Virus record (IMG/VR): IMGVR_UViG_3300046513_000221
Location: 188,001 to 252,000 of that record
Strand: one strand, 5' to 3'
Source of the DNA: a virus
Length of the DNA: 64,000 nucleotides
The position numbers and the translations under genes were made by a program. Numbering within the stretch: position 1 is the stretch's first letter; every line of letters begins with the position of its first letter. The notes beneath the pieces are model-generated. The model had not been told where the DNA came from. It was given only the letters and a program-made list of their open reading frames with translations, and made no database searches. Below, one piece after another: positions 1 to 64,000 of this stretch.

Positions 1-381
1 CACGATCGCCTTGCCGCGATCTCCTCGAAGATCAACTTCTACCACTTCGGTTTCGATCTGGACGTGGTTGACGGTCTGCAGTACACCAAATACAATTCGG
101 ACAAGAAGCAGCACTACCGCTGGCACACCGACAACTATATCGGTCGCGAGGGCTACCAGCGCAAGCTGTCCTGCACGCTGATGCTGACCGAACCTGACCA
201 GTACGAAGGCGGCGAGCTGCTGCTGAACACCAACGGCAATCAGGACCAGCCGGATTCCTTCAAGCCGAAGCGCGGCGACATCATCTTCTTCCGCTCGCAT
301 CTGCCGCATCAGGTATCTCCTGTCACCGCTGGCGAGCGCGTAAGCCTCGTGACGTGGTTCCTCGGTCCACGTACTCGCTAA
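1..381 (+). CDS. 2OG-Fe(II) oxygenase, prolyl 4-hydroxylase type (5' truncated)
   Basis: The frame is open from base 1, so the start lies outside the window; 126 codons are visible. The iron-binding motif H-T-D is in YRWHTDN (fragment residues 42 and 44). The distal histidine is in HQVSPVTAGER (about residue 103), followed by Arg about residue 113, the expected 2-oxoglutarate-binding Arg. This order is that of PKHD/P4H-type dioxygenases, which hydroxylate protein side chains using 2-oxoglutarate, O2 and Fe(II). The substrate is unknown. The tail fibre genes just downstream are plausible targets, but that is inference. Followed after 13 bases by the next gene, with AAGGAGAG as its ribosome binding site. 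Confidence 0.85.
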   Translation, partial: HDRLAAISSKINFYHFGFDLDVVDGLQYTKYNSDKKQHYRWHTDNYIGREGYQRKLSCTLMLTEPDQYEGGELLLNTNGNQDQPDSFKPKRGDIIFFRSHLPHQVSPVTAGERVSLVTWFLGPRTR

Positions 382-394
382 GAAGGAGAGCAGT

Positions 395-1162
395 ATGATT
401 CGCGAAATTATGGATCGTCTGGCCTTCATTGCGAAGCGCAACAAAGACGAAGACGCACCGATTATCGAGTTCCTGTGCGACCCGAACGACTGGGGCGTCC
501 TCCCCGAACCCGTACCGGCGATCAAAATGATTCCGGACTGGTTCAAGAAGATCAAGCCGAATGCGCCCGACAGCGCCGGTCGCGACCAGTTCAACGGCAA
601 GGTGATGACCGCCAAGAAGTGCATGCCACTGCTGGACGGCATGGCCGCTGGCTACATCATGCCACTATTCGGCGATCTGCATGTCACGACCAACGAGAAC
701 AACCGCATCATCAAGCTGCATAACAACATGTACGGTCATGCTGGCGACCTGCACTCGTTGGACCAGCTGGGCGGCAAGACCAGCCCGACCTATCCGGGTC
801 CGGCAGTGAAGTTCATCAACCGCTGGGTCATCAAGACCAAGCCGGGTTACTCGACATTGTTCATCCCACCGATGAACCACATCGAGAAGCGCTTCACCTG
901 TCTGGCCGCGATCGTGGACACCGACACGTATCCGAAGAAGGTCAACTTCCCGGCTGTGTGGCACGCTGCCGACTACGACGGCTTCGTCGAGGCCGGTACG
1001 CCGCTGGTGACCGCCATCCCCGTCCGTCGCGCCGATCTGGCTAAGGCAGGTATCATCCGCAAGATGACTCCAGCCGAGATGGCCGAGGAACATCGCATCG
1101 AGAAGTGCCAGCATGCGCAGTTGCACTACTACACCGACCATCTGCGGGAACCTCGCAAATGA
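395..1162 (+). CDS. Conserved protein of unknown function, paralogue of the next gene
   Basis: 255 residues, start ATG preceded by AAGGAGAG. The protein has no signal peptide or membrane segment. Recognisable blocks are IPDWFKKIKP near the N-terminus, W-x-I-K-T-K-PGYS in the middle, and EAGTPLVTAIPVRR near the end. The same blocks occur in the neighbouring protein (LPYWLKK, WCIFTAPGYS, PAGTPLLQVIPFKRE), so the two are paralogues. I recall similar proteins beside 2OG-Fe(II) oxygenases in other phages, but no function is known to me. It overlaps the next gene by ATGA, suggesting translational coupling. Confidence 0.85.
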   Translation: MIREIMDRLAFIAKRNKDEDAPIIEFLCDPNDWGVLPEPVPAIKMIPDWFKKIKPNAPDSAGRDQFNGKVMTAKKCMPLLDGMAAGYIMPLFGDLHVTTNENNRIIKLHNNMYGHAGDLHSLDQLGGKTSPTYPGPAVKFINRWVIKTKPGYSTLFIPPMNHIEKRFTCLAAIVDTDTYPKKVNFPAVWHAADYDGFVEAGTPLVTAIPVRRADLAKAGIIRKMTPAEMAEEHRIEKCQHAQLHYYTDHLREPRK

Positions 1163-1917
1163 GTATCCTCGACAGCCTGAAGAAGCTGGCGAAGGGGCTG
1201 AAGAAGCCCCACATCCGCTTCAAGTGCCACACAGGTGGCTACTACACGTCGCAGCCGGTGGTACTGGCACGATCGATTCTTCCCTACTGGCTGAAGAAGC
1301 AGATTCAGGCCAAGGAAGTGAAGTTCGTCCGGTGTCCGGGGATGCATGACCTTGCACAGCAGGGTTACCTCATCGTCGCACATGCAGACATTCACATCAA
1401 GGCCAACCGTCAGGTGACGCTGGTCGATGTACACGGCATTCCGGACAGCCTGAAGCCGCAGCCTATGGGCTACGATGTCGTGGACGGGCTTGCCCCGATC
1501 CGTGGCAACGTCGCAAAGAAAGTCACGAAGATCCCACTTCCGTGGTGCATCTTCACCGCTCCGGGTTATTCGGCTCACGTTCTCCCGGCGGTAAAGCACT
1601 CCCCATTCCTCGACAAGCTGTTCGTGTACGGAGGCGAGGTTGACTACGAGGGCTTCCACGTAGTCAACTTCATCTTCACCGCGATGGAGGAATGCGAGTT
1701 CACGATCCCTGCAGGAACCCCGCTGCTTCAGGTAATCCCCTTCAAGCGCGAGGACTTCCATGCCGAGGTCGGGAAGGCAACCGAGCTGGAACACGACCAG
1801 CATCGCTTCGCCTTCACATCCCGTGTGGTAGGTGCGTACCGTCGCATGTACCATGTCAAGAAACTTTTCACTATCAGGAACCAAAATGAGCGTGCTTTTC
1901 CACGTAAACAAAGCTGA
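1159..1917 (+). CDS. Conserved protein of unknown function, paralogue of the previous gene
   Basis: 252 residues from the ATG that overlaps the upstream stop (ATGA). An ATG-less extension upstream is unlikely because this overlap is the tightest coupling. It shares the block order of its neighbour: LPYWLKKQ, then CPGMHDL, WCIFTAPGYS and PAGTPLLQVIPFKRE. The C-terminus is lysine/arginine rich. The last 32 bases overlap the next gene's start. A beta-rich fold is likely from the residue pattern; no catalytic motif is obvious. Context (hydroxylase upstream, fibre chaperone downstream) suggests a virion or fibre-modification role, which is inference only. Confidence 0.8.
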   Translation: MSILDSLKKLAKGLKKPHIRFKCHTGGYYTSQPVVLARSILPYWLKKQIQAKEVKFVRCPGMHDLAQQGYLIVAHADIHIKANRQVTLVDVHGIPDSLKPQPMGYDVVDGLAPIRGNVAKKVTKIPLPWCIFTAPGYSAHVLPAVKHSPFLDKLFVYGGEVDYEGFHVVNFIFTAMEECEFTIPAGTPLLQVIPFKREDFHAEVGKATELEHDQHRFAFTSRVVGAYRRMYHVKKLFTIRNQNERAFPRKQS

Positions 1918-2335
1918 CAAGACCGTCTTCTTCGCAGGTCGTCAGCCAGAGACTGTCGGTACCACTATCACCGGCTTCAAGGACATGCCTTACGCGGAGA
2001 TCATGGATCTCGGCTATCTGGGTCTGCCCAACGAGGGCTTCCTGACCGAACAGGACGCACTGACCGCTGGCATCCCGGCGTCGGAAGTCCAGCGCATGAA
2101 GGATCTGGCCTACGAACTGGAGTGGACTCGCTTCAGCGAGCAGCGCGAGACGCTGATCACCGCCGTCCGCTGGCGCACCGACCGCCACAACGACGAAATC
2201 GCTCTGGACCGCGAGCCGAGCGAGGACATCACCCCTGTCCTGAACTACATTCAGGCACTGCGTGACCTGACCACGGCCTTCACCGATCCGTTCGAGATCG
2301 TGTGGCCGCAGGTACCGGCACTGCCGACCGCGTAA
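1886..2335 (+). CDS. Tail fibre assembly protein / tail chaperone
   Basis: 149 residues, start ATG at 1886 with AGGAACC upstream, inside the end of the previous gene. The C-terminal half carries the pattern of phage tail-fibre assembly chaperones: an R-x-x-L-I-T-A-V-R-W segment, then a spacer, then YIQALRDLTTAF and a final PFEIVWPQVP. In known members this domain ends in W-P-x-x-P. Such proteins help the distal fibre fold and trimerise. It is the first of a set of fibre genes and is followed by a strong terminator hairpin. Confidence 0.7.
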   Translation: MSVLFHVNKADKTVFFAGRQPETVGTTITGFKDMPYAEIMDLGYLGLPNEGFLTEQDALTAGIPASEVQRMKDLAYELEWTRFSEQRETLITAVRWRTDRHNDEIALDREPSEDITPVLNYIQALRDLTTAFTDPFEIVWPQVPALPTA

Positions 2336-2341
2336 TATGAT

Positions 2342-2382
2342 ACCCATTGGACGTTCATTCGTCCAATGGGTCTTCTTATTTG
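2342..2382 (+). terminator. Intrinsic terminator
   Basis: An 11-bp perfect stem (ACCCATTGGAC / GTCCAATGGGT) with an 8-base loop is followed by a T-rich tract. It lies 7 bases after the stop of the fibre assembly gene. Confidence 0.8.
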
Positions 2383-2412
2383 CCAACAGGGAAATAGAAT
2401 CCGCCCCAAACA

Positions 2413-2934
2413 ATGGAGGAAAAATTGGCTGATAAACAAGTGAAAATATTCGTAGTCTTTAACCATGACTACATTCTCGGTAAGCTCACAAAATTCTTCA
2501 CCGGCTGCTATGCATATCACGCCGGATTTGTGGTGTTGGAAAGCGATGCTATCTATGACATGGGATGGCTGTGGCGAAAGATCAAGTACAGCGGCAAGTA
2601 CACCGACAAGCAGATCGTACTGTTCGATTTACCGGAAGGTGTTATCTTGACCGAGCAGGATTTGCTGGATGAAGTGATCAAGGGTGTTGCTGAGTTCAGT
2701 AACAACCAATTCAGTAACAGCCTCTACGGCTTCATGGACTACGTCGGCTTCCTGCTGCGTCCGTTCTACCACCTCGTAGGCAAGCCAACCCGCAACTTCG
2801 GCGGTAAGATCTGCACCGAGAAGATGAATGATATCCTTGTGGCCCACGGCTGGAAGGATTCGCCGTTCAATGAGGAAGTGCCTAGCCCGTGTGACTACGT
2901 GCGAGCCTTCAACATAGCGGATCCAAGCAACTAA
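2413..2934 (+). CDS. Possible permuted papain-like (NlpC/P60, YiiX-type) hydrolase
   Basis: 173 residues. A His in YAYHAGFVV (residue 36) comes before a Cys in GGKICTEKMND (residue 134), with an aromatic Y-G-F-M-D-Y segment between. This His-then-Cys order is that of circularly permuted NlpC/P60 hydrolases (YiiX/DUF830 class), which cut peptidoglycan peptides or other amide bonds. The assignment is tentative. The start is ambiguous: GGAGG at 2415-2419 lies just downstream of the ATG and is spaced 5 bases from an in-frame TTG at 2425, so translation may begin at that TTG. Its place among fibre genes is consistent with a tail-associated or lysis role. Confidence 0.6.
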   Translation: MEEKLADKQVKIFVVFNHDYILGKLTKFFTGCYAYHAGFVVLESDAIYDMGWLWRKIKYSGKYTDKQIVLFDLPEGVILTEQDLLDEVIKGVAEFSNNQFSNSLYGFMDYVGFLLRPFYHLVGKPTRNFGGKICTEKMNDILVAHGWKDSPFNEEVPSPCDYVRAFNIADPSN

Positions 2935-2943
2935 GGAATCAAA

Positions 2944-3183
2944 ATGTACTCAAACGTAAAAATGAAGATGAGCGATGTACCGGGAAAGGTTCCAACTCTG
3001 GAAGACCTTGACTTCGGTGAGATCGCTATCAACACTAGCGATGGATTGATGTTCTTCCGTCGTCGCGACGTCAATGGCGTCGATACAATCGTGATCGTCG
3101 GAGGTGCCAATCGTGGTGCTTCCGGCGACCTCAACACGACGAGCGACTCGATGGTCGCTCTGATCTACACCGGTTTGCAATAA
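2944..3183 (+). CDS. Small tail fibre-like protein
   Basis: 79 residues. The N-terminus reads GKVPTLEDLDFGEIAINTSDG, followed by LMFFRRR and a hydrophobic IVIVGG. 'P-x-L-x-D-L-x-x-GE-x-A-I-N-T-x-D-G' is typical of the N-terminal modules of many phage fibres and receptor-binding proteins, where it precedes a longer fibre. Here it stands alone as a small gene directly before the long fibre. It may be a separated fibre adaptor domain. Confidence 0.6.
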   Translation: MYSNVKMKMSDVPGKVPTLEDLDFGEIAINTSDGLMFFRRRDVNGVDTIVIVGGANRGASGDLNTTSDSMVALIYTGLQ

Positions 3184-3196
3184 GAAAGGAATCAAT

Positions 3197-4825
3197 ATGG
3201 CACTCCCAACCACTATCGGTCAGGCCCGTAACGGCAACTTGACCGCGATGAAGGCTCAGATCTTGCAGATCGATCCTACCACTGCCGGTCCTACCGAGCT
3301 GGTCAATCAGGCATCCCTGATGGCTCTGTACGGTCGTATTCAAGACTCCCTCTTCATCGATCTCGGTGACCCGACTTCGCTTGGCGATATCTCCAGTGGC
3401 GACTTGTCGTCCTTCCTGTCGAATATTAATAGCCTCGCAGACTTCAACGCACGCCTGAGCGACCAGACATGGTGCAACCTGCTGACCGGCAACGTCGGAG
3501 CTATGGCTACCGTATCCGGTTCCGTTACCGCTGTGACTGCATTGATCGCTGCACCAAAGGCTCTTACCGCCGCTTTAGCATCTAACGTCGCAATGACTGC
3601 GCTTATGGCTTCCAACGTATCCGTTTCGGTATTCGTTGGATCGTCGTCAGCTATGTCTTCGCTTGCAGCTTCGGTCACCGCATCGAACGCGATGGTAGCA
3701 TCGGTTACCATGATGAATGCTGTTGCAACTTCTGCGGTCTCCCGTACCGCGATCGGCAACGGTAGCGTCCAAAATGCTGGTTTCACGGCTATTGCCGCCT
3801 CTTCAATGGCTCTAGCTAAGTACGCCATTGGTCAAGCCGCTAATGCGTCCGGCGTTACCGATCCTTCGGCGTATGCCGATCTGACGGCTGTAACTGCATT
3901 GAGTTCGAGCCAGCATACGACATTCGCAACTAGCTATAGCGCTATCTACACCGTTCTCTCTAACTCGGCAGTTGGTATGGCCGCGTTGGTTGCATCGGTG
4001 GGCTTCATCACTTACGCCGGATCTCTGAGTGTTGCAAACAGCGTTAACAACGCTATGACTGCCTCGCAGTACAAAGTGGGTGCGTATCTGGACAAGATTC
4101 GCACTCAGATCGGCGGAGTGGGTAGCAACGCGAACCTCGCGGCTGCGAACACTGTAGCTCAGATCTCGGCGCTTGCGGCGGCTGATCTTACTGCCCTCTT
4201 CAGTGTAACTCAGGCTCGCCTGAACGTTCTGATCTCAGTCAGTGCGATGACAACTTTAGCAGCATCCGCTAACGCGATGGCAGTTCTGACCGCCAATTCT
4301 TCCTACATGACCACTGTGTGGAGTGTGGTTTCTGCAGCAACCATCATGTTCCAGAATACTGCTTCTCGCCAAGCAATGTGGACCAACGATCTGGCTTCGC
4401 TTGCTACTCTGCAAGCAAATCCAGCCACGGTCCAAGCTCTAATCAGTGCTAACGTATTCTCCAAGTTCATCTCGACCACTATCCCTCAGAAGATGACTGC
4501 CACGGGAGTCAAGACGATCCTGATCCGTCGATTCTACGGTACGAACGCAGGTGCGAGCGGTGATGAGTACGAATACATCAGCTACAAAAAGACTGGTGAT
4601 GGCGTAACCACAGGTGTGGGTAACGGGGTCTTCTCTCCGGATGGAACCCGTGGTCTCGCCCCCGGCAATTTAAGCACCGGTACTGTCGCCGGTGTTTATA
4701 CCAGTAATGGTGTTCGCCCCATTACTGACGATACCAGTGCAAATTTCGTCGCAGCGGCAAACGGTCTGGAACGTACTTCGTGGGCATACGGCCAGAACAT
4801 GACTGTCTACTACATCGCAGCATAA
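3197..4825 (+). CDS. Tail fibre protein with Ala/Ser-rich repeats
   Basis: 542 residues, with AAGAAAGGAATCAAT before the ATG. Residues about 90-420 are built of short degenerate repeats of the kind A-M-x-A-L-x-A-S-x-V, extremely rich in Ala, Ser, Val, Thr and Met. This is common in long phage fibre shafts. The C-terminal 110 residues change composition (Gly, Tyr, Thr, Asn; blocks ILIRRFYGTNAGASGDEYEY and TSWAYGQNMTVYYIAA) and are the likely receptor-binding tip. It sits between a small fibre-like gene and a fibre-chaperone-like gene. Confidence 0.65.
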   Translation: MALPTTIGQARNGNLTAMKAQILQIDPTTAGPTELVNQASLMALYGRIQDSLFIDLGDPTSLGDISSGDLSSFLSNINSLADFNARLSDQTWCNLLTGNVGAMATVSGSVTAVTALIAAPKALTAALASNVAMTALMASNVSVSVFVGSSSAMSSLAASVTASNAMVASVTMMNAVATSAVSRTAIGNGSVQNAGFTAIAASSMALAKYAIGQAANASGVTDPSAYADLTAVTALSSSQHTTFATSYSAIYTVLSNSAVGMAALVASVGFITYAGSLSVANSVNNAMTASQYKVGAYLDKIRTQIGGVGSNANLAAANTVAQISALAAADLTALFSVTQARLNVLISVSAMTTLAASANAMAVLTANSSYMTTVWSVVSAATIMFQNTASRQAMWTNDLASLATLQANPATVQALISANVFSKFISTTIPQKMTATGVKTILIRRFYGTNAGASGDEYEYISYKKTGDGVTTGVGNGVFSPDGTRGLAPGNLSTGTVAGVYTSNGVRPITDDTSANFVAAANGLERTSWAYGQNMTVYYIAA

Positions 4826-4837
4826 CGAAAGAGAAAT

Positions 4838-5491
4838 ATGAAAATTGTAATCGACAAACTGACTAACAAAATCGTCGGTCTGACCTCCGCAGAGTTCGTT
4901 ACCGATGATCACAAGCTGATGGAATACCCTGCCAATTTCATCGAGTCCGAGCTGGATCTCTGGTACTTCGATGGTGAGAACTTGCTGCGTGACGCCAGTA
5001 AGGTACTGGTAATCGCCAAGGCGGAACGCAAGATCATCGTCAAGAAGGAAGCGGCGCAGCTGATTGCCGCCACTGACTGGAAGCTGTCGCGTGCCAAGGA
5101 ACGCCAGACTGCCGGGTGGGGATCCCTCGCCGAGATCGATGCGGTTCTGACCGAACGCGAGGCCATTCGTCGCTCCAGCGATATCGCAGAGCATGCCATC
5201 GATGCTCTGGAAACGGCATATCAGGCCGAGATGTTCCAGTGGAGTGTCACCGTCGCCGTCGCCGCCCCGAAGCGTCTGACCCACGTTGACTTCATGAAGC
5301 GCTTCTCCGACGACGAGATCGAGTCCGTTCTGGAAGCCGCCAAGACCAACGCGGCGTTGAACGCCTTCTGGGAGAAGTTCCGTCTGGCCGGTGACGTCAA
5401 CCTGCTGGATCCGATGACCATCGCCGGTGTTCAGGCTCTGGAGATCGCCACCATCCTGAATCCGGGACGTGCGGAAGAGATCCTCGCCTAA
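4838..5491 (+). CDS. Probable tail fibre chaperone / fibre-associated protein
   Basis: 217 residues, directly after the fibre gene. The middle (IAATDWKLSRAKERQ, then EREAIRRSSD) resembles tail-fibre assembly chaperones, which often have T-D-W followed by R-x-x-E-R. The C-terminal part (LTHVDFMKRFSDDEIESVL, then a helical DP-x-T-x-AGVQAL) resembles a small domain found at the end of phage tail proteins. The combination suggests a chaperone fused to a fibre-linked domain. It ends the plus-strand fibre unit; its stop is followed at once by a poly-A and terminator. Confidence 0.55.
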   Translation: MKIVIDKLTNKIVGLTSAEFVTDDHKLMEYPANFIESELDLWYFDGENLLRDASKVLVIAKAERKIIVKKEAAQLIAATDWKLSRAKERQTAGWGSLAEIDAVLTEREAIRRSSDIAEHAIDALETAYQAEMFQWSVTVAVAAPKRLTHVDFMKRFSDDEIESVLEAAKTNAALNAFWEKFRLAGDVNLLDPMTIAGVQALEIATILNPGRAEEILA

Positions 5492-5538
5492 AAAAAAAAG
5501 AACCCCTAGTGACCGTGAAGGCCACTAGGGGATTTCTT
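5491..5538. terminator. Bidirectional terminator
   Basis: Ten A residues, then stem CCCCTAGTG / CACTAGGGG, then a T-rich tract. It lies between convergent genes and can terminate in both directions. Confidence 0.8.
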
Positions 5539-5843
5539 TAGACTGCTGCATGGTTCGCTGAGCTTGTCAGTTCGAGCTGACCAGTACGGCAGTCGAGGTT
5601 GAGGTGGCTCTTCGCCATCTTTCTCATGACTCCGGGTTCCGTGTAACCGGTCTCCCAGATGGAAAGCGAATCGTAGAATACAAACGAGTTCGTCACATGA
5701 ACCACACGAATCGAGAACCCGACAGGCTTTGCCACTCGGGTTCCCCTATCTGTGCGGATAGGATAAGGATTTATGTACTCTTCGGGGAGTGGAGCACTGT
5801 AGGTGTCTCCGATCCTCGGCTCCCTACATCCGCATGGTTGCAT
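5538..5843 (-). CDS. Hypothetical protein
   Basis: 101 residues. The ATG is preceded by a strong ribosome binding site (CGGAGGGGCC), which fixes the start. The N-terminus has MQPCGC; the middle is rich in Pro and Tyr (PLPEEYINPYPIR), and there is a hydrophobic beta-like stretch VVHVTNSFVFYDSL. I do not recognise it. It is the last gene of the minus unit that begins with the Dda-like helicase. Upstream, a short 18-codon frame (with AGGAAG before its ATG) ends 11 bases before this start. Confidence 0.5.
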   Translation of the reverse strand: MQPCGCREPRIGDTYSAPLPEEYINPYPIRTDRGTRVAKPVGFSIRVVHVTNSFVFYDSLSIWETGYTEPGVMRKMAKSHLNLDCRTGQLELTSSANHAAV

Positions 5844-5948
5844 GGCCCCTCCGTTCAGGGTTTCCGAGCAGCCAGCGACGAGTTAGCGACGTGGTTCACG
5901 CCAAAAATCATATACTTCCTGCTGGTTGTAGTTGAGAAATGGTCCAGA

Positions 5949-7136
5949 CTAGTCTGGCCTCGCTAGGATCAGTTTTCTCTCGGCACGCGTGACGGCTGTG
6001 TAAAGCCATTTACGGTGTACCTTTCGATCTCTAGTCAGATGTTCCTCGATGATGATAGGCTTGTCGTATGAGCTACCTTGACTCTTGTGGCAGGAGATCG
6101 CCTCGGAGAAGTCCACCTTCAGCAGTCCGTGACTCTTCAGGTAATGGCGCTCCTCGTTGGCGTTGTTGAACGCCATGGAACCATCGAAGTAGAGCTTAAG
6201 ATCGATCGCGTTCGGGTTGTCAGTGCTACTGCCAGTGATCGTCGAGATCGGGATGCCGTCCGGACGGATGCAGCGATGCATCAGGCCGACCGAGTCCTTC
6301 AGCGCGAAGGTGTTCTGGTCCTCAGCGCTGGTCATCACCATGCCGTTGAACAGACCACGCTCGTGATCGTTCGCCAGAACCATGACGCGCTCACCCTCGC
6401 CGGGGTAGTTCTTGAACTTGAAGCCCTTCAACTTGCGCATCAGCTTGTTGAAGTAGTGACGCGTCTCGTTCTTACCTGTGATGATCTGGTCTGTCATCAT
6501 CAACAGGTCATCCGTCAGCTCCTCCTCGCGCACCACCAGAACACCGGCACCATACCTGCCGTAGCTGATATTCTTACCTAGCCTGATGTCGTGAGCGAGT
6601 CGGATGATCGGACTGTCCTCCGCCTGACGGTGGATCTTGATCAGAGCGGACTCCGCGTTCTCCATGAACTCCGCATCGCCATCGTCGCCGATAGGAGGCA
6701 GCTGACCGGAGTCGCCGACGTACAGTACCGGGACGCCAAAGCTCTCGATGTCCTGACGCATCGCCTTGGAGACCATCGAGGCCTCATCGACGATGATCAG
6801 GCTGTACAGATCGGCCACTTGGCTCTTGGAGCGACGGTTGAAGACGTAGTCTCCGTTCGGCAATTCCTCGGCCTCGTAGCAGAGGCTGTGGATGGTACCA
6901 GCCTGTGGAACACCCTTCTTGCGTAGTTCGCCAGCGGCCTTGTGGGTGTATGCCACGACCGCGATCTGTTTGTTGGTTCGGAAGTCGTCACACGCGATGA
7001 GAAACTTCATCAGCGCCGTCTTCCCGGTACCGGCGTAGCCCTTCAGCCTCCATGTAGGCTTGAGCTTGTCCGTGTACCACGTTCGTATCTCGAACAGAGC
7101 AATCTCTTGCTCCTGAGTTAAAACGATATCTGCCAT
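5949..7136 (-). CDS. SF1B DNA helicase, Dda/RecD2-like
   Basis: 395 residues. Helicase motifs in order: Q-motif region LTQEQEIAL; Walker A GYAGTGKT (residues 33-40); motif Ia VAYTHKAAGEL; DEAS (117-120); motif III GDSGQLPPI (141-149); motif IV with HRQAEDSPI; GERVMVLAND; motif V SCHKSQGSSYD; and motif VI YTAVTRAERKLIL. This is the layout of T4 Dda and RecD2, 5'-3' helicases that load at replication origins and strip proteins from DNA. Length is close to T4 Dda (439) but shorter. It is first in a minus-strand unit starting from the divergent promoter region at 7.14-7.25 kb. Confidence 0.95.
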   Translation of the reverse strand: MADIVLTQEQEIALFEIRTWYTDKLKPTWRLKGYAGTGKTALMKFLIACDDFRTNKQIAVVAYTHKAAGELRKKGVPQAGTIHSLCYEAEELPNGDYVFNRRSKSQVADLYSLIIVDEASMVSKAMRQDIESFGVPVLYVGDSGQLPPIGDDGDAEFMENAESALIKIHRQAEDSPIIRLAHDIRLGKNISYGRYGAGVLVVREEELTDDLLMMTDQIITGKNETRHYFNKLMRKLKGFKFKNYPGEGERVMVLANDHERGLFNGMVMTSAEDQNTFALKDSVGLMHRCIRPDGIPISTITGSSTDNPNAIDLKLYFDGSMAFNNANEERHYLKSHGLLKVDFSEAISCHKSQGSSYDKPIIIEEHLTRDRKVHRKWLYTAVTRAERKLILARPD

Positions 7137-7224
7137 TTAAGTTCTTTCACCAGTTGCTGGGTGTTGAATCCTCAATTCCTTCGACGCGCTGCGACCAGCG
7201 CCGGATGATTTTGTCGTCAACGTT

Positions 7225-7237
7225 TATATAATATATG
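7225..7237 (+). promoter_or_regulatory. AT-rich promoter-like motif TATATAATATATG
   Basis: TATAATATAT lies at 7227-7236, 20 bases before the spike gene ATG and inside the 120-base divergent gap after the helicase start. The same 10-mer recurs at other unit starts (9362, 51658, 61864). Confidence 0.5.
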
Positions 7238-7256
7238 TCCAAAACACGGTTACAAA

Positions 7257-8171
7257 ATGAGCCTAAAATCCATATCAGAAATCTCACGCGACGGTGTGAT
7301 GCGCGGCGTGGTCGTGAGTGTCAACGACCTCCAGCTTGAGGGCCGCGTGGCCCTCCACGTTCCGAAGATGGTCACCAAGTACGATCCGAAGAACGTACAG
7401 GTGCAGTCGCGTAAGAACTCCATCAACACCGACATCATCGCCAACGATGACTTCAAGGATCTTCTATCAGACTCCGTGGAGACGGTCAACTACATCTGGT
7501 TCCGCCCCCTCTTCCGGAGCAGCTTCATGGTGCCGTACGTCGGCATGACGGTACAGTGCTTCTTCGAGGACGGTGATCCAAACAAACCGTACTACTACCC
7601 GCACAACACGACGCTGAACGGCGAGGTCATCCCAATGACCAAGCTCAAAGCGACCGCCGACAAGTACGACGCGGCGACGAAGCCGCTCGTGCATGTGATG
7701 AACGAGTTCCAAGACGGTACCATTGTATACCACAACGAGAACAAGGCGAACAAGCGGTTCGCCGTCACGTTCCAGAACAACCACTCGTTCAGCATCAACG
7801 AGAACGAGAAGGAAAACAGCATTCAACTGATAACGGAGTCCGGCCACGAGCTGGTGCTGGATCAGAAGAATAAGCACATCACGGCCACGTCTGCCGGTCT
7901 GCACATGATCAAGATGGACGACGTGACTAGCACCATCACCGTCAAGACCACCGAGGGCCACACGGTCATCATGGACGATAAGGCAAGCTCGATCGTGGTG
8001 AAGACGATCAAGGGTCACACCATCAGCATGGATGATAAGGGAAAGAATATCCTCATCCAGACCACTGGCGGTCACAAGATCAACATGGACGACGGGGGCG
8101 CGACGATCACCGCCGAGGCAAGCTCCGGAGGCAAGGTGGTCATCGGCAACGGCAAAGTGATGATCAACTAG
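7257..8171 (+). CDS. Baseplate spike protein, T4 gp5 / VgrG-like
   Basis: 304 residues. The N-terminal about 110 residues have the gp5 OB-fold style (MRGVVVSVNDLQLEGRVALH and VPYVGMTVQCFFEDGDPNKP). From about residue 195 to the end there are five copies of a roughly 20-residue repeat of the form G-H-x-I-x-M-D-D-x6-I-x-V-x-T, the triple-stranded beta-helix of membrane-piercing spikes. No lysozyme domain is present, unlike T4 gp5. In the virion it would form the trimeric needle capped by the PAAR protein encoded at 25.3 kb. Preceded by the AT-rich promoter motif, followed by a strong terminator. Confidence 0.85.
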   Translation: MSLKSISEISRDGVMRGVVVSVNDLQLEGRVALHVPKMVTKYDPKNVQVQSRKNSINTDIIANDDFKDLLSDSVETVNYIWFRPLFRSSFMVPYVGMTVQCFFEDGDPNKPYYYPHNTTLNGEVIPMTKLKATADKYDAATKPLVHVMNEFQDGTIVYHNENKANKRFAVTFQNNHSFSINENEKENSIQLITESGHELVLDQKNKHITATSAGLHMIKMDDVTSTITVKTTEGHTVIMDDKASSIVVKTIKGHTISMDDKGKNILIQTTGGHKINMDDGGATITAEASSGGKVVIGNGKVMIN

Positions 8172-8173
8172 AA

Positions 8174-8226
8174 AAAAAAAAGATATCCCATAAGACCTCA
8201 TGAGGTCTTATGGGATGGTTCTTTCA
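8174..8226. terminator. Bidirectional terminator
   Basis: A-tract, then a 16-bp near-perfect palindrome (ATCCCATAAGACCTCA / TGAGGTCTTATGGGAT), then GGTTCTTTC. Lies between convergent genes. Confidence 0.85.
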
Positions 8227-8268
8227 CGACTGGGATCTATCGGTAATTCCTGTACCTTGCGGCAGGAG

Positions 8269-9288
8269 TTACGCTTTACTGAACGCGGAGGTCAGCTCCT
8301 GCAGCTTCTCAGCGGAAGCAGGTGCCGTGCTCTTGCGTTTGTGTTCTGTAGACTTCGGAGTTTTGGTTTGGTCTTTCTTCTGCGACGCGGCTGCGTCTTT
8401 CTGATTGCCAATACCGTCGGTTACCGCAGCTGGGAGGCGGTTCGAAGGAGCCTTGGTCGGCTCCTTTTTCTCTTTTGTCTCGGGGGCTTCAATTTTACTT
8501 GCGACCACCGCTTCCTGGACTTCTTTCGCTTCCGGGAAGTTGAAACGTTTCTGCTTCGGGAAGATCTTGCTGAAGATCTTGGTCAAATCGTCGCCGAACA
8601 GGTCGGCGTGTTGTACGACTACCAGCTCGCCACCGATTTCTTCACACACTTTGATCATGTTGATGAAATGGTACAGAGCGAGGATCTGACGCTTGCGCAT
8701 CCAATCCTTCGGTTGGTCGTTCTCGTCGAGGATAACCTCTTCGATGTACGCTGGGATAACGAAGTGCTGGTTCGGCACGAAGCATTTCACTTCAGGTACG
8801 AACTTGTCTTCGATCAGGTCGGGAGTGGCAGCGCTATGGAAAACGTGAATCGTCACGGCTGACTTCGTGACTACGTGATCCTTGAGGACTGGCCATTCGG
8901 CCTCGTCAAATTCGTGGTAACGAACGTTGACGCCCAACTTGTTGAACTGCTGCAGCAGGAAGGTGCCGATCAACGAACCATGTTGGACATAGATTTCAGT
9001 CGCTTTGGTCAATTGTATCAGTGCATCCATACGGCTGTACGCCTCGTAGAAACGAGCCGCACGGCGACGTTGAGTTTCGCTGAGCGCAGGACGGTTGAAC
9101 TGTTTTTCACCATTGTCCTTCTGGTGACCGCGCTGTTCAGACGCTTTGTTAGCTGGCTTGCCAGCGATGACAGCTTTCATGAAAACAGGAATTGCAGCAC
9201 GTTCGCCGCGCCGGAAAGGGGTGAGGACAACATCCGCTTTCGCGTGCTGACTATCAGGTGCTTGTTTCCAGAAAGTGTTGATTTTCAT
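8269..9288 (-). CDS. Hypothetical protein with Lys/Ala-rich C-terminal tail
   Basis: 339 residues from the ATG at 9288, which has AAGGGA nine bases upstream; an in-frame ATG 51 bases earlier lacks such a site. Residues 1-240 look globular, with the blocks ALSETQRRRAARFYEAYSRM and LKDHVVTKSAVTIHVF. The last 90 residues are a low-complexity tail of Lys, Ala, Pro, Thr and Glu. I do not recognise the family. The gene starts from the divergent region that holds the ATATAATATATC motif. Confidence 0.7.
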   Translation of the reverse strand: MKINTFWKQAPDSQHAKADVVLTPFRRGERAAIPVFMKAVIAGKPANKASEQRGHQKDNGEKQFNRPALSETQRRRAARFYEAYSRMDALIQLTKATEIYVQHGSLIGTFLLQQFNKLGVNVRYHEFDEAEWPVLKDHVVTKSAVTIHVFHSAATPDLIEDKFVPEVKCFVPNQHFVIPAYIEEVILDENDQPKDWMRKRQILALYHFINMIKVCEEIGGELVVVQHADLFGDDLTKIFSKIFPKQKRFNFPEAKEVQEAVVASKIEAPETKEKKEPTKAPSNRLPAAVTDGIGNQKDAAASQKKDQTKTPKSTEHKRKSTAPASAEKLQELTSAFSKA

Positions 9289-9360
9289 GAGGTAGATCCC
9301 TTCTTTGTATTGTTCCCAGTTTTGGTGTAGCGATATCACTATCTCTGCATGATACCGTCA

Positions 9361-9372
9361 ATATAATATATC
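9361..9372. promoter_or_regulatory. AT-rich promoter-like motif in a divergent intergenic region
   Basis: ATATAATATATC lies between divergent genes (starts at 9288 minus and 9442 plus). The motif is nearly palindromic, so its direction is not clear. Confidence 0.45.
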
Positions 9373-9441
9373 AGCGATTCGACCGTAGATTCGAAATGTG
9401 AACTTCTCTATAGTCGATCACTAAAATTGCTGTTGGAAAAC

Positions 9442-10197
9442 ATGAAAAAACTCAAACAGAAAAAGATAACAGTCGTCAACGACGACGCCGAAGAGCCGGT
9501 CGAGGTAGTGACCCCTAAGGCGAAACCCACCAAAGCGAAGTCAGTAAAGATGGACATCGAGAACATCGATGCACCGGATGACAACGTGGAGATCCTTGGC
9601 AAGAGCCAAGCGTACTCGCTCGCGATGTACGTGGACAAGCAGATGGACCCGAAGCTGTTCATCAAGTTCATCAAGCGTGTCGAGCGCCTCGTCCGTGGCA
9701 ACGTGGACTACAAGCTCTACCTCGACTACCTCCGCGAGGAGCGCGGTCTGAACAAGTGCGCTATCTTCCACAACGTCACATCGCAGCGCGCCGAGATCCA
9801 GCTGCACCATGTCCTGAGTAACCTGTACACCATCTGCATCACGGTGTGCAACCGCCTACTCAGCACCGAAAAGAAGGTCTCGTCCTTCATTCTCGCCGAT
9901 GAGGTCATCCGTCTGCACCTTGAGGACAAGATCGCACTGGTTCCTCTGAGCACCACCGTCCACGAACTCGTACACGCCGAGAAGATCCAGATCCCCAAGT
10001 CCCAGATCTACGGCAACTACGCCGCGTACTACGAACAGCACGAAGCCTTCATGGATGACTATGAGAAGGCCATCTATTCGAACAACGAGAAGCTACTGAT
10101 CATCGACCGCGAGGTCGTTTCCGAGCTTGAATATAAACCATCCGGCTCATCCGCAGCCGCCAACGAAGTAGAGGAAGCCGAAGATGAATCTGAATGA
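9442..10197 (+). CDS. Unknown phage protein, paralogue of the gene at 11.3 kb
   Basis: 251 residues from ATG 9442 (TTGGAAAAC upstream). The first 35 residues are charged. The core shares an extended pattern with the protein encoded at 11305-12039: F-I-K-x-V-E-R-L-V-R-G-N-x-x-Y-x-x-Y-L-x-Y-L, then ADEVIRLHLEDKIALVPL, TVHELVHAEKI and YGNYAAYYEQHE. The H-E-L-V-H string looks like a zinc protease motif but is H-Q-L-A-H in the paralogue and lacks the HExxH spacing, so I do not call a protease. It overlaps the next gene by 14 bases. Confidence 0.75.
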   Translation: MKKLKQKKITVVNDDAEEPVEVVTPKAKPTKAKSVKMDIENIDAPDDNVEILGKSQAYSLAMYVDKQMDPKLFIKFIKRVERLVRGNVDYKLYLDYLREERGLNKCAIFHNVTSQRAEIQLHHVLSNLYTICITVCNRLLSTEKKVSSFILADEVIRLHLEDKIALVPLSTTVHELVHAEKIQIPKSQIYGNYAAYYEQHEAFMDDYEKAIYSNNEKLLIIDREVVSELEYKPSGSSAAANEVEEAEDESE

Positions 10198-10504
10198 AAT
10201 GATCCAGTACCTGCTGCTCGACGAGCAGTACGATCTGCTGAATGAGAAGGCTAAGAGCGACTTCGAGAAGCTCAAGGACAACAAGGTTGCTCTGACTGAC
10301 GATGAACGCGCACAGTGCATGAGCTCCAAGGCTGTCTGGCACTTCCACCCTTCCAAGAAAGCTACCCCGGCTGTGTGGAAGTCGGTTCATCCGGAGACGA
10401 AGAAGGTGACTTTCGTTACCAACACTCATCGCGCTTACAACACGGCACCGACTCTGAAGGGAGCGATCAGTCGCTTCCACAGCTTCATCAAGAGCACTGC
10501 CTAA
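10184..10504 (+). CDS. Hypothetical protein
   Basis: 106 residues; ATG lies inside the end of the previous gene, with GAGGAAG upstream. The first half is helical and acidic (DEMI-like LNEMIQYLLLDEQYDLL), the second half basic (KKATPAVWKSVHPETKKV, SRFHSFIKS). I do not recognise the family. It is co-transcribed with the paralogue gene upstream and the 46-residue gene downstream. Confidence 0.65.
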   Translation: MNLNEMIQYLLLDEQYDLLNEKAKSDFEKLKDNKVALTDDERAQCMSSKAVWHFHPSKKATPAVWKSVHPETKKVTFVTNTHRAYNTAPTLKGAISRFHSFIKSTA

Positions 10505-10515
10505 AAGGAACTGCT

Positions 10516-10656
10516 ATGAAATCCGTCCAAGAGTTCATGAAGGAGCTGGAGTACGAAGAGGTCAACAACAACCTCAACGAGCGCTACATCGGTATGGACG
10601 TCGGCACTATGCTGTCCCATCTGGTCAGCGACGATTCCGCGAAGCAAGAGAAATAA
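10516..10656 (+). CDS. Small hypothetical protein
   Basis: 46 residues, start ATG with AAAAGGAAC upstream, 11 bases after the previous stop. Acidic and helical (VQEFMKELEYEEVNNNLNER). No recognised family. The good ribosome binding site and the terminator straight after the stop support it as a real gene. Confidence 0.6.
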   Translation: MKSVQEFMKELEYEEVNNNLNERYIGMDVGTMLSHLVSDDSAKQEK

Positions 10657-10698
10657 AAAAAGATTGGAACTACCCCACGCAGGGGTAGTTCCGCTTTA
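10655..10698. terminator. Bidirectional terminator
   Basis: A-tract, then stem GGAACTACCCC / GGGGTAGTTCC (10666-10692), then GCTTTAT. It lies between convergent genes; the 3' end of the minus gene begins at 10696. Confidence 0.75.
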
Positions 10699-11220
10699 TA
10701 CCCAATCACGCAGCAGCGCCACGGCGTGCTTCAGTGGGACGAAGCTGAAGAGCTTCATGATCGAGACATTGATGCCGTTGGTGTTCCGGCGCGACTTGAG
10801 TTCTTCCAGATACGTCCTGTGTCCTCCGGGGAAGTGTCCGTTGTAGCCGGTGAAGCCGCGCCCCATACCTCCCGGAACGTTGGAGTTGTAAGAGGAATGG
10901 TTGGACGGAGCCGGGTTGTTGTACATACTGTAGCTTTGGCTCTGTCCCATTCCGCGCTGGACGATCTTCTCGTTCTCCTCCTCGGCCTCGATCTGCCTCT
11001 CCAGCTCCTTGTCCTTCAGGTAGACCGTGGTCAGCAGGTGGCTGTTCCGCACCACGTACTCCGTGTTGGCGATCAGCCAGCGGTACAGCTCGCCACGGCT
11101 GCGGAAGACTACTCCATTCTTCGGATTGACCGGCAAGCGGGTGAAGTCCTTGGTCTGGACGTATTCGTACCCGCAGTCGTACGTCAGGTTCATTCGACTA
11201 CTGAGTTCTTTGGAGTTCAT
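10696..11220 (-). CDS. Hypothetical protein with Gly/Asn/Ser-rich linker
   Basis: 174 residues from ATG 11220 (AAGGA seven bases upstream). The N-terminal 80 residues look folded (GELYRWLIANTEYVVRNSHL). The middle is a flexible stretch rich in Ser, Asn, Gly and Tyr (NNPAPSNHSSYNSNVPGGMG). The last 35 residues look helical and hydrophobic. The family is not recognised. Starts from a divergent region with the AT motif. Confidence 0.65.
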   Translation of the reverse strand: MNSKELSSRMNLTYDCGYEYVQTKDFTRLPVNPKNGVVFRSRGELYRWLIANTEYVVRNSHLLTTVYLKDKELERQIEAEEENEKIVQRGMGQSQSYSMYNNPAPSNHSSYNSNVPGGMGRGFTGYNGHFPGGHRTYLEELKSRRNTNGINVSIMKLFSFVPLKHAVALLRDWV

Positions 11221-11273
11221 ATGCACTTCCTTTAGAGTTTACTGTTTAAACGGTACCTTAAGGATAACAATCC

Positions 11274-11286
11274 TATATTATATATT
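11274..11286 (-). promoter_or_regulatory. AT-rich promoter-like motif in a divergent region
   Basis: TATATTATATATT on the plus strand (ATATAATATA on the minus) sits between divergent starts at 11220 (minus) and 11305 (plus). The direction is uncertain. Confidence 0.4.
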
Positions 11287-11304
11287 AATTTATTCTTCTG
11301 CGCC

Positions 11305-12039
11305 ATGAAAAAAGACGAAGACCAACCCATGAGTGCCGATCATTTCTCTCTATACGGCACATCTGGATTTTACGCGACATACAACTTGGTGGAGAACGAG
11401 AAGGCTCGCACCCGCTTCATCCAAGGCGTCGAGCAGATCGTCCGTGGATCCTTCGAGTACTCGAATTTCATCAAGTACCTGAAGACCGAGGCCAAGCTCA
11501 CGTACTGCGATGTGCTGACGGGCCTGAACGAGGACATCATGAAGGATCTCAGCCTTGAGATGCATCACTACCCGTTCACCCTGTACGACATCACAGAGAC
11601 GGTGCTGATGAAGCACCTGCTGAACAACATGGACTTCACCCGGCTGAGTATCGCCAACGAGGTGATGGACCTACACTTCTCCTTGCAGGTCGGGATCATT
11701 CCCCTGACTCTGACCGTCCACCAGCTGGCGCACAGCGGCGGGATCATCGCGGATCTGGACAACATCTTCGGCAACTACACGAAGTTCGCCGAGGACTACG
11801 AGCTTTTCATCCCCGAACCTGCAATGACGAGGCTGAAGGTCTACGAGTCCAAGAGCAAGAACAAGGCTCTGCTCAAGAACACCAATCGCAACACGCTGGA
11901 ATTCAACCCAGGCCTGTTCGTCATCGACTACGAGCCTACCTCCGGCGATCCGGAAGTTGACCAGTGGGAGAAGGGCAAAAAGCCGCCACCTTGGGATCCA
12001 GTAGCGGCCTTCGGTGAAGACACATCCTATGGAGATTGA
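11305..12039 (+). CDS. Unknown phage protein, paralogue of the gene at 9.4 kb
   Basis: 244 residues. No clear ribosome binding site precedes ATG 11305, so the exact start is uncertain. It shares with the 9.4 kb protein the blocks R-F-I-x-G-V-E-Q-I-V-R-G-S-F-E-Y, IANEVMDLHFSLQVGIIPL, TVHQLAHSGGII and IFGNYTKFAEDYELF, at the same spacing. The C-terminus ends in an acidic, Pro-rich tail (KKPPPWDPVAAFGED). Function unknown; both copies lie close together on the same strand, pointing to tandem duplication followed by divergence. Confidence 0.75.
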   Translation: MKKDEDQPMSADHFSLYGTSGFYATYNLVENEKARTRFIQGVEQIVRGSFEYSNFIKYLKTEAKLTYCDVLTGLNEDIMKDLSLEMHHYPFTLYDITETVLMKHLLNNMDFTRLSIANEVMDLHFSLQVGIIPLTLTVHQLAHSGGIIADLDNIFGNYTKFAEDYELFIPEPAMTRLKVYESKSKNKALLKNTNRNTLEFNPGLFVIDYEPTSGDPEVDQWEKGKKPPPWDPVAAFGEDTSYGD

Positions 12040-12040
12040 T

Positions 12041-12283
12041 ATGAACGAACAGCAAGTACGAAGGGAATTGGCGGCACAGGTCGCCGCCGGGACCATCAGC
12101 GCGTGCGCCTGTATGGGTGCCGTGTACGGGGAACCGCACTGCCCTTGCAAAATGAAGCAACTCGGTCTCCCCAGCTCACCGGCGCACATCGCCGCCAACG
12201 AGAAGGCGAACGAAGACCTCAAGAAGCTCTTCGGCCCCGGTGGCGTATTTCATCGACCCGCTCCCGCTCCAGAAAGTACTTGA
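12041..12283 (+). CDS. Small Cys-rich protein, possible zinc-binding
   Basis: 80 residues from ATG 12041 with ATGGAGATTGAT upstream. A cluster of four Cys (ISACACMG, then HCPCKMKQLG) could bind a metal. The last 65 bases overlap the 3' end of the convergent glycosylase gene, so the two genes share sequence in opposite strands. I do not recognise the family. Confidence 0.6.
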   Translation: MNEQQVRRELAAQVAAGTISACACMGAVYGEPHCPCKMKQLGLPSSPAHIAANEKANEDLKKLFGPGGVFHRPAPAPEST

Positions 12284-12689
12284 GCATGTGGTCCTCCGGA
12301 GCGATTTCCTGATACCGCATCCCGAGAACGAAGATGCAGTAGGACTCCATAGCGTAGTTGCCGACCTGCGGTAGCTTCATGACGGACTCGAACGAGTGCC
12401 AATCCTCTGCTTCCGAATAGGCTCTCGACAGGGTTCTGATAGCCTGAGTCCTGACCACTCCGAAACCCAGCGGCTTGAGCAGGGTGTAGACCTCCTCGTC
12501 GGAGGCCAGTACAAGAAAGTCCTCCGGACTGGGGAACCTTCTGAATAACTCGACAGCGATAGGCTTCGCCACGCTGCCTCTTGCCCGGCGCACTAGAGTG
12601 GCGCAGACGAGAACCTTCCAAGGATCGTTTGCGTACTCCTCCTGAACCAGCCGGTAACCTTCAGGTACGATATCAGTTCTAGTTGACAT
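12219..12689 (-). CDS. MBD4-like HhH-GPD DNA glycosylase
   Basis: 156 residues, the size of one glycosylase domain. The sequence follows the catalytic domain of the vertebrate mismatch glycosylase MBD4 closely: LVQEEYANDPWKVLV at the start, LLKPLGFGVVRTQAIRTLS, the helix-hairpin-helix LPQVGNYAMESYCIF (106-120), and the catalytic block PEDHMLKYF with Asp133. In MBD4 the corresponding Asp (in PEDHKLNKY) attacks the base at T:G or U:G mismatches. No methyl-binding domain and no iron-sulfur cysteines are present. Likely reaction: removal of thymine, uracil or a related base opposite G. It overlaps the end of a plus-strand gene by 65 bases. Confidence 0.85.
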   Translation of the reverse strand: MSTRTDIVPEGYRLVQEEYANDPWKVLVCATLVRRARGSVAKPIAVELFRRFPSPEDFLVLASDEEVYTLLKPLGFGVVRTQAIRTLSRAYSEAEDWHSFESVMKLPQVGNYAMESYCIFVLGMRYQEIAPEDHMLKYFLERERVDEIRHRGRRAS

Positions 12690-12742
12690 GGCATCGAATC
12701 CTCCAACAGTAGCATAGCAATTTCATATTTGGATCACACAAA

Positions 12743-13078
12743 ATGTTCGGATTCCTCAAACGTAAGCCGGTAGCTCCACCTCCGCTTCCAACCTTCGACT
12801 TCGAGAAAGATACCCAGTATCTCTTCTCGATGATCGCGACCTACATTGAGAGCGAGAAGTTCAAGCTCCGGATTCACCAGAAGACCCTGATGACGGACAA
12901 CGACATCACGGAGATCTCCGTGGCGCTGCTCACCAGCGTCATCGAGTCCATCGCGGAGCCGTATCGCCGCATGCTCACCAAGTACATTCCCGATGAGAAG
13001 ATCGACGACTTCATCGCCGAGATCATCATCCGCAACATGGTGGAGGCAGGTATCACCATCAACCAATCGACAGTGTAA
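12743..13078 (+). CDS. Hypothetical protein
   Basis: 111 residues. N-terminus MFGFLKRKPVAPPPLP, then a helical domain (FDFEKDTQYLFSMIATYIES ... YIPDEKIDDFIAEIII). The first residues resemble the N-terminus of the chaperonin in this window (MFEFLKRKKP). It lies next to the Acb2-like gene (9-base gap). No function recognised. Confidence 0.65.
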   Translation: MFGFLKRKPVAPPPLPTFDFEKDTQYLFSMIATYIESEKFKLRIHQKTLMTDNDITEISVALLTSVIESIAEPYRRMLTKYIPDEKIDDFIAEIIIRNMVEAGITINQSTV

Positions 13079-13087
13079 GGAGAAAGC

Positions 13088-13396
13088 ATGGACAACCAGC
13101 ATCAAAAGATTTCGGGTTACAGGGACTTCGGTCAGGAGACCATCGATAAGATCAACGAGATCAAGGGTCTGGGCAACGGCCAACTGAAGCCCCTGATCGA
13201 CCGTCTGATAGCCGACCACGGCGCAGAGCTGCACCAGACGATCGGTATGCAGACCTCGATGACCGAGGAAGAGTACCTCGCCAAGATGGCCGAATTGGCC
13301 GACGCAAGCAAAAACATGGGAACGGCACAGGAACATCTGCGTATCGGTTTCATGATGCTGATCCGGGTGGTCGCCCGTCCGAAGACCGAGTACTAA
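13088..13396 (+). CDS. Acb2-like cyclic-nucleotide sponge (anti-CBASS / anti-Thoeris)
   Basis: 102 residues, AAGGAGAAAGC before the ATG. The N-terminus reads KISGYRDFGQETIDKINEIK followed by a helix; the C-terminus ends EHLRIGFMMLIRVVARP. Phage Acb2 proteins (Acb2/Tad1 hairpin-domain family, including T4 Vs.4) have the same order: I-x-G-Y-R-x-L, then N-x-I-K, then a final helix with L-Q-x-G-F-M-x-L-x-R-A-V-A-x-P. They form hexamers that bind cyclic di- and trinucleotides, blocking CBASS and in some cases Thoeris signalling. The assignment is by motif memory, not by alignment. Its neighbours are a glycosylase and a tRNA-like sequence. Confidence 0.75.
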   Translation: MDNQHQKISGYRDFGQETIDKINEIKGLGNGQLKPLIDRLIADHGAELHQTIGMQTSMTEEEYLAKMAELADASKNMGTAQEHLRIGFMMLIRVVARPKTEY

Positions 13397-13403
13397 GATC
13401 AAC

Positions 13404-13479
13404 GGGGCGTAACTGTCACATACGGGAGACAGCGGGTGAAATACTCGGGCGCAGGGTTAAACTCCCTCACGCTCCACCA
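13404..13479 (+). tRNA. tRNA-like sequence, unusual or degenerate
   Basis: 76 bases. A 7-bp acceptor stem GGGGCGT / ACGCTCC (one G-U pair) is followed by an encoded ACCA. A 5-bp D-like stem CTGTC / GACAG has a 10-base loop containing GGG. The T-like arm (4 bp plus a C-C mismatch; loop TTAAACT) falls exactly at positions 49-65. The central arm CGGGT / ACTCG has only a 5-base loop (GAAAT), or a 7-base loop with 4 bp but no T33. No normal anticodon can be assigned. It may be a defective tRNA or a tRNA mimic. It starts 8 bases after the Acb2-like stop. Confidence 0.45.
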
Positions 13480-13482
13480 AAA

Positions 13483-13527
13483 AAGAAAGCACCTTGACAC
13501 CGAAATGGCGTCAAGGTGCGTTTCTTA
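13483..13527. terminator. Bidirectional terminator
   Basis: A-rich tract, then stem GCACCTTGAC / GTCAAGGTGC (13489-13519), then GTTTCTTA. Follows the tRNA-like sequence and faces the convergent minus gene. Confidence 0.8.
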
Positions 13528-14292
13528 CACCAGCAGCTGAATAAGCGGCTGAAGGAAGTTCTCGTAGTTGTAGCTGATGTCCAGCTCCTCAAGCTGATCA
13601 TCCTGAATGTACTCGAAGTACACGTCGTTGCTCGCCAGCCGCAGCTTGAGCTTGTACTGGTAGATGGCGTTCAGTTCCCGGTAGTAGTCGTGAGCCAGCT
13701 CCAGACTGACGTAGCAGTGACGTAATTCTTGGAGATAGTCGAAGATGAACTGCTTGTCCTTGTACTCGTAGAACTTCATGAGAATCTTGATCTCTTCGAT
13801 CAGATTGTCCTTGGCCTCCACGTCGTGATCCAGCCCCTTGAACCAGAACCTGTCGGTCTTGGCGTGCAGGAAGAACTCCTTCTTCCGCAGGAGCATGTAT
13901 GACGATGCCGTCTCCCGGAGCGTGAAGACCACGTTGTCGAACTCCAGCACGGTCGGCTTCTGGTCGTACATCGTGATCGAGTCCTTCTTGACGCTGAGGA
14001 TCCGGTCCTCGTCGATCTCGTTGTGCTCCCTGAAGAGCCTCATGTGCTCGATGAATCCGTCGTTCAGCTGCTTGACGAACTCCTTGTTGTCCCTCGCGTA
14101 CTTACCGATCTCGATGTGACGCTGCTTCTTGGTCATCCCGGATATCTGCTTGACGAACTTCTCGGGCAGCAGTCCGTTGTTCTTCGATATCGACCAGCCC
14201 CCCTCGATGATGTCGTACTCCTGAATGCTCTTGTTCTTCAGAACGAGAATGTCCTCGTTCAGGTAGACGAGTGAGTTCACGCTTCCAGACAT
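13525..14292 (-). CDS. Hypothetical protein
   Basis: 255 residues, largely helical and charged. Blocks include LNEDILVLKNKSIQEYDIIE, KFVKQISGMTKKQRHIEIGK and DKQFIFDYLQELRHCYVSLE. There is no signal peptide or membrane segment. I do not recognise the family. It starts from a divergent region rich in AATTATATATT motifs. Confidence 0.7.
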   Translation of the reverse strand: MSGSVNSLVYLNEDILVLKNKSIQEYDIIEGGWSISKNNGLLPEKFVKQISGMTKKQRHIEIGKYARDNKEFVKQLNDGFIEHMRLFREHNEIDEDRILSVKKDSITMYDQKPTVLEFDNVVFTLRETASSYMLLRKKEFFLHAKTDRFWFKGLDHDVEAKDNLIEEIKILMKFYEYKDKQFIFDYLQELRHCYVSLELAHDYYRELNAIYQYKLKLRLASNDVYFEYIQDDQLEELDISYNYENFLQPLIQLLV

Positions 14293-14329
14293 AGTGTCTC
14301 CTCGTACAGTTGATCTTTAGGTTTGTTTT

Positions 14330-14402
14330 GCGAATATATAATTCTCATGATTGCACTTGGGATGCGCATTGACATCCTTCAACATATAAATTATATATTT
14401 GT
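14330..14402. promoter_or_regulatory. Divergent promoter-like region
   Basis: Two inverted copies of AATTATATATTYG lie at about 14333-14345 (minus orientation) and 14388-14400 (plus orientation), between divergent starts at 14292 and 14454. Confidence 0.45.
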
Positions 14403-14453
14403 AATCGATTTCTCAATTTCCCGCACGGCGGGAGATGAATATCTGGAGAGTAA

Positions 14454-14966
14454 ATGAGTATTGCTTACTTCACGGTGCCGAACGATCAGCACCAAGTAAC
14501 CAACATTGCGGCCGCGATGGATTCCCGTGATCTCGACGATCACGATATCATCAACATCGAAACGGTCAACGCCAACACTCTCGTGAAGGTATGGTTCCGC
14601 CAAGTTAAGATGGTTCCTTCCGGCGTCAAGGTCGCCGAGATTGATGTCTCGAAGGCTATGGCGTCCAACATGATCACCAATGCCGGTCAGCTGGTTGCCG
14701 CATTCGGCGCACCGCAGACCCGCTATGAGCCGCCTCCTAACCCGGACGCTCATCCGGAGACGAGCTACGACCCGGCAGGATGGACTCCGGGCGTCAAGTA
14801 CGAGAAGGGTGATAAGGTCACCCTCAACGGTGAAGTCAAGGTAATCGGCAATAGCGGTACCTCCGCAGATCTGGATCCGAAGCCAACCGTCCCAGCAACT
14901 GATGTAAATCAAGCCAAAAGCAAGATCGCACTGAAGTCGCTCCCGAACAGTAAGCACCGCCGCTAA
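14454..14966 (+). CDS. Hypothetical protein with a C-terminal carbohydrate-binding-like segment
   Basis: 170 residues, GGAGAGTAA before the ATG. The first 80 residues look like a small beta-rich domain (DDHDIINIETVNANTLVKVW). The C-terminal part contains AGWTPGVKYEKGDKVTLNG, reminiscent of the W-x-x-G-x-x-Y-x-x-G-D-x-V pattern of CBM5/12-type chitin-binding modules, which also occur on phage capsids and fibres. The match is short and tentative. A virion surface role would fit. Followed by a terminator. Confidence 0.55.
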   Translation: MSIAYFTVPNDQHQVTNIAAAMDSRDLDDHDIINIETVNANTLVKVWFRQVKMVPSGVKVAEIDVSKAMASNMITNAGQLVAAFGAPQTRYEPPPNPDAHPETSYDPAGWTPGVKYEKGDKVTLNGEVKVIGNSGTSADLDPKPTVPATDVNQAKSKIALKSLPNSKHRR

Positions 14967-14970
14967 ACGA

Positions 14971-15011
14971 AAAATGCTATATGGGTCAACAGATTCATAT
15001 AGCATTTTTAT
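14971..15011 (+). terminator. Intrinsic terminator
   Basis: Stem AAATGCTATATG / CATATAGCATTT with a T-run, directly after the stop at 14966. Confidence 0.75.
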
Positions 15012-15013
15012 CG

Positions 15014-15033
15014 ATTTCGCGTTATAATGCAAA
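15014..15033 (+). promoter_or_regulatory. Promoter-like motif ATTTCGCGTTATAATGCAAA
   Basis: 18 of these 20 bases recur on the minus strand at 38266-38285 before another unit. It contains TATAAT as a -10-like element and lies 21 bases before the ATG at 15054. No convincing -35 element is visible. Confidence 0.55.
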
Positions 15034-15053
15034 GATGTGGCCGAGGGTGCAAA

Positions 15054-15434
15054 ATGAGTAAACGTAAACAGAGTAAGCAAGATAAAGAAGCCTTGGAGTT
15101 GGAGCGCAAGCTCGGCGGTCTCTTGGGCTGGGTTAACATCGAGCAATCATTGGCAGTTGATGGTACCGTCATCTTCACGGGGATTGCACCGAAGAGCAGT
15201 AAGGTCAGCGTCCTCCCGCAATGGGTACGCGACTGGCGCGACTGCGGTCCTCTGCTGACTCAGGTCAGTATGATCGCGATCTACATCGACAAGGACGCCG
15301 ACGAGATCGAGTGTCATGTCAATTCTCCAAACATGTCGAAGTACAATGACTTGGCACTGCGCATGGGGATCGTCGAATCCTTTATTGACGACATCGAAGA
15401 ACAGAAAGAAGAAGAACCTGTATGCTCCAGCTAA
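15054..15434 (+). CDS. Hypothetical protein upstream of RNA polymerase beta' fragment
   Basis: 126 residues from ATG 15054 (GAGGGTG upstream). An in-frame ATG at 15027 lies inside the promoter motif and is unlikely. The N-terminus is very basic (MSKRKQSKQDKE), the C-terminus acidic (IDDIEEQKEEEP). The middle has a hydrophobic pattern (PQWVRDWRDCGPLLTQVSMI). It overlaps the RNA polymerase gene by 13 bases, so the two are likely coupled. No family recognised. Confidence 0.65.
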   Translation: MSKRKQSKQDKEALELERKLGGLLGWVNIEQSLAVDGTVIFTGIAPKSSKVSVLPQWVRDWRDCGPLLTQVSMIAIYIDKDADEIECHVNSPNMSKYNDLALRMGIVESFIDDIEEQKEEEPVCSS

Positions 15435-16780
15435 AACCACGTAACATCGACGATGCATTCGTCGAAGCAAATCTGATCACCAATCACGAGCCACTGAGCA
15501 GCGATGCCAAGTTCACCCTCGACGGCGTCTTCTCCGAGAAGATCTTCGGCACGATGGCGAACGGCATCGACTACTCCTGCACCTGCGGGTGCTATCAAGG
15601 CGAGTTCAACAAGGGCTACGAGTGCGAGATCTGCAACGACCCTGTCGTGTTCAAGGGTCTGGCGCTGAAGAAGGAAGGCTGGATCGATCTGGAGTACCCG
15701 ATCATCCACCCGGTCTTCTACCGCTACCTGAAGAAGATCATCGGTGCGACCAATCTGCAGTCGATCATCAACTACAAGGGCAAGATCAAAGTGTCCGGCC
15801 AGCTGGACGAGGCTCCGCTGGAGTACCCGTTCCACGAGATCGGCATGATGCGTTTCATCGAGAACTTCGAGACCATCGTGGACAGCTACATCAGCCAGAA
15901 GTCCGAGAAGGCCGTCAAGCACGCCAAGGATATCGCCTTCATCGTCGAGCATCAGGAGCTTGTGTTCATCACCAAGTACCCGATCATCAACAGCCGCCTC
16001 CGTCCGGCGACCATCCTGAACGGCGAGTTCAGCTTCGACGCGATCAACAACCTGTACAACGGCATCATCCGTGGCTCCGGTCTGCTGCGCGATCTGACCG
16101 AGATCGAGAAGAACGACATGAACATCCTGTCTCTGGTCTACAAGAACCAGATGCTGGTGAACGAGTTGTTCGATACCGTCATCGACACGCTGTCCAACAA
16201 GGACGGCTACATCCGTGGCTCCCTGATGGGATGCCGCCTGAACTGGTCGAGCCGCAACGTCATCACGCCGCTGACCGGCAAGTACGGTATGGACCAGTGC
16301 GTCATGCCTTACCTGACCGCGATCGAGCTGCTGAAGCCGCTGATCATGCGCAAGCTGCAGAAGCTGAAGAAGATCAGCATCGCGGCGGCGCACAAGATCT
16401 GGTTCGAGGCCAATCTGGTCTACAACAAGCTCGTGCACAGCATCATGCGCGAGCTGGTGAAAGAAAACAACATCCGGATCCTGCTGAACCGTAATCCGAC
16501 GATCTCGGTAGGCTCTATCCTGATGCTGGAGGTAGCCGATATCAAGGAGGACATGGAAGACGTCACCTTGAGCATCTCCAACCTGATCCTGCCGTCCATC
16601 TCCGGCGACTACGACGGAGACGTTCTGAACATCGTCATGCTGTTCTCCAAGGCGTTCGTCGATCTGTTCCGTCCATTCATGCCGAGCAACCTCGTCATCG
16701 ACACCGACAGCGGCGAGTTCAACGGCAATTTCGCACCGTTCAAGGACGTGGCTATCGGCCTCCAGTCCATCGTGAACTAG
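15422..16780 (+). CDS. RNA polymerase beta' subunit, N-terminal half (split polymerase)
   Basis: 452 residues. The zinc ribbon lies near residues 53-75 (SCTCGCYQG ... YECEICNDP). Near the end, LLNRNPTISVGSI is followed by the catalytic metal-binding loop SGDYDGDVLNI, with Asp396, Asp398 and Asp400 corresponding to the NADFDGD motif of cellular beta'. The order matches bacterial beta' N-terminus up to the active site, but the protein is much shorter and stops soon after. The C-terminal half is encoded at 51.7 kb. Such splitting is known from phiKZ-like and other jumbo phages. Overlaps its upstream partner by 13 bases. Confidence 0.92.
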   Translation: MLQLKPRNIDDAFVEANLITNHEPLSSDAKFTLDGVFSEKIFGTMANGIDYSCTCGCYQGEFNKGYECEICNDPVVFKGLALKKEGWIDLEYPIIHPVFYRYLKKIIGATNLQSIINYKGKIKVSGQLDEAPLEYPFHEIGMMRFIENFETIVDSYISQKSEKAVKHAKDIAFIVEHQELVFITKYPIINSRLRPATILNGEFSFDAINNLYNGIIRGSGLLRDLTEIEKNDMNILSLVYKNQMLVNELFDTVIDTLSNKDGYIRGSLMGCRLNWSSRNVITPLTGKYGMDQCVMPYLTAIELLKPLIMRKLQKLKKISIAAAHKIWFEANLVYNKLVHSIMRELVKENNIRILLNRNPTISVGSILMLEVADIKEDMEDVTLSISNLILPSISGDYDGDVLNIVMLFSKAFVDLFRPFMPSNLVIDTDSGEFNGNFAPFKDVAIGLQSIVN

Positions 16781-16788
16781 GAGGTAAA

Positions 16789-17064
16789 ATGTGCCCTCTG
16801 CCAACAAAGCGTGAACACGTCTTTCTGGCCGGGGCGCTCCTCTTCGCTATTCTGTACTCGACTGCGATCGAGGCTATGGCGGGGTGGAGCGCCGAAGTGG
16901 ATATCCTGAAAACCGCGTGTAACGATAACGACGGTCTGAAGGAGATCTACCGAGACTGGAAGAACAAAGGTCGTCCGATCGTCGCCGAGTGCTACGACGG
17001 TACGAAGTGGCGAATATTCAATGGGAAGGTAGTACCGTATGCCAAGCAAGAAAAAACTCCGTAG
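16789..17064 (+). CDS. Small secreted or membrane-anchored protein
   Basis: 91 residues; a perfect TAGGAGGTAAA ribosome binding site precedes the ATG. The N-terminus has a hydrophobic segment at residues 11-31 (FLAGALLFAILYSTAIEAMA) that may be a signal peptide or anchor. The remainder is soluble, with two Cys (KTACNDN, AECYDG) that could form a disulfide outside the cytoplasm. Function unknown. First of a row of overlapping small genes. Confidence 0.65.
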   Translation: MCPLPTKREHVFLAGALLFAILYSTAIEAMAGWSAEVDILKTACNDNDGLKEIYRDWKNKGRPIVAECYDGTKWRIFNGKVVPYAKQEKTP

Positions 17065-17350
17065 CATCACGGACATCGAGTGGCTGCAGCTCAAGACCGG
17101 GCGCGGTCAGGATGCCACCGGCTATCCATGTCACGACTACGGTGACGGCGGGTTCTTCTACTTCTGGCCGTGGGGAACCCAACCCGAGATCAACATTATC
17201 CACAAGATTGGTGCGAGCTGTCCTGTCAAAGCAGCTAAGGCGTTCCTGGAACACTACGTCAAGAACCCGTCCGGTGACATGACGACGCACTACCCACCAG
17301 TAAAGAAATCCAAGAATGCAAATCAAGGGAAAACCAAAAAAGGTCGTTGA
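17039..17350 (+). CDS. Hypothetical protein
   Basis: 103 residues, overlapping the previous gene by 26 bases. The middle is aromatic (GGFFYFWPWGTQPE), with a following helix (PVKAAKAFLEHYVKN) and a basic tail (KKSKNANQGKTKKGR). The family is not recognised. Overlaps with both neighbours suggest coupled translation. Confidence 0.6.
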   Translation: MPSKKKLRSITDIEWLQLKTGRGQDATGYPCHDYGDGGFFYFWPWGTQPEINIIHKIGASCPVKAAKAFLEHYVKNPSGDMTTHYPPVKKSKNANQGKTKKGR

Positions 17351-17543
17351 CTGGCTCCTGAAGCACTTCGACCTGAAGGACGTGATCGTTATCGGCGCGA
17401 TCGCGTTTGTCTACATCAATGGCATCTACGTCCAGAAGCAACAGAGACTGGAGATGGAGGAAAGCTACCTGCGCGGCTATGCCGATGGCGTGAAGTTCTC
17501 CCTCAACCCCGGCACGGATAACCAACCGAAAGGAAAGAAATAG
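17316..17543 (+). CDS. Small membrane protein
   Basis: 75 residues. A short basic N-terminus (MQIKGKPKK) is followed by a single hydrophobic segment at about residues 22-40 (DVIVIGAIAFVYINGIYV). The charged C-terminal half is probably helical (QKQQRLEMEESYLRGYADG). Overlaps the upstream gene by 35 bases and abuts the next (TAG then ATG). Function unknown. Confidence 0.6.
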   Translation: MQIKGKPKKVVDWLLKHFDLKDVIVIGAIAFVYINGIYVQKQQRLEMEESYLRGYADGVKFSLNPGTDNQPKGKK

Positions 17544-17777
17544 ATGTGTCTCCCATATCAGATCGAATTCTCGATGTCTAACGGCATCAACGGCAAAGCC
17601 AATATCTACAATCACGTCGATGCTCGCACCCGTATGAAGGAGATCTGTAGGGATCCCAAGACGGTCAGCGCCGTCCTCTGGACGACCAACGACGATGAGG
17701 GCGAACCATCCAGCCCGACTGTCATCAGCCGCCGTAACAAGACCGATCTCGCTTCCTTTGAGATCATTCCAATGTAA
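17544..17777 (+). CDS. Hypothetical protein
   Basis: 77 residues; ATG directly follows the previous stop and has GAAAGGAAAG upstream. Contains VDARTRMKEICRDPKTVSAV and a final FEIIPM. No membrane segment. I do not recognise it. Confidence 0.6.
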   Translation: MCLPYQIEFSMSNGINGKANIYNHVDARTRMKEICRDPKTVSAVLWTTNDDEGEPSSPTVISRRNKTDLASFEIIPM

Positions 17778-17795
17778 GTCAACCAAGGAGGTAGC

Positions 17796-18074
17796 ATGAA
17801 GAAGTCCCTCGTAATTCACGTCAAGAGCGATTTTGACGTGACAGCTTTTGTCAGCCGTGCGTGCAAGGACCACGAGCTGGATCCACCGATCCTGATCAAG
17901 CGCGAGAACAAGATCTCCGAGTACAAACTCGTAGGTCCGGAGCAGAAGCTGGCACAGGCCGTGTGCGCCCACTTCCTCGACGACGATGCTCACGACTTCA
18001 CCGAGGCATCGATGATCGCTGCGACCGAGAAGATGATGGCGTCGGCCATCGAACACGCCGAAGCATCGGTCTGA
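17796..18074 (+). CDS. Hypothetical protein
   Basis: 92 residues with AAGGAGGTAGC before the ATG. Alternating beta and alpha pattern (SLVIHVKSDFDVTAFVSRAC ... EQKLAQAVCAHFLDD). The C-terminal helix is rich in Ala and Met. Family unknown. Followed by a hairpin. Confidence 0.6.
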   Translation: MKKSLVIHVKSDFDVTAFVSRACKDHELDPPILIKRENKISEYKLVGPEQKLAQAVCAHFLDDDAHDFTEASMIAATEKMMASAIEHAEASV

Positions 18075-18082
18075 CCCAGCGG

Positions 18083-18103
18083 CCCTACCCTTACCGGGTA
18101 GGG
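18083..18103 (+). other. Intercistronic hairpin
   Basis: CCCTACCC / GGGTAGGG with a 5-base loop, between co-directional genes and without a T-run. More likely an RNA processing or stability element or an attenuator than a full terminator. Confidence 0.5.
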
Positions 18104-18119
18104 TCAACAAGGAGTCAAG

Positions 18120-18440
18120 ATGGCTACAAAGAAGAAGCCCCAATCGACTGTTGTCGTGGACACATCCAAGGAAGTGGACGACGATAAACTCTCGAACCAG
18201 CAGCTCGCCGACCTGTACGGTGCGCTCACAACCCGCGTGCAGAGGATGCTAGCGGATCCAGTCTTCAAGCGTCAGCAAGAAATAGAGGACGCGCTGCGAC
18301 TCAGGGTGTACGAAACCAAGAAGCACACTGAGAAGGTCGAACTCAAGGGCAAGGAGTGGATAGTCACCCTTCCGTCAGTGAAGAAAGAGCTAGACATGCG
18401 TGACATCAGACACAGAAAGATCAAGAAAAGGAACACATGA
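18120..18440 (+). CDS. Hypothetical charged helical protein
   Basis: 106 residues, AAGGAGTCAAG before the ATG. Mostly charged helix (LADLYGALTTRVQRMLADPV, QQEIEDALRLRVYETKK), basic C-terminus. Overlaps the next gene by ATGA. No family recognised. Confidence 0.6.
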   Translation: MATKKKPQSTVVVDTSKEVDDDKLSNQQLADLYGALTTRVQRMLADPVFKRQQEIEDALRLRVYETKKHTEKVELKGKEWIVTLPSVKKELDMRDIRHRKIKKRNT

Positions 18441-19132
18441 ACTCGTTACTAATGGTACTCTTCGGTGCCCTCCTGCTGTTCGCAGGTATGGCGGTGGTAC
18501 TGGAACTGAAGCGGAGCCGGACCGATCTCGACTCCGTCATTCTCTACAACATCTCGGCCAACTTCTTTGGGTTGGCGTTCATTCTGTATCCCAGCCTGTC
18601 CACAATCCACATGATCATCTGCGCGATGATCATCACCGTGATCGAGCTGGGTATCATGCAGATCATCATCAGCGGCAGGGCTTTCGGCATCGAATGCTCA
18701 CGCATGAAGATCTACCGTCGTTGGAAGGGCGGTATATGGGTAGTCATGTACGATGACGACAAGTGGCACCATGCCAATGCCAAGGGCTTCGTTAGTGGTG
18801 GCGGTTGCCATTACACCTTCTTGGGCAACAAGAAGGTCGAGATCTACGACCCGATCGTCGATCAGGAGAAGTTCGCCAAGGTGGCGGAAGAGGGCGTACC
18901 TCAGATCGTGACTTGGAACGTCCGCGAGATGCCGGTGGTCGGCGGTATCACTGCGAGCTGGGTTCCTCCGAGCCGGATCTCGTTCTTCGCCGACGGCATT
19001 GACCTCGTGATCAACGGCGACGGTACGATCACATGGAACGAGGAGAAGGCCAGCAGCGACGAGGCCGCTCTGGCATTCCTGGAATCGCTCAAGAAGCTGG
19101 CTCCGGAATTCTTCCGTCAGTCGAAACTGTAA
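18437..19132 (+). CDS. Membrane protein with C-terminal soluble domain
   Basis: 231 residues. Three hydrophobic segments fall within residues 1-80 (LLMVLFGALLLFAGMAVVL; YNISANFFGLAFILY; MIICAMIITVIELGIMQIII). The following 150 residues form a soluble, beta-rich domain with many Trp and Gly and an acidic helix at the end. A role in altering the host inner membrane is possible, but nothing specific is visible. Last gene of this unit; a terminator follows. Confidence 0.65.
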   Translation: MNSLLMVLFGALLLFAGMAVVLELKRSRTDLDSVILYNISANFFGLAFILYPSLSTIHMIICAMIITVIELGIMQIIISGRAFGIECSRMKIYRRWKGGIWVVMYDDDKWHHANAKGFVSGGGCHYTFLGNKKVEIYDPIVDQEKFAKVAEEGVPQIVTWNVREMPVVGGITASWVPPSRISFFADGIDLVINGDGTITWNEEKASSDEAALAFLESLKKLAPEFFRQSKL

Positions 19133-19134
19133 GC

Positions 19135-19182
19135 GGGATGGGTGCGAGGGCGAGAGCCTTCCACCCTTCTTTTTTTTTTGTA
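19135..19182 (+). terminator. Intrinsic terminator
   Basis: Imperfect GC-rich stem GGGTG...GGC GAGA GCC...CACCC followed by TTCTTTTTTTTTT. Confidence 0.8.
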
Positions 19183-19223
19183 AGCGCAACAACAGAATAA
19201 TCAAATATCGCTTTAGGATCATC

Positions 19224-20519
19224 ATGGCTAAGCTGCAAGCAACCACATTCCCGATGATCGGCTCCGGCACGATGCTGAGTAGCATCACGGGTCTGATCAA
19301 GAACCATATCCTTGCGCGGCTCCCCAAGAACTACATCAAGTACGTCTACATCAAGAACTCGATCGCCAGTGTGACCGAGCGCAACCGCGATGAAGAGATG
19401 AAGCTCATCAAGGAGAAGCCGTCGCTCTCCCTCGGCCTGAACTACGCCTATAACGAGCCTGTCTCGTTCGGCGACCAGATGCCTTGGGGTATGAGCCGCA
19501 TTCCCGTCCGTGCCTATCAACGCACCTCGATCTACCGTCCGGTGCTGCTGAACGACATCGACAACATGTACATCTCCACCATCGACGAGCGCATCAAGTT
19601 GAACTTTGATGTCGGCATCCGTGTCGATTCGGAGACGCAAGCGTACAATCTCCTGATGTACATGAAATCGTACATCGGTGTCAACCGACCCTACTACCTT
19701 AACCGGGCGAACCTTGAGGTTCCGATGCCGATCAATGCTCTGAACCTGATCATCAAGAGCAAGGGCTTCGACATCTCGACTCCGCAGGGTCTGATGGATT
19801 TCCATGATTACCTGACGAAATGGTCCGGTGGTCAGATTACCTACAAGAAGAACCTCGGAAGTGGCAACATGAACTACTTCATGAAGTTCTCCTCCAACGT
19901 CCTCTGCAAGATCACGGACATGCCGACGATCGACAAGACGATGGAGGGCAAATCGGTTCTGGACGCCATCGTCCGGTACAACATCGAGGTCGAGCTGGTC
20001 AACTTCACCAACTTCATCTCGGAGCACGAGGAGCTTCAGCCCCTGCCGGAGCCGCCGCTGCTGATCGGTGAGACCGGTAACACGATGGTCTACAACTTCA
20101 CCGCCAAGATGCCGTTCACCCGGCAGCTGGACGACGGTAAGGTTCTGGCAGTCACGCTGGACTTCATCACCGACCTCAACTCCGCGATCGACATCACATC
20201 GTTCGACGATGCGCTGCGCCCGGACGTGCGATACTTCATCGAGCACCAGCTCGGCCTGATCCCGGATGAAGCTAACGCCATCTTGGATCACACAAAAATC
20301 CGGGTACTGCGAGATCACGAGGATCTGATCGAGGATGATGACTTCACCGTGGACTGGTCGAAGAAGGAGGTATCGATCCTCCATCCTCGAACGAACTACG
20401 TGTACACCCTCGCCCTGTACCTCGACCTGACCCTGTACAACTCGGTCGTCCGCGAACGCGACAGGATCAACCGTGGCGGTGAGGACGGCAGCAATGTCGT
20501 CGAGATCCCCAAGGAGTAA
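19224..20519 (+). CDS. Probable virion structural protein
   Basis: 431 residues. No catalytic motifs or membrane segments. The protein alternates short beta and helical segments with many Asn, Tyr and Asp (NYAYNEPVSFGDQMPWGMSR; RIKLNFDVGIRVDSETQAYN; ILHPRTNYVYTLALYLDLTL). Size, composition and the neighbouring 639- and 325-residue genes suggest a tail, neck or baseplate component, but I cannot name a family. It is alone between two terminators. Confidence 0.6.
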   Translation: MAKLQATTFPMIGSGTMLSSITGLIKNHILARLPKNYIKYVYIKNSIASVTERNRDEEMKLIKEKPSLSLGLNYAYNEPVSFGDQMPWGMSRIPVRAYQRTSIYRPVLLNDIDNMYISTIDERIKLNFDVGIRVDSETQAYNLLMYMKSYIGVNRPYYLNRANLEVPMPINALNLIIKSKGFDISTPQGLMDFHDYLTKWSGGQITYKKNLGSGNMNYFMKFSSNVLCKITDMPTIDKTMEGKSVLDAIVRYNIEVELVNFTNFISEHEELQPLPEPPLLIGETGNTMVYNFTAKMPFTRQLDDGKVLAVTLDFITDLNSAIDITSFDDALRPDVRYFIEHQLGLIPDEANAILDHTKIRVLRDHEDLIEDDDFTVDWSKKEVSILHPRTNYVYTLALYLDLTLYNSVVRERDRINRGGEDGSNVVEIPKE

Positions 20520-20572
20520 AAAAAAAGATGAACGTAAGGATCCCATCGTGGGATCCTTACGTCTCTTTACTT
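20519..20572. terminator. Bidirectional terminator
   Basis: A-tract, then a 14-bp stem ACGTAAGGATCCCA / TGGGATCCTTACGT with a 3-base loop, then CTCTTTACTT. Lies between convergent genes. Confidence 0.85.
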
Positions 20573-20576
20573 CAAG

Positions 20577-20951
20577 TTACTTCTGCTTCTTCTTGGTAGC
20601 GAAGCGCATGATGTCGTGCATGTCGCACTTCACCAAGCTGAAGATCTGCTTGAAGGTCACTACCATAGGCAGCATGATCTTCATCACACGGATGTACGTG
20701 TTGGTGAACATGAAGAAGATCTCATCGTTGATCTCGATGATGATCTCCTTGTCGTCACGGGTGATGGTCACGTTCTCGTTATCTTTCGTGTGAGCGATGA
20801 TCTGGTCCATACCTTCGATGGTTTCTTCAGCGGTCGGTACGTTCATCTTGCGGAACTTCTCGCTGAAGACCATGGCGATTTCCTGACCCAACTCTGCGTT
20901 AGCGATGGCATTGGTTTGTACGACGGTATCTACGCTGATGATGATTTTCAT
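20577..20951 (-). CDS. Hypothetical protein
   Basis: 124 residues. A hydrophobic and helical middle (DEIFFMFTNTYIRVMKIMLP) and a basic end (RFATKKKQK). No recognised domain. The gap of 180 bases to the divergent plus gene at 21132 contains no further reading frame that I can support. Confidence 0.6.
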   Translation of the reverse strand: MKIIISVDTVVQTNAIANAELGQEIAMVFSEKFRKMNVPTAEETIEGMDQIIAHTKDNENVTITRDDKEIIIEINDEIFFMFTNTYIRVMKIMLPMVVTFKQIFSLVKCDMHDIMRFATKKKQK

Positions 20952-21131
20952 ATGGACTCCATTTAGTTAGTTTGATTTAAGGTACTTCGGTACTAGATAT
21001 CCCTTCTAGACCATCCTAATCATATCTCTTTGACTCTACAGTAGATTCGGTTTTTTGAAGGTTTGCCGGAAGGTGTCTATTCCAAACACTTTATTAGCGA
21101 AATACGAAGTTCCACCAGAAAGAGGAATACT

Positions 21132-23051
21132 ATGTCTTTACCAATCAACTATCGCCGCGACCTCGCAGGGAAGGTGTACCAGCTCACGCAGTACTCCCCT
21201 CTGCAGCCGATCGCGGACAAGAACTACGACATCGTGAAGCTGAACGAGCGTCTGATCAAGATCAACCACGCCGTCCGTGTCTGCTTCGACGCGATCGCGG
21301 ACTTGGCCACTCGCGACTCCTCGTTCCTTCCGTCGTTCTTCCAAGGCTTCGTGAACCCGGTGTATGTGAAGTCCCGCACCTATGAGGATCTCACGAACCA
21401 CCTGTTCATCAACGGCTTCAACAGCAACGGCACCCCGATGTCGTTCAGCGAGAGCCGCGTGGTGTACTCGTACGCCGATCTGGGTGATATCACGAACGAG
21501 GACTACGACTTCGTGCTGTACAAGAACGGTGAGATGATGCAGCGCGACGACTTCGACGTGAGCAACACCGCTTACGGCGTCAAAGCCTACGTGAAGCAGG
21601 ACAAGCTGATCAACAACGACAACGTGACGATGGCGGTTTACCGCATCTTCAACGCCAAGTACCAGATGTACAAGGACACGATCCAAGCCCCTCAGACGGG
21701 CTACAACGCGATCGTGGACGTCAACATCAGCTTCCCGAGTTTCTACAGCGTCGAGTACCTGCAAGTGGCCGTGCGCCACGTCAACCAGCCTCACTACGAG
21801 GTACTGGATCCGGCTACCTGCTCGATCACCTTCGACAGCGCCAACCGCAAGCTGCGCGTCTTCGTGCGTGGTGTCCAGCTGGCAAAGTTCGACACCGTGA
21901 TCGTGTACGATACCACCAGCTACTTCCGTACCCGCATCTTCGGCTCCAACCATGACGGCGCTCGTTCGTCAATCCATCCGGTCGCGCTGATCCAGAAGAC
22001 CGATTCCGGCGAGAACGTCCCGGTGGCCTTCTCGAACTACCGCGACTTCGACATCTGGTTGAACGGTCGTCACCTGATCCCCGGTAAGCACTTCGTCGTG
22101 ACTCCCGGTCATCAGCTGGGTCTGGACGACAAGATCAACTACATCGAATTCCTGATCCAGCAGCCGTCCGAGTCGTCGTACTGGGTCGAGATCATGAAGA
22201 ACGTCCCTTACAAGGACAACAACACCACGTACCTGTCCAAGGACAAGCTGGATGTGCGCGGCGTTGAGTTCGTCAACACGAACCTGTTCCCGATCATGAA
22301 GAACATGGGCGAGTGCTTCATCAACGGTCGCTTCGTCAACCCGGCCAAGCTCTCGACCGTACACCGTCAGGTGCTGGTCGTGGACAACGTGGACGACACC
22401 ACGGACTTCTTCTACAAGTTCAACCCGCCGATCAACGACGCTACCAATGCGATGATCGAAGAGGCCGTTCTGGCTTCGACCGACTTCGACAAGTTCGTCA
22501 ATCTGACGGGCGGTATCAACAACCTGATCTCGGTGACGAAGAACCAGCGCGATCCGTTCCCGGTCAAGGCTTATCCAGACGTGGTCGAGTCCTACAACGG
22601 CTTCGTGATTCCGATCGTGACGAACTACCTGCGCTGGGCGCTGGCTGCGGTTCCGGACATCGGCAACTTCGTCCTCGACCAGAACGACGCCCTCGCCACA
22701 AGCCTGTGGGATCTGTCCTTCTGGGACCAGCAGTACGTCAAGGACGCAATCATCGATTGCAACCGTCTGCTCTCGCTGGACATCAACATCGACTGCAACT
22801 ACGGCGACTTCCGTGGTGCGGACTCGCGTGCGGCCCTCATCAGCAAGCATGCTCCGATCATCTCCAACTTCGGAGCGTACGCTCTGGAGACGGCTGCGGA
22901 TACCCTGTCCGACTTCACCGTTGACAGCAACATCCCGGTCATTCCGGAGCTGTGGAACCTGACCGGCTGGAACGAGCCAAACATCCACGACGTCAACCTC
23001 GACGCTAACCTGCAACTGAACGACCCGGTAGAAATGTCGGGTAGCGTGTGA
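21132..23051 (+). CDS. Large probable virion structural protein
   Basis: 639 residues from ATG 21132 (AGAAAGAGGAA upstream; a longer frame exists but lacks a good start). Several beta segments repeat the type I-W-L-N-G-R-H-L-I-P-G-x-x-F-V-V-T and F-V-L-Y-K-N-G-E-M-M, a pattern seen in large phage tail and baseplate proteins. Cys are rare and there are no enzyme motifs. The next gene begins 2 bases after its stop, so the two are probably expressed together. Exact position in the virion unknown. Confidence 0.6.
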   Translation: MSLPINYRRDLAGKVYQLTQYSPLQPIADKNYDIVKLNERLIKINHAVRVCFDAIADLATRDSSFLPSFFQGFVNPVYVKSRTYEDLTNHLFINGFNSNGTPMSFSESRVVYSYADLGDITNEDYDFVLYKNGEMMQRDDFDVSNTAYGVKAYVKQDKLINNDNVTMAVYRIFNAKYQMYKDTIQAPQTGYNAIVDVNISFPSFYSVEYLQVAVRHVNQPHYEVLDPATCSITFDSANRKLRVFVRGVQLAKFDTVIVYDTTSYFRTRIFGSNHDGARSSIHPVALIQKTDSGENVPVAFSNYRDFDIWLNGRHLIPGKHFVVTPGHQLGLDDKINYIEFLIQQPSESSYWVEIMKNVPYKDNNTTYLSKDKLDVRGVEFVNTNLFPIMKNMGECFINGRFVNPAKLSTVHRQVLVVDNVDDTTDFFYKFNPPINDATNAMIEEAVLASTDFDKFVNLTGGINNLISVTKNQRDPFPVKAYPDVVESYNGFVIPIVTNYLRWALAAVPDIGNFVLDQNDALATSLWDLSFWDQQYVKDAIIDCNRLLSLDINIDCNYGDFRGADSRAALISKHAPIISNFGAYALETAADTLSDFTVDSNIPVIPELWNLTGWNEPNIHDVNLDANLQLNDPVEMSGSV

Positions 23052-23052
23052 T

Positions 23053-24030
23053 ATGAAGAAAACACTTAAAGACACCTACGTCTACAAGGTGCTGGGCCTC
23101 GACAACACCGTCGCGGCTTGCGCCAAGATCAACGCCGAGTTGGACTCCCGCCGCGTCACCGGCGACCGACTCGATGCGATCCTGAACGACATCAAGTTCA
23201 AGATCAACTACCCGACCAAGATCCGCATCATGGACGAACTGAAGAACGGCACCATCGTCTTCGTCGATGAGCCGGAAGCCAATGCCCTCCCGGCATGGCT
23301 CTACGGCAGTGCGGGTGGTCAGGTGCGCGCCGTGGTCAACCTGTTCGGCAAGGTCCGCACCGGACGCGACGGCCAGATGCAGTTCAACGTGCGCGAGGTC
23401 TTCGCTCTGGCGCAGATCGGCTTCACCATCAAGGAGTTCTACCTGAAGGAGAAGGCGGTCACCCAAAACATGATGATGTCGAAGCTGGCAGTGGTCATCT
23501 ACGAGCGCATGATCTACCGCGTTCTGGACACTCTGTACTCGCTGGACATCGGCCCCGCGTGGCTGCGCACTCAGGTCAAGCTGGAGATCCGCTTCTTCGC
23601 AACGCAGTACCTGCTGGAGAAGCCGGACGACGACGCGATCTACAAGTTCGTGGCGATGGACCTCGCCAAGGCGCTGGGTACCTCCCCTGAGCAGCTGATC
23701 GCACAGGTCGCGTCCAGCAAGACCGAAGGCGATCCGGTCGATCCGGCAACCGGCATGTTCGTGAAGTACTCCAGCATCCCGAACCTGATCAAGCACCTGC
23801 AGAACGCCAATCCGATCCTGAAGGATCTGGATACGACGACCTTCCTGCGCAAGTACATCATGATGTATGGCGAGAAGGCTCTGCTGATGCTGGAGAGCTA
23901 CTCGTACTTCTTGGCACTCATCATGAGCGTCACGCTGTCGGGTAACATCGTCAAGGACTTCGGTCTGGAGGCGGTGGTCGGTAAGGAGGGCGTGTCGATG
24001 TACAACACGTTCTTCGATCTGACTCGATAA
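23053..24030 (+). CDS. Conserved phage protein, probably structural
   Basis: 325 residues, coupled to the upstream structural gene (TGATATG). Strongly helical in the centre (REVFALAQIGFTIKEFYLKE; MMMSKLAVVIYERMIYRVLD) with a moderately hydrophobic C-terminal segment (MLESYSYFLALIMSVTLSGN). No motif recognised. A membrane location is possible but not certain. Confidence 0.6.
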   Translation: MKKTLKDTYVYKVLGLDNTVAACAKINAELDSRRVTGDRLDAILNDIKFKINYPTKIRIMDELKNGTIVFVDEPEANALPAWLYGSAGGQVRAVVNLFGKVRTGRDGQMQFNVREVFALAQIGFTIKEFYLKEKAVTQNMMMSKLAVVIYERMIYRVLDTLYSLDIGPAWLRTQVKLEIRFFATQYLLEKPDDDAIYKFVAMDLAKALGTSPEQLIAQVASSKTEGDPVDPATGMFVKYSSIPNLIKHLQNANPILKDLDTTTFLRKYIMMYGEKALLMLESYSYFLALIMSVTLSGNIVKDFGLEAVVGKEGVSMYNTFFDLTR

Positions 24031-24072
24031 AAGAAACCCCATACCCTTTGCGGGGTATGGGGATCTTCTTAC
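24031..24072. terminator. Bidirectional terminator
   Basis: Stem CCCCATACCC / GGGTATGGGG (24037-24062) flanked by AAAAGAAA and ATCTTCTT. Confidence 0.8.
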
Positions 24073-24233
24073 TTCTTCTCGGTGACGGCAGCGCCTTCGC
24101 CCTTTTTCACCTTCTCGGCGTCGGTGGCGTTTTTGCTCGCATCGGTCTCGCCCTTCTTGAACTTGTCGTCCTTCAAGGCATCTGGCAGCTTCCCTTCGGA
24201 CAGCAGCTCTTCCATCAACAGTTTAACAGACAT
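24069..24233 (-). CDS. Small charged protein
   Basis: 54 residues from the second of two adjacent ATGs (24233), which has GAGG five bases upstream. Helical start (SVKLLMEELLSEGKLPDAL) followed by a Lys/Glu/Ala-rich tail. No family recognised. Confidence 0.5.
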   Translation of the reverse strand: MSVKLLMEELLSEGKLPDALKDDKFKKGETDASKNATDAEKVKKGEGAAVTEKK

Positions 24234-24277
24234 CATTTCCTCGCGGGGTGGTTTCAACTAACGTCGTGTTCTCACGA

Positions 24278-24326
24278 AAAAAAAAAGAAGGTGCCCGTAC
24301 CCCTCGTGAGGGTACGGAGCCTTATT
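24278..24326. terminator. Terminator
   Basis: A-tract (24276-24286), then stem GTGCCCGTACCC / GGGTACGGAGC, then CTTATTC. On the minus strand it ends the gene at 24335 with a long T-run. Confidence 0.75.
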
Positions 24327-24334
24327 CAGTGGTG

Positions 24335-24664
24335 CTACACCGAGTGCATGCGATGTTCGTCTTCTTGGGCGCGTTTCTCAAGGTGTCTGGTGAACTTGTG
24401 CGCGGTGCGGATCTCGATCTTCTGGAAGAACGGAGTCTTACGCAGCTTGCGGTTCAGTAGTACGGAGAGGATCAAGGCGATCAGCATCAGAGGGATGCCG
24501 ATGCACGCGGATATCGTTGCCCACATGATAACCGCGAAGAGGCTGTTGGCGATGTTGAACGAGTTGATCGACGTAATCAGCCTCGGGAAAACCGACACCA
24601 TTATGGATGGTACACCGAAAGCGCCAATGATGGCGATCACCACAGAAATGATAATACCTTGCAT
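24335..24664 (-). CDS. Small membrane protein
   Basis: 109 residues, TAGGAGCTTCAA before the ATG. Two hydrophobic segments (residues 2-27, IIISVVIAIIGAFGVPSIMV; and 42-70, SLFAVIMWATISACIGIPLM) and a basic, soluble C-terminal helix. Could be a holin-like or superinfection protein by shape only; there is no family match I can state. Confidence 0.6.
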   Translation of the reverse strand: MQGIIISVVIAIIGAFGVPSIMVSVFPRLITSINSFNIANSLFAVIMWATISACIGIPLMLIALILSVLLNRKLRKTPFFQKIEIRTAHKFTRHLEKRAQEDEHRMHSV

Positions 24665-24804
24665 TTGAAGCTCCTATCGATAGTTTGAATGAAGACTAAA
24701 TGAGGGACGATTCCCTCTTCAGTTCACAAGAATCATATATCCTTGAGCAGGATTCAGATTCGATTTTCGCCAACACTCACATAGTCAAACACACAGGAGT
24801 GCGC

Positions 24805-25335
24805 ATGAAGCAACTCGTAACCAAAGCGGCCCTCTGGCTGCAGCGGATGATCATCAAATCCAAGATGCGGATCAACCAGAGCCTCTCTATCTCGGACTTC
24901 CTCGTGGCGATCTCGGACCACCGGCTCGCCAAGGCCATGACCGAGCGGAACGAGCTTATCATTGTCGAGGTACCCCGTAACGTGGTATTTCGTGGGGTAA
25001 ACAACATAGTTTTCGAGGATAACGTCCGGATCCATTCGGAGGCCAACATGGTCGTCACCGCCTTCGAAAAGATCAGCATTAATCCACCAGAGCTGAGGGG
25101 TGACACCTTCTTCACTCAGGAGCAGCTGGGCGATTACTTCAAGGAACTGACTGCCAAGGTGAAGGCTCTTGAGCACGCTCTGGCCAACCAGCCTAAGCAC
25201 CAGTGCTGCGCTCCTCCCAAGGCTCCGGCCCTTCCGATCCCGGCAGTGAAACCTTTCAAGCCGAAGCACAAGCAGAAGGTGAAATCGCGGTATTCCCACT
25301 CAGCAGAGTACCCAAAACAACGTCAAGGAGCTTAA
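24805..25335 (+). CDS. Unknown protein directly upstream of PAAR
   Basis: 176 residues from ATG 24805, with CAGGAGTGCGC upstream. Residues about 60-105 look like short beta-helix turns (VVFRGVNNIVFEDNVRIHSE). The C-terminus is rich in Pro, Lys and Cys (QCCAPPKAPALPIPAVKPFK) and basic. The stop is immediately followed by the PAAR start (TAA ATG), so it is probably made with the spike tip and may help its assembly. That role is inference. Confidence 0.6.
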   Translation: MKQLVTKAALWLQRMIIKSKMRINQSLSISDFLVAISDHRLAKAMTERNELIIVEVPRNVVFRGVNNIVFEDNVRIHSEANMVVTAFEKISINPPELRGDTFFTQEQLGDYFKELTAKVKALEHALANQPKHQCCAPPKAPALPIPAVKPFKPKHKQKVKSRYSHSAEYPKQRQGA

Positions 25336-25608
25336 ATGTCAGCAGCAGCAGTAAGACTTGGCGACAAGTGCAGCGGCCACGGCCCGTTCTCCCCTCGCCC
25401 ATCGACCGAGGGAAGTCCCAAGACGATAGTCAACAACAAGCCGGTGGTCCGCGTTGGTGATGCTTGGGCCAACCACCCACACCCCGGAAAGCAAGCCTCC
25501 GGATCCCCGACTGTCTTCGCTGAAGGAAAGGCGATAGCCCGTGTTGGCGATAACATCGACTGCGGCTCCAAGTCCTCCAACGGAAGCCCGGACGTATTCA
25601 TAGGATAG
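25336..25608 (+). CDS. PAAR-domain spike tip protein
   Basis: 90 residues, entirely a PAAR domain: AAVRLGDKCSGHG at the N-terminus, VRVGDAWANHPHP in the middle, and ARVGDNIDCG ... GSPDVFIG at the end. The His and Cys of these repeats bind a metal at the tip in known PAAR proteins. It caps the gp5-like spike encoded at 7.3 kb. AAGGAG lies upstream, inside the end of the previous gene. Confidence 0.93.
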   Translation: MSAAAVRLGDKCSGHGPFSPRPSTEGSPKTIVNNKPVVRVGDAWANHPHPGKQASGSPTVFAEGKAIARVGDNIDCGSKSSNGSPDVFIG

Positions 25609-25611
25609 ACC

Positions 25612-25812
25612 ATGTACAAAAACGAAGAGGGACACGTAGTCCAGTGGACAAAGTTCAGCGAATCCAAGCCCGAAGAGGGACAACACATCCTCTTCCGGGA
25701 GGAGCGCGAACGCTGCGAGATGTACCCCGATGGCTGGGCCAAAGGGACTGGTCACTACTACGCTGAAGACGCCTCCGATTGGAATGGCGAGTGGATGGAG
25801 TGGCCTCGGTAA
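25612..25812 (+). CDS. Small DUF551-like protein
   Basis: 66 residues. VQWTKFSESKPEEGQHILF followed by a variable middle and a Trp-rich end (SDWNGEWMEWPR). The 'W-x-x-F-x-E-x-x-P-x-x-G-x-x-I-L' opening and final W-P are typical of DUF551-type small phage proteins. Function unknown. Three bases after PAAR, before a terminator. Confidence 0.6.
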   Translation: MYKNEEGHVVQWTKFSESKPEEGQHILFREERERCEMYPDGWAKGTGHYYAEDASDWNGEWMEWPR

Positions 25813-25857
25813 AAAAAAAGATCCATAGCCCCGCAAAGGGCTATGGATTCTTCATTT
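25812..25857. terminator. Bidirectional terminator
   Basis: A-tract, then stem ATCCATAGCCC / GGGCTATGGAT (25821-25848), then TCTTCATTT. Between convergent genes. Confidence 0.85.
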
Positions 25858-26203
25858 ACTTCGCGTTGCGACGAGCGGAAATGCACATGATGCTGCGGAC
25901 ATCGAACTCAGCGCCGTGCTTCCAGTGACGGAACTCGGCTGGAACGTCCTCCATGATCTCGTAGACACGCTTGATGTCGTTGTTCACCATGTAGTAGCGC
26001 ACCAGAGCAATCACCTTTGGCGTGCCGGACAGACGACTGTACATGATCTCCATGTCATTGTGACGCGCCTCGGTCTGGTAGGTGTGGTAATCGCTGGTGA
26101 AGTCTGCCCACTCCTCGCTGCTCACCACCTTGAAGCCGCCGTGCATCAGCGTCTTCTTCGATTGCTCTTCAAAATTTACCGGGCTGGTTGGATCGATGTT
26201 CAT
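25856..26203 (-). CDS. Hypothetical protein
   Basis: 115 residues, ATAAGGAGTTACA before the ATG. Helical with acidic and aromatic residues (SSEEWADFTSDYHTYQTEAR; DIKRVYEIMEDVPAEFRHWK). No family recognised. 9 bases after the next upstream gene, so part of the same minus unit. Confidence 0.6.
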   Translation of the reverse strand: MNIDPTSPVNFEEQSKKTLMHGGFKVVSSEEWADFTSDYHTYQTEARHNDMEIMYSRLSGTPKVIALVRYYMVNNDIKRVYEIMEDVPAEFRHWKHGAEFDVRSIMCISARRNAK

Positions 26204-26212
26204 TGTAACTCC

Positions 26213-27463
26213 TTATGCAAGCATGAGACGCAGCTTCTTACGCTGGTCGATATCGAGGAACTTGTTTGCTTCAGTCAGATTGGCTATCATCTTGGCACGA
26301 TAGTCATCTGCGTTCTTCCCCGCTCGAACTTTATTCTTTGGAACCAGACCATACAACTCGTACAGCTCGTCCTCATCGTCCGAGTAGACGAAACTGAACG
26401 CAACGGTAAGGTGCTGCAGGAAGTTCAGGTGATCCAGATTGGCACCGGACTCGGTCAGGAGTTGAACGACGATGTCGAGATTCTTGCGAGCGTCCGACTT
26501 CAGTTCAGTCTTCATTCCCGAGAAGAATGCTCTGAAGTGGTCTGGACCCGGATCATTCATCGAATTAGATCCGAAGGAGAAGTATGCTGGCAGCACCCCA
26601 GCCTCCGCGATCGCATAGACGCCGTAGGTCTTTACGACCGACGTCATCATGTATTTGCGAGTATGGCGGCTCTTGACACTCGAAACGTTCTTCAGAGTGA
26701 AAGACTCCAATGGGATCTCGCGGACGTACATACTGAGGTAAGTCTCCAGCATCTGGACAGCTACCGCGTGCGAATGCTTGCCGTCCTTATTGAAGTCATT
26801 GCAATCCTTGAAGAAAGTCTCGGCGTCCATGTCAAGACGCTTTGGACCCTCGATGATTGGATCCATCAAAAGCTGCGGTGCAACTATGTCGATCACATCG
26901 TCCTGAAAGCCGCTCTCCCGGAGGAACGCATTCTCCTCGACCATCATCTTCTTGGTGAAGCTGTTGGGGAAAGAATCTCCGTATCCGGGTCTCGTGGCAC
27001 TGCCGACGATGACCATGTCCTTCCAATCTACAATGAGTTTGTCCAGCCGGATGTATCCTTCGGCATCCTCAAATACCACATGTTTGAGAAACTTGAAGGA
27101 GCTCATGACGCTGCTCGTGTCGCACAGCCTGTTACCCTTCATGTCCGGGATCAAGATCTCCTCGAAGATGTGCTCGATCACCATGCTGTTTGTCAGCGCC
27201 TTCTCGTAGACTTTCGATGAAAGCTTCGCGAACAGAGCCTGCACCGGATCGATAGGGGTGTAGTACCGCTTGTGATCGGAGGTCGGAGGGAACTTGGCCT
27301 CCATGACGAGACGAATGATGTCGTGTTCCACCAGCGTCTCCACCGAAAAGGAGCGCACCGCGCTCTCCAGCACAGCCAGTCGCTTCCAACCGCTGTCGCC
27401 AAACAGCTCGACACACGCAGCGACTTCTTCAGGCTTGCATGGAAGTTTTTTGCGAGGCTTCAA
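26213..27463 (-). CDS. Unknown phage protein with a probable frameshifted N-terminus
   Basis: 416 residues if begun at TTG 27463, which has no ribosome binding site. The reading frame is open and protein-like upstream to 27496 (ISKNLTVLALKPRKK). A separate 16-codon frame starts at ATG 27525 (MNTAKFIEDEKKS). Joining them by a -1 shift at A-AAG near 27494-27497 gives a smooth protein of about 437 residues. Either a programmed frameshift or a missing A in the sequence would explain this. The rest of the protein has no motif I recognise. It is downstream of the RNA polymerase beta gene. Confidence 0.65.
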   Translation of the reverse strand: MKPRKKLPCKPEEVAACVELFGDSGWKRLAVLESAVRSFSVETLVEHDIIRLVMEAKFPPTSDHKRYYTPIDPVQALFAKLSSKVYEKALTNSMVIEHIFEEILIPDMKGNRLCDTSSVMSSFKFLKHVVFEDAEGYIRLDKLIVDWKDMVIVGSATRPGYGDSFPNSFTKKMMVEENAFLRESGFQDDVIDIVAPQLLMDPIIEGPKRLDMDAETFFKDCNDFNKDGKHSHAVAVQMLETYLSMYVREIPLESFTLKNVSSVKSRHTRKYMMTSVVKTYGVYAIAEAGVLPAYFSFGSNSMNDPGPDHFRAFFSGMKTELKSDARKNLDIVVQLLTESGANLDHLNFLQHLTVAFSFVYSDDEDELYELYGLVPKNKVRAGKNADDYRAKMIANLTEANKFLDIDQRKKLRLMLA

Positions 27464-27539
27464 GGCGAGGACAGTCAGGTTCTTACTGATTTCTTTTCAT
27501 CTTCAATGAATTTTGCGGTATTCATAGTCCGTTCAATCA

Positions 27540-27576
27540 AAAATAACCCATAGACCTTTTGGCCTATGGGTTGGTT
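27540..27576 (-). terminator. Terminator of the RNA polymerase beta gene
   Basis: On the minus strand, AACCCATAGGCC / GGTCTATGGGTT with a 4-base loop is followed by ATTTTTG. Lies between co-directional genes, so the downstream gene may need readthrough or its own promoter. Confidence 0.8.
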
Positions 27577-27579
27577 ACA

Positions 27580-29646
27580 TTACTCTTCGTCGCCGCGTTC
27601 ATCCTGCAGCGTTTCGAGGGCTTCTTCCTCCATCCCCTCGTTCTCCATCGTGATACCGATACCAGAGAAGTACGAGCGAATCACCTGTGCGGCATTCGTG
27701 ATCGTGTTCTCGGTGTCGGTGCCGATGTTGACGCGGTTGATGTTCTGGATGTCGTTGCGCAGCAGCTTGACGATCTGGTTCCGGCGCTCCACGTTGTGCG
27801 AGGAGTAGTGACGCAGGAAGTTCACGATCGGCTTGGAACCTTCTGGGCCGTTGGACAGCATCAGCATGTTGAACGTCTCCTGCTCGCCGAAGCGGATCGG
27901 AGACGAGTTGTTCATCGCGGTACCCTTCTTGTACTGCTCGTTGCTCTTGAACGGAACGTTGAGCAGACTGATCTGACCAGCCGAGCGAACGGAGAACTTC
28001 GACGCGGCCTCGTGCTTCAGCTGAATGAAGTACATGTCGCCGAGGATCTGCGCCTGAAGCAAGCCCTCGAATTTGAGCTTGTTGATGCCGAAGTGGTTAT
28101 ACAGGTTCGACATGATCTGCGGCGTGGCGTTCTCGAAGAAGGGAGGCTGATGGATGTACAGACCCTTCTCGAAGACGGCCTCGCAGTAAGCGTCGATGAA
28201 CTCGTCGGAGTCCGGCTGCGTATCGGCGAACTCCAGCAGCTCGGTACGCTGCAGCGGGTTCAGGATCTCGAAGAACTCCAGAATCGCGTTGAAGAGCCAG
28301 TAATTGCGCTCCAATACCACGCTCTTCGCCTTGAGGATGATCTCGTTGGCGATGAAGTTCAGCTCCTGCTCGAACAGCTGTGCGATGTTCATACGCCCGG
28401 TGACGCCGAGCGGATTCAGCACCACATCCGGGATGCGACCGTCTGCCGTGCGCGGCATCTGGTCATCCGGGATGATGGCGGAGATAACGCCCTTGTTGCC
28501 GTAGCGACCGGTGATCTTCGAACCGATGTAGATGCCGTGGTCCTTGCGGATTTTGAAGCGCAGCACAGCACCCTCGAACTCGGAGCGATCCTGACTGAAC
28601 TTGATGCCCGAGTTGTAGTCCTTGGCCTTCTGGAACAGGAAGCCGACATCGTCGCGCAGGGTCCAGCCGTTCTCTTTGAACTGAGTGATCATGTCCTCCA
28701 GTTCCTGATACTTGGCCTTGTTGTGCTCGATCAGGACGCGGATCGGCTCGTTGAAGGTGTAAGCCAGATCCTTCTCAGCGAAGTTGCTGAAGACCTCGAT
28801 GTCCTCGATGACGCCGTCGAAGAAGAAGCAGGTGTCGGTGCGCTCGATGGTCGCGCCGTTCTCCTTGAAGTCGTTCAGGATCGAACTGTAGTTGATCCGG
28901 CGACGGGCCGCGAGGATGCCGCCCTTGATCTTCTGACCGACCGTCGGGAACGGCTGGTGACGACCCTTGTCGCCGTACAGGTTCAGCAGAACGTCGTTGT
29001 TGTTGACGACGATGTCGGCTTCGGTCACGGAGGTGTGACTGAACTTTTTAGCACCCGACGCACTGAGTGGGATGCCGTCTTCGAAGGTCAGACCGTCTTT
29101 CGCGAGAAACAGCACGTTCAGGTTGACGCCGTACTTCAGATTCAGGCCGTCGTCGTACATGTTGGTGCGCTCCAGCAGCGTTCCGGCCTCCAGAGTATCC
29201 CCGAACTCCATCTCGGGCATTTTCCGTACGTTTTTGTGCCCATAGTTCTCGGTCAGGCGCGACACGGAGGTGTGGTGGAAGACGCCCACGGACTCGTCGC
29301 CGTACAGGAAGAAGTGGTACGCGTTGTTCTCGTTGAACTCCACGGTGCCAATGAAGGTGGCGTCCTCGGTCAACTGGGTGTAGCCCATGCCGTGCGAGTA
29401 CTTACCGACCTGATTCTCGAAGCGGCTGAAGACCTTCGGGATCTCTCCCTCGTTCAGCGTCAGTGCCTGACCGATCTGGCCGGTGAACATGTTCAGGCGC
29501 GAGCCATCACATTTGTTGACGTTTGGAGTGAGGACGTCCTCACCCAAGAAGTAATGGGGTGGTCTTTCCGTCACCACCTCGACGGCCTTAGCGGTTGCGG
29601 TCTTCTTGATGACCTTGGCTGCTTCGGTTGGTTTCTTCTTTGCCAT
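27580..29646 (-). CDS. RNA polymerase beta subunit, C-terminal part (split polymerase)
   Basis: 688 residues. The hallmark beta motif GRYGNKGVISAIIPDDQMP is near residue 380, followed by PDVVLNPLGVTGRMNIAQLF (cellular: GRHGNKGV ... DIVLNPLGVPSRMN). Near residue 550-590 comes the beta clamp region, FSVRSAGQISLL ... PIRFGEQETFNML (cellular: RFGEMEVWALEAYGA). These elements line the active centre and contact beta'. The beta N-terminal half is absent here and was not found in this window. The N-terminal 25 residues are Lys/Ala-rich. Has its own terminator. Confidence 0.93.
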   Translation of the reverse strand: MAKKKPTEAAKVIKKTATAKAVEVVTERPPHYFLGEDVLTPNVNKCDGSRLNMFTGQIGQALTLNEGEIPKVFSRFENQVGKYSHGMGYTQLTEDATFIGTVEFNENNAYHFFLYGDESVGVFHHTSVSRLTENYGHKNVRKMPEMEFGDTLEAGTLLERTNMYDDGLNLKYGVNLNVLFLAKDGLTFEDGIPLSASGAKKFSHTSVTEADIVVNNNDVLLNLYGDKGRHQPFPTVGQKIKGGILAARRRINYSSILNDFKENGATIERTDTCFFFDGVIEDIEVFSNFAEKDLAYTFNEPIRVLIEHNKAKYQELEDMITQFKENGWTLRDDVGFLFQKAKDYNSGIKFSQDRSEFEGAVLRFKIRKDHGIYIGSKITGRYGNKGVISAIIPDDQMPRTADGRIPDVVLNPLGVTGRMNIAQLFEQELNFIANEIILKAKSVVLERNYWLFNAILEFFEILNPLQRTELLEFADTQPDSDEFIDAYCEAVFEKGLYIHQPPFFENATPQIMSNLYNHFGINKLKFEGLLQAQILGDMYFIQLKHEAASKFSVRSAGQISLLNVPFKSNEQYKKGTAMNNSSPIRFGEQETFNMLMLSNGPEGSKPIVNFLRHYSSHNVERRNQIVKLLRNDIQNINRVNIGTDTENTITNAAQVIRSYFSGIGITMENEGMEEEALETLQDERGDEE

Positions 29647-29655
29647 GTGTGTTTC

Positions 29656-29952
29656 CTAGATGCGAAGCGATTTTGGTGGCAGCACCATGAGTGCCTCTGC
29701 CTTGAACGTGGTAGCGAACTCGGCGTACGGCTCTCCGCGCCGGTGCTTGCTGTCCTTCTTCCAGTAGATGATGCGATCCCTGTGCTCTGTCGGCGAGAAC
29801 CCCTTGATGCGGAAAGTGACGTTCTCGCGAGTGACGTAGTACTTCTCGGTCTCGCGGATGATGTCCGCTATGAAGACCTTAGGGGTACCGTCTACCGGCG
29901 AGTTGTACTCAGTGATCTTGAGGAACCGAGCTTTTTGTTGTTGTTGGACCAT
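29656..29952 (-). CDS. Hypothetical protein upstream of RNA polymerase beta
   Basis: 98 residues, TTGGGAAATTTTGT before the ATG. N-terminal VQQQQKARFLKITEYN, then beta-like segments (KVFIADIIRETEKYYVTREN). Basic overall. Not recognised; 9 bases upstream of the polymerase gene, so probably co-expressed. Confidence 0.6.
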   Translation of the reverse strand: MVQQQQKARFLKITEYNSPVDGTPKVFIADIIRETEKYYVTRENVTFRIKGFSPTEHRDRIIYWKKDSKHRRGEPYAEFATTFKAEALMVLPPKSLRI

Positions 29953-29969
29953 ACAAAATTTCCCAAATG

Positions 29970-30008
29970 AAATGGGGTACGACCGTTGTGATCGTACCCC
30001 AGTTTACG
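29970..30008 (-). terminator. Terminator of the recombinase gene
   Basis: Stem GGGGTACGA / TCGTACCCC (29974-30000); on the minus strand it is followed by ATTTCATTTGGG. Lies 1 base after the recombinase gene end. Confidence 0.7.
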
Positions 30009-31229
30009 TTACTCTTCGAACTCTTCGGTCAAGCTGTTGCGGTCAACCGCTTCGGCGGTCGAGGCACCATTCTTGGCTTCGAGGATCGTGCCCATTTTCT
30101 CGGCGATGTAGGTGTTCCAGCTTTCTTGGAAGTCACCGTCGCCGTTGTACAGGGTCAGGAAGTCCTTCTGAGCGAAGGTGTGTTCCGGTGCCGGAGCGAT
30201 GTAGAACTTCTGACCCTGCTTCTTCAGCACACCCAGCGTGTCCTTGATGTGGTAGTAGTTCGTCAGCGCGTTGTGGAAGCCCAGCTTGCCGTGGTAGAAC
30301 AGCGGGGCCGACAGCTTGTTGTAGCCCGAGCGGGTCTTCAGGAAGTTGCAATAGACCAGACGGCCTTGGATGCCCAGATCCTTGTCGTCCTTATACTCCT
30401 TACCGGCCTTCAGCTTGAAGACGAACGACGCCATGTAGACGAACTTGTTACCGCCCGAGATGTTCTCGTCCTCGCCCAGACCCGGCAGCTGGATCTTCTT
30501 CTCGGCGTACGGGTTGATGGTGATCTTGGTCGTGATGTGACCGATCGCCATGATGGTGATGTTGTAAGCTTCCAGCAGGTGCTCGACGCCCATCAGGAAC
30601 GCGGAGTTGCCCTTGGCGATCGTTGCTGCGACCATGTTGGAGTCCATGTCGGCCTTCTCCAGCAGCTCTTTGTTGCGCATCGCGGCGACGGAGTCGATGA
30701 TCAGGATGGTCGGCGGATAGATCTTGCAAGGCTTGCCTTCCAGCGTGTACCAGTCCAGCAGCTCGCTCGGCGGGAGGTTGCGCTTGTGCTCGGCGATCTC
30801 GAACAGCTGCTTCTTCAGGAACTCGACGGTCATGTCTTCTTGGTTGAAGACGGTGAAGGTGTTGTCGTATTCTTCGTCCGTGCAGCCGGTCAGGTTCTTG
30901 ACGCGGGAGCGTGGATCGGTCGATGAACGCTCGAAGTCGGCGAGGATCACGTCGCCGTTCATCGGGTGCGCCATGTTCCATGCTGCTTGGATCAGAATGG
31001 TGGTCTTACCGGACTGCGAGTGGCCGACTGCCATGTGGATCTTGCCCATCGGCAGACCGATGTTGTAGAACTCTTCGTTGTCAGCGAGGTTGGTCGCGAC
31101 GGTACCGCAGTTGTAGTCGATCAGGTCGATGCCGGTGGCGACGAACATGGTTTCGGACACGGAACCCGGAGCCTGTTTCTTGATGATGTCGGCCTTGGTA
31201 CCTTTGATTTGCTTGTTCAGAATGCCCAT
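30009..31229 (-). CDS. RecA/UvsX-like recombinase
   Basis: 406 residues. The Walker A motif is GHSQSGKTT (residues 69-77, Lys75). Walker B is in ILIIDSVAA (about 175-183), followed by the RecA-like block MVAATIAKGNSAFLMGVEHL and AIGHITTK. The fold order is that of the UvsX/RecA family, though sequence is far from E. coli RecA. In T4, UvsX drives recombination-dependent replication and repair. A primase, RNase H and Dda-like helicase in this window fit the same pathway. The C-terminal 25 residues are acidic, as in RecA. Confidence 0.85.
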   Translation of the reverse strand: MGILNKQIKGTKADIIKKQAPGSVSETMFVATGIDLIDYNCGTVATNLADNEEFYNIGLPMGKIHMAVGHSQSGKTTILIQAAWNMAHPMNGDVILADFERSSTDPRSRVKNLTGCTDEEYDNTFTVFNQEDMTVEFLKKQLFEIAEHKRNLPPSELLDWYTLEGKPCKIYPPTILIIDSVAAMRNKELLEKADMDSNMVAATIAKGNSAFLMGVEHLLEAYNITIMAIGHITTKITINPYAEKKIQLPGLGEDENISGGNKFVYMASFVFKLKAGKEYKDDKDLGIQGRLVYCNFLKTRSGYNKLSAPLFYHGKLGFHNALTNYYHIKDTLGVLKKQGQKFYIAPAPEHTFAQKDFLTLYNGDGDFQESWNTYIAEKMGTILEAKNGASTAEAVDRNSLTEEFEE

Positions 31230-31277
31230 TGATTACTTTCAAACTTGAGGTTGCTGGGAGTCGGATGATTCCCGTAA

Positions 31278-31290
31278 AGATAATATATTC
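31278..31290 (-). promoter_or_regulatory. AT-rich promoter-like motif
   Basis: GATAATATATTC in the 79-base gap before the recombinase gene; resembles the AT motif at other unit starts. Confidence 0.35.
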
Positions 31291-31308
31291 ACTACCGACC
31301 GGCTGAAG

Positions 31309-31818
31309 TTAGCCGATGATGCGGGTAGCGGACCAGCGGGTGGCGCTGCGCAGCGAGATCTCGAAGATCGGTTGCTGCAGGAAGCGATCCTGCGTCTCGT
31401 TGAAGATCTGGATGCCCATCAGGAATGAAAGGTTCGGCTGCTTGCCGATCTTCTCCAGATTACCCTTCAGGAAGGTCAGAACCGGATTCATCAGGTAATC
31501 CGCCTCGGCGTCACGGATGTCACCGTTGGCGGCAGCGGTGGTGCGGTTCACGCAGCGTTGCGGCTGGTTGTTGGAACCGTCCCACGCCGCCACGAAGGAG
31601 ACGTGAGCAGCGATCAGGTCGCCGCGCTCGGTGATGAAGCGTTTGAAGACTTCCGGGTCACCGAAGGCCGTCATCACGACATCCGAGTTGATGTCGTGGA
31701 CGTAGCGACCGAGCGCGCTGTGGTCACCGAACAGGGCGTTCTGCGCCTTGCAGTAGCCGTCCAGCACTTTACTTGCTGCCACGGAAGCGTTCGATGCGTT
31801 TGCCTTTGATTGGTCCAT
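31309..31818 (-). CDS. Hypothetical protein
   Basis: 169 residues from ATG 31818 (GGAAAGACGACA upstream); it begins inside the end of the DHH gene. Ala/Ser/Asn-rich N-terminus, then helical segments (KVLDGYCKAQNALFGDHSAL; FLKGNLEKIGKQPNLSFLMG). The stop codon lies in a small hairpin (GGCTAACTTCAGCC). Family not recognised. Confidence 0.55.
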   Translation of the reverse strand: MDQSKANASNASVAASKVLDGYCKAQNALFGDHSALGRYVHDINSDVVMTAFGDPEVFKRFITERGDLIAAHVSFVAAWDGSNNQPQRCVNRTTAAANGDIRDAEADYLMNPVLTFLKGNLEKIGKQPNLSFLMGIQIFNETQDRFLQQPIFEISLRSATRWSATRIIG

Positions 31819-32743
31819 TGTCGTCTTTCCAGAAGAGGTGTTTATTGGTGTTTCCACCGGCTGCAGCCTTGTGACCACCGCCGTTGAAGTGCTTTTCTGC
31901 AATCTTTGCTACATCCACCGGACCATCTTTGAGGGTACGCAGACTCAGGTAGTAGCGCTCCTTGTCAGTGTCGTAAACCCAGATGATCGCGAGGTCGTAC
32001 TTTGCGCAGAGTCGATTGCCCAGCTCAGACGCAAACATGTTGTCGGCACCTACCGTCGCAACGGTGAAGCCGTCGATCTCGCCGACGACCAGTGTCTTGT
32101 TGTTCAGCAGCTCTTCGATCTGGTTGTTGAAGAGACGCAGTTGAGCCTCACCCTCGCGAATGAACTCTTTGTAGAAGTCATCGATGTTGAAAGACTCGAC
32201 GAGTCTGTCCCAGCAGTCGAAGTCCATTGGCTGCGAGGCGATGTTGATCATGAATTTCTTAGTATCTTCCAGATGGAAGTTCCAAAGGTCACGATCCTGA
32301 ACGTGGTCCACCAGACGCTTCAGACCCACCAGTGTCGCCGCGACTGCGGGACTGTGAGCAATGAAGCGATCCCAAGACAGACCGGCACCGGACTTCTTGC
32401 CGTCCAGACGCAGGTACAGCTTGCCGACGATGTCGTTCTCTTCAGCCAGTAGCCTCTGCACACCAGCCATGCGCTTGAACGCTGGCTCGTGGTGGTCGAT
32501 GACATGCACTTCGGCACCGAGTGCCGCCGTCATCCAGAGCAGTTGTTCGTCGTTGTACGAGAAGTCGAGGACATAGACCGTGGTGTCCTTGTCGATCTTG
32601 TCGTACGGCGGAGGATGCCCGTAGAAGACTGGCAGGATCGTGACGTTGTCGATTTGGCCGCAATTCTTCAGGCCTTGTCTGGCAACATACGCTGAACAGA
32701 AACCGTCGAAGCAGTTTCCATGGTACAGTATGAGGTATTTCAT
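31769..32743 (-). CDS. DHH/DHHA1 phosphoesterase
   Basis: 324 residues. The metal-binding motifs of the DHH superfamily occur in order: YHGNCFDGFCSAY (His8, Asp13), VYVLDFSY (Asp60), the signature VIDHHEP (Asp83, His84, His85), VDHVQDRDLW, and the DHHA1 motif NGGGHKAAAGG (about 288-297). The family includes NrnA oligoribonucleases and c-di-AMP/pApA hydrolases. The likely job is clearing short oligonucleotides or cyclic dinucleotides; which one cannot be told here. RNase H is the next gene upstream. Confidence 0.88.
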   Translation of the reverse strand: MKYLILYHGNCFDGFCSAYVARQGLKNCGQIDNVTILPVFYGHPPPYDKIDKDTTVYVLDFSYNDEQLLWMTAALGAEVHVIDHHEPAFKRMAGVQRLLAEENDIVGKLYLRLDGKKSGAGLSWDRFIAHSPAVAATLVGLKRLVDHVQDRDLWNFHLEDTKKFMINIASQPMDFDCWDRLVESFNIDDFYKEFIREGEAQLRLFNNQIEELLNNKTLVVGEIDGFTVATVGADNMFASELGNRLCAKYDLAIIWVYDTDKERYYLSLRTLKDGPVDVAKIAEKHFNGGGHKAAAGGNTNKHLFWKDDNGPIKGKRIERFRGSK

Positions 32744-32771
32744 GATGTCAGTAATGAAAAGTTACGATTTT

Positions 32772-32800
32772 CAGGAGGATCGCATTTTCGTGATCCTTGG
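32772..32800 (-). other. Intercistronic hairpin
   Basis: Plus-strand GGAGGATCGCATTTTCGTGATCCTTGG folds as GGATC / GATCC with a long loop, between the RNase H and DHH genes. Weak terminator or processing site. Confidence 0.4.
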
Positions 32801-32806
32801 ATTTTC

Positions 32807-33343
32807 TTACTCGGGGATCAGCTCGGCGATGCGTGCTGCAACTGCATCGCGAACCAGCTTGTCCACGGCGTTGTTGTACTCGCTGTCCTTGTGCGACTTG
32901 ACATGGATGTACTTGATCTTGATGCTCTCGGTCTTTTCCAGGATCTCTTTGTAGATGTCCTGATGGGCCACCGGCTTGCCGTTGGTCGAGCGCCACTCGC
33001 CCTTGGTGCGGATCGATGCCTTGATCCACTTCGAGATGTAGTCGTTGAAGGCGTCGGTCGCGGTCTTGCTGTCGGAGTACACCTCGATCGTCAGCTCGTG
33101 CTTGGCACCGAACTTCTTGGTCGCGAAGATCGCTGCGCTGAGGATGCCACGCAGTTCCATTTCGGTGATGGTCGAGTTCTCGACGACGGTCACGGCACGG
33201 CCCAGCTCGTCATCGATGCCGGTCGATTGGTCGCGGGTCATGGCGATGAAGCCGTAGGCGGCGACGTTGTCGATGCCGTCCACGTTCTTCACGGTGTTGA
33301 TACTGCCATCGGTGTAAACCTTGATCTTCAGCTTGGTCTTCAT
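32807..33343 (-). CDS. Ribonuclease H (RNase HI type)
   Basis: 178 residues. The catalytic residues of RNase HI are visible: Asp12 in YTDGS, Glu63 in TEMELRG, Asp91 in YSDSK and Asp161 in NAVDKLVRDA, with His151 in VKSHKD. The enzyme cuts RNA in RNA-DNA hybrids, removing primers during lagging-strand synthesis. T4 RNase H is of a different family (FEN-like), so this is not a direct T4 equivalent. It lies near the primase gene. Confidence 0.92.
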   Translation of the reverse strand: MKTKLKIKVYTDGSINTVKNVDGIDNVAAYGFIAMTRDQSTGIDDELGRAVTVVENSTITEMELRGILSAAIFATKKFGAKHELTIEVYSDSKTATDAFNDYISKWIKASIRTKGEWRSTNGKPVAHQDIYKEILEKTESIKIKYIHVKSHKDSEYNNAVDKLVRDAVAARIAELIPE

Positions 33344-33369
33344 GTGTCTCTTTTCTTGAATCTAGATGA

Positions 33370-33401
33370 AAGGCCGCTACCCTGAGGTAGCGGCTACTTT
33401 G
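33370..33401 (-). terminator. Hairpin after the 33.4-34.1 kb gene
   Basis: Stem GCCGCTACC / GGTAGCGGC with a 4-base loop (33373-33394), followed on the minus strand by TTTCATC. Confidence 0.65.
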
Positions 33402-33402
33402 A

Positions 33403-34125
33403 TTACTGCGCGGCGTCCAGATTGATCACGCTGCCGCTGACGGCGACGATGCCATCGGGCAGAACCAACGAGACGCCCTGACCTTCAGCCTTCGCCAGTG
33501 CGTCGTACTGGTCCATGATCTGCTTGCTCACCGGCTGCGGATTCGCTTCCACCATGTCGGTGCAGGTGGCGTCGGCCACGACGTAGTAGGTCGGTTGCAG
33601 GGTAGCGGAACCTGCAATCAGCTCTTCGGCGTTGACGTGCAGCAGCGGCTGCGGATCGGCTGCGGTGTACGAGTCGTCCGGATGCTTGACGAAGAAGGCC
33701 GGGATCGGCACGCCGCTGTCTTCAGGCAGCATGAACGAGGTGTCCGGCGCACCATCGGTCGAGTCGTCCGGGAGCGCGAAGCCGCGCTCTTCGTCGGTCA
33801 CGTAGCGGTCCAGTGCGGTAGGGATCTGATCGATCTCGGCCCACTGCTCCTCGGCCTGTACGCGGCAGAACTCCAGCCACTCTTCCTTGGTCGAGACAGG
33901 GATCTCGGTGACGACCTGAATGCCCTGCTCCGCCAGAATCGACGGGTGGGCGAACACGGCCAGCTGCGAGGTCGGAACCCACTCGGGGATATTGCTCTCG
34001 GCGTTGACGCGGGATTCGCGTTGCACCAGCTTGATCAGCTCTTCTTCCGAGGTTGCACGGAAGATGTTGACTGGCTGTTGCGGTTTAGCCAGCAGGCACG
34101 AGGTCAGGAAGAACAGTTTGCTCAT
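33403..34125 (-). CDS. Hypothetical acidic protein
   Basis: 240 residues from ATG 34125; a further in-frame ATG at 34143 lacks a ribosome binding site. Begins MSKLFFLTSCLLAKPQ, then RATSEEELIKLVQRESRVNA; the middle is very acidic with many Pro. Cys near residue 10 is not in a lipobox. No family recognised. Confidence 0.6.
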   Translation of the reverse strand: MSKLFFLTSCLLAKPQQPVNIFRATSEEELIKLVQRESRVNAESNIPEWVPTSQLAVFAHPSILAEQGIQVVTEIPVSTKEEWLEFCRVQAEEQWAEIDQIPTALDRYVTDEERGFALPDDSTDGAPDTSFMLPEDSGVPIPAFFVKHPDDSYTAADPQPLLHVNAEELIAGSATLQPTYYVVADATCTDMVEANPQPVSKQIMDQYDALAKAEGQGVSLVLPDGIVAVSGSVINLDAAQ

Positions 34126-34146
34126 TTTGGTATTCTCTTTCATGGG

Positions 34147-35169
34147 TTATTTAAGTCTGAATGTCTTTGGCAGGATCAGTTCCGGCCGGACTCCGAAATC
34201 CTTTTGAGACTCGAATTTATTGTACACGATCTTGACCGATTTGTATCGAGGCAGCATGAGGATGCGCTCGAAGTCCTTCAGCGAGATGTCGTTGTCGGCG
34301 TAGATGGTCAGGTTCTGCGTCAGGAAGCCCATGCGCATCAGCGTCGCTGGCAGCAGGTTGAAGCCCTTGCCGTTGATCGCTGTGAACACGCGGTTCAGGT
34401 TGTCCTTGTCGCTGTAATAGTTGTTGTAGACCGATGCGAGGTCGAAGAAGCCCTCCGACATCACCACATCGATCTCAGGTGCCATCTTCTCCACTCGGGA
34501 GGTCATGGTGTAGATCTTGCTGCCCTCGCCGTACTTGTCGAAGCCGATCGTCTTGAACCGCTTCGAGAAGCTGCCGTCGTAGAAGCGGAAGCTCGCGTAG
34601 GTGTTGTCCTGAGACAGCCAGCCAACGGCGTGCTTATCAACCAGCCAACACTCCTTGGCGAACTGCTCGTCGTCCAGCAGGTGCTCCAGCCCGTTCAGGA
34701 TCACGAAATCCTCAAGGGAGTTGATGATCTTGTACTGACGCAGGAGGGTGCGGTCGCAGTCGATGCCGAGGCGGCTGTCGATGTACTCCTTCTTGGGCTT
34801 GAACTTGCCCTTGAAGTCGTACTTCGGGAACTTCGCATTCGCCATCCGCAGGACGCCACGGCTACCCTCCCGTACCACCGTATTCCTACGGAAAGCACGG
34901 TATTCCCTGTGGATATTCGTCGACAGCTCGTCGTCGAATACACTGAGGTCATCGAGAGTGCCGCCGCTGAGAATCCCAGAGCTTTCGCAACGTTGGCAGA
35001 AGAACCAGTACGGCACCTGATTCGTGATGTACAGGTGAGCGTGTGTCCTGTCCTTGGAGCTATCTCCGCAGTACGGACACCGCACCTGAAGCTCGGTCCT
35101 CCGAGCGTTGAAGTAAGCGACCTGCTTACTCTGCGTCATCACGCGGTACAGATCATCCAGAATCGTCAC
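34147..35169 (-). CDS. DNA primase, DnaG/T4 gp61-like
   Basis: 340 residues (T4 gp61 has 342). The N-terminal zinc finger has CPYC (Cys31, Cys34) and CQRC (Cys58, Cys61). A TOPRIM domain follows: VVMSEGFFDLA (about residues 235-245, with the catalytic Glu) and YADNDIS (about 288-294, with two Asp). It makes RNA primers on the lagging strand, in T4 together with a DnaB-type helicase, which is not in this window. The start is GTG 35169, with GGGGAAG eight bases upstream, overlapping the region of the previous stop. Confidence 0.88.
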   Translation of the reverse strand: MTILDDLYRVMTQSKQVAYFNARRTELQVRCPYCGDSSKDRTHAHLYITNQVPYWFFCQRCESSGILSGGTLDDLSVFDDELSTNIHREYRAFRRNTVVREGSRGVLRMANAKFPKYDFKGKFKPKKEYIDSRLGIDCDRTLLRQYKIINSLEDFVILNGLEHLLDDEQFAKECWLVDKHAVGWLSQDNTYASFRFYDGSFSKRFKTIGFDKYGEGSKIYTMTSRVEKMAPEIDVVMSEGFFDLASVYNNYYSDKDNLNRVFTAINGKGFNLLPATLMRMGFLTQNLTIYADNDISLKDFERILMLPRYKSVKIVYNKFESQKDFGVRPELILPKTFRLK

Positions 35170-35172
35170 GGG

Positions 35173-35538
35173 TTACTTCCCCGTAGTGATCCAGTCCGGG
35201 CCGGGAGGCGTGTCCCAGCCGGTATCTGCAACGGTATAGCCCATCGTGGACGAGTAGAAGGTCAGCTTGCCACCGCGATCGCTGATCGAGCGGATGCCCC
35301 ACGTATCCTTTCCGTTCTCCGCAGAGTCCGGGTCGTCGTAGACGTTCACGTCACGGTGCGTGCCCTTCTCAGTCACGTACTGCGTGATGATCTCGCCGTG
35401 ACCGGCTGCGTTGTAGAAGACCTCGACCTTCTTGACGCTGAGCATCGCGACGTACAGCGGATCATCGGCGGTGTTCATGCCAGCGACGACGAAGATGCGG
35501 TCGCCGATGTCGTGGATTTGTTGGTCCAGAGTTTTCAT
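35173..35538 (-). CDS. Hypothetical protein
   Basis: 121 residues, starting at the end of the lipoprotein gene (which ends at 35538). Mixed alpha/beta pattern (DRIFVVAGMNTADDPLYVAM; GKLTFYSSTMGYTVADTGWD). Ends in a Pro/Gly-rich tail. Not recognised. Sits between the lipoprotein and the primase in one minus unit. Confidence 0.6.
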   Translation of the reverse strand: MKTLDQQIHDIGDRIFVVAGMNTADDPLYVAMLSVKKVEVFYNAAGHGEIITQYVTEKGTHRDVNVYDDPDSAENGKDTWGIRSISDRGGKLTFYSSTMGYTVADTGWDTPPGPDWITTGK

Positions 35539-35804
35539 TACTTCTTCTCGCTTTCCTTCTTGACGTACTCCACGCCGTCGATGACAACGGCGGTCGCCAG
35601 CGATTTACCTTCCGGGACCGTCGCGGAAGTGATACTGTTCGGGCAACGCATGACGGTCAGGCGCTGTCCGTCAGTATTCGTGAGGTAGAAGGTTTTGCAG
35701 TCCTTCAGTTCGGACGGCATCGAAGCGAAGTAGAGGGTCTTGGCGCTGTCTACGCAGCCGGTCAGAGCCAGCATCGATGCCAGCAGAATTGCGATACGCT
35801 TCAT
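35538..35804 (-). CDS. Small outer-membrane-type lipoprotein
   Basis: 88 residues with a signal peptide MKRIAILLASMLALTGC; the lipobox LTGC places the lipidated Cys at residue 17. The mature part has two Cys (DCKTFYLTN, MRCPNS) that may form a disulfide. Start overlaps the upstream stop (TAATG). Such lipoproteins can act in lysis or superinfection immunity; no specific family is evident. Confidence 0.7.
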   Translation of the reverse strand: MKRIAILLASMLALTGCVDSAKTLYFASMPSELKDCKTFYLTNTDGQRLTVMRCPNSITSATVPEGKSLATAVVIDGVEYVKKESEKK

Positions 35805-37288
35805 TACATACGCTCCAGGAAAGAAAGAACCTCGCTGATGAGAGGCTTCGGGTTCTCCTCGATTGCTTCGAGGTAGGACGACAGGTCGTTCGACTCGTCG
35901 TGGCTTGGCAGGTACTCGAACTCGGTACTCATGATGTCGCCGATGAACACGATGATCGACTTGTTCTCTTCGATCTTCTCGCGGATGAGCGAGTACTTCG
36001 AGAGGATGTTGTGGTAGGACTTGGACTGCACGATCTCGGTGACCAGCTTGCCCTTGTGCAGGTTGCGACGGCCACCCTTCGGACGGATCTGCGCCGTGAG
36101 GATCGCCGCCAGCGTGTAGTACTTTTGATCGAGCAGCCACTGGCGGAAGATCATCAGCATGTACAGGTATTCCTCGCGGTTGCACAACTGGACGTTGATC
36201 TTGTCCTGTGCGCCGAGATAGTGCGTCATCAGGCGCACCTGCATCTGGTTGGGCTGCACCTTGCGGGTGTTGTACGCCAGCTCCTCCGGCGAGAACCGCA
36301 TCTTGCGGCGATCGATGAAGTTCTTGATGTTCTCCTTGTCGATCGTGTACTGCATCTCGTTGGAGTTCACCAGACGCATCTCGACGCGTTGGAACGGGCT
36401 GACGTTGCTCTCGTTGCTGTCGGTGCGGATCTGGCTGATCGGCTTGAAGTTGATCTTGATGTTCTGCGTGAACTGGTACATGATCTGCTGCTTGATCACG
36501 ACGTGCAGGAAAGAGACGATCGACTTGTTGATGTCGAGCTTCGGTATCGTGTCCCGTACGATCTTGCGGAACAGGTCAAGCGACATGACGTGTTCGTCCA
36601 CCGAGATGTTCTTCAGGTACTCCCACATGACGCGGTCGGAGTACAGGGTGTTGTTGACGGAGGACTTAATGAACTTCGTGATCTTCTGCGGCAGGTCCAG
36701 CTCCACGCCGTGCTCGTCGATGTTGAACACACCGAAGATGCGATTGAACACGTTGATCGTGATGTCCTGCTCCTTCTTGATCTGCATCACGTCCATATAG
36801 GAGCAGATCAGAGGGATGACGATTCTCGACATGATCGAGATGCAGATCACCATCTTGGCGTAGGAGTCCTTGAACTGTAGTTCCTCCTCGCCGGTGCGGG
36901 TCTCGATCGAGATCGTGTACTCCGCATTCACCTTCTCGCGGATGGCCGTTTGCAGGATCTCGTCGCTGATCAGCTGCTCGAACAGGAAGTCGATGAACAG
37001 ATTCACGTCGCCGAATGGCACACCTTCCTCGGTATGACCCTCGATGAAGGTACCGTCCTGGATGTTCATCATCACAGTCAGGTAGCTCTCCGGCAGGTCG
37101 TCGTAGAGGTCGAAGAAGTACTTCAGATCCTCGACGATCTTACCGATGATCGAGTTGTACACTCGCTTTCGGTTGATGGGAAAGAGGCAGTACTTGGCCT
37201 CCTCCCCGATGTTAAACAGCTGGGTGAAATCGAAGGTGAAGTCCTTCTCGTTCACACCAAACAGACTATCAATATTCGTGATCGTCAT
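35804..37288 (-). CDS. Large unknown helical phage protein
   Basis: 494 residues, AAAAGGGTACCGC before the ATG. Long helical segments with hydrophobic faces (MVICISIMSRIVIPLICSYM near residues 150-170) and a basic C-terminal region (IRPKGGRRNLHKGK). No catalytic motif. In general style it resembles the 396-residue protein at 55.1-56.3 kb, but I see no clear shared block. Function unknown. Confidence 0.65.
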   Translation of the reverse strand: MTITNIDSLFGVNEKDFTFDFTQLFNIGEEAKYCLFPINRKRVYNSIIGKIVEDLKYFFDLYDDLPESYLTVMMNIQDGTFIEGHTEEGVPFGDVNLFIDFLFEQLISDEILQTAIREKVNAEYTISIETRTGEEELQFKDSYAKMVICISIMSRIVIPLICSYMDVMQIKKEQDITINVFNRIFGVFNIDEHGVELDLPQKITKFIKSSVNNTLYSDRVMWEYLKNISVDEHVMSLDLFRKIVRDTIPKLDINKSIVSFLHVVIKQQIMYQFTQNIKINFKPISQIRTDSNESNVSPFQRVEMRLVNSNEMQYTIDKENIKNFIDRRKMRFSPEELAYNTRKVQPNQMQVRLMTHYLGAQDKINVQLCNREEYLYMLMIFRQWLLDQKYYTLAAILTAQIRPKGGRRNLHKGKLVTEIVQSKSYHNILSKYSLIREKIEENKSIIVFIGDIMSTEFEYLPSHDESNDLSSYLEAIEENPKPLISEVLSFLERM

Positions 37289-37330
37289 GCGGTACCCTTT
37301 TCATTTTTTGGTGTTTCTTGACTACGCGCT

Positions 37331-37343
37331 AATTATATATGCA
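37331..37343 (-). promoter_or_regulatory. AT-rich promoter-like motif
   Basis: AATTATATATGCA on the plus strand (TGCATATATAATT on the minus), about 45 bases before the ATG at 37288. Confidence 0.35.
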
Positions 37344-37362
37344 CAATTGGCGATTTATGGTT

Positions 37363-38250
37363 TCAACGACGCACCTTGCTGTCCACTTTGTTGTCGACTT
37401 TCGTGTTCAATTTGCTCAGAACACGGGCCTTGCGATCGACCGTTTCCTTCTCACTCTTGTCGATCCGGGCCTTACCGCGTGCGGCGTTCACCGACTTCAC
37501 GACCTTCTTCTCCACCTTCGGAGCGGCCTGTTTAGGCGCTTTCATCTGCATCTTCTTGTGCATCTTGTAGTCTTGATCCACCTCGGCGAAGCTGCGGACG
37601 GCGTTCTTGATGCTGAACTTCGTCGCGTTGATGATGGCCGGGGCGTAGTTGGAGTACTCGTTCAGGCCCAACTGCCGGATGAACATCATGGCGAACATGA
37701 TGGACTTCTCGTAGTTGACGATCTCGTCCGGGTTGCGACTCGTCGGCGCATGGGTCAGACTCATCTCAGGCAGTTTGCTCTTGAAGTACGGGATCAGGAG
37801 CTCTTGCTTGTTGAACACGTACGCGTACGTGAAGGCAAATGCCGAGTTGTTACTGAATATTCGGATGTTTTTGCCGAGCAGATTAGTGCTTTTCGCATTA
37901 ACCTCAAGGAATTCTACCGCTACGTCGTACGTAACGCCAGACACCGTCTCAGATGGGACGCGCACGATGATGAACACGCTGTCCTGAACCTTGTAGACAT
38001 TGTACTTGAAGGATCCGTTCTCCTTCAGCACATGCTGGTACTTGCCGGTGATCTGCGCGAGCAGCTTCTTGCGCTTCTCGGTCGCGGCTGCGCCCTTCGT
38101 ACCGAACGGGTCGTTGATGAAGGACTGGATCGTGTACTTGATCCCGCTGAAGAGAGACCCGATGACGGATTGGTCAGCGGGTTTCGGAGCATGGGTGGGA
38201 TCCTTGATGTATGAAGGGAGAGTGTGGGTACTCTTCGTGGTTTCGGCCAT
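37363..38250 (-). CDS. Hypothetical protein with Lys-rich C-terminus
   Basis: 295 residues from ATG 38250, with GAGGTGCCAC upstream. The N-terminal 30 residues are unstructured, then a mixed domain (SVFIIVRVPSETVSGVTYDV). The last 70 residues are a basic, Lys/Ala/Val-rich tail with repeated K-V-x-x-K. The tail suggests binding to nucleic acid or a membrane. Family not recognised. Preceded by the 20-base promoter motif. Confidence 0.65.
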   Translation of the reverse strand: MAETTKSTHTLPSYIKDPTHAPKPADQSVIGSLFSGIKYTIQSFINDPFGTKGAAATEKRKKLLAQITGKYQHVLKENGSFKYNVYKVQDSVFIIVRVPSETVSGVTYDVAVEFLEVNAKSTNLLGKNIRIFSNNSAFAFTYAYVFNKQELLIPYFKSKLPEMSLTHAPTSRNPDEIVNYEKSIMFAMMFIRQLGLNEYSNYAPAIINATKFSIKNAVRSFAEVDQDYKMHKKMQMKAPKQAAPKVEKKVVKSVNAARGKARIDKSEKETVDRKARVLSKLNTKVDNKVDSKVRR

Positions 38251-38265
38251 GTGGCACCTCAAAAT

Positions 38266-38285
38266 TTTGAATTATAACACGAAAT
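38266..38285 (-). promoter_or_regulatory. Promoter-like motif ATTTCGTGTTATAATTCAAA
   Basis: Reads on the minus strand, 16 bases before the ATG at 38250, and matches the plus-strand motif at 15014-15033 at 18 of 20 positions. Contains a TATAAT core. Confidence 0.55.
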
Positions 38286-38304
38286 TTCTATTACGGGCAT
38301 AAAA

Positions 38305-38341
38305 TTTTCGGGATGGACTTGTTAGGATCCATCCCGAAAAC
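38305..38341 (-). terminator. Terminator of the chaperonin gene
   Basis: A 13-bp stem TTTTCGGGATGGA / TCCATCCCGAAAA with a 10-base loop; the minus-strand 3' arm ends in a T-run. Confidence 0.8.
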
Positions 38342-38349
38342 GGGTCAGC

Positions 38350-40050
38350 TTAGATCAGCTGGTTGATACTCAGGAGCATGCCCACGATCGAGACGGACGC
38401 CTTGAGGATCTGGACGTCGGTGTCGATAGGCGCGAGGACTTGTGTTTCCTCGATGCTCTGGAACTGGCGCTCCAGTACGTCGTACATGCGCGAGTCATTC
38501 ATGTGCAGCGCCTCGCGGATCATCTCCAACGCCTCCGGTTGGGAGCGCAGGACAGGATCCTTGCTGATGATGCAGTAGAACGTGTTGTAGTACACGTCGC
38601 GCAGACGGTCGATGACCTGACGCGTGAACTCCAAGTCGAACTGCTTCAGCACCGCGTCGTCCGCATGGATCTCGTCCCAGCGGTTGGCGATAGAATTGGC
38701 CGCAAAGAACAGCGAGATGTTGCCGCCGAATCCGAAGCCCTTCAGCAGGGCCGATTTACAGGCCAATACGGCATCCTCCACGAGGAATCGACGCGTCTGC
38801 TTCTCTTCGGCGGTGATGCCGCCCACCAGAATGCGAACGGACACGCCGTTCAGCTTGGACAGACGGATGCGCAGGTTACCGCGTACCGAAGGCTGGCTGA
38901 TGGGAGTCTCATCGAACTCCTTCTGCAGAACCTGCAGACGCTCGCCGTAGAACGGGGTGTTCAGGGTCATGCCCTGACCTGCGAGGAAGACCGATTTGGT
39001 TCCGGTCAGTTCGAGGCTGCTCGCCGCACCGAGTTGCTTCAGGTCGAAGGTCGCCGGGTCGCGGATGATGTCGGAGTCCAGATAGATTGCCAGATCGAGG
39101 AACTCGTCGTGCTGCAGCTGGCTCGACAGATCGTACGTCTTGACGATGTAGATCTTGTTCTGCTTGCGCAGGAAGTCTGCCATGCAGGTGTTCAGAACGT
39201 CCTGATGGGTCTGGTCGGTGATGACGACGATGTTGCGCGCCGGGTTCGCCTGTTGGACCTTCTTCAGCAGCTCATAGTGCTCGCCGAAGAACTCGTAGCT
39301 CATGAACACGATCGGCTTGTCTACCGTGATGGTGGACTTGTCGCCGAAGTACATGTTGTGCGCCGGACCACGATCGAACGTGAAGCCGTAACGCATGGTG
39401 TGTGACACAGGTGTCAGCGAATCGCGTGGATCCTCTTCGATGCGCACATCCGACAGATAGGACAGACCGGAGAAGACGTTGGCGATGTACTCACCGATGC
39501 GTACATCGTTGTTGTTCGAGATCTGGCTGATGGCCGTCAGCACGCGCTTGCGGTTGTCGCCATTCACCTGATGGGTGTACTTATTCTCGATCTCGCGTTC
39601 GAGATAGAACACCACGCGGTCCAGCAGATCCAGCAGCTGCTTGCGGGTGTACTTCCGGTCGCGCAGGTCCATCAGGGCTTCATACATGAAGCTCGCCGAC
39701 AGAACGGCACTGGTGGAGCCGTCGCCGACGGTCTTGACCAGATTGTAGGACACCTTCTTCAGCAGCTGGTGGACGGCGACGTCCTGCGCAGCAGCATACT
39801 TCAGGTTCTCCAGAATGGTGTAACCATCCTTGGTGATGATCGGAACACCACCATCATTCTCGATCATGGTGTTCGAGCCCAGCGGACCATAGCTCTTCGC
39901 CAGAACGCTGACCAGCGAGGTCAGGAACTTCAGCGTATCACTGTGGAACTGAGCGTCATCCTTGATGACACCTTGGAAAGGCGACGGCGAACCCATTTGC
40001 TGGGCCACAGTCGTCTCGGCAGGTTTCTTTCTTTTCAAAAATTCGAACAT
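38350..40050 (-). CDS. GroEL-like chaperonin
   Basis: 566 residues, close to GroEL (548). ATP-binding elements: SYGPLGSNTMI (54-63), IITKDGYTIL (71-80) and VGDGSTSAVL (108-117, with the equivalent of Asp87 of GroEL). A second part of the site, RRFLVEDAVLACKSALLKGF with GFGGN after it, is near residues 415-440 (cellular: ARVEDALHATRAAV with GGG). Sequence is highly diverged from host GroEL. Related chaperonins are known from a few large phages (for example EL and OBP), where they fold phage proteins without a GroES. N-terminus MFEFLKRKKP is an added extension. Confidence 0.88.
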   Translation of the reverse strand: MFEFLKRKKPAETTVAQQMGSPSPFQGVIKDDAQFHSDTLKFLTSLVSVLAKSYGPLGSNTMIENDGGVPIITKDGYTILENLKYAAAQDVAVHQLLKKVSYNLVKTVGDGSTSAVLSASFMYEALMDLRDRKYTRKQLLDLLDRVVFYLEREIENKYTHQVNGDNRKRVLTAISQISNNNDVRIGEYIANVFSGLSYLSDVRIEEDPRDSLTPVSHTMRYGFTFDRGPAHNMYFGDKSTITVDKPIVFMSYEFFGEHYELLKKVQQANPARNIVVITDQTHQDVLNTCMADFLRKQNKIYIVKTYDLSSQLQHDEFLDLAIYLDSDIIRDPATFDLKQLGAASSLELTGTKSVFLAGQGMTLNTPFYGERLQVLQKEFDETPISQPSVRGNLRIRLSKLNGVSVRILVGGITAEEKQTRRFLVEDAVLACKSALLKGFGFGGNISLFFAANSIANRWDEIHADDAVLKQFDLEFTRQVIDRLRDVYYNTFYCIISKDPVLRSQPEALEMIREALHMNDSRMYDVLERQFQSIEETQVLAPIDTDVQILKASVSIVGMLLSINQLI

Positions 40051-40062
40051 TGCGGTTCCTAA

Positions 40063-40343
40063 TTATTTCTTGGCCTTAGGCCGGGGTTTGCTTGCAGCTT
40101 CGGCCTTGGCCTTTTCCATCTCTCGTGCTTCGATCTTGCGCTTGTCCTCGACGAATCTAGCCCTTGCGTCGTAGAGGCTGGATAGCATGGGAAGCTCACA
40201 TTCCATGACGTCCTCCAGAGTCAGCTGCCCCTTGAAGATATCCAAGGTGGCAGCTATCTGGTACATGATGTTGTCCAGAGACTTCTGTACTTCGTCATGC
40301 GGGCGTACATCTATGAGCTTTACTGAACCCTTGCTATACTTTG
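40063..40343 (-). CDS. Frameshift-extension region downstream of the zinc-motif baseplate protein
   Basis: 67 codons follow ATG 40266, but that ATG has no ribosome binding site. The frame is open and protein-like upstream to 40386 with no ATG, GTG or TTG (SKYSKGSVKLIDVRPHDEVQ precedes). It overlaps the end of the gene at 40320-41492 by about 66 bases in the -1 frame. A run CTTTTTC at 40343-40349 could allow a -1 slip on TTT, fusing the two. The C-terminus is Lys/Ala-rich. Either a programmed -1 frameshift or a missing T would account for it. Function unknown. Confidence 0.5.
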
Positions 40344-41492
40344 AAAAAGCGTGTTGGTCAGATCGACGGTGATGTCGGTGATCATCTCACCGCAGTGGCC
40401 GCACTTCAGGTTAGGCAGCTTGTACGAAACCTTGAACGCGTCCATCTTGGCGCTGATCTCCTTGTCGAGGAACGCCTTGTCTTCCGGATCGATGTCGATG
40501 ATCACGCGGATCTTGTCCTGAATCGTCTCCAGTTCGATGAACTCCAGACGGCCCTCGGACAGAGCCTGAATGTGAGGAATCGCCATGGTGCCGATGTGCT
40601 TCAGGTAGCCGAAGATCTCCGGCTCGACGGCGGGGTGCTGCTCGGCGCGGTTCAGCGTGCGGATGTAGTCGTGCAGGGTCGGCGTGGTCAGGTCCAGAAC
40701 GGTTTTGCTGACCGGCAGGATGATGCGACGGGTGTTGTTTACGACCGACGACTTCACCAGCTCGTTTGCTGGCAGGTTCTTGGACAGCAGGTCGCGAATG
40801 TAGCTGCCAACCTCGTTCTCGTCCTTGGCCTGAATCAGCAGTTCCTTGCTGATCTTCGCCTTGTTGGTCTTCTCGCACGAGCCGCAGATGACGTTGTAGT
40901 CGCCTTCTTCCGGGAAGGTGGCGCAGTAGATGCCGTAGATCAGGGTCTCGAAGTCGGCCTCGGACGTGATCTTCAGCCACAGGTCGAAGTCGATCTTACC
41001 GAAGTTGGCGTTAACCATCTTCGAGTAGGTGAAGTTGAACAGCTTCAGGTTCTGTTCCTTCTCGGTGCCGGTGAACTTGCGCACCTTGATCATGTCGTCG
41101 TTGTTCAGTGCGCGGAAGGCGGCACGGTAGCCCGACTGCAGGGCGACGATCTCGAAGGAAGGCTTCAGGAACAGCGTGTCCATTTCCTGATGGGTGCCCA
41201 GCGGGTTATCCGACTTACGGATGTTGATCGCGGACAGGTCGATGTTCAGCGCGGCCAGAACCTTGCGAGCAGCGCTCTGCGCGGTTTCCTTGGCCGGGGC
41301 CGGTGCTGCCGGTGCCTCGGGAGCCACTGGAGCAGGGGATTGCTCGACAGCGGTCTGTACCGGGGCTTCGCCAGCGATTGCGGTCGAAACTTCCGCTTCC
41401 GCTACGGGAGCAGCCTGTTGACCCAGATCTTCTTGCGAAACGCCCTGCTCCGCCAGCATGCTATGCAGATCGTCGATGTTGTTGATTTCCAT
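40320..41492 (-). CDS. Baseplate/tail assembly protein with zinc motifs (T4 gp26/gp51-like, tentative)
   Basis: 390 residues from ATG 41492 with AGGAAAACAGAC upstream. Residues 15-100 are a Pro/Ala/Glu-rich linker. The folded part has two CxxC pairs: VICGSCEKTNKAK and, near the end, LKCGHCGEMITDIT. Paired zinc-type cysteines and this length resemble assembly proteins of the T4 baseplate hub class. The frame ends after VDLTNTLFQSIARVQ, but a -1 frame continues downstream (see neighbouring entry). Next upstream genes are gp25-like and other baseplate candidates. Confidence 0.6.
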   Translation of the reverse strand: MEINNIDDLHSMLAEQGVSQEDLGQQAAPVAEAEVSTAIAGEAPVQTAVEQSPAPVAPEAPAAPAPAKETAQSAARKVLAALNIDLSAINIRKSDNPLGTHQEMDTLFLKPSFEIVALQSGYRAAFRALNNDDMIKVRKFTGTEKEQNLKLFNFTYSKMVNANFGKIDFDLWLKITSEADFETLIYGIYCATFPEEGDYNVICGSCEKTNKAKISKELLIQAKDENEVGSYIRDLLSKNLPANELVKSSVVNNTRRIILPVSKTVLDLTTPTLHDYIRTLNRAEQHPAVEPEIFGYLKHIGTMAIPHIQALSEGRLEFIELETIQDKIRVIIDIDPEDKAFLDKEISAKMDAFKVSYKLPNLKCGHCGEMITDITVDLTNTLFQSIARVQ

Positions 41493-41587
41493 GTCTGTTT
41501 TCCTATTCAGGTTTAGTGTCGGAGTGAAATACTCCTGATGGTCTAACCCCATGTTGACCCTTAGGCCATTTTACGATGGCATTTCGT

Positions 41588-41605
41588 CATAAAAAATATA
41601 TGCGA
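41588..41605 (-). promoter_or_regulatory. AT-rich motif upstream of a gene start
   Basis: TCATAAAAAATATATGCG at 41588-41605, between the terminator at 41615 and the ATG at 41492; reads as CGCATATATTTTTTATGA on the minus strand. Confidence 0.3.
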
Positions 41606-41614
41606 AACAGAAAT

Positions 41615-41648
41615 TCCCCTAAGCACGAATTATCGGCTTAGGGGATTG
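41615..41648 (-). terminator. Terminator of the gp25-like gene
   Basis: Stem TCCCCTAAGC / GCTTAGGGGA with an 11-base loop; minus-strand 3' side followed by ATTTCTG. Confidence 0.65.
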
Positions 41649-41651
41649 CTG

Positions 41652-42086
41652 TCAGAAGTAGAAGTCAGAGACCACATTGTCCTTGACCGGGAGATTCGGA
41701 TCGCGCTTGAACGTCAGTGCGAAGACATCCTTGGCGTCCACCAAGATCGTCAGCCTGAATATGCAAGCCAGAATCGTTTGACCCGACTGCTTATCGGTGG
41801 TGAACTGGATGGTCGCGTCCGAGACCTGATCGCTCGGCAGGTACTTGGATATCTGCGAGTTGATCCTATCTGTGAGGTCGATCAGCGTGGAGTTGTCTGC
41901 GAACTCTTGCAGGTACGTTCCGATACCGATCCCGGCTCCCACGCAGTTCGGGATGGTTCCCGGTTCCATGATAAGGAGGGTCTGGATACGCTTCGCCAAC
42001 GCCTTCAGGTCTGTCTCGACGTGCGATGACCTGAAGGGACTCGGCAGAAGGGTCGCCTCTCCCTTGAGGGTAGCATCGACGGCCAT
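41652..42086 (-). CDS. Baseplate wedge protein, gp25/GpW-like
   Basis: 144 residues (T4 gp25: 132). The N-terminal half (ETDLKALAKRIQTLLIMEPG, then GIGIGTYLQEFADNSTLIDL) fits gp25: helix, a turn with Glu-Pro, and a Gly-rich stretch before helix two. The C-terminal beta part (DATIQFTTDKQSGQTI) also fits. gp25 is a conserved wedge component beside gp6 in contractile tails and type VI secretion. Good ribosome binding site AAGGGGTAG. The terminator follows its stop. Confidence 0.65.
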   Translation of the reverse strand: MAVDATLKGEATLLPSPFRSSHVETDLKALAKRIQTLLIMEPGTIPNCVGAGIGIGTYLQEFADNSTLIDLTDRINSQISKYLPSDQVSDATIQFTTDKQSGQTILACIFRLTILVDAKDVFALTFKRDPNLPVKDNVVSDFYF

Positions 42087-42096
42087 GAGCTACCCC

Positions 42097-42552
42097 TTAG
42101 GTGTTGTTGTTGATGTTGAAGACCTTCTTCTTGTCTTCCGGGGTCGGAGCGGGGTTCGCCTTCTCGTGGTCCAGATGGGCGAGGATGTTGAAGCCCTGAG
42201 CGCGGGACAGCAGCTGGTTCAGAACCTCCAGATGCTCCTTCATGTAAACCAGCTTCTGGTTGTCCTCTTCCTTCTTCTTGTCCATCTTGGACTCGAATTG
42301 GGACATCTTCTCGCGTGCCTCGCGCAGAGCCTGCTGGATGCGAGCGATGCAGTCGGTCTTCTCCTCGTGGGTCTTGATGTTGACCACGCGGCGAGCCAGA
42401 TGGTCGATCTCGGCCACGGAGTAGCCCTTCAGCTTGCGGGTAGCCCACGTCATGAAGCTCTCGACGCTGAACTCTTCGTTCATCATCTTCTGTTCCTCCA
42501 GTGCCAGAACGGCAGTTTCGGTCAGGAAGATCGGTTGCAGATTGAGTGCCAT
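42097..42552 (-). CDS. Coiled-coil phage protein
   Basis: 151 residues. The N-terminus is LNLQPIFLTETAVLALEEQ. Residues 60-120 form a long charged helix (EEKTDCIARIQQALREAREK, SKMDKKKEEDNQKL) likely to be a coiled coil. Between the gp25-like and a 166-residue gene in the baseplate stretch. Not recognised; chaperone or structural adaptor possible. Confidence 0.6.
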   Translation of the reverse strand: MALNLQPIFLTETAVLALEEQKMMNEEFSVESFMTWATRKLKGYSVAEIDHLARRVVNIKTHEEKTDCIARIQQALREAREKMSQFESKMDKKKEEDNQKLVYMKEHLEVLNQLLSRAQGFNILAHLDHEKANPAPTPEDKKKVFNINNNT

Positions 42553-42562
42553 TTCGGTTTCC

Positions 42563-43063
42563 TTATATCATTGCCACGAAGTACAACTTAGCTACGTGGT
42601 GATCATTCGGTACCTTGGATACGGAATGATCGGTGTTGGTGATGAGGATCTCCTTCAGGGGGCGATCCTTGATGTTGATCAGGTTTTGCCCGACCAGATG
42701 GAACCCTGCGGCGATCATCTCGTCGGAGAGCTCCACCAGAGCCCAGATATTCTTATCGGTACTGCCGATGCTTTCGAGGAGCCTGATCTTCTCGATCTCT
42801 CCCCGGCGGCAGACGTACTGCCCACGAATGGTGTGGTACAGGCTCGGATTGATGACGCTGTGCAGACTGACGTCCCGAGTGGTTGCGAAATCGGGGCGCG
42901 CTTCTATGTAATTGTCCCGGAAGCTCCTGTCCTTCAGAGCGTGATCGGTCTCGACAATCCCTTTCTGCGTGTCCTTTCCAACGAAGACTCTCTCATCGAG
43001 ATCCACCCGAATGACCTCATCTTCAAGAAGTTTGAATACATCTGGGTAAGTCAAAATTTTCAT
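42563..43063 (-). CDS. Hypothetical protein
   Basis: 166 residues from ATG 43063, with GGGAGTTGTTC upstream. Alpha/beta pattern (MKILTYPDVFKLLEDEVIRV; IWALVELSDEMIAAGFHLVG). C-terminal His-rich stretch (NDHHVAKLYFVAMI). In the baseplate stretch; family not recognised. Confidence 0.6.
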   Translation of the reverse strand: MKILTYPDVFKLLEDEVIRVDLDERVFVGKDTQKGIVETDHALKDRSFRDNYIEARPDFATTRDVSLHSVINPSLYHTIRGQYVCRRGEIEKIRLLESIGSTDKNIWALVELSDEMIAAGFHLVGQNLINIKDRPLKEILITNTDHSVSKVPNDHHVAKLYFVAMI

Positions 43064-43126
43064 GAACAACTCCCTCGCGTATGCGCGCATTACGCGATTT
43101 TAAATAATTATAAATAATAAATAAAA

Positions 43127-43153
43127 AAGAAACCAGTTTTTTACTGGTTTTCT
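43127..43153 (-). terminator. Terminator overlapping a stop codon
   Basis: Stem GAAACCAGT / ACTGGTTTT with a short T-rich loop; the minus-strand gene's stop (43141-43143) lies in the hairpin loop and stem. T-run follows on the minus strand (TTTTTTATTTATT). Confidence 0.65.
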
Positions 43154-43860
43154 ATCACCTTTCTGTGAAAGTACACATTGAAAGGTGTGTAGAACTTATC
43201 TTCTACTTGAATGTATTGGAAACCCTCGGCGATGGTTGCGTCACGCTTGAGGATCTCTTTTGCAGCGTCGCGCTGCTGGTAGTGCGGGTTACTACCCTTG
43301 ATCTCGACGATCAGGTTGAGCGATGGAATGTAGAAGTCCGGTAGGTAGAACCGAACCTGACCCTCCGCATCCTTGTAGTAGATCGTAGGAGGCTTGGTGA
43401 GCATCGACGAGGTGAAGTGATAAACACTTTCGAGGAAGTGCAGGAAGTGCTCCTCGTAGGTGCCAGTGACTTCGGTCTTCGTCCCGTCCATCCATGTGTA
43501 CTCGGAACCAATCTGGCGGTTCCCGAGCATCAGGCGCTGGTGCTCCGGATCATCGGTCAGATGGGTCTTACCGTACTTCGCCATCATTTTCCTTTTGAAG
43601 TCCTCGCGGTACTCCTGCTTCTCGACCTCATCGGCGAAGCGCTCATAGCGTTCCGTCACCGGATTCCAGGCAGTCGGCTTCCCGCTGATCACCGAGCGTC
43701 CCTCGGTCTTCTTGTACTTGAGGTTGAAGTAGAGTCGTGCTGCTGGCATCTCGTCACTCAGCATTTGAGGATACTTCGTCTCGATATGCTGGTACAGAGC
43801 AGGTTTACTGGAGAAAGTCGCCCCATCCAAGGGAAACTTAAACGAGTTATTGGTAGGCAT
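43141..43860 (-). CDS. PD-(D/E)XK nuclease
   Basis: 239 residues from ATG 43860, with GAGGATTAC upstream. The catalytic core is RFYLPDFYIPSLNLIVEIKG at about residues 165-185: Asp in PDF, then Glu-x-Lys in VEIKG. An earlier Glu (in TGTYEEHFLHFLE) completes the usual set. The layout is that of PD-(D/E)XK enzymes such as homing endonucleases of phages and Vsr-like nucleases. It may be a free-standing homing endonuclease or act in DNA processing. No intron or intein was seen nearby. Confidence 0.8.
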   Translation of the reverse strand: MPTNNSFKFPLDGATFSSKPALYQHIETKYPQMLSDEMPAARLYFNLKYKKTEGRSVISGKPTAWNPVTERYERFADEVEKQEYREDFKRKMMAKYGKTHLTDDPEHQRLMLGNRQIGSEYTWMDGTKTEVTGTYEEHFLHFLESVYHFTSSMLTKPPTIYYKDAEGQVRFYLPDFYIPSLNLIVEIKGSNPHYQQRDAAKEILKRDATIAEGFQYIQVEDKFYTPFNVYFHRKVIENQ

Positions 43861-43957
43861 GTAATCCTCAGCAAGTTTCAATATTAGCTATTTGTTGAAC
43901 AAAATCCTGATGAAACATAAGGTTAACTATAGTAACTTCTTCAACCGGAGAGCAATC

Positions 43958-44440
43958 ATGTTTAAAGCATTAACTGCAGGTGCAAAACCGTACATCGCCC
44001 TCGCCGTGGTGATCGCTATCGCGGTGCTGTTCGCACTGTGGCAGCACTCCAAGGCAGACCTCGCCACCGTCAAAGCTGACGCCAAGGTAATGGAGGTCCA
44101 AAAGAATGCCGTTATCGAACACAATGGCGAACAGATCACCAAGGCCGTAGAGGTCAACAAAGCCAATGACGAGACCCTCAAAACGGTTGTCAAGGCGCAG
44201 GAAACAATCAAGAAGAGCTCGGAGAAGATCACCAAGATCATCGACGACAACAATCAGGTCAAGAACGATCTCCTCATCGAGATCCAGAAGAATGTTGACG
44301 AGGAACGCTATGTGAGTCCAGAGACCGCATCCTCGATCCAGAAGGTACTGGATGAGATCGAACCCCTCGTTTACCCTCCTCAAGGAGAGCCGATTACCAC
44401 TGTGTACTCCGGCGAACAACTCGATGTCACACTTACGTAA
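43958..44440 (+). CDS. Inner-membrane spanin-like protein (Rz-like)
   Basis: 160 residues from ATG 43958, with CCGGAGAGCAATC upstream. One N-terminal membrane segment (PYIALAVVIAIAVLFALW, residues 11-28), then a long periplasmic coiled coil (EVQKNAVIEHNGEQITKAVE ... AQETIKKSSEKITKIIDD). This is the architecture of an i-spanin. The next gene encodes a lipoprotein, giving an Rz/Rz1-like pair that would fuse inner and outer membranes in the last step of lysis. Supports a Gram-negative host. No holin or endolysin was recognised nearby. Confidence 0.7.
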   Translation: MFKALTAGAKPYIALAVVIAIAVLFALWQHSKADLATVKADAKVMEVQKNAVIEHNGEQITKAVEVNKANDETLKTVVKAQETIKKSSEKITKIIDDNNQVKNDLLIEIQKNVDEERYVSPETASSIQKVLDEIEPLVYPPQGEPITTVYSGEQLDVTLT

Positions 44441-44450
44441 GGAGCACGAA

Positions 44451-44813
44451 ATGAGCACCAACATCAAGAAAATAATGATCGTCTGCCTCACTCTCTTCAT
44501 GACCTGCATCCTTGCTGGATGTGGTACGATGAACCCGGAGGCCGGTAAGATCGACGTGACCGTCGCGAAACAAGAGGCAGTTTTCATCGAGATCCCACAG
44601 GAAACCCTCGACAAGTGCAAGAAGCCTCGCAAGCAAGATACCGTCTTCTTCCAGCACCTCAAGGAGGGGAAGATCAAAGAGAAGGAACTCGCTGCCGCCT
44701 ACGTGGAGAGCTACACCGGCCACGTCAACTGCTATCTGTCCAAGGAAGAGGCAGTTTTCCTCCAGCAGAAGCTGAAGGAACAAACTAAAACGGTGAAGAA
44801 AGATGGCAATTAA
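44451..44813 (+). CDS. Outer-membrane spanin-like lipoprotein (Rz1-like)
   Basis: 120 residues from ATG 44451, TAAGGAGCACGAA upstream. Signal peptide with lipobox: CILAGCG, lipidated Cys at residue 24. The mature part is charged and helical and has two more Cys. Follows the i-spanin-like gene by 10 bases. It is longer than Rz1 of lambda (60), but two-gene spanins of this size are known. Overlaps the next gene by 11 bases. Confidence 0.65.
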   Translation: MSTNIKKIMIVCLTLFMTCILAGCGTMNPEAGKIDVTVAKQEAVFIEIPQETLDKCKKPRKQDTVFFQHLKEGKIKEKELAAAYVESYTGHVNCYLSKEEAVFLQQKLKEQTKTVKKDGN

Positions 44814-47304
44814 CCCATTAGACCAGTTAAAGATCATCGCTAGCAGGGAGATTGATGTACTCACATCTCACTGCGTGAAGGTGGTGATCAAGGATCAGGA
44901 TGAGGCCGATGTATTCGAGACCCAAGAGAGTCTCCGTCAGGCCTCCCTGTACCTCGACGTGTACTACCAGCTGGACAAGTACCCGACGCATGACATCCTG
45001 CGGACGCTCATTCGAGCAGCCGCTACACAAGACAGTCCTGATGCCGCTACGGTCGAGGCCGTGCAGACGCAGATCGATCTGAACTACAGTAACGCCCCGG
45101 TGACCCGGACAGCGCTGATCGCGCTCAAGGACAAGATTGCCCGGAACGGCTTCATCTCGATCACTCTGGTGGACAACAACATCACCGAGGAACGCACGCA
45201 CTTCCTTGAGAGCTTCATCGATCTGAACAAGTACTACCAGAATCTCAAGGAGACCTACGGCATCCCGATCTGGAAGAGCCGCAAGGCATATGACTTCGAT
45301 CTGCTGTTGGAGCCTAAGAAGGAGGATGACCTCATTCTGGCTAACTTCAGTGAGAACTACGCCGAGTGCCAGCGCTACTTCGTTTCCGTGATGTTCACCA
45401 AGTCGATGGCCAAGGATATGGTCGGCACGACCTCCACCGGCAGCTACATCAACTACTACAAGGCCTTCGGTCGCTTCTTCATCTGCTTCATGGTGATGAT
45501 CAAGACGATCAACGAGAAGCTCAAGAACCCGCTGGACGCTAACTCGATGGATGAGTACATCCTCGACAACATGCTCTTCTCCTTCGGGTTCACGGACTTC
45601 AAGAACTTCCCTGTAGACTACAAGCGGAAGATCGTCCAGAACATCAACGAGTTGATTCGACACAAGGGTACTGACCGTATCTTTACCGACATCCTCCAGA
45701 TCTTCGGTTTCAAGGACATCAACATCTTTAAGTACTACCTCGTCAAGCACCAGTCGTTCAACGATGACAAGAGCATGGCCGGGGTTGACGACAAGATCCG
45801 CTTCGTCTCACACAACGTGACCATCCCGTCCCTTCAGGAGGCGGTGAAGCGCAAGGAGTACCTGACCCACTCGTTCGAGAGCGTGACCGACAGCGATCCG
45901 TACTGGCAAGCGTCCAAGCTGGAGATCGGGAAGAAGGACTTCAACTACGTCAACAGTAAGTACTTCTCCATCGAGAGTAGCTTCGACCTCTTCAAGGAGA
46001 CCTCGAACATCGCATACTTCATCAATCTGGTGAAGACCCTGCGTGACGAGTACCCGGAAGCCGACAACGCCCTGACCCTCACGGCGACCAAGATCTCCGA
46101 TCGTCCGATCGAGCTGGTCGATCTGCTGGTCGCAGCGCAGATCATCGTCTCGAACTACTACGGTATCGACGACACGATTGATTTCTCGCAAGAGAGCATC
46201 TACAATGTGTTGAGCTTCGACCCGGAGGATGAGACCCCGCTGAACAAGCTGGTCACCTCCGACGAACACGACATCAACAACCCCGACACGCAGCGGTACG
46301 TGCTGGATCATATCTCGGACTACGACGATGTGAGCAAGAGCGAGCTGGAGACCATCTTCAAGTCCGACAAGGGCAAGATGGCCAACATGATCGCGCTCAT
46401 CAAGAGCCAACAGCACACGATCGGTGATGTGCGCGACTTCAAGAAACTCCAGGCACTCTACGAGTCGAAGTTCCTCGCGAAGTTCAACCTCCGCGAATAC
46501 GAAGGTTTCATTGGCTACAACCAGTACCTTCGCACTCGGAACCTCGATCTGCACACCTACATCGACACGATCGTGACCTCGTCCACGCAGGACGAGAAGA
46601 AGGTGGAAGTCCTGTACATCCTTAGCGCTCTGACCGAGTATGCGAAGAACCTCGATGTGCAGTTCGACAACCGCTTCTCGGACGTTATCACGTCATACAT
46701 CAACCGGATGGTATCGATCTTCAAGGCGTACACTGTGACGCTGAAGGACTTCACCATCTTCTACTCGTACGACGACAGTCTCTTCTTCACGTACTTCGAT
46801 GAGGCATTCGTCTCCACGAAGAACACCTTCGACGATGATCTGATCCAGATCAACGACCACGTTGGTGCAAGCCGGGGGAGCGAAGTCCTGCATGATGTCA
46901 AGATGCATCTGCTGGACCGGGCTGAGGGAATGACGACCATCATCCGCAATCATGCGAATGAGGACCACCTGTATCTCGTGGACCGACACAGTGAGCGGAC
47001 GCTTCTCACGATCGAAGACAGGTTCAGCATGGAGGATTCGATCCATTCCATGCGTACCAAGAAAGAGGATAGAGAGACCACCCTCCGGTACAGGGACTTC
47101 ATCGAGTATGACAAGGAGGAACCTTCCGAATTTAACCTCGCGATCGAAAAGGCGTGGTTCGCCGACAGGACGCGCCCTACGTCCGTCCTCTCTCCGGAGG
47201 ATCACATGCCGATACATGACCGAACGGGCATGCGCAGCATCGGTGCTAACATTTCAGACCGCGTCAGGTTCTCGGACAGCTTCGAGATACGAGTAATCGA
47301 ATAA
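44803..47304 (+). CDS. Large probable baseplate/tail structural protein
   Basis: 833 residues, the second largest in the window. Mostly helical with many Asp, Tyr and Lys (YINYYKAFGRFFICFMVMIK; INELIRHKGTDRIFTDILQI, followed by FGFKDINIFKYYL). The 'N-E-L-I-R-x-K-G-T-x-x-x-x-x-D-I-L-x-I-F-G' segment I associate with baseplate proteins of large phages, though I cannot name the family. No enzyme motif. It shares a unit with the spanins and a 239-residue structural candidate, which fits late expression. Confidence 0.6.
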   Translation: MAINPLDQLKIIASREIDVLTSHCVKVVIKDQDEADVFETQESLRQASLYLDVYYQLDKYPTHDILRTLIRAAATQDSPDAATVEAVQTQIDLNYSNAPVTRTALIALKDKIARNGFISITLVDNNITEERTHFLESFIDLNKYYQNLKETYGIPIWKSRKAYDFDLLLEPKKEDDLILANFSENYAECQRYFVSVMFTKSMAKDMVGTTSTGSYINYYKAFGRFFICFMVMIKTINEKLKNPLDANSMDEYILDNMLFSFGFTDFKNFPVDYKRKIVQNINELIRHKGTDRIFTDILQIFGFKDINIFKYYLVKHQSFNDDKSMAGVDDKIRFVSHNVTIPSLQEAVKRKEYLTHSFESVTDSDPYWQASKLEIGKKDFNYVNSKYFSIESSFDLFKETSNIAYFINLVKTLRDEYPEADNALTLTATKISDRPIELVDLLVAAQIIVSNYYGIDDTIDFSQESIYNVLSFDPEDETPLNKLVTSDEHDINNPDTQRYVLDHISDYDDVSKSELETIFKSDKGKMANMIALIKSQQHTIGDVRDFKKLQALYESKFLAKFNLREYEGFIGYNQYLRTRNLDLHTYIDTIVTSSTQDEKKVEVLYILSALTEYAKNLDVQFDNRFSDVITSYINRMVSIFKAYTVTLKDFTIFYSYDDSLFFTYFDEAFVSTKNTFDDDLIQINDHVGASRGSEVLHDVKMHLLDRAEGMTTIIRNHANEDHLYLVDRHSERTLLTIEDRFSMEDSIHSMRTKKEDRETTLRYRDFIEYDKEEPSEFNLAIEKAWFADRTRPTSVLSPEDHMPIHDRTGMRSIGANISDRVRFSDSFEIRVIE

Positions 47305-47343
47305 CAGTTATCTAGTCAACTTTTCTACCTAGAAAGAGAAATC

Positions 47344-48063
47344 ATGCACCAATCCAATGTGAAACAACTGAGTTTCGAAGAGCAGATGATGTTCCGTGAC
47401 ATCCGTCCGGATCGTCTGAAGTCGAAGCTGCAAGGCATCGTCGTGGTCAAGGACGCCGAAGACGGCAAGATCCTGCAGGTCAAGCCAAATCTGGTCGTGC
47501 GCGACGGTCGCGAGATGACCCTGCGCAAGGTCTTCAACCTGCCGGGCGCTGTTCCGGGCGAGAGCGAGTCCGCTCTGGGTTCCAAGTCGGTCCTGCTGTT
47601 CGGCATCGGCACCGGTGGCACCCCGAACAACGATCCGTTCAACCCGTTCCAGCCGACCCCTTCGGATCACGATCTGTCTTCGGCGATCTCGTTCCGCACC
47701 TCCAGCAACGCCGACCCGCTGCCGGACGCCGATGCACTGAAGTACTCGGACGGTCGCTCCGTCTCGGGCGGCAACATCGAGTGGTACAAAAAGCTCTTCA
47801 GCAACGGTCACGGCGAGATCACCGTCGATCCGGTCGCCGACATGGTGTACAACAAGCTGTCGCTGCAGATCAGCCCACAGGATGCTCGTGACAAGTTCGT
47901 CAACGAGCTGGCACTGTACTGGGCGCAATACAACGCGTCGGCGCTGGACATGAACTCGAAGTTCAGCAACTACTTCATGTTCAGCCGCATCACCTTCCTG
48001 ACCGAACCACTGCCGTCCACGACCAATAAGGCCTTGGATATTGATTACTACGTCTACCTGTAA
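47344..48063 (+). CDS. Probable structural protein
   Basis: 239 residues, GAAAGAGAAATC before the ATG. N-terminal helix (KQLSFEEQMMFRDIRPDRLK), then beta-rich with Gly/Pro loops (LFGIGTGGTPNNDPFNPFQP) and a C-terminal beta segment (ITFLTEPLPSTTNKALDIDY). Typical of a tail or baseplate accessory protein. Not recognised specifically. Followed by a terminator. Confidence 0.6.
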   Translation: MHQSNVKQLSFEEQMMFRDIRPDRLKSKLQGIVVVKDAEDGKILQVKPNLVVRDGREMTLRKVFNLPGAVPGESESALGSKSVLLFGIGTGGTPNNDPFNPFQPTPSDHDLSSAISFRTSSNADPLPDADALKYSDGRSVSGGNIEWYKKLFSNGHGEITVDPVADMVYNKLSLQISPQDARDKFVNELALYWAQYNASALDMNSKFSNYFMFSRITFLTEPLPSTTNKALDIDYYVYL

Positions 48064-48091
48064 GGGTAGCTGAAGAAATCTGGATCACAGG

Positions 48092-48137
48092 AAAAAAAAA
48101 GAACCGGAGCTACCCTTTGCGGGGTAGCTCCGATTTT
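48092..48137. terminator. Bidirectional terminator
   Basis: A-tract, stem CGGAGCTACCC / GGGTAGCTCCG (48105-48132), then ATTTTTAC. Between convergent genes. Confidence 0.85.
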
Positions 48138-48143
48138 TACGCT

Positions 48144-49076
48144 TTAGCCTTTGACAGCTTCAGCTTCGACTGGTGCGTCGTGGTTCAGCTTGTAGCCGTC
48201 GGTCGCTGGTGCATCGACGCAACCGCTGACGGTGGCTGCGAATGCTTCTTCAGCCGGGGCATCAGCAGCGGCTTCGCTCTTGCAGTGCTCGCAGTCGGAG
48301 TGGTCCATGCTCTGACCGGTCACCATACCGTGCTTCTGCATGAAGCCGACGATGTAGTCGATGCCAGCAGCTTCGACGGTCTTCTCTTCTTCACCCACGA
48401 CATGCGCCTTACCATTGAAGGTCTTGGCATTCAGATCCGCGTCGTCGATGGTCAGCGTAGCGCCGTCGTTGAAGGTCACCACGTTACCGGCGACCATGTT
48501 GATGCGGATCAGCGAGACCTTCGGCATCTGGATCGGTTCAGGCTTCTCGATGTGGAAGCGACCCTCGATGATCAGGTCGCGGATTTCCTGCTCCGACATG
48601 TCGAAGTCATCGTTCTTCGAGCCGTCTTCCCACTTGACGGCGACGGTGAAGTGGCCCGGTTCGTATTCCTTCTCGATCGTGGCGGTGCCGACGCTCATGC
48701 TGCTGATGTACAGAACCAGACCGGCTTCGATCTTCAGGTCTTTGGCCGACTTGATCAGCTTGAAGTTCTGGACGGCGTACTCGATCACTTCCGGCAGGAT
48801 CTTCGTGACTTCGGCGGAGACGTTCGCCAGCAAGCCCTTCAGACGCGGCAGGACGCAGTCGTCCAGACTGGTGTCGAAGGTGGCCGGGTCGTCGCCGGAC
48901 TGGTTGTCCACAGCGTTCTTCAGGATGTCGGCGGCGACGAGTTGCGCCAGTGCCTTGACGACGCCTTCTTCGTTACCGTTGATCAGGTTGTCGTCGATCA
49001 TTCCCGTGAACAGCGTCTGGTCTTCAGCTGGCAGGTTGGCGGTCAGGGCGGCGAATGCGTTGGTCTTGGTGTTCAT
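48144..49076 (-). CDS. Hypothetical acidic protein
   Basis: 310 residues. Helical N-terminus, beta-rich middle (GHFTVAVKWEDGSKNDDFDM; NVVTFNDGATLTIDDADLNA), and an Ala/Glu/Asp-rich tail with CEHC (SDCEHCKSE) that could bind a metal. Very acidic overall. No family recognised. Confidence 0.6.
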   Translation of the reverse strand: MNTKTNAFAALTANLPAEDQTLFTGMIDDNLINGNEEGVVKALAQLVAADILKNAVDNQSGDDPATFDTSLDDCVLPRLKGLLANVSAEVTKILPEVIEYAVQNFKLIKSAKDLKIEAGLVLYISSMSVGTATIEKEYEPGHFTVAVKWEDGSKNDDFDMSEQEIRDLIIEGRFHIEKPEPIQMPKVSLIRINMVAGNVVTFNDGATLTIDDADLNAKTFNGKAHVVGEEEKTVEAAGIDYIVGFMQKHGMVTGQSMDHSDCEHCKSEAAADAPAEEAFAATVSGCVDAPATDGYKLNHDAPVEAEAVKG

Positions 49077-49091
49077 ACTGTAGTGCCTTTC

Positions 49092-49304
49092 TTAGTTACC
49101 GGTATCGGTGTAGGTGCTGAGAATGATGGAGAAAGCGGAGTTGTCTACAGTCCACTTCCGAAGTACGGGGTCATGCGTTTGCGGGAAGAAGGCGTCGAGA
49201 AATGCCTCGCCGAGGTTCTTCGTTCCCTGAATGGTCGTCATGAAGGTTTCATGATACCATTTGATGAATTGTTGTTTTGGGATTCTGACTATCCCGGTAC
49301 TCAT
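49092..49304 (-). CDS. Small hypothetical protein
   Basis: 70 residues; ATGA overlap with the upstream stop. Contains KQQFIKWYHETFMTTIQGTK and FFPQTHDPVLRKWTVD. Not recognised. Probably coupled with the upstream 121-residue gene. Confidence 0.55.
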   Translation of the reverse strand: MSTGIVRIPKQQFIKWYHETFMTTIQGTKNLGEAFLDAFFPQTHDPVLRKWTVDNSAFSIILSTYTDTGN

Positions 49305-49666
49305 TTCATCTCGTCCATCTGGAGGATGAAGCGCACCTGCTTCTTCAGTTCCTCGACTTCCGGCTTGAAGCGCATCTCGGATGGCTCAGCGCAGTAGTTG
49401 AAGTTCTTCAGACCGGTGATGTCCGGGTGCTTGATGCTAGCCACGGTGTTCCACTTGAGACCCTGTTGGTCCCAGACCTCTACCTTCGCAACGCTCTGGA
49501 AGTCGTAGGTGTCGAGGTAGATGTACACACGAACGCGGTATGCGCTCGGATCACCTGCAAAGACCGAGATGCCGAAGATCTCCTCGTAGGTATGACCCTG
49601 ACGCATCCGCGTTATCTTCTTCGAGAACGGAACCTCGGGATTCACGTACTTTTTCTTAGCTGCCAT
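49301..49666 (-). CDS. Hypothetical protein
   Basis: 121 residues from ATG 49666, with TGGGAGCACTT upstream. Basic N-terminus (AAKKKYVNPEVPFSKKITR), then beta-like segments (YRVRVYIYLDTYDFQSVAKV, VWDQQGLKWN). No family recognised. Confidence 0.6.
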   Translation of the reverse strand: MAAKKKYVNPEVPFSKKITRMRQGHTYEEIFGISVFAGDPSAYRVRVYIYLDTYDFQSVAKVEVWDQQGLKWNTVASIKHPDITGLKNFNYCAEPSEMRFKPEVEELKKQVRFILQMDEMK

Positions 49667-49690
49667 AAGTGCTCCCAAATTGAAACTGAT

Positions 49691-49712
49691 GGGGAGGATC
49701 GGAACCCTCCCC
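49691..49712 (-). other. Intercistronic GC-rich hairpin
   Basis: GGGGAGG / CCTCCCC with an 8-base loop, between co-directional genes and with no T-run. Terminator or processing site. Confidence 0.5.
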
Positions 49713-49718
49713 GTATTA

Positions 49719-50777
49719 TTACGCCATCTCGACTGCCTCGTGGGCCATCGCGTTCAGTACGCCGAACAGCGAGCTATTCGAGCCGCTTACAACCTTGAAA
49801 TCAATGTTGGCCTTGATCAACACGTCACGATGAGCGTGGTCGACCCAGTCCTTCATCAGGATTACTTCACCGACCTTCTCTGCACGACTGCGGAGCATGG
49901 TCATCGCCTCGTTGGCTTCGTGGAAACGAAGGTCAAAGAAGCGGTCATACTTGTGCTTGACTTCCGCGATCTGTTTGGGGATGAGTCCGATGATCAGGAT
50001 ACTCGGTTTCCGTACAGCTGCTTCTGCGCTTTTCGGCATACGGGGGTCGTGACGACGGTCCACAGGAGGCTCCTCGACCGAACGGGCGAAGGTCTCCATC
50101 GGCTCACCACCCATCGTGTGGGCAACTTCCTGGAACACACCAGTGAGGATCATTTTCCGTACCACGGCTGTCATGAAGTGAGCAGCTTCGGTGCAGCTGA
50201 CACCATTGAGGAAAACCTCTGGTGCCTCAACAAACACCTTCGCGATGACCGGAGCGATGGCCTTCACCGGTTCCGGCAGAGACCGCACCAGCTCATCCAG
50301 CCACATCAGGTCTTCACGGCGCTGCAGACCCTTGCGCTGCTTCGGATCGAGGATCTCCTCGGCCTTCACAACCGCGTCGGTGAGCGGTATGTGAGGACAT
50401 TCGGAGCGCAGACGCTTGACCTCGACGGCCACCTGCATACGGATCTTACCACCCCAGCGGATGACGCGTGGTCCGGAACCCTCGACAACACTAGGGATGC
50501 TCTTGGTCGTCTTGGAATGCTTCTTCAGGTACTCTTGCGTTACCTGATACTCGAACATCGCTGCCGGATTCTCCGGCTGGATGCGCTCTACATCGCCGCG
50601 ATTCATCAGGAAGGAGATGATCGCGTACATGCGCTTCTCGGGTGTGACCTCGTCACCGCCGATCGCCTCGTGGATCTGCTTCAGGGTCATGCGATGACCG
50701 CCCATGGTTGCGTTGGCAATTACTTCAACGGTCACGGCACGTACTTCTGCTACGGAAACTTTGCTGGACGAATTCAT
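49719..50777 (-). CDS. Winged-helix-like protein with a C-terminal DUF2325-like domain
   Basis: 352 residues from ATG 50777 (GGGAGAAATATAAAA upstream). Residues 10-60 look like a winged helix (AGGHRMTLKQIHEAIGG-type segment: MTLKQIHEAIGGDEVT, MNRGDVERIQPENPA). The C-terminal 90 residues resemble DUF2325: SILIIGLIPKQIAEVKHKYD, GEVILMKDWVDHAHRDVLIK and a final S-G-S-N-S-S-L-F. This pattern suggests a small regulator or effector. Function unknown. Confidence 0.55.
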   Translation of the reverse strand: MNSSSKVSVAEVRAVTVEVIANATMGGHRMTLKQIHEAIGGDEVTPEKRMYAIISFLMNRGDVERIQPENPAAMFEYQVTQEYLKKHSKTTKSIPSVVEGSGPRVIRWGGKIRMQVAVEVKRLRSECPHIPLTDAVVKAEEILDPKQRKGLQRREDLMWLDELVRSLPEPVKAIAPVIAKVFVEAPEVFLNGVSCTEAAHFMTAVVRKMILTGVFQEVAHTMGGEPMETFARSVEEPPVDRRHDPRMPKSAEAAVRKPSILIIGLIPKQIAEVKHKYDRFFDLRFHEANEAMTMLRSRAEKVGEVILMKDWVDHAHRDVLIKANIDFKVVSGSNSSLFGVLNAMAHEAVEMA

Positions 50778-50794
50778 TTTTATATTTCTCCCAA

Positions 50795-50835
50795 AGTATA
50801 TATGTAAATTGGAGGGGAATCCCATCCCCTCCGGT
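50795..50835 (-). promoter_or_regulatory. AT motif and GC hairpin before the 50.8 kb gene
   Basis: AAGTATATATGTAAATT lies at 50795-50811 and hairpin GGAGGGGA / TCCCCTCC at 50811-50832. Placed between the ends and starts of co-directional minus genes. Confidence 0.4.
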
Positions 50836-50843
50836 GATGCAGG

Positions 50844-51386
50844 TTAAACCTTGTCGATCTTGACTTTCTCGATCAGGTCGAGGTAGTCTGCGTCGGTCAG
50901 TACGCCTTCAAGGCGCTCGCCGAGCCAGTCCATGCCGTGCTCGATGTGCTCACGGATGGTAGGGTACTTGTCCATCAGGTCTTTCGTGATGATGAACAGT
51001 GCGCCGCCACCGTTATTGGTAGCCACGCCCACCCCGGCCAGAGTCTTCTCGCGGTTCAGGTTCTGCGCGAAGTCGAAGCCGGTATTCTTGTCGCCAGCAC
51101 GATCGCCTTCGGGGAAGACGTGGTCGAGCGGCAGACGGATGTCTGGATTCATGTGGCTGATCATGAATTGGAAGTCAGCCTCGTTGTCGGTGACGAGATA
51201 GATATTGCCGCCCGTGGTCTCCATGAAGTCCCACGTCAGGCGCTCGTCGTCGGCAGCAACTTCACCTTCCATATCGGAAGCGAGGAAGACGTTGCGGAGG
51301 ATAGCCAGCTTGTCAACTTCGCTCAGTGCAGCGTTTGCACGCAGGTTCTCGCGAAGGTTGTTGATAGATGTTCCCAGTGCTTGCAT
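50844..51386 (-). CDS. Hypothetical protein
   Basis: 180 residues from ATG 51386, with TTTGGAGAAGCAA upstream. Helical N-terminus, then alpha/beta pattern (ERLTWDFMETTGGNIYLVTD; LFIITKDLMDKYPTIREHIE). Contains GVATNNGGGALFII and ends IEKVKIDKV. No motif recognised. Confidence 0.6.
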   Translation of the reverse strand: MQALGTSINNLRENLRANAALSEVDKLAILRNVFLASDMEGEVAADDERLTWDFMETTGGNIYLVTDNEADFQFMISHMNPDIRLPLDHVFPEGDRAGDKNTGFDFAQNLNREKTLAGVGVATNNGGGALFIITKDLMDKYPTIREHIEHGMDWLGERLEGVLTDADYLDLIEKVKIDKV

Positions 51387-51465
51387 TTGCTTCTCCAAAG
51401 GGTATGCTTAATTGATTTCTGTGCGCTTTTGTACAGGGACGCGCTTCCCTAAGATGTATTGAGAC

Positions 51466-51500
51466 ATGGAGAGGTGAATCCTTTGAGGCTTCTCCATGAA
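51466..51500 (-). terminator. Hairpin after the microprotein
   Basis: CATGGAGA / TCTCCATG with an imperfect extension; on the minus strand it follows the stop at 51520 but lacks a good T-run. Confidence 0.45.
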
Positions 51501-51519
51501 TTTCAGCTAACTACCGCAA

Positions 51520-51615
51520 TCACTTACCACGACGCCATTTCGCCCAGTCGCCTGGGAAAACGCCGTCACGTTCGGATTGATTTGCAGTGTTGTAGTTGAA
51601 ATTGTACATCGACAT
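51520..51615 (-). CDS. Possible 31-residue microprotein
   Basis: 31 codons from ATG 51615 to TGA. The sequence is protein-like (NTANQSERDGVFPGDWAKWR) and ends RRGK. The ribosome binding site is weak (AGAGATCC). The gene is bounded by a hairpin downstream. Its position in an otherwise empty gap and the regular amino-acid use support it, but only moderately. Confidence 0.4.
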   Translation of the reverse strand: MSMYNFNYNTANQSERDGVFPGDWAKWRRGK

Positions 51616-51655
51616 AAAACAGGATCTCTACTAAGGTTATGGCACGAATACCATA

Positions 51656-51670
51656 GCTATAATATATGCC
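51656..51670 (+). promoter_or_regulatory. AT-rich promoter-like motif GCTATAATATATGCC
   Basis: TATAATATAT at 51658-51667, about 65 bases before the ATG at 51734. Matches the motif at 7227, 9362 and 61864. Confidence 0.5.
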
Positions 51671-51733
51671 GAATGGCCTAGACGATTCGGTTTATCAACA
51701 AACCTATAATAGACACCAAGCAAAGGTTTCATA

Positions 51734-53044
51734 ATGGATATCGAATCGAAGCTCTTCTCCTTGAAGGGTAGCGCTATCGACCTCAAGCTGCTGCATGAGC
51801 TCCTCGCCATAAACGAGAACGGCAAGCAGGTGGTCCACCAAAACACCAAGTTCGTACTAGACAAGGCCAAGCTCGAAGCGGCCGGATCGGAGATCCTCCT
51901 CCACAAGGACTTTGATAAGGAACTGGGCAAGGAGACGACCGTTGGCCGCTTCCTGTTCAATCTGCGCCTCTATGCCCTCTACGACCTCATGTACGAGGAT
52001 GTGGAACGGAGGAACAACCCGAAGCAGGTCGATGTGCGCAACAAATTCACTTACAAGAACATCACGCTTACCGCTAGCGCGATGGATGTACTGTATAAGG
52101 AGCTGACCGGGATGATGATCACCTCGGAGATCACTCCCCAAGTGTCGGCCCAGTTCATCGACAACCTGAACTGGATCGGCTTCGTGCTGGTACCCTACCT
52201 CAATCCTTCCCTCGACATCAAGTCGGTCAACGCCGGTCCCGAGATCCGCAAGATCAAGGCACAGGTGCTGGAGGAGCACAAGGACATCATCATCAACAAC
52301 GATGTGAAGAACTTCAACAGCGTGATCGAGGCCAAGGTGCTGAAGTCCGCTGCGGAGATCCTCGACAGGCAGCAGTCCACCGGTAAGATGATCTACGACT
52401 CCGGCGTCAATGGTACTTTCTCGAACAACTACAAGCTGACGGCCCTGTTCCGTGGCGTGGTTCCAAAGAGCGATGACCCGACGCAGTACAAGATCGGACT
52501 GTCGTCCCTGACAGACGGTGTGAGCAAGGACGAGATCGCCCTCGCGGGTGACATCGCGGTGCAAGGCTCCATCGGTCGTGCCATCTCGACGCGTCAAGGC
52601 GGTTACCTCGTCAAGCAGTTCAACTCGGCGTTCCAGTCCCTCGTGGTCGATGATCCCGGCACTAACTGCGGCTCCGTCCGCACGATCACCGTCGAGCTGG
52701 ACGACAAGAACTTCGGCCAGTACCTCTACCGCTACATCATCGACGGCGGTGTGGTCGTCCAACTGTCGCAGGACAACAAGTCGAAGTATGTCGGCAAGAA
52801 GGTCAAGCTGCGTACCCCGTTCTACTGCCGCACCGTCAAGATCTGCAACACCTGCGCCGGTGACATGCTCTACCGCCTCGGCATCAAGAACATCGGTCTG
52901 ACGACCTCCAACATCGGTTCCGCCCTGATGAATGCAGCGCTCAAGGCGTTCCACTCACTGGCCGTGAAGACCGCAAGCTACAACATCGAGGACTTCATGA
53001 GTGAAGTCAAACCATTCAACGGCAACAACAACGGAAAACAATAA
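51734..53044 (+). CDS. RNA polymerase beta' subunit, C-terminal half (split polymerase)
   Basis: 436 residues. Cellular beta' motifs recognised: the block VDDPGTNCGSVRT (about residue 305; cellular DDCGTHEG), then LRTPFYCRTVKICNTCAGDM (about 355-375; cellular RSVLTCDT..VCAHCYG, zinc ligands), then LGIKNIGLTTSNIGSALMNA and LKAFHS (about 385-410; trigger-loop and bridge region, cellular [23 protein letters not shown]). The first 200 residues are not recognisable. Together with the 15.4 kb gene this makes one split beta'. The stop overlaps the next start (TAATG). Confidence 0.9.
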   Translation: MDIESKLFSLKGSAIDLKLLHELLAINENGKQVVHQNTKFVLDKAKLEAAGSEILLHKDFDKELGKETTVGRFLFNLRLYALYDLMYEDVERRNNPKQVDVRNKFTYKNITLTASAMDVLYKELTGMMITSEITPQVSAQFIDNLNWIGFVLVPYLNPSLDIKSVNAGPEIRKIKAQVLEEHKDIIINNDVKNFNSVIEAKVLKSAAEILDRQQSTGKMIYDSGVNGTFSNNYKLTALFRGVVPKSDDPTQYKIGLSSLTDGVSKDEIALAGDIAVQGSIGRAISTRQGGYLVKQFNSAFQSLVVDDPGTNCGSVRTITVELDDKNFGQYLYRYIIDGGVVVQLSQDNKSKYVGKKVKLRTPFYCRTVKICNTCAGDMLYRLGIKNIGLTTSNIGSALMNAALKAFHSLAVKTASYNIEDFMSEVKPFNGNNNGKQ

Positions 53045-53745
53045 TGGCACTATTCCTTCAAGTCCCGGCTGTGCCGGAAGAGATTCCCGTGGAGATCAAG
53101 AGCTTCGGCGAGGCCATGCTCTCCCTGTACAACACTACGTCCGAGTTCCACACCGACCTCCTGAGTGAGGGCGTCGTGGGCGATATCTTCGAATCGGTGA
53201 AGAAGCTGATCATGTCGATCATCAACACTGTCATGAAGGTTCTGCGCTTCCTGCGCGAGAAGCTGACCGCCGCGTTGAGCTGGATCGTAGGAAAATCCGT
53301 GTCGGTGCCTGTGGCCGTGATCGCTTACTGGCAGAACACCCTGTCAGCGTGCGATGCGGCGCTGTTGGACCTCACCAGTAACATCCACGGTGACTGGGCC
53401 GACTTCAACACACTCCGTAACATCCACGATCAGAAGATCCGGGAACCGTTTAATGCCATCCCGAAGAGCGGTGGTGCGACCAAGATCTTCAGCAAGGACG
53501 ATATGTCCAAGCTGATCAATCTGGCATCGGAGACGGTGGACCTGTCCAAACAAGCCGCTGAGATCTACAAGAACGAGCTGCAGGAACTGGAAGCCGCCAA
53601 GGGCAAAATCCCCGACGACGAGTATCAGACCGAATTCAAGGTACTGCACGCCAAGTGCATCTTCATGCAGTTCATCGTCACGAATTGCGTAGGCGTGATC
53701 CAGTCGATCGCGCACCACGGCAAACAGACCGTGGAAGCGTTCTAA
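53044..53745 (+). CDS. Unknown protein coupled to the RNA polymerase beta' gene
   Basis: 233 residues, start overlaps the polymerase stop (TAATG). Residues about 45-100 are amphipathic to hydrophobic (VKKLIMSIINTVMKVLRFLR; LSWIVGKSVSVPVAVIAYWQ). The rest is helical (LINLASETVDLSKQAAEIYK) with four Cys. No family recognised. Tight coupling suggests it may accompany the polymerase, but this is inference. Confidence 0.6.
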   Translation: MALFLQVPAVPEEIPVEIKSFGEAMLSLYNTTSEFHTDLLSEGVVGDIFESVKKLIMSIINTVMKVLRFLREKLTAALSWIVGKSVSVPVAVIAYWQNTLSACDAALLDLTSNIHGDWADFNTLRNIHDQKIREPFNAIPKSGGATKIFSKDDMSKLINLASETVDLSKQAAEIYKNELQELEAAKGKIPDDEYQTEFKVLHAKCIFMQFIVTNCVGVIQSIAHHGKQTVEAF

Positions 53746-53747
53746 AG

Positions 53748-53790
53748 AAATAACCCCATAGGCCCGTAAAGGGTCTATGGGGGTTTCTTA
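53748..53790. terminator. Bidirectional terminator
   Basis: Stem CCCCATAGGCCC / GGGTCTATGGGG (53754-53782) flanked by AAAGAAATAA and GTTTCTTA. Confidence 0.8.
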
Positions 53791-54609
53791 CTGCTGTATG
53801 TTACCTCTGTTCATCAAGCCCTGCTTGGTGACAAGCGAGCCGGTGATCAGGTTCGATTTTAGACCAGCGCCGATGAAGAACACATCGAGCGTGTTCAGTG
53901 CCTGACCGGAGTGCAGGACGCTGTTCTTGTAGGTCGAGATCGATGCGGTGCCGAGTGCGGAGATCTCCGCTTGCATCTGCATCTTGTGGTTGATGTTGTC
54001 GGCGCGAGCACCCAGCAGCTCCTTGATGATGTAGTTGTCACCGGTCTTGCCTTCCAGCTTGTTGGCGACGTCGGTCATCCAGTTGAACTGGTCGCTGACG
54101 TTGTTGGTCACCGCCAGCAGAGCCGTGGTGTCACCGTCCGTCAGGCGTCCGGTACGCTCGGTCGTGGACAGGGAGCCGGTCAGCTTGGAACGAGCACCCG
54201 CCTTCATGATGTCGGTGTTCATCATGTTCTTCTTGGACAGGATCTGCTGCATCCGCTTGAGGTGGATGTACATCACCGGAACCTTGAATGGCGTGCGGAC
54301 GACCTGACCGTCAGGCGTGGTGTGCCGGACGTACACGAACTCCTCCAGAGGCAGCTTCAGATACTTCGCAGCGGCCTCCACGGTGTCCATGTTGATCTTC
54401 TTCTTCTCGTAGAGGTCCATCTCGACGTAGAAGTTGTTGTTGTCGCTCGAAGCCATCTTGCGGAAGTACGCCATGAACTGGGCGTCCGACATCTTGTCGA
54501 ACTGGGCTTTGTACTTGGCGGCATTCTTGCCGGAAGGATCGAGAATCTTCAGGGTAGTGAGGATTTTATCCTCAACCTGTTTTCTTTTCTGAGGTGTGAT
54601 CGATGCCAT
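53788..54609 (-). CDS. Second, short RNA polymerase beta C-terminal-like protein
   Basis: 273 residues. Two segments resemble the C-terminal region of beta. VPVMYIHLKRMQQILSKKNM followed by KLTGSLSTTERTGRLTDGDT aligns with cellular K-L-x-H-L-V-D-D-K followed by R-F-G-E-M-E. Further on, MQMQAEISALGTAS ... SGQALNTLDVFFIGAGLKSN aligns with the final E-S-F-x-V-L-x-x-E-x-x-x-L-G. It lacks the active-site motif GRxGNKG. A full-size beta C-part is encoded at 27.6 kb, so this is an extra, shortened paralogue. It may belong to a second phage RNA polymerase or act as a regulator. Based on visual alignment only. Confidence 0.5.
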   Translation of the reverse strand: MASITPQKRKQVEDKILTTLKILDPSGKNAAKYKAQFDKMSDAQFMAYFRKMASSDNNNFYVEMDLYEKKKINMDTVEAAAKYLKLPLEEFVYVRHTTPDGQVVRTPFKVPVMYIHLKRMQQILSKKNMMNTDIMKAGARSKLTGSLSTTERTGRLTDGDTTALLAVTNNVSDQFNWMTDVANKLEGKTGDNYIIKELLGARADNINHKMQMQAEISALGTASISTYKNSVLHSGQALNTLDVFFIGAGLKSNLITGSLVTKQGLMNRGNIQQ

Positions 54610-54617
54610 TGAATTTC

Positions 54618-55109
54618 CTATTTCAGTTCAAGCGTATACTGTCCGAGAAACGCCTTAGCGTCTATGGTTTCTACCCGGATGATCTCACGCTTAGGGATAT
54701 GCTGGTCCGTCTTGTACTCATCGACGGCATTGTTGAACTTGTTATTCACCGGGATGAATCTATCCGGAGCGATACAGTACACGTAGAACTGCTTGACTCG
54801 CTCAATATCGGTCGTCGATATCGGTGAATAGCCCTCGATGGTCATGATGCCCTTCTCAGTCTTAAATCGCCTGACTTCCAGACCGATTTGTGTCAGAGAC
54901 GAGGCAAAGCCCATCTCAGCGGCTAGCTGGCGTCCCGCAGATGCATACAAGAACTTGTTGCTCTCAGTCTCGTCCCACTGTATCTCTGCCTTGGTATGAT
55001 CGATTCCCGGTTTGAGGGTGTCGGTCAAATAGTACGATCCATGGTAGAGAACGAGTGGATTGACTTTCTCGCTAAGCAAAAACCTGATCATATGGTCGGT
55101 ATTCATCAT
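54618..55109 (-). CDS. Possible ADP-ribosyltransferase-like protein
   Basis: 163 residues. The N-terminal third has LYHGSYYLTDTLKPG (YHGS at 22-25), then WDETESNKFLYASAGRQLAA (FLYAS at 53-57). The order 'Y-H-G-S/T ... L-x-P-G ... L-Y-A-S' is typical of several ADP-ribosyltransferase-like families (Tpt1 and toxin-type). The catalytic Glu cannot be placed with confidence. In T4, Alt and ModA ADP-ribosylate host RNA polymerase; here the gene lies beside polymerase genes. Tentative. Confidence 0.4.
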   Translation of the reverse strand: MMNTDHMIRFLLSEKVNPLVLYHGSYYLTDTLKPGIDHTKAEIQWDETESNKFLYASAGRQLAAEMGFASSLTQIGLEVRRFKTEKGIMTIEGYSPISTTDIERVKQFYVYCIAPDRFIPVNNKFNNAVDEYKTDQHIPKREIIRVETIDAKAFLGQYTLELK

Positions 55110-55112
55110 AGA

Positions 55113-56303
55113 TCACCGGCATTTGTGGAGCACTATGAGATAAACAAAGTAGGAATACACCGCGTTGCGGTAGGCCATCTTCGTCGGGATGCGGTTCGTG
55201 GCAGCGTACTTACTGCAGTGCAGCATCAGGAACTTATCGAGGATCACCTTGATCTGGATCAGATCCTGATTCGTGGTGTTCGAGATCGAGATCTGGCGCA
55301 GGGCCATGGTGATGAAGTCCGAGCTACAGACCTTCTCGAACGCCTGTGGATCGGCATCGGAGATGATGTTGAAGAGCATACGGAGCATGCTGTCCAGTGT
55401 CTCAGGGTTCTCCTTGATGCGGATCTCGTTGAGCGCCTGATAGACCGTCATGAACGGCAGATTGTTCTTGTTGCTGACCAGCTTCGTCAGACCCATGTTG
55501 ATCTTCATCGACACGTAGTCGTGGACGACGGACTGCGCCAGCTGGTGGATGGTGTCGGACAGGTTGGTCTTATCGACCATCTCGTCCTTGTCATCGAACG
55601 ACTTCTCGGTGTTCAGGTAGTTCTTCTTGTCGCGGTTGTCGTAGTACTCCTCCGCGATGCCGTTGATGATCTTACCGATCCGGTTCTCCATCTGAGGGAT
55701 GTACGTCAGGTACGCCTCGTCGGTGCCGTCGGTCAGGATGCGCTTGTACGTCTCGTGGGACGTCATCACCGTGTCCTTGATCACGTTGTAGTTGTTCTGC
55801 AGCTGCTTGTACTTGAACTTGTTGCTCAAGTTGTTCATGGTATACGCCATGATCTGCGGGTTCGGCGGGAACTGCCAGCTGCGGCGCTGGCGTGAGGAGA
55901 AGAACTTCATCGACAGGTACATGATGAAGAGCTGGGCTTCAGTATCCTTCTTTTGGATCGTCAGTTCGCGGATCACGAGCCACGACAGCATGGTGAACGG
56001 GTCGTTCAGCAGCACGAATGCCTCGCCACGCTTGTTCACATAGCCGAATTCCTTGACGTTATCCTTGAGTGTGGACACGATGTAGCCCGACACCTCCTCC
56101 GGCGCGATGTCCGTGAGATCGAACACCACGTTCTGGTCTTTCACCGCGAAGATGAGACGCTGGGCCGGGGAGCTGTCGAAGATGATTGCGTGGTTGGCAT
56201 CGAAGTACTTCTGGATGCTGAGAACGGCGGCGCGCAGCTTGGCCTTGTCGTTCACTGCTTCCTTGATGCGTTCTTCAAAACCTTTGATGATGTAGGAAGA
56301 CAT
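55113..56303 (-). CDS. Large unknown helical phage protein
   Basis: 396 residues from ATG 56303, with GAAAGAAGAAAT upstream. Blocks include SYIIKGFEERIKEAVNDKAK, QLFIMYLSMKFFSSRQRRSW and VDKTNLSDTIHQLAQSVVHD. Mostly helical, no membrane segment or enzyme motif. I do not recognise it. The next gene starts 3 bases after its stop. Confidence 0.65.
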   Translation of the reverse strand: MSSYIIKGFEERIKEAVNDKAKLRAAVLSIQKYFDANHAIIFDSSPAQRLIFAVKDQNVVFDLTDIAPEEVSGYIVSTLKDNVKEFGYVNKRGEAFVLLNDPFTMLSWLVIRELTIQKKDTEAQLFIMYLSMKFFSSRQRRSWQFPPNPQIMAYTMNNLSNKFKYKQLQNNYNVIKDTVMTSHETYKRILTDGTDEAYLTYIPQMENRIGKIINGIAEEYYDNRDKKNYLNTEKSFDDKDEMVDKTNLSDTIHQLAQSVVHDYVSMKINMGLTKLVSNKNNLPFMTVYQALNEIRIKENPETLDSMLRMLFNIISDADPQAFEKVCSSDFITMALRQISISNTTNQDLIQIKVILDKFLMLHCSKYAATNRIPTKMAYRNAVYSYFVYLIVLHKCR

Positions 56304-56387
56304 ATTTCTTCTTTCGGAAAAGTGTTGCCGCACAATGGTGCTTACTAGTCTATTGTTAACCAGAAAGCTGTTTTCCTTTAGAAGTAA

Positions 56388-56437
56388 AGAAAAAAAGAAG
56401 CGCCAACGCCCGGATGTGGACGTTGGCGGTTTTCTTA
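56388..56437 (-). terminator. Terminator of the 56.4-57.0 kb gene
   Basis: Stem CGCCAACG / CGTTGGCG (56401-56428) with a T-run on the minus strand (CTTCTTTTTTTC). Confidence 0.75.
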
Positions 56438-57043
56438 GATCGACAGCATGTTGATCAGGCGGGTCAGGGTCTCGTTGTCACGGGACGCTGCGATCAGCTC
56501 GGCGTCGATGTTCTGGTGCAGCGAGGAACGGTTCTCGTTCGCCGGGATCGAGTCCTGCAGGGTGCGTTCGTGAGCGGCCAGAACCGGCGTCAGGCGCTTC
56601 TCCAGTTCCACCAGCAGTTCAGCACGGCGCTGGGTCTGCTCGCCCAGAGCTTGAACTGCGATGGAGATGCCGGAGCTGGCGTGCGATGCACGGACGATGC
56701 TGGTGGTGTTGACTGCGGATGCCTTGATACCGAAGGTCTTCGGGGTTGCAGCATCTGCGAGCAGCTGCATCTGCTTACCCAGATCCATTGGATCCCGGAC
56801 GGTATCGCGGTCGCTCGTCGGCGATGCTTCCGTCACACCGTCGCTCAGATCCTGAATCGAGCGTGCGGCGCGGCGCGGCTTGATAGCTACGGATACAGCG
56901 ATGCCGCCGATGTGGCGGGTACGTGGCTTCTTCGGTGTAGTTTCCACTTGGGCAGCTGCCTTGGCGGCGCGGCGGGTGGCGACAGTTTCCGGAGTCTTCG
57001 CCTTCGGGATACGACGGGTGGTAGTTGCTTGTTGCTTAGGCAT
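56435..57043 (-). CDS. Basic-N-terminal hypothetical protein
   Basis: 202 residues, CAGGAGGAATACC before the ATG. First 60 residues are very basic and unstructured (TTRRIPKAKTPETVATRRAA; PRTRHIGGIAVSVAIKPRRA). The C-terminal 90 residues are helical (VQALGEQTQRRAELLVELEK). A nucleic-acid-binding role is possible from composition alone. Not recognised. Confidence 0.6.
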   Translation of the reverse strand: MPKQQATTTRRIPKAKTPETVATRRAAKAAAQVETTPKKPRTRHIGGIAVSVAIKPRRAARSIQDLSDGVTEASPTSDRDTVRDPMDLGKQMQLLADAATPKTFGIKASAVNTTSIVRASHASSGISIAVQALGEQTQRRAELLVELEKRLTPVLAAHERTLQDSIPANENRSSLHQNIDAELIAASRDNETLTRLINMLSI

Positions 57044-57071
57044 GGTATTCCTCCTGTTTCAGATTGGGGTG

Positions 57072-57096
57072 TGCCACCAATAAGACGGTGGCAGTT
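57072..57096 (-). terminator. Hairpin after the 57.1-57.5 kb gene
   Basis: TGCCACC / GGTGGCA with an 8-base loop (57072-57093). No strong T-run on the minus strand. Confidence 0.5.
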
Positions 57097-57098
57097 CT

Positions 57099-57500
57099 TT
57101 ACACTGGTGCTGCGACGACGTGGGTCGGCTTCTTCGGGTCGATGTAGACCTCGCGGCACAGGTCGGCGAAGTCGGACTCGGTGAAGCCGCGATCCAGCAT
57201 CACTTTCTTGACGCGGTTGAGGAATTTACCTTCCTCTTCCACTTTCTTGCGGTTAGCTTCCTCGCGACGATCGGCTTCATCGCGAGCGCTCATTTCCTTG
57301 AACATCTGGTCGGGACTACGGCGGTAGGTCTCCAGATCGTTACGGTCCAGCATATCGCCTTCGGTCAGACGAACCTCACCGACAGTACTCTTCGGATCCG
57401 CCAGATCGTAGCGACGAATCTCGGTGGTCCCGCCAGAGGCGGTGATGGTCAACAGGTGGGCCTTCTTTGGACCGCTGTCGCTACGCAGACTGCTATTCAT
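57099..57500 (-). CDS. Hypothetical protein
   Basis: 133 residues from ATG 57500, with AAGGAATCAAAC upstream. Beta-like N-terminus (KKAHLLTITASGGTTEIRRY), then a charged helix (MFKEMSARDEADRREEANRK) and a helical end (RVKKVMLDRGFTESDFADLC). Not recognised. Downstream of nrdA in the same direction. Confidence 0.6.
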   Translation of the reverse strand: MNSSLRSDSGPKKAHLLTITASGGTTEIRRYDLADPKSTVGEVRLTEGDMLDRNDLETYRRSPDQMFKEMSARDEADRREEANRKKVEEEGKFLNRVKKVMLDRGFTESDFADLCREVYIDPKKPTHVVAAPV

Positions 57501-57521
57501 GTTTGATTCCTTCAGGTTAAG

Positions 57522-57556
57522 AGGGAGGAGTGCCCAGACAACAGGCACTCCTCTCA
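57522..57556 (-). terminator. Terminator of nrdA
   Basis: Stem GAGGAGTGCC / GGCACTCCTC with an 8-base loop, 9 bases after the nrdA stop; followed on the minus strand by CCTCTTAACC. Confidence 0.6.
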
Positions 57557-57564
57557 CTCAGGTT

Positions 57565-60408
57565 TTACTGACAGGCTTCGCATTCCTCGAAGCCGGGGTC
57601 GCCCGGACGCATGTAGCATGCGGCACCGGCGTCAGCCTCACCTGCACCCGGAACAGCGACAGGAGCCGCTGCGACAGGTACATTGGACTGTACCGCGTTC
57701 AGTTCACCGCCCCGGCCAGTCGATTTCTCGGCGGAGGTAGCGGAGGTGGTACGCAGGTAGTAGGTGGTCTTCAGACCGCGCTGCCATGCCAGCTTGTAGG
57801 TGGCATCCAGCTTCTTGCCGGAAGCACCGGCCATGTAGATGTTGAGGCTCTGCGCCTGATCGATCCACTTCTGACGGCGAGCTGCCGCCTCGATCAACCA
57901 TTCCGGAGCGATCTCGAACGCCGTTGCATAGACGTCCTTGATGCTCTGTGGGATGCGGCTGATCTTCTGGATCGAACCGTCGTAGAACTTGATGTCCGAG
58001 ATCATGACCTCGTCCCACAGGCCCAATTCTTTCAGGTCGGCAACCAGATAGCGGTTGATGATCGTGAACTCGCCGGACAGGTTCGACTTGACGAACAGGT
58101 TCTGGAAGGTCGGCTCGATGCACGCCGATACGTCGATGATGTTACTGATCGTCGCGGTCGGAGCGATAGCGAGGCAGTTCGAGTTGCGCATGCCGTGGTA
58201 CTTGATGCGCTGACGCAGCTCGTCCCACACCGATTCGCCGTAGAAGCTGTCGGTGTTGATGGTCAGGTACTCGGCACCGCGCTCTTCGGCCAGCAGACGC
58301 TGGGAGTCCTGCGGCAGAATGCCCTTGGACCACAGCGAGCCTTCGAACGTGAAGTAGCGACCGCGCTCGATAGCCATGTCGCACGACGACGAGTAGGCGT
58401 GGTACGCGATCATTTCAGTCGATTTGTCCGCGAACAGGACGGCATCTTCCGAAGCGTACGGGACGTGCATCATCTGCAAGCAGTCCTGGAAACCCATCAT
58501 GCCCAGACCGACAGGGCGGTGGCGCATGTTGGAGTTCTTTGCCTTCTCGACCGAGTAGAAGTTCAGGTCGATGACGTTGTCCAGAATGCGCATTGCAGTC
58601 TTGACGGTCTTCGCCAGTTTCGACTCGTCGATGTCGTACACCGGTGCGCCGGTGATGGCATCGTTGCCGATCTTGATCATGTGAGCGACCAGATTGACGG
58701 AGCCAATGTTGCATACGGCGATCTCGTCGGCGCTGGTGTTCAGGGTGATCTCGGTACACAGGTTCGAGCTGTGAACGACGCCCATGTGCTGCTGCGGCGA
58801 ACGGATGTTGCACGGATCCTTGAAGGTGATCCATGGGTGGCCGGTCTCGAACAGCATCGACAGCATCTTGCGCCACAGATCGACGGCCTTGACGGTCTTG
58901 AACAGCTTGATCTCGCCGGTCTGCGTCTTGCGCTCGGCGTTGGTGTAGGCGGTCTCGAATGCGCGACCGAACAGATCGTGCAGGTCGGTGACGTCGGAAG
59001 GCGAGAACAGGGTCCATTCACCCTTCTCCATGACACGCTTCATGAACAGATCGGGGATCCAGTTCGCGGTGTTCATGTCGTGAGTACGACGGCGCTCATC
59101 GCCGGTGTTCTTACGCAGGTCGAGGAATTCCTCGATGTCGAGGTGCCACGTTTCCAGATAGGCGCAGACAGCGCCCTTGCGCTTGCCGCCTTGGTTCACG
59201 GCGACGGCGGTGTCGTTCACCACCTTCAGGAACGGTACGACGCCTTGCGACTTGCCGTTCGTTCCCTTGATGCGAGCGCCCAGCGAACGAACTGGAGTCC
59301 AGTCGTTGCCCAGACCGCCAGCCCACTTCTGCAAGCGAGCGTTGTCGTGGATACCGTCGTAGATGCCGTCCAGATCATCGCTGATCGTGGTCAGGAAGCA
59401 CGATGCCAGCTGCGGACGCGTAGTACCGGAGTTGAACAGCGTTGGGGTGGAATTCATGTACTCGAACTGCGACAGCAGGTCGTAGAACTCGATGGCGCGA
59501 GCTTCGCGGTCGGACTCGTTCAGGGCCAGACCCATAGCCACGCGCATCCAGAAGATCTGCGAGGACTCGTAACGAACTTCTTCCTGATGCAGGAAGTAGC
59601 GGTCGTACAGGGTTTGCAGACCGATGAAGCTGAACTGCGCATCGCGTTCCCACTTCAGGGCCGCTTGCAGACGGTCCAGATCGTAGGTTGCCATTGCCGG
59701 TTGCAGCATTTCCAGCTTGACGCCCAGCTCGATCGATGCGCGCAGCACCTGATCGCGTTCCGGTTTGTTCAGGTGGAAGAAGACTTCCTTGTGGATGTCA
59801 TCGGCCAGCAGACGTGCAGTCACTTGATTGTACTGCGGCTCGGTCTCGATGAAGCCACGAGCGGCCATCAGGACAGCCTTGTCGATCTCGGCTTCGGTGA
59901 CGCCGTTGTACAGCTGCTGGTACATCACATCGAAGATGGCGTCCGGGTTAACGTTGTCCAGACCCTTGCAAGCGTCCTTGATGCGGATGCGCAGGTAAGC
60001 GGTCGATACGATACCCTCGGTACCGTCGGTGTTGATCATGCGCATCTTGATTGCGCCGCCGTTGTCGTGGCCCACTTCGCGCTCGGCGCGGTGGCGGTTG
60101 CGGTAGATGACGTAGTCACGTGCCACATCGTGCAATGCGGAGCGCATCATGTACAGTTCGACGGTGTCCTGCACGGTCTCGATGTTGACGGCGGTCAGGC
60201 CGGAGCGTTCGCAGGAGGCTTCCAGATGTTTGACGATGTCGATGGTCAGGGTAGCTGCCAGTTCGCGCTCGCCTTGCGACAGGACGCCAGCGCTGTTGCG
60301 CAGTTGACCATCGGCATCCTTCAGCATTGCTTGCAGGATTGCGTTGGTGATCTTTTCCGCTGCGAAAGGCACTACGTTACCATCGCGTTTGATAATCTTA
60401 TCCAGCAT
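57565..60408 (-). CDS. nrdA: Ribonucleoside-diphosphate reductase, alpha subunit (class Ia)
   Basis: 947 residues, longer than E. coli NrdA (761). The N-terminal 100 residues form an ATP-cone (IKRDGNVVPFAAEKITNAIL); a second cone-like and N-terminal domain follows. Active-site elements: SCFLTTISDD (about residue 336; first redox Cys), SSNLCTEITL (about 549; thiyl Cys and Glu of the N-x-C-x-E motif), and MRNSNCLAIAPTATISNIID. The C-terminal CEACQ carries the shuttle Cys pair. Reduces ribonucleotides to deoxyribonucleotides with NrdB. The long form with two cones resembles that of Pseudomonas-type bacteria rather than T4 (754), hinting at acquisition from a bacterial host. Confidence 0.96.
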   Translation of the reverse strand: MLDKIIKRDGNVVPFAAEKITNAILQAMLKDADGQLRNSAGVLSQGERELAATLTIDIVKHLEASCERSGLTAVNIETVQDTVELYMMRSALHDVARDYVIYRNRHRAEREVGHDNGGAIKMRMINTDGTEGIVSTAYLRIRIKDACKGLDNVNPDAIFDVMYQQLYNGVTEAEIDKAVLMAARGFIETEPQYNQVTARLLADDIHKEVFFHLNKPERDQVLRASIELGVKLEMLQPAMATYDLDRLQAALKWERDAQFSFIGLQTLYDRYFLHQEEVRYESSQIFWMRVAMGLALNESDREARAIEFYDLLSQFEYMNSTPTLFNSGTTRPQLASCFLTTISDDLDGIYDGIHDNARLQKWAGGLGNDWTPVRSLGARIKGTNGKSQGVVPFLKVVNDTAVAVNQGGKRKGAVCAYLETWHLDIEEFLDLRKNTGDERRRTHDMNTANWIPDLFMKRVMEKGEWTLFSPSDVTDLHDLFGRAFETAYTNAERKTQTGEIKLFKTVKAVDLWRKMLSMLFETGHPWITFKDPCNIRSPQQHMGVVHSSNLCTEITLNTSADEIAVCNIGSVNLVAHMIKIGNDAITGAPVYDIDESKLAKTVKTAMRILDNVIDLNFYSVEKAKNSNMRHRPVGLGMMGFQDCLQMMHVPYASEDAVLFADKSTEMIAYHAYSSSCDMAIERGRYFTFEGSLWSKGILPQDSQRLLAEERGAEYLTINTDSFYGESVWDELRQRIKYHGMRNSNCLAIAPTATISNIIDVSACIEPTFQNLFVKSNLSGEFTIINRYLVADLKELGLWDEVMISDIKFYDGSIQKISRIPQSIKDVYATAFEIAPEWLIEAAARRQKWIDQAQSLNIYMAGASGKKLDATYKLAWQRGLKTTYYLRTTSATSAEKSTGRGGELNAVQSNVPVAAAPVAVPGAGEADAGAACYMRPGDPGFEECEACQ

Positions 60409-60432
60409 GTCTTATTCCTTCAGAATTGGAAG

Positions 60433-60455
60433 AGGAGAGCCGACAACCGGCCCTC
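60433..60455 (-). other. Hairpin between nrdB and nrdA
   Basis: GGAGAGCC / GGCCCTCC with a 7-base loop (imperfect). Intergenic element in the nrdB-nrdA unit. Confidence 0.4.
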
Positions 60456-60495
60456 CATTACTACGGGTACTATCTTGTTACGGTGATACGGGATA

Positions 60496-61536
60496 TCAGT
60501 CGTCCCAGTCGTCCAGCTTACCGCCGACCTGATAGTCAACGACGCGGGTCTCGAAGAAGTTCTTCTCCTTCTTCAGGTCGATCATCTCCGACATCCACGG
60601 GAACGGGTTCTCCTCGCCGGGGAACATCGGGTCCAGACCGATCTGCAGCAGACGGCGATTGGCGATGAAGCGCAGATAGCCTTTGAACATGCTAGCGTTC
60701 AGGCCCAGCACGCCGTTCGGCATGGTGTCCTCGGCGTACGCGTACTCCAGATCGACCGCCTTGGTAAACAGGGTGCGGATCTCGGCGACGAACTCGGCGG
60801 TCCACAGGTGCGGATTCTCCATCTTGATCGTGTTGATCAGGTCGATGCCGAAGTTGCAGTGCATGGACTCGTCGCGGAGGATGTACTGGTACTGCTCGGC
60901 AGCGCCAGTCATCTTGTTCTGGCGACCCATCGACAGGATCTGCGCGAAGCCGACGTAGAAGAACAGGCCTTCCATGATGCATGCGAAGACGATCAGCGAC
61001 TTCAGCAGCTTCTGGTCGTTCTCCATTGTACCGGTCTTGAAGGCCGGGTCAGTCAGGGTGTCGATGAACGGGATCAGGAACTGGTCCTTGTCGCGGATCG
61101 ACTTGACTTCGTTGTAGGCGTTGAACAGCTCGCCTTCGTCCATGCCGAGCGACTCGACGATGTACTGGTAGGCGTGGGTGTGAATTGCTTCCTCGAACGC
61201 TTGGCGCAGGAGGTATTGGCGACATTCAGGGGCCGTGATGTGACGGTAGGTACCGAGCACGATGTTGTTTGCTGCCAGCGAGTCGGCGGTGACGAAGAAG
61301 CCGAGGTTGCGCTTGATGATACGGCGCTCGTCGTCGGACAGGCCGTCCTTGCTCTTCCACAGCTCGATGTCGCGCTGCATGCTGATCTCTTGCGGCATCC
61401 AGTGGTTCGCGCAGCCGTTCAGGTACTTATCCCATGCCCACTTGTACTTGAAAGGTACCAGTTGGTTGACATCGGTCTGACCATTGATGATGCGCTTGTC
61501 AGCGGCGTTCACTCGCCCCAAGTTGCTAGTTTCCAT
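60496..61536 (-). CDS. nrdB: Ribonucleoside-diphosphate reductase, beta subunit
   Basis: 346 residues. Di-iron ligands: Asp in [11 protein letters not shown], Glu and His in [14 protein letters not shown], Glu in MEGLFF, and Glu/His in [13 protein letters not shown]. The Tyr in HTHAY is at the place of the radical tyrosine (Tyr122 of E. coli). C-terminus ends KLDDWDD. NrdB generates the tyrosyl radical for the alpha subunit. It is upstream of nrdA, separated by a hairpin, in the reverse order to most bacteria. Confidence 0.95.
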
Positions 61537-61590
61537 ATTGCTTCCTACGGATGGAGGGACAACAAACTCCCTCCTGTTGATAAAAGAAAT

Positions 61591-61631
61591 AGACCCATAC
61601 GGCCTAGGGTATTGCTAGGCGGCATGGGTCT
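61591..61631 (-). terminator. Strong hairpin in the nrdB leader
   Basis: AGACCCAT / ATGGGTCT outer stem and GGCCTAG / CTAGGC inner stem. On the minus strand it is followed by ATTTCTTTTATC, as in a terminator, so nrdB would lie beyond it. Confidence 0.6.
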
Positions 61632-61662
61632 GTGTGGGTTCCCGGATGAAGATCCAGGAGAT

Positions 61663-61734
61663 TTATCTTGTGTCTAAATAGTAGTTTGGATCGTCCATCC
61701 CACTGCCAGACACCGAATGCTTGAAATTCATCAT
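61663..61734 (-). CDS. Possible 23-residue microprotein
   Basis: ATG ATG at 61734 to TAA at 61663: MMNFKHSVSGSGMDDPNYYL plus three residues. Protein-like but without a clear ribosome binding site, and the upstream sequence in the same frame also reads smoothly to 61781. Low confidence. Confidence 0.3.
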   Translation of the reverse strand: MMNFKHSVSGSGMDDPNYYLDTR

Positions 61735-61802
61735 CGCTGGTAAAGGACTTTCTCCTTCCAGCGTATTCTTTGTATGTCTGGAACTGTCTCTCCGTTAGTA
61801 AT

Positions 61803-61874
61803 TTTACTATATATTATATAATAAAATTTAATTACAACCTTAGTGTAATTTATTGTACACTGCTATAATATATG
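61803..61874. promoter_or_regulatory. AT-rich promoter-like region
   Basis: Contains TATATATTATATAATAAAA (about 61808-61826) and GCTATAATATATG (61862-61874). The second matches the motif before the RNA polymerase gene at 51658. The likely direction is towards nrdB (minus), but the second copy reads better on the plus strand. Confidence 0.4.
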
Positions 61875-61898
61875 AATGATGAATTTGTTAAATAAAAA

Positions 61899-61938
61899 AC
61901 CTCGGTAGTGGATTATTCTCCACTACCGAGTTTATTTT
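61899..61938. terminator. Bidirectional terminator
   Basis: A-tract, 12-bp stem CTCGGTAGTGGA / TCCACTACCGAG, then TTTATTTTTC. Ends the minus gene at 61941. Confidence 0.85.
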
Positions 61939-61940
61939 TC

Positions 61941-62486
61941 TTACGCTACTGCCTTCAACTGGTCGAAGCAGCTCATGTGATACAGCTTTGCGACCACCTG
62001 CTTCTCGCTAAGTGTCGGATCGGACACCATGATCGCGTTCAGCTTCAGGAGGGTCTCGACACGTTGCTTACCAGCCTCGTTGTCGCAGCAGGAGATCACG
62101 GTCTTGAGTCGTTCCTCGCAGATGGAGTTGATGCTGCGGCCATCGTCCATCTGACAGGAAAGGATGTCTTGATTGCGCCAGAAATCTCCGGTGCAGTTGA
62201 GGTAGTCGTTCTCGCGATCGCTCAGACGGATCATCTGCGATGCGAGTACATTCTTGCGAATCTTGGAGCCGAAGCGCTTGAACGAGAACACATGGGCGCT
62301 CAGTCCAACGGTCATCGGGCGGAGCTGTTCAGGCCAGCGTTCCTTCGGCAGGACGGCACGGGTGGCCTCTGCCACGGCGGTGGACAGGTTGAAGGGCTGA
62401 CCGTGCGCCATCTTTGCACGAATCTTGGTGAGAGTGGTCGCGACGAGCTTCGAGTATTCCTCGTCGGTATAGTTGGTCTTATCCAT
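61941..62486 (-). CDS. Hypothetical protein
   Basis: 181 residues. Helical (EEYSKLVATTLTKIRAKMAH; ENDYLNCTGDFWRNQDILSC) with six Cys. No recognised motif, and the Cys are not in clear pairs. Ends in a terminator. Confidence 0.6.
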   Translation of the reverse strand: MDKTNYTDEEYSKLVATTLTKIRAKMAHGQPFNLSTAVAEATRAVLPKERWPEQLRPMTVGLSAHVFSFKRFGSKIRKNVLASQMIRLSDRENDYLNCTGDFWRNQDILSCQMDDGRSINSICEERLKTVISCCDNEAGKQRVETLLKLNAIMVSDPTLSEKQVVAKLYHMSCFDQLKAVA

Positions 62487-62518
62487 TGGTTTTTACATGG
62501 TTTCTGGGTTGAAGAATA

Positions 62519-62542
62519 GGGGATGCCGGTGAGGGCATCCCC
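62519..62542 (-). other. Intercistronic hairpin
   Basis: GGGGATGCC / GGCATCCCC with a 6-base loop, between co-directional minus genes; the minus strand continues with TATTCTTC. Confidence 0.5.
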
Positions 62543-62550
62543 ATACTCGA

Positions 62551-63570
62551 TTAGCGCATCGACAGACGCTTCTGACGGCGAGCGTCGAAGCACTCGCGGA
62601 TCAGCTCTTCCTTACCCTTTGTCATGAAGCCGAGTACGCTCAGGGTCTCCATCAAGGAGTACTGGGCGATTGCCTCGGACATCAGCATCTCCGGACGGTA
62701 CTCGATGCTCTCGCTCATGACGCTGATGGTCTTGGCGACCTCACGCAGAACGGAACTACCGGTTGCCTGACGGTACAGTTCGCGGTTGGCATGCTTGCTG
62801 AACTTGTTGGCCGTCGCATCTTCCGCCAGATAGGTCTGCAGGTCGATGATATCGGTCTCTTCTTTCAACACGCCGAGCACGATGCCTTCCACCTTGTCGG
62901 CGCAGGTATCGACGAAGGCCTTGTAGGCGGCTTCACTGATGTTACCCTGCTCCTTGTCCTGACCCTTGGCGATGTCGCCGAAGGACAGAAGATTGTCCAG
63001 ATAGTTCTGGGTGTTGTAGGTCGCTTGGTCGGGGTTGTCCGACATCTTCACGTTGGTGCCGATGACGGTCGGAGCACCGAACGGGTTGCAGCTGGAGGCC
63101 AGACCGATAGCCATCTGCGATGCCGAGACGGTCTCGGTCTCGCCGAGGTTCAGCACCGAGCTACGTGCATACAGGTCGCCGACCTTCATCGAGATCGCAG
63201 GATCCTTGGTCAGGTAGCTGGAAGCAGCGGCCTTCATGTTGGCGAATGCTGCACCACCGGACATGACGTCGGCCTTGTTGTCCACCGGCATTGCGCGGTA
63301 GGCGATCTGGGCGACCATCTCGGTCAGCGATTCCAGGAACGCGTTCTTGCGAGCAACGTTGGCCTCGCGGCGCTGTACGGCCTTGCTCTTGATAGTGGTG
63401 AAGGTGGACTCGCGCAGACCGTTCTGGTAACCGGACTCACGCTCACGTTCGCCCTGAATCAGAGCGTTGCGTCCCTCGTGCAGCGACTGAGCGGCCTTGG
63501 CCTTCAGTGCGGTCTGACGTGCATTGAAAAACGGTTTTACGACGCCGCCAGTCGGATTCTTGATGCTCAT
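62551..63570 (-). CDS. Unknown phage protein, possibly structural
   Basis: 339 residues. Ala-rich, helical N-terminus (VKPFFNARQTALKAKAAQSL). Middle with GLASSCNPFGAPTVIGTNVK and QNYLDNLLSFGDIAKGQDKE; C-terminal basic helix. No catalytic motif. It is next to a baseplate-wedge-like gene, hence a structural guess. Confidence 0.55.
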   Translation of the reverse strand: MSIKNPTGGVVKPFFNARQTALKAKAAQSLHEGRNALIQGERERESGYQNGLRESTFTTIKSKAVQRREANVARKNAFLESLTEMVAQIAYRAMPVDNKADVMSGGAAFANMKAAASSYLTKDPAISMKVGDLYARSSVLNLGETETVSASQMAIGLASSCNPFGAPTVIGTNVKMSDNPDQATYNTQNYLDNLLSFGDIAKGQDKEQGNISEAAYKAFVDTCADKVEGIVLGVLKEETDIIDLQTYLAEDATANKFSKHANRELYRQATGSSVLREVAKTISVMSESIEYRPEMLMSEAIAQYSLMETLSVLGFMTKGKEELIRECFDARRQKRLSMR

Positions 63571-63623
63571 AATGCTTCCTTATCGTTTTAAAGGAGTTGG
63601 AAAGGAGTAATGCTAATCAGGTG

Positions 63624-64000
63624 TTACAGGTATTCCAGCGTGATGTCATACCGGAAATCGTTACCCTGATCGTCCGAGCCGCTGATCTTCTTGACCGTGA
63701 GGAACTCCGGTACATAGCTGATCTGGTTGAAGCTCGTGTTTGCGTTCGCCTCGACGTTCTGGATGTTGGCGTTGTTGACCGAGTACAGCTGGATGTACGC
63801 AATGATCGGGAAAGCCTTCTCCAGAGATGTGATCAAGTTCGAGGTCGAGAAGCGTTTATCGAGGGTACTGTTACAGTTCTCGATGAACGACACGATCGCT
63901 TTCTTGATGTCGCCCTCCAGCGAGGCAGACTGAACGCCGCGCAACTTGATCTGGAACTTCAGACGGAGATCTACGATATCCGACGAGAAATTCTTGCTGA
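63624..64000 (-). CDS. Baseplate wedge-like protein, C-terminal part (truncated by window edge)
   Basis: 125 codons are visible; the frame continues beyond base 64000. It has the pattern of the C-terminal domain of gp6/baseplate J-type wedge proteins: SSDIVDLRLKFQIKLRGV, then a helix KAIVSFIENCNSTLDKRFST, NLITSLEKAFPIIAYIQLYS and a beta end NDFRYDITLEYL. The start lies outside the window. Confidence 0.5.
   Translation of the reverse strand, partial: SKNFSSDIVDLRLKFQIKLRGVQSASLEGDIKKAIVSFIENCNSTLDKRFSTSNLITSLEKAFPIIAYIQLYSVNNANIQNVEANANTSFNQISYVPEFLTVKKISGSDDQGNDFRYDITLEYL

Follow-up and report, generated by a model that had tools for sequence, protein, structure and literature searches.

The protein P0001 comes from a jumbo phage in whose DNA uracil very probably takes the place of thymine, and by sequence and predicted fold it belongs to the MBD4-type DNA glycosylases. 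We propose, with confidence just short of even, that it is a uracil glycosylase specific for mismatches with G, which repairs cytosine deamination in that genome. Thymine in DNA is thought to let uracil from cytosine deamination be recognised as damage, and phages with uracil-DNA give up uracil as a damage signal; telling mistaken uracils from normal ones is a repair problem with no known solution in uracil-DNA genomes. The uracil-DNA literature consulted deals with how such DNA is made, how its promoters are read and how it is shielded from host Ung, and U:G repair is not among its topics. The main point of this analysis is the combination of an MBD4-type glycosylase that has an arginine for the orphan guanine with a phage that has several independent sequence signs of uracil-DNA, which makes the question of U:G repair testable with one small protein.

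The window analysed here is the whole stretch of 64,000 nucleotides (positions 188,001 to 252,000 of record IMGVR_UViG_3300046513_000221); the source record (G000) is an IMG/VR virus of 263,413 bp and 55% GC. The ORF of P0001 has an ATG start, 156 codons and a stop on the minus strand, and encodes a single-domain protein (Table 1). A phmmer search against 177,635 PDB sequences ranked MBD4 chains first (E = 4.9e-15, residues 12-139), followed by an endonuclease III (9e-8) and MIG.Mth (0.0045), and by this measure the likeness to MBD4 is far beyond chance. HhH-GPD lies just under its Pfam cut-off (24.6 vs 26.2 bits), while the NCBIfam nth model reached 22.3 bits against a cut-off of 211.7, which does not support membership in Endonuclease III. 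A profile of 47 phage homologues matched MBD4 over the full length (E = 1e-48), and MIG (1e-12) and EndoIII (3.5e-12) each over parts only, so that the best sequence and profile match across the whole domain is the MBD4 type. The original prediction, which had described this ORF as following the vertebrate MBD4 catalytic domain, is thus borne out by phmmer, the family profile and the fold search alike, and the four motifs it quoted are found at residues 14-28, 70-84, 106-120 and 131-139. Placement with ordinary Nth, MutY or AlkA enzymes, which it had named as its own refutation, was rejected, as phmmer, the nth score, the family profile and Foldseek all speak against it, and the helix-hairpin-helix and the catalytic Asp are both present. 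Membership among aGPT-PPlase base-modification proteins was also rejected: no such model was matched, and all 23 scanned members gave PF00730 alone in Pfam.

The AlphaFold2 model of P0001 (mean pLDDT 92.7, pTM 0.86) has the HhH-GPD fold with MBD4 as the nearest structure; the best 16 PDB matches in Foldseek are all MBD4 (TM by query 0.71-0.75), then come MIG and MutY. Among predicted viral protein structures, the sole match at E < 0.001 is a granulovirus HhH-GPD protein. In the alignment of 86 phage rows, the positions of MBD4 Asp560, Tyr540, Gly507, Ile547, Phe548 and Leu563 are invariant (86/86) and P0001 keeps all of them, while Gln449 is kept in 84 rows, P0001 included. The equivalents in P0001 are D133 (Asp560, in agreement with the catalytic residue that had been predicted), Y112 in the hairpin (Tyr540) and Q16 (Gln449). 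With only two cysteines P0001 has no four-cysteine Fe-S loop, and because its tyrosine sits at the position of the lyase lysine in Nth, it is probably a monofunctional glycosylase without an iron-sulphur cluster. R35 aligns with the arginine finger Arg468, a position which holds Arg in 7 of the 86 rows (P0001 and six others) and Leu or Gln in most. In MBD4, Arg468 binds the estranged (orphan) guanine, and the substrates opposite G are U, 5-halogenated U, hmU and T (PMC12073362).

P0001 also differs from the family at sites that are otherwise invariant or nearly so (N467 to R34, G536 to Q108 and T469 to A36), and the position of MBD4 K562 is Met. Since near-invariant positions are changed and the branch is long, its DNA handling may differ and its specificity may have drifted. 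The same long branch and altered invariant sites could mark a non-glycosylase derivative of the HhH fold, e.g., one linked to base modification, or a decaying inactive copy; in Bosavirus, the relatives share an operon with genes for thymidylate synthase, dCMP deaminase and a HAD-type hydrolase, which also counts for this reading. However, the ORF is full-length, has a good ribosome-binding site upstream and gives a model of high confidence, the catalytic Asp, Tyr and Gln are kept, and the scanned relatives (23/23) match HhH-GPD alone, and we consider this explanation improbable.

The prediction of uracil-DNA comes first from kinship. The RNA polymerase beta' subunit of the phage shares 50% identity with its counterpart in Yersinia phage phiR1-37, with BpSp, PBS1/AR9, LPJP1 and Staphylococcus jumbo phages next in rank, an IMG/VR search with the RNA polymerase subunit found phiR1-37 as the sole relative, and 90 ORFs match phiR1-37, some being opposite-strand shadows. 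According to PMC8150378 and PMC12697855, thymidine in phiR1-37 is wholly replaced by deoxyuridine. The dCTP deaminase and dTTP pyrophosphatase of phiR1-37 were shown to support uracil-DNA synthesis, and the phage has homologues of both (g103 at G000 78247-78816, 34%, PF00383 E = 1e-17; g100 at G000 82521-83552, 26%, Ham1 E = 8e-20), which keep the phiR1-37 gene order around an RNA polymerase subunit; g100 and g103 were identified with the published UniProt entries from their annotation, their gene neighbours and the spacing of the accession numbers. No relatives of the Ham1 protein were found in the IMG/VR scan. All families that PMC10303552 reports as exclusive to uracil-DNA phages (g207, g278/g282, g234, g244 and g196) have homologues in this phage. 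The promoter subunit gp226 of AR9 reads uracil and excludes thymine via Val206 (PMC9209446), and the gp226 homologue in the window, in which V220 aligns with this uracil-selective valine, matches 20 phage records only, all of the phiR1-37/PBS1 lineage. Thymidylate synthase (PF00303) and dUTPase (PF00692) gave no match in the phage while control genomes were positive, so by homology the genes of uracil-DNA biosynthesis are present without a match to either enzyme. Among twenty further phage proteins scanned with Pfam, the matches related to nucleotide metabolism or repair were the deaminase, the Ham1 protein, a guanylate-kinase-like gene and ribonucleotide reductase only. A homologue of phiR1-37 g177 (G000 41466-42230, 28%) gave no Pfam match; its N-terminal ATDMDDVLVD recalls deoxyribonucleotidases, to which the PBS1 dTMP phosphatase belongs.

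The homologue of dTTP pyrophosphatase, an enzyme which clears thymine nucleotides, would also suit a reading in which thymine is the real target of P0001, with T (opposite G or more loosely) removed so that uracil-DNA stays free of thymine, or in aid of degrading thymine-containing host DNA. MBD4-type pockets accept thymine (PMC12073362), and the changes at N467 and G536 could make activity less dependent on a mismatch; nevertheless, the enzymes characterised in this family are specific for G mismatches, P0001 keeps the arginine finger, T:G pairs in host DNA are few and positive evidence is lacking, which makes a thymine target quite unlikely. An attack on host DNA, raised in the original prediction, found no positive evidence either.

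In phiR1-37, g278 and g277 are adjacent, whereas here their homologues are separated by the glycosylase and a small convergent ORF, and the glycosylase gene is therefore an accessory insertion next to a gene of a uracil-DNA-exclusive family. In synonymous codon usage it ranks 8th lowest of 251 genes, an atypical value which together with the insertion site suggests a recent acquisition. The predicted convergent overlap is present, as the small ORF on the plus strand (start 12014 or 12041, end 12283) shares 65 bp with the 3' end of the glycosylase gene; this ORF had no family match. A promoter scan gave nothing above chance under sigma-70 rules, which need not apply to a phiR1-37-like lineage.

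A second insertion lies between the g277 and g276 homologues, and its product, which matches phage protein p26 in the PDB (E = 4e-10; the Acb2_Tad1 hairpin domain is below cut-off), is likely a cyclic-nucleotide sponge. The counter-defence candidate that was said to sit beside the glycosylase is thus real, although not directly adjacent, since the g277 homologue intervenes. Two insertions in the same small region could point to a defence or counter-defence role of P0001, such as countering deaminases directed at phage DNA, or damaging host or rival DNA. With the two genes on opposite strands and a conserved gene between them, and with a single weak PADLOC match (17 bits, E = 7e-4, to a "type II nicking endonuclease" model), such a role appears very improbable.

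Table 1. Features of the window around and beyond the glycosylase gene (positions within the 64,000-nucleotide window).
Feature	Position	Strand	Basis or remark
phiR1-37 g282 homologue	9427..10197	+	paralogue of g278 (41%)
phiR1-37 g278 homologue	11305..12039	+	42%; family reported only in uracil-DNA phages (PMC10303552)
Small convergent ORF	12041..12283 (alternative start 12014)	+	cysteine-containing; overlaps P0001 3' end by 65 bp
P0001, MBD4-type HhH-GPD DNA glycosylase, 156 aa	12219..12689	-	phmmer, profile, fold search
Codon of catalytic Asp133 (= MBD4 Asp560)	12291..12293	-	invariant, 86/86 phage rows
Helix-hairpin-helix region, residues 105-120 (KLPQVGNYAMESYCIF), with Tyr112	12330..12377	-	alignment and DSSP of model
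Codon of Arg35, equivalent of MBD4 arginine finger Arg468	12585..12587	-	alignment
GGAGGA, likely ribosome-binding site of P0001 gene	12699..12704	-	sequence; about 10 nt upstream of start
phiR1-37 g277 homologue	12743..13078	+	28%
Acb2-like protein	13088..13396	+	second insertion, between g277 and g276 homologues
phiR1-37 g276 homologue	13525..14292	-	37%
RNA polymerase beta' N-terminal subunit	15422..16780	+	50% to phiR1-37 g274
AR9 gp226 homologue, RNA-polymerase promoter subunit	35804..37288	-	Val206 conserved as V220
phiR1-37 g244 homologue	37363..38262	-	32%; uracil-DNA-phage-exclusive family
phiR1-37 g234 homologue	44803..47304	+	29%; uracil-DNA-phage-exclusive family
Ribonucleotide reductase large subunit	57565..60408	-	Pfam

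MBD4-type glycosylases are best known from vertebrates; in phages they are widespread and their annotation is poor. The expectation that phages have few or no such enzymes did not hold, as relatives were found at 286 IMG/VR loci (profile-guided scan) and in 8 isolate-phage records (tblastn), namely Stenotrophomonas, Xanthomonas and Janthinobacterium phages and one cyanophage; the proteins are annotated as hypothetical, ENDO3c or endonuclease III. Our literature search found no paper on phage MBD4 enzymes. Bacterial relatives were not matched in two scans of genome contigs with peptide patterns, which are narrow, so that these scans do not show absence. In the maximum-likelihood tree two MBD4 rows fall among viral rows, and P0001 sits on a long branch grouped with Bosavirus-like rows (95/88); the root is drawn at midpoint and no direction of transfer is therefore claimed.

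Most relatives of P0001 sit in phages not known for uracil-DNA. A thymidylate-synthase-family gene is present in 22 of 50 carriers of the MBD4-type gene, dCMP deaminase in 25/50 and a C5-methylase in just 3/50, counts which are descriptive only because no background rate was measured. This breadth, these gene counts, and the atypical codons and insertion site suggestive of recent acquisition would all suit a general phage glycosylase for T:G and U:G (or hmU:G) mismatches, acquired by chance from another phage as a mild anti-mutator and with no special tie to uracil-DNA. On the other hand, the orphan-guanine arginine is present in P0001 yet rare in the family, and we regard this explanation as rather unlikely. 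Each deaminated cytosine in uracil-DNA yields U:G, so even a general enzyme would act on U:G here.

Two other links were considered and rejected. A tie to 5-methylcytosine, as in MIG, fails since the phage has no C5-methylase and only 3/50 carriers have one; with none found in the phage, deamination of m5C is an unlikely source of substrate. Carriers with dCMP deaminase and without thymidylate synthase were considered as hidden uracil-DNA phages, and four such contigs compared with DSS3_VP1 and phiR1-37 showed no convincing kinship.

Two arrangements among relatives are recorded here in their own right. In Bradleyvirinae, the MBD4-type gene lies in a conserved operon (L019 4929-7600, L020 4929-8064, L021 4929-7972) with thymidylate synthase, dCMP deaminase, a gene annotated as DHFR and a protein annotated as HAD or pyrophosphohydrolase, a set that hints at modified pyrimidines. 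On a Caldicellulosiruptor plasmid (L114 1-994), a HhH base-excision repair protein adjoins a DNA cytosine methyltransferase, as would be expected for an enzyme of the MIG type.

The MBD4-type gene is absent from phiR1-37, PBS1, AR9, S6, BpSp, Madawaska and DSS3_VP1, where positive controls worked, and from six IMG/VR contigs with the g278 family, three of which are fragments. The idea of a trait shared by uracil-DNA phages was rejected on these seven isolates and six uracil-type contigs, and absence from thirteen uracil-DNA or related records means that the gene is not a general need of uracil-DNA. With their g278-family gene, the six IMG/VR contigs L140-L145 (up to 306 kb long, with 24-29% GC at that locus) are candidates for additional uracil-DNA jumbo phages. 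GC content is 32% in phiR1-37, 24-29% at the sampled loci of related phages and 55% in this phage, a comparison in which most related phages were sampled at one locus only and host composition confounds. With that confounding, the low GC of the relatives fits unrepaired deamination; DSS3_VP1, an unrelated uracil-DNA phage without the MBD4-type gene, has 47% GC.

Where U pairs with A throughout the genome, a general uracil glycosylase would have ruinous effects, and uracil can no longer serve as the usual sign of deamination, so that a position opposite G is the remaining signal. An MBD4-type enzyme, which checks the orphan guanine, would meet the need of such a genome, and U opposite G is among the known MBD4 substrates; for these reasons U:G repair is proposed. 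P0001 would flip out uracil (or a stray thymine) opposite guanine, Arg35 would check the orphan guanine and Asp133 would hydrolyse the glycosidic bond, so that U from cytosine deamination would be recognised and the genome-wide U:A pairs spared. Host or phage enzymes, an AP endonuclease followed by polymerase and ligase, would then turn the abasic site back into C:G. The phage encodes a DNA polymerase homologue and a NAD-ligase homologue (G000 155931-157988); two AP-endonuclease families looked for in the phage were not found, and a host AP endonuclease is therefore assumed. From the fold, the family, the catalytic and orphan-guanine residues and the uracil-DNA gene set we infer the activity, the substrate, the mismatch specificity and the role in infection. 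The original prediction of protection for phage DNA with deaminated modified bases came close as regards protection, while the uracil-DNA evidence makes plain cytosine deaminated to uracil opposite G the likely lesion. Host Mug-type enzymes might already repair such lesions, which counts against a need for P0001.

A uracil-DNA genome with an acquired, dedicated base-excision step that tells mutagenic uracil, opposite G, from coding uracil, opposite A, is a possibility that we would put somewhat below an even chance. If true, it would solve in a natural way the problem commonly cited to explain the use of thymine in DNA, and it may help explain the 55% GC here compared with the AT-rich sampled relatives.

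Compared with known systems, P0001 resembles the vertebrate MBD4 domain in fold, length, catalytic Asp, tyrosine at the lyase-Lys position, Gln449, arginine finger and few cysteines, and departs from it in having no methyl-CpG-binding domain, about 30% identity, a phage genome as its context and the changes N467 to R, G536 to Q, T469 to A and K562 to M. The phage MBD4-type proteins (Bosavirus and related, annotated ENDO3c or hypothetical) are of the same family and tree branch (95/88), again at about 30% identity, whereas they are encoded in an operon with thymidylate synthase and dCMP deaminase, and in most of them the arginine finger is replaced by Leu or Gln. MIG.Mth and Endonuclease III (Nth) share the HhH-GPD superfamily with P0001, and MIG also acts on T:G and U:G; unlike P0001, both have an Fe-S cluster, Nth has the lyase lysine, and their sequence and fold match to P0001 is much weaker. 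With phiR1-37, PBS1/AR9 and S6 the phage shares genome kinship, the uracil-DNA gene set and the uracil-reading RNA polymerase subunit, while those phages, as tested, are without an MBD4-type gene and those sampled are AT-rich (24-33% GC), in contrast to the 55% GC of the phage that encodes P0001.

Follow-up and report, generated by a model that had tools for sequence, protein, structure and literature searches.

A separately encoded C-beta protein, very probably of the virion RNA polymerase, in an uncultivated phiKZ-related jumbo phage

The window analysed here, 64,000 nucleotides long, corresponds to bases 188001–252000 of a 263,413-bp IMG/VR virus record. A 273-aa open reading frame on its minus strand was found together with the following genes and signals (window positions; vRNAP, virion RNA polymerase).

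51734–53044, plus strand: predicted Mid-beta' of the same vRNAP as C-beta, of the SPN3US gp42 / phiKZ gp80 type (PHROG 2962, E 1.1e-66)
53754–53782, no strand assigned: candidate terminator, a G+C-rich hairpin of 12 pairs with a T-rich flank on the plus strand, between the ends of the convergent 233-aa and C-beta genes
53788–54609, minus strand: predicted C-beta of vRNAP, 273 aa, ATG start (PHROG 3233, E 3.7e-39)
54615–54619, minus strand: AGGAA, which resembles a ribosome-binding site for C-beta; it lies 5 nt before the ATG and reaches into the end of the preceding gene
54618–55109, minus strand: 163-aa gene directly upstream of C-beta (PHROG 13483)
55113–56333, minus strand: 406-aa gene (PHROG 2921), orthologue of the phiR1-37 structural protein g205

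The three protein genes on the minus strand form an apparent operon, which starts with the 406-aa gene, continues with the 163-aa gene and ends with C-beta, the gaps being 3 and 8 nt. The 406-aa protein showed 41% identity to phiR1-37 g205 and 61% to the gene of contig L077. The arrangement is similar in phiR1-37, where g205, a virion protein, lies two genes upstream of the C-beta gene g203 and in its operon. The slot between them is occupied by g204 (PHROG 2767) in phiR1-37, whereas the 163-aa PHROG 13483 gene is found there in this phage, and the family search did not find PHROG 2767 in this genome. In the closest relatives a PHROG 2767 gene lies directly upstream of C-beta (L077 2711–4210; phiR1-37 g204, L001 10487–12004), and the L077 protein contains the stretch HEVGHHFY, which resembles a metalloprotease site. 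On the downstream side, the neighbour at 51.7 kb had been taken in the original prediction for the beta' C-terminal gene and for an immediate neighbour. Its family, for which the best match is a 432-aa frame of SPN3US, identifies it as Mid-beta' instead, and a 233-aa ORF separates it from C-beta. The Mid-beta' gene runs convergently towards C-beta in this phage, whereas the two genes are consecutive on one strand in contig L077. The hairpin at 53754–53782 may act as a terminator; it is a consensus match only, in a region where 9 terminator-like sites were found against 4.0 expected.

The match of the 273-aa protein to PHROG 3233, annotated as 'RNA polymerase beta subunit', covered residues 6–255 of 273 and positions 2–223 of the 225 in the profile. 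Comparison by hhalign of a profile built from the protein and seven relatives gave an alignment with E. coli RpoB 1158–1310 (E 7e-8, about 18% identity). When the same eight-sequence profile was run against all PDB sequences, significant E-values were obtained solely for RNA polymerase beta chains and always at their C-terminus (E. coli beta 1161–1309, E 1.4e-7). A broader profile of 20 rows, which included more distant ones, gave weak scores against the PDB (best E 0.05), with beta C-termini making up 30 of its 30 matches. With the single sequence, a Pfam scan found no beta domain and nothing at E ≤ 1, and phmmer against the PDB returned chance matches alone; a profile is therefore needed to show the relationship. 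AlphaFold models of the isolated chain from two runs, with 16 and 20 sequences, reached a mean pLDDT of 51 and 54 and were confident only for the first 60 residues or so. Structure searches of the PDB with these models gave no significant match, the models being too poor for the absence of RNA polymerase beta to be informative. The second model places helices first, then a hairpin (89–113) and a helix (117–129), an order which we take to be compatible with the C-terminal region of beta and did not count as evidence. Judged by the profile alignments, the protein is a real homologue of the last ~190 residues of beta, remote from the cellular subunit. E. coli RpoB contains this segment (~1158–1342) within its single chain, whereas C-beta is a separate polypeptide in this phage. 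The likeness to the end of beta and the lack of GRxGNKG, both of which had been predicted from the letters, thus held in the profile comparisons and in the sequence, respectively.

Orthologues of the protein were recognized in phiKZ (gp149), SPN3US (gp218), phiR1-37 (g203) and AR9 (gp077), and annotations or papers put all four in virions. PHIKZ149 is annotated as 'RNA polymerase beta subunit, structural head protein', g203 as RNAP beta / 'phage structural protein', and gp077 as 'contained only RNAP domain is found in virions, virion RNAP subunit'. PHROG 3233 occurred in exactly one place each in phiKZ (PHIKZ149), phiR1-37 (g203) and this genome. In AR9 it matched three pieces, all within the split gene gp077, and in SPN3US a 222-aa gene gave a strong match, with one further weak match (E 0.03). 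The 222-aa gene (ACQ60_gp048) is presumably the published gp218, since its length fits and the genes of the record are numbered in reverse; by the same logic the 1401-aa and 240-aa genes of SPN3US fit gp241 and gp244. The top match in the annotated phage collection was g203, 49% identical along 97% of the 273-aa protein. Yersinia phage phiR1-37 appears to be the nearest named phage, and the uncultivated 263-kb phage would lie on its branch. Two metagenomic contigs from IMG/VR encode relatives that are 66% identical to the 273-aa protein. Such relatives on viral contigs were found with two- and four-sequence alignments, and a scan of the viral contigs with the 273-aa protein alone found none.

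The orthologues differ in size and composition. Those of phiKZ and SPN3US are shorter (224 and 222 aa), about 23% identical to the 273-aa protein and devoid of an insertion of ~22 residues that is present here (residues ~168–189). They have the same beta split, family and invariant residues and are likewise encoded away from N-beta and N-beta'. In the Bacillus phage AR9 the RNAP part of gp077 is homologous (44% over 134 residues); its N-terminal HD domain is removed by proteolysis and its gene is split, with an HNH endonuclease gene inside. C-beta of the present phage, in contrast, is a plain single ORF without N-terminal extension. The C-beta of Staphylococcus phage UFV_DC4 (UFVDC4_00134, L060 166–2199) carries an N-terminal extension of ~430 residues, apparently unlike the HD domain that is fused to C-beta in Bacillus phages.

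Searching the genome family by family for polymerase subunits revealed all five known parts of vRNAP. In addition to C-beta and Mid-beta', and together with the subunits of a non-virion polymerase (nvRNAP), these were:

genome 38779–40308: predicted vRNAP N-beta', DYDGD intact, related to phiKZ gp180
genome 64298–64978: predicted vRNAP C-beta', from the family search
ending at genome 88109, outside the window: predicted vRNAP N-beta, a 1,405-aa open frame, from the family search
window 15422–16780, plus strand: predicted nvRNAP N-beta' catalytic subunit, with DYDGD (PHROG 2987, E 1.3e-86)
window 27580–29646, minus strand: predicted nvRNAP C-beta, with full GRYGNKG (PHROG 3295, E 1.5e-98)
window 35807–37288, minus strand: predicted nvRNAP subunit of the promoter-specificity type, AR9 gp226 family (PHROG 25005, E 3.4e-44)
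genome ~79.1–80.7 kb: predicted nvRNAP C-beta'

The protein at 35807–37288 would be the promoter-specificity subunit of nvRNAP by analogy with AR9, in which the best match of the family lies at 194417–195808. The PHROG 25005 profile matched AR9, phiR1-37 and this genome, and none was found with it in phiKZ or SPN3US. Two multisubunit polymerases, with N-beta/C-beta split sites that differ between vRNAP and nvRNAP, have been described for phiKZ-related jumbo phages (review, PMC7598289). The vRNAP of SPN3US consists of gp241 (N-beta, 1401 aa), gp218 (C-beta, 222 aa), gp240 (N-beta'), gp42 (Mid-beta') and gp244 (C-beta') (PMC5105663). As read from its genes, the present phage also encodes two such enzymes with beta cut at different points, late in the case of vRNAP.

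The position of this cut bears on the relation between the 273-aa protein and the gene at 27.6 kb, which does carry the active-site motif in full, as had been proposed. The 273-aa protein had been described as a second, shortened repeat of the end of beta. The vRNAP N-beta carries the catalytic lysines; its residues 1116–1171 (GNKLTFFSAAKGIVSEV...) aligned to RpoB 1063–1117, and 24 residues remain to its end. N-beta thus stops near RpoB ~1117–1140 and the 273-aa protein resumes near ~1158. We therefore regard the latter as the part of vRNAP beta that N-beta lacks and not as an abridged copy; N-beta and C-beta together make, by these alignments, one complete beta of a polymerase different from that of the 27.6 kb gene. 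An nvRNAP C-beta of PHROG 3295 is a long protein that combines GRxGNKG with the beta C-terminus, and the 273-aa protein is not of this kind. When the two C-beta proteins of the window were compared, hhalign returned a probability of 0.5%, which means essentially no detectable similarity.

Since both genes encode the C-terminal region of beta, a recent partial duplication of the nvRNAP C-beta gene that left a redundant fragment could be considered. We give this next to no credence: the negligible mutual similarity stands against 49–66% identity to phiR1-37 g203 and the IMG/VR relatives, the alignment of the orthologues likewise contradicts a copy, and the split type is common to phiKZ-related phages. 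The original prediction had also raised a dominant regulator. Such a regulator or decoy would be a truncated piece of beta, bound to nvRNAP or to the host polymerase, whose activity it would block or alter. Competition for the N-terminus of beta' is conceivable for a stand-alone piece of the beta C-terminus that lacks GRxGNKG. However, the protein is orthologous and similar in size to the virion C-beta of phiKZ, SPN3US and phiR1-37, its profile hardly resembles that of the nvRNAP C-beta, which it would have to mimic, and N-beta, ending where it does, requires the fragment for completion of beta. On these grounds and on the alignment with RpoB 1158–1310 we rejected the regulator as highly improbable; nothing supported such a role and none is needed. 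Of the original prediction as a whole, the part in a virion polymerase stood, and the redundant copy and the regulator did not.

In the alignment of C-beta with its relatives, ten residues did not vary across 20 relatives; these include R119, Q122, K126, K127 and E197. The patch R119-x-x-Q122-x-x-x-K126-K127 corresponds to RpoB 1234–1242, and the HMM alignment pairs R119, Q122 and K127 with RpoB K1234, H1237 and K1242. The position of His1237 is occupied by Gln in all 20 aligned rows of vRNAP C-beta, and that of Lys1242 by an invariant Lys. In nvRNAP C-beta, in contrast, His is retained at the former position, as seen in this phage, AR9 and phiR1-37. A further change was seen in the vRNAP N-beta (genome ~87.9 kb), where FFSAAKG replaces GRHGNKG and both catalytic-site lysine positions (equivalents of Lys1065 and Lys1073) are kept; N-beta of phiR1-37 is similarly altered, with FFTSLKT in place of GRHGNKG. 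His1237 and Lys1065 of E. coli beta are, as we assume from cross-linking studies, located at the initiating nucleotide. The Gln for His1237 and the degenerate GRHGNKG might then point to a consistently altered initiating-nucleotide pocket in the vRNAP lineage, with the nvRNAP of the same phages keeping the cellular residues. We consider this proposal speculative and rather unlikely to be correct. If true, it might reflect a different RNA-chain start in an enzyme that needs ejection and reassembly.

The Gln at the His1237 position, the location of the catalytic lysines in another subunit and the presence of C-beta in the virions of relatives would also fit a structural virion protein that retained the beta C-terminal fold and no longer takes part in an active polymerase. 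This has hardly any chance of being correct when the behaviour of the relatives is considered. In phiKZ, gp149 was co-precipitated with gp178, gp80 and mCherry-tagged gp180, a set that includes the catalytic subunit of vRNAP (PMC10612078). In SPN3US all vRNAP subunits, gp218 (beta-C) included, were found in virions (Table 5) and all were lost in an N-beta amber mutant, so that packaging of gp218 depends on N-beta (PMC5105663). The invariance of R119, Q122, K126, K127 and E197 and the intact DYDGD of N-beta' likewise speak against a purely structural role.

Because the orthologues are known virion C-beta proteins and all other vRNAP pieces are present in the genome, the assignment to a virion polymerase is strongly supported, and we are nearly certain that the 273-aa protein is the C-beta of the vRNAP of a phiKZ-related jumbo phage. 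What the sequences themselves show is homology and orthology, the fit of the protein to N-beta and the presence of the five subunits in one genome. For the location in the virion, the association with the head and the membership of the complex we draw on papers about the relatives; these properties, like the function, would extend to this phage by analogy. C-beta would join N-beta, N-beta', Mid-beta' and C-beta', either ahead of head packaging or while it is under way, and, as in SPN3US and phiKZ, the packaged polypeptides would be ejected into the cell along with the DNA. There it would complete an enzyme that transcribes early genes ahead of any phage protein synthesis, supplying the beta segment downstream of the DPBB and active-site lysines (from ~1158 onwards in E. 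coli beta). Its patch R119-Q122-K126-K127 would lie near the initiating nucleotide, as in cellular enzymes.

The protein is thus an ordinary and expected component of an already known enzyme class in a new phage. The result sets right the notion that this phage has a superfluous second beta end, and it shows an uncultivated 263-kb phage with the complete set of five known vRNAP core pieces alongside a second polymerase. As of a 2020 review, no vRNAP had been purified (PMC7598289). The C-beta described here is compact, has no HD fusion or intron and has a metagenomic relative at 66% identity; it may be convenient for reconstitution.

Elsewhere in the window, a gene for a GroEL-like chaperonin (PHROG 5725) lies at 38350–40050 on the minus strand. 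Genes for the large and the probable small subunit of ribonucleotide reductase were found at 57565–60408 and 60496–61536, both on the minus strand. Parts of these reductase genes showed ~73–75% DNA identity to Pseudomonas putida jumbo phages, the sole near DNA matches found for the window between 40 and 64 kb.
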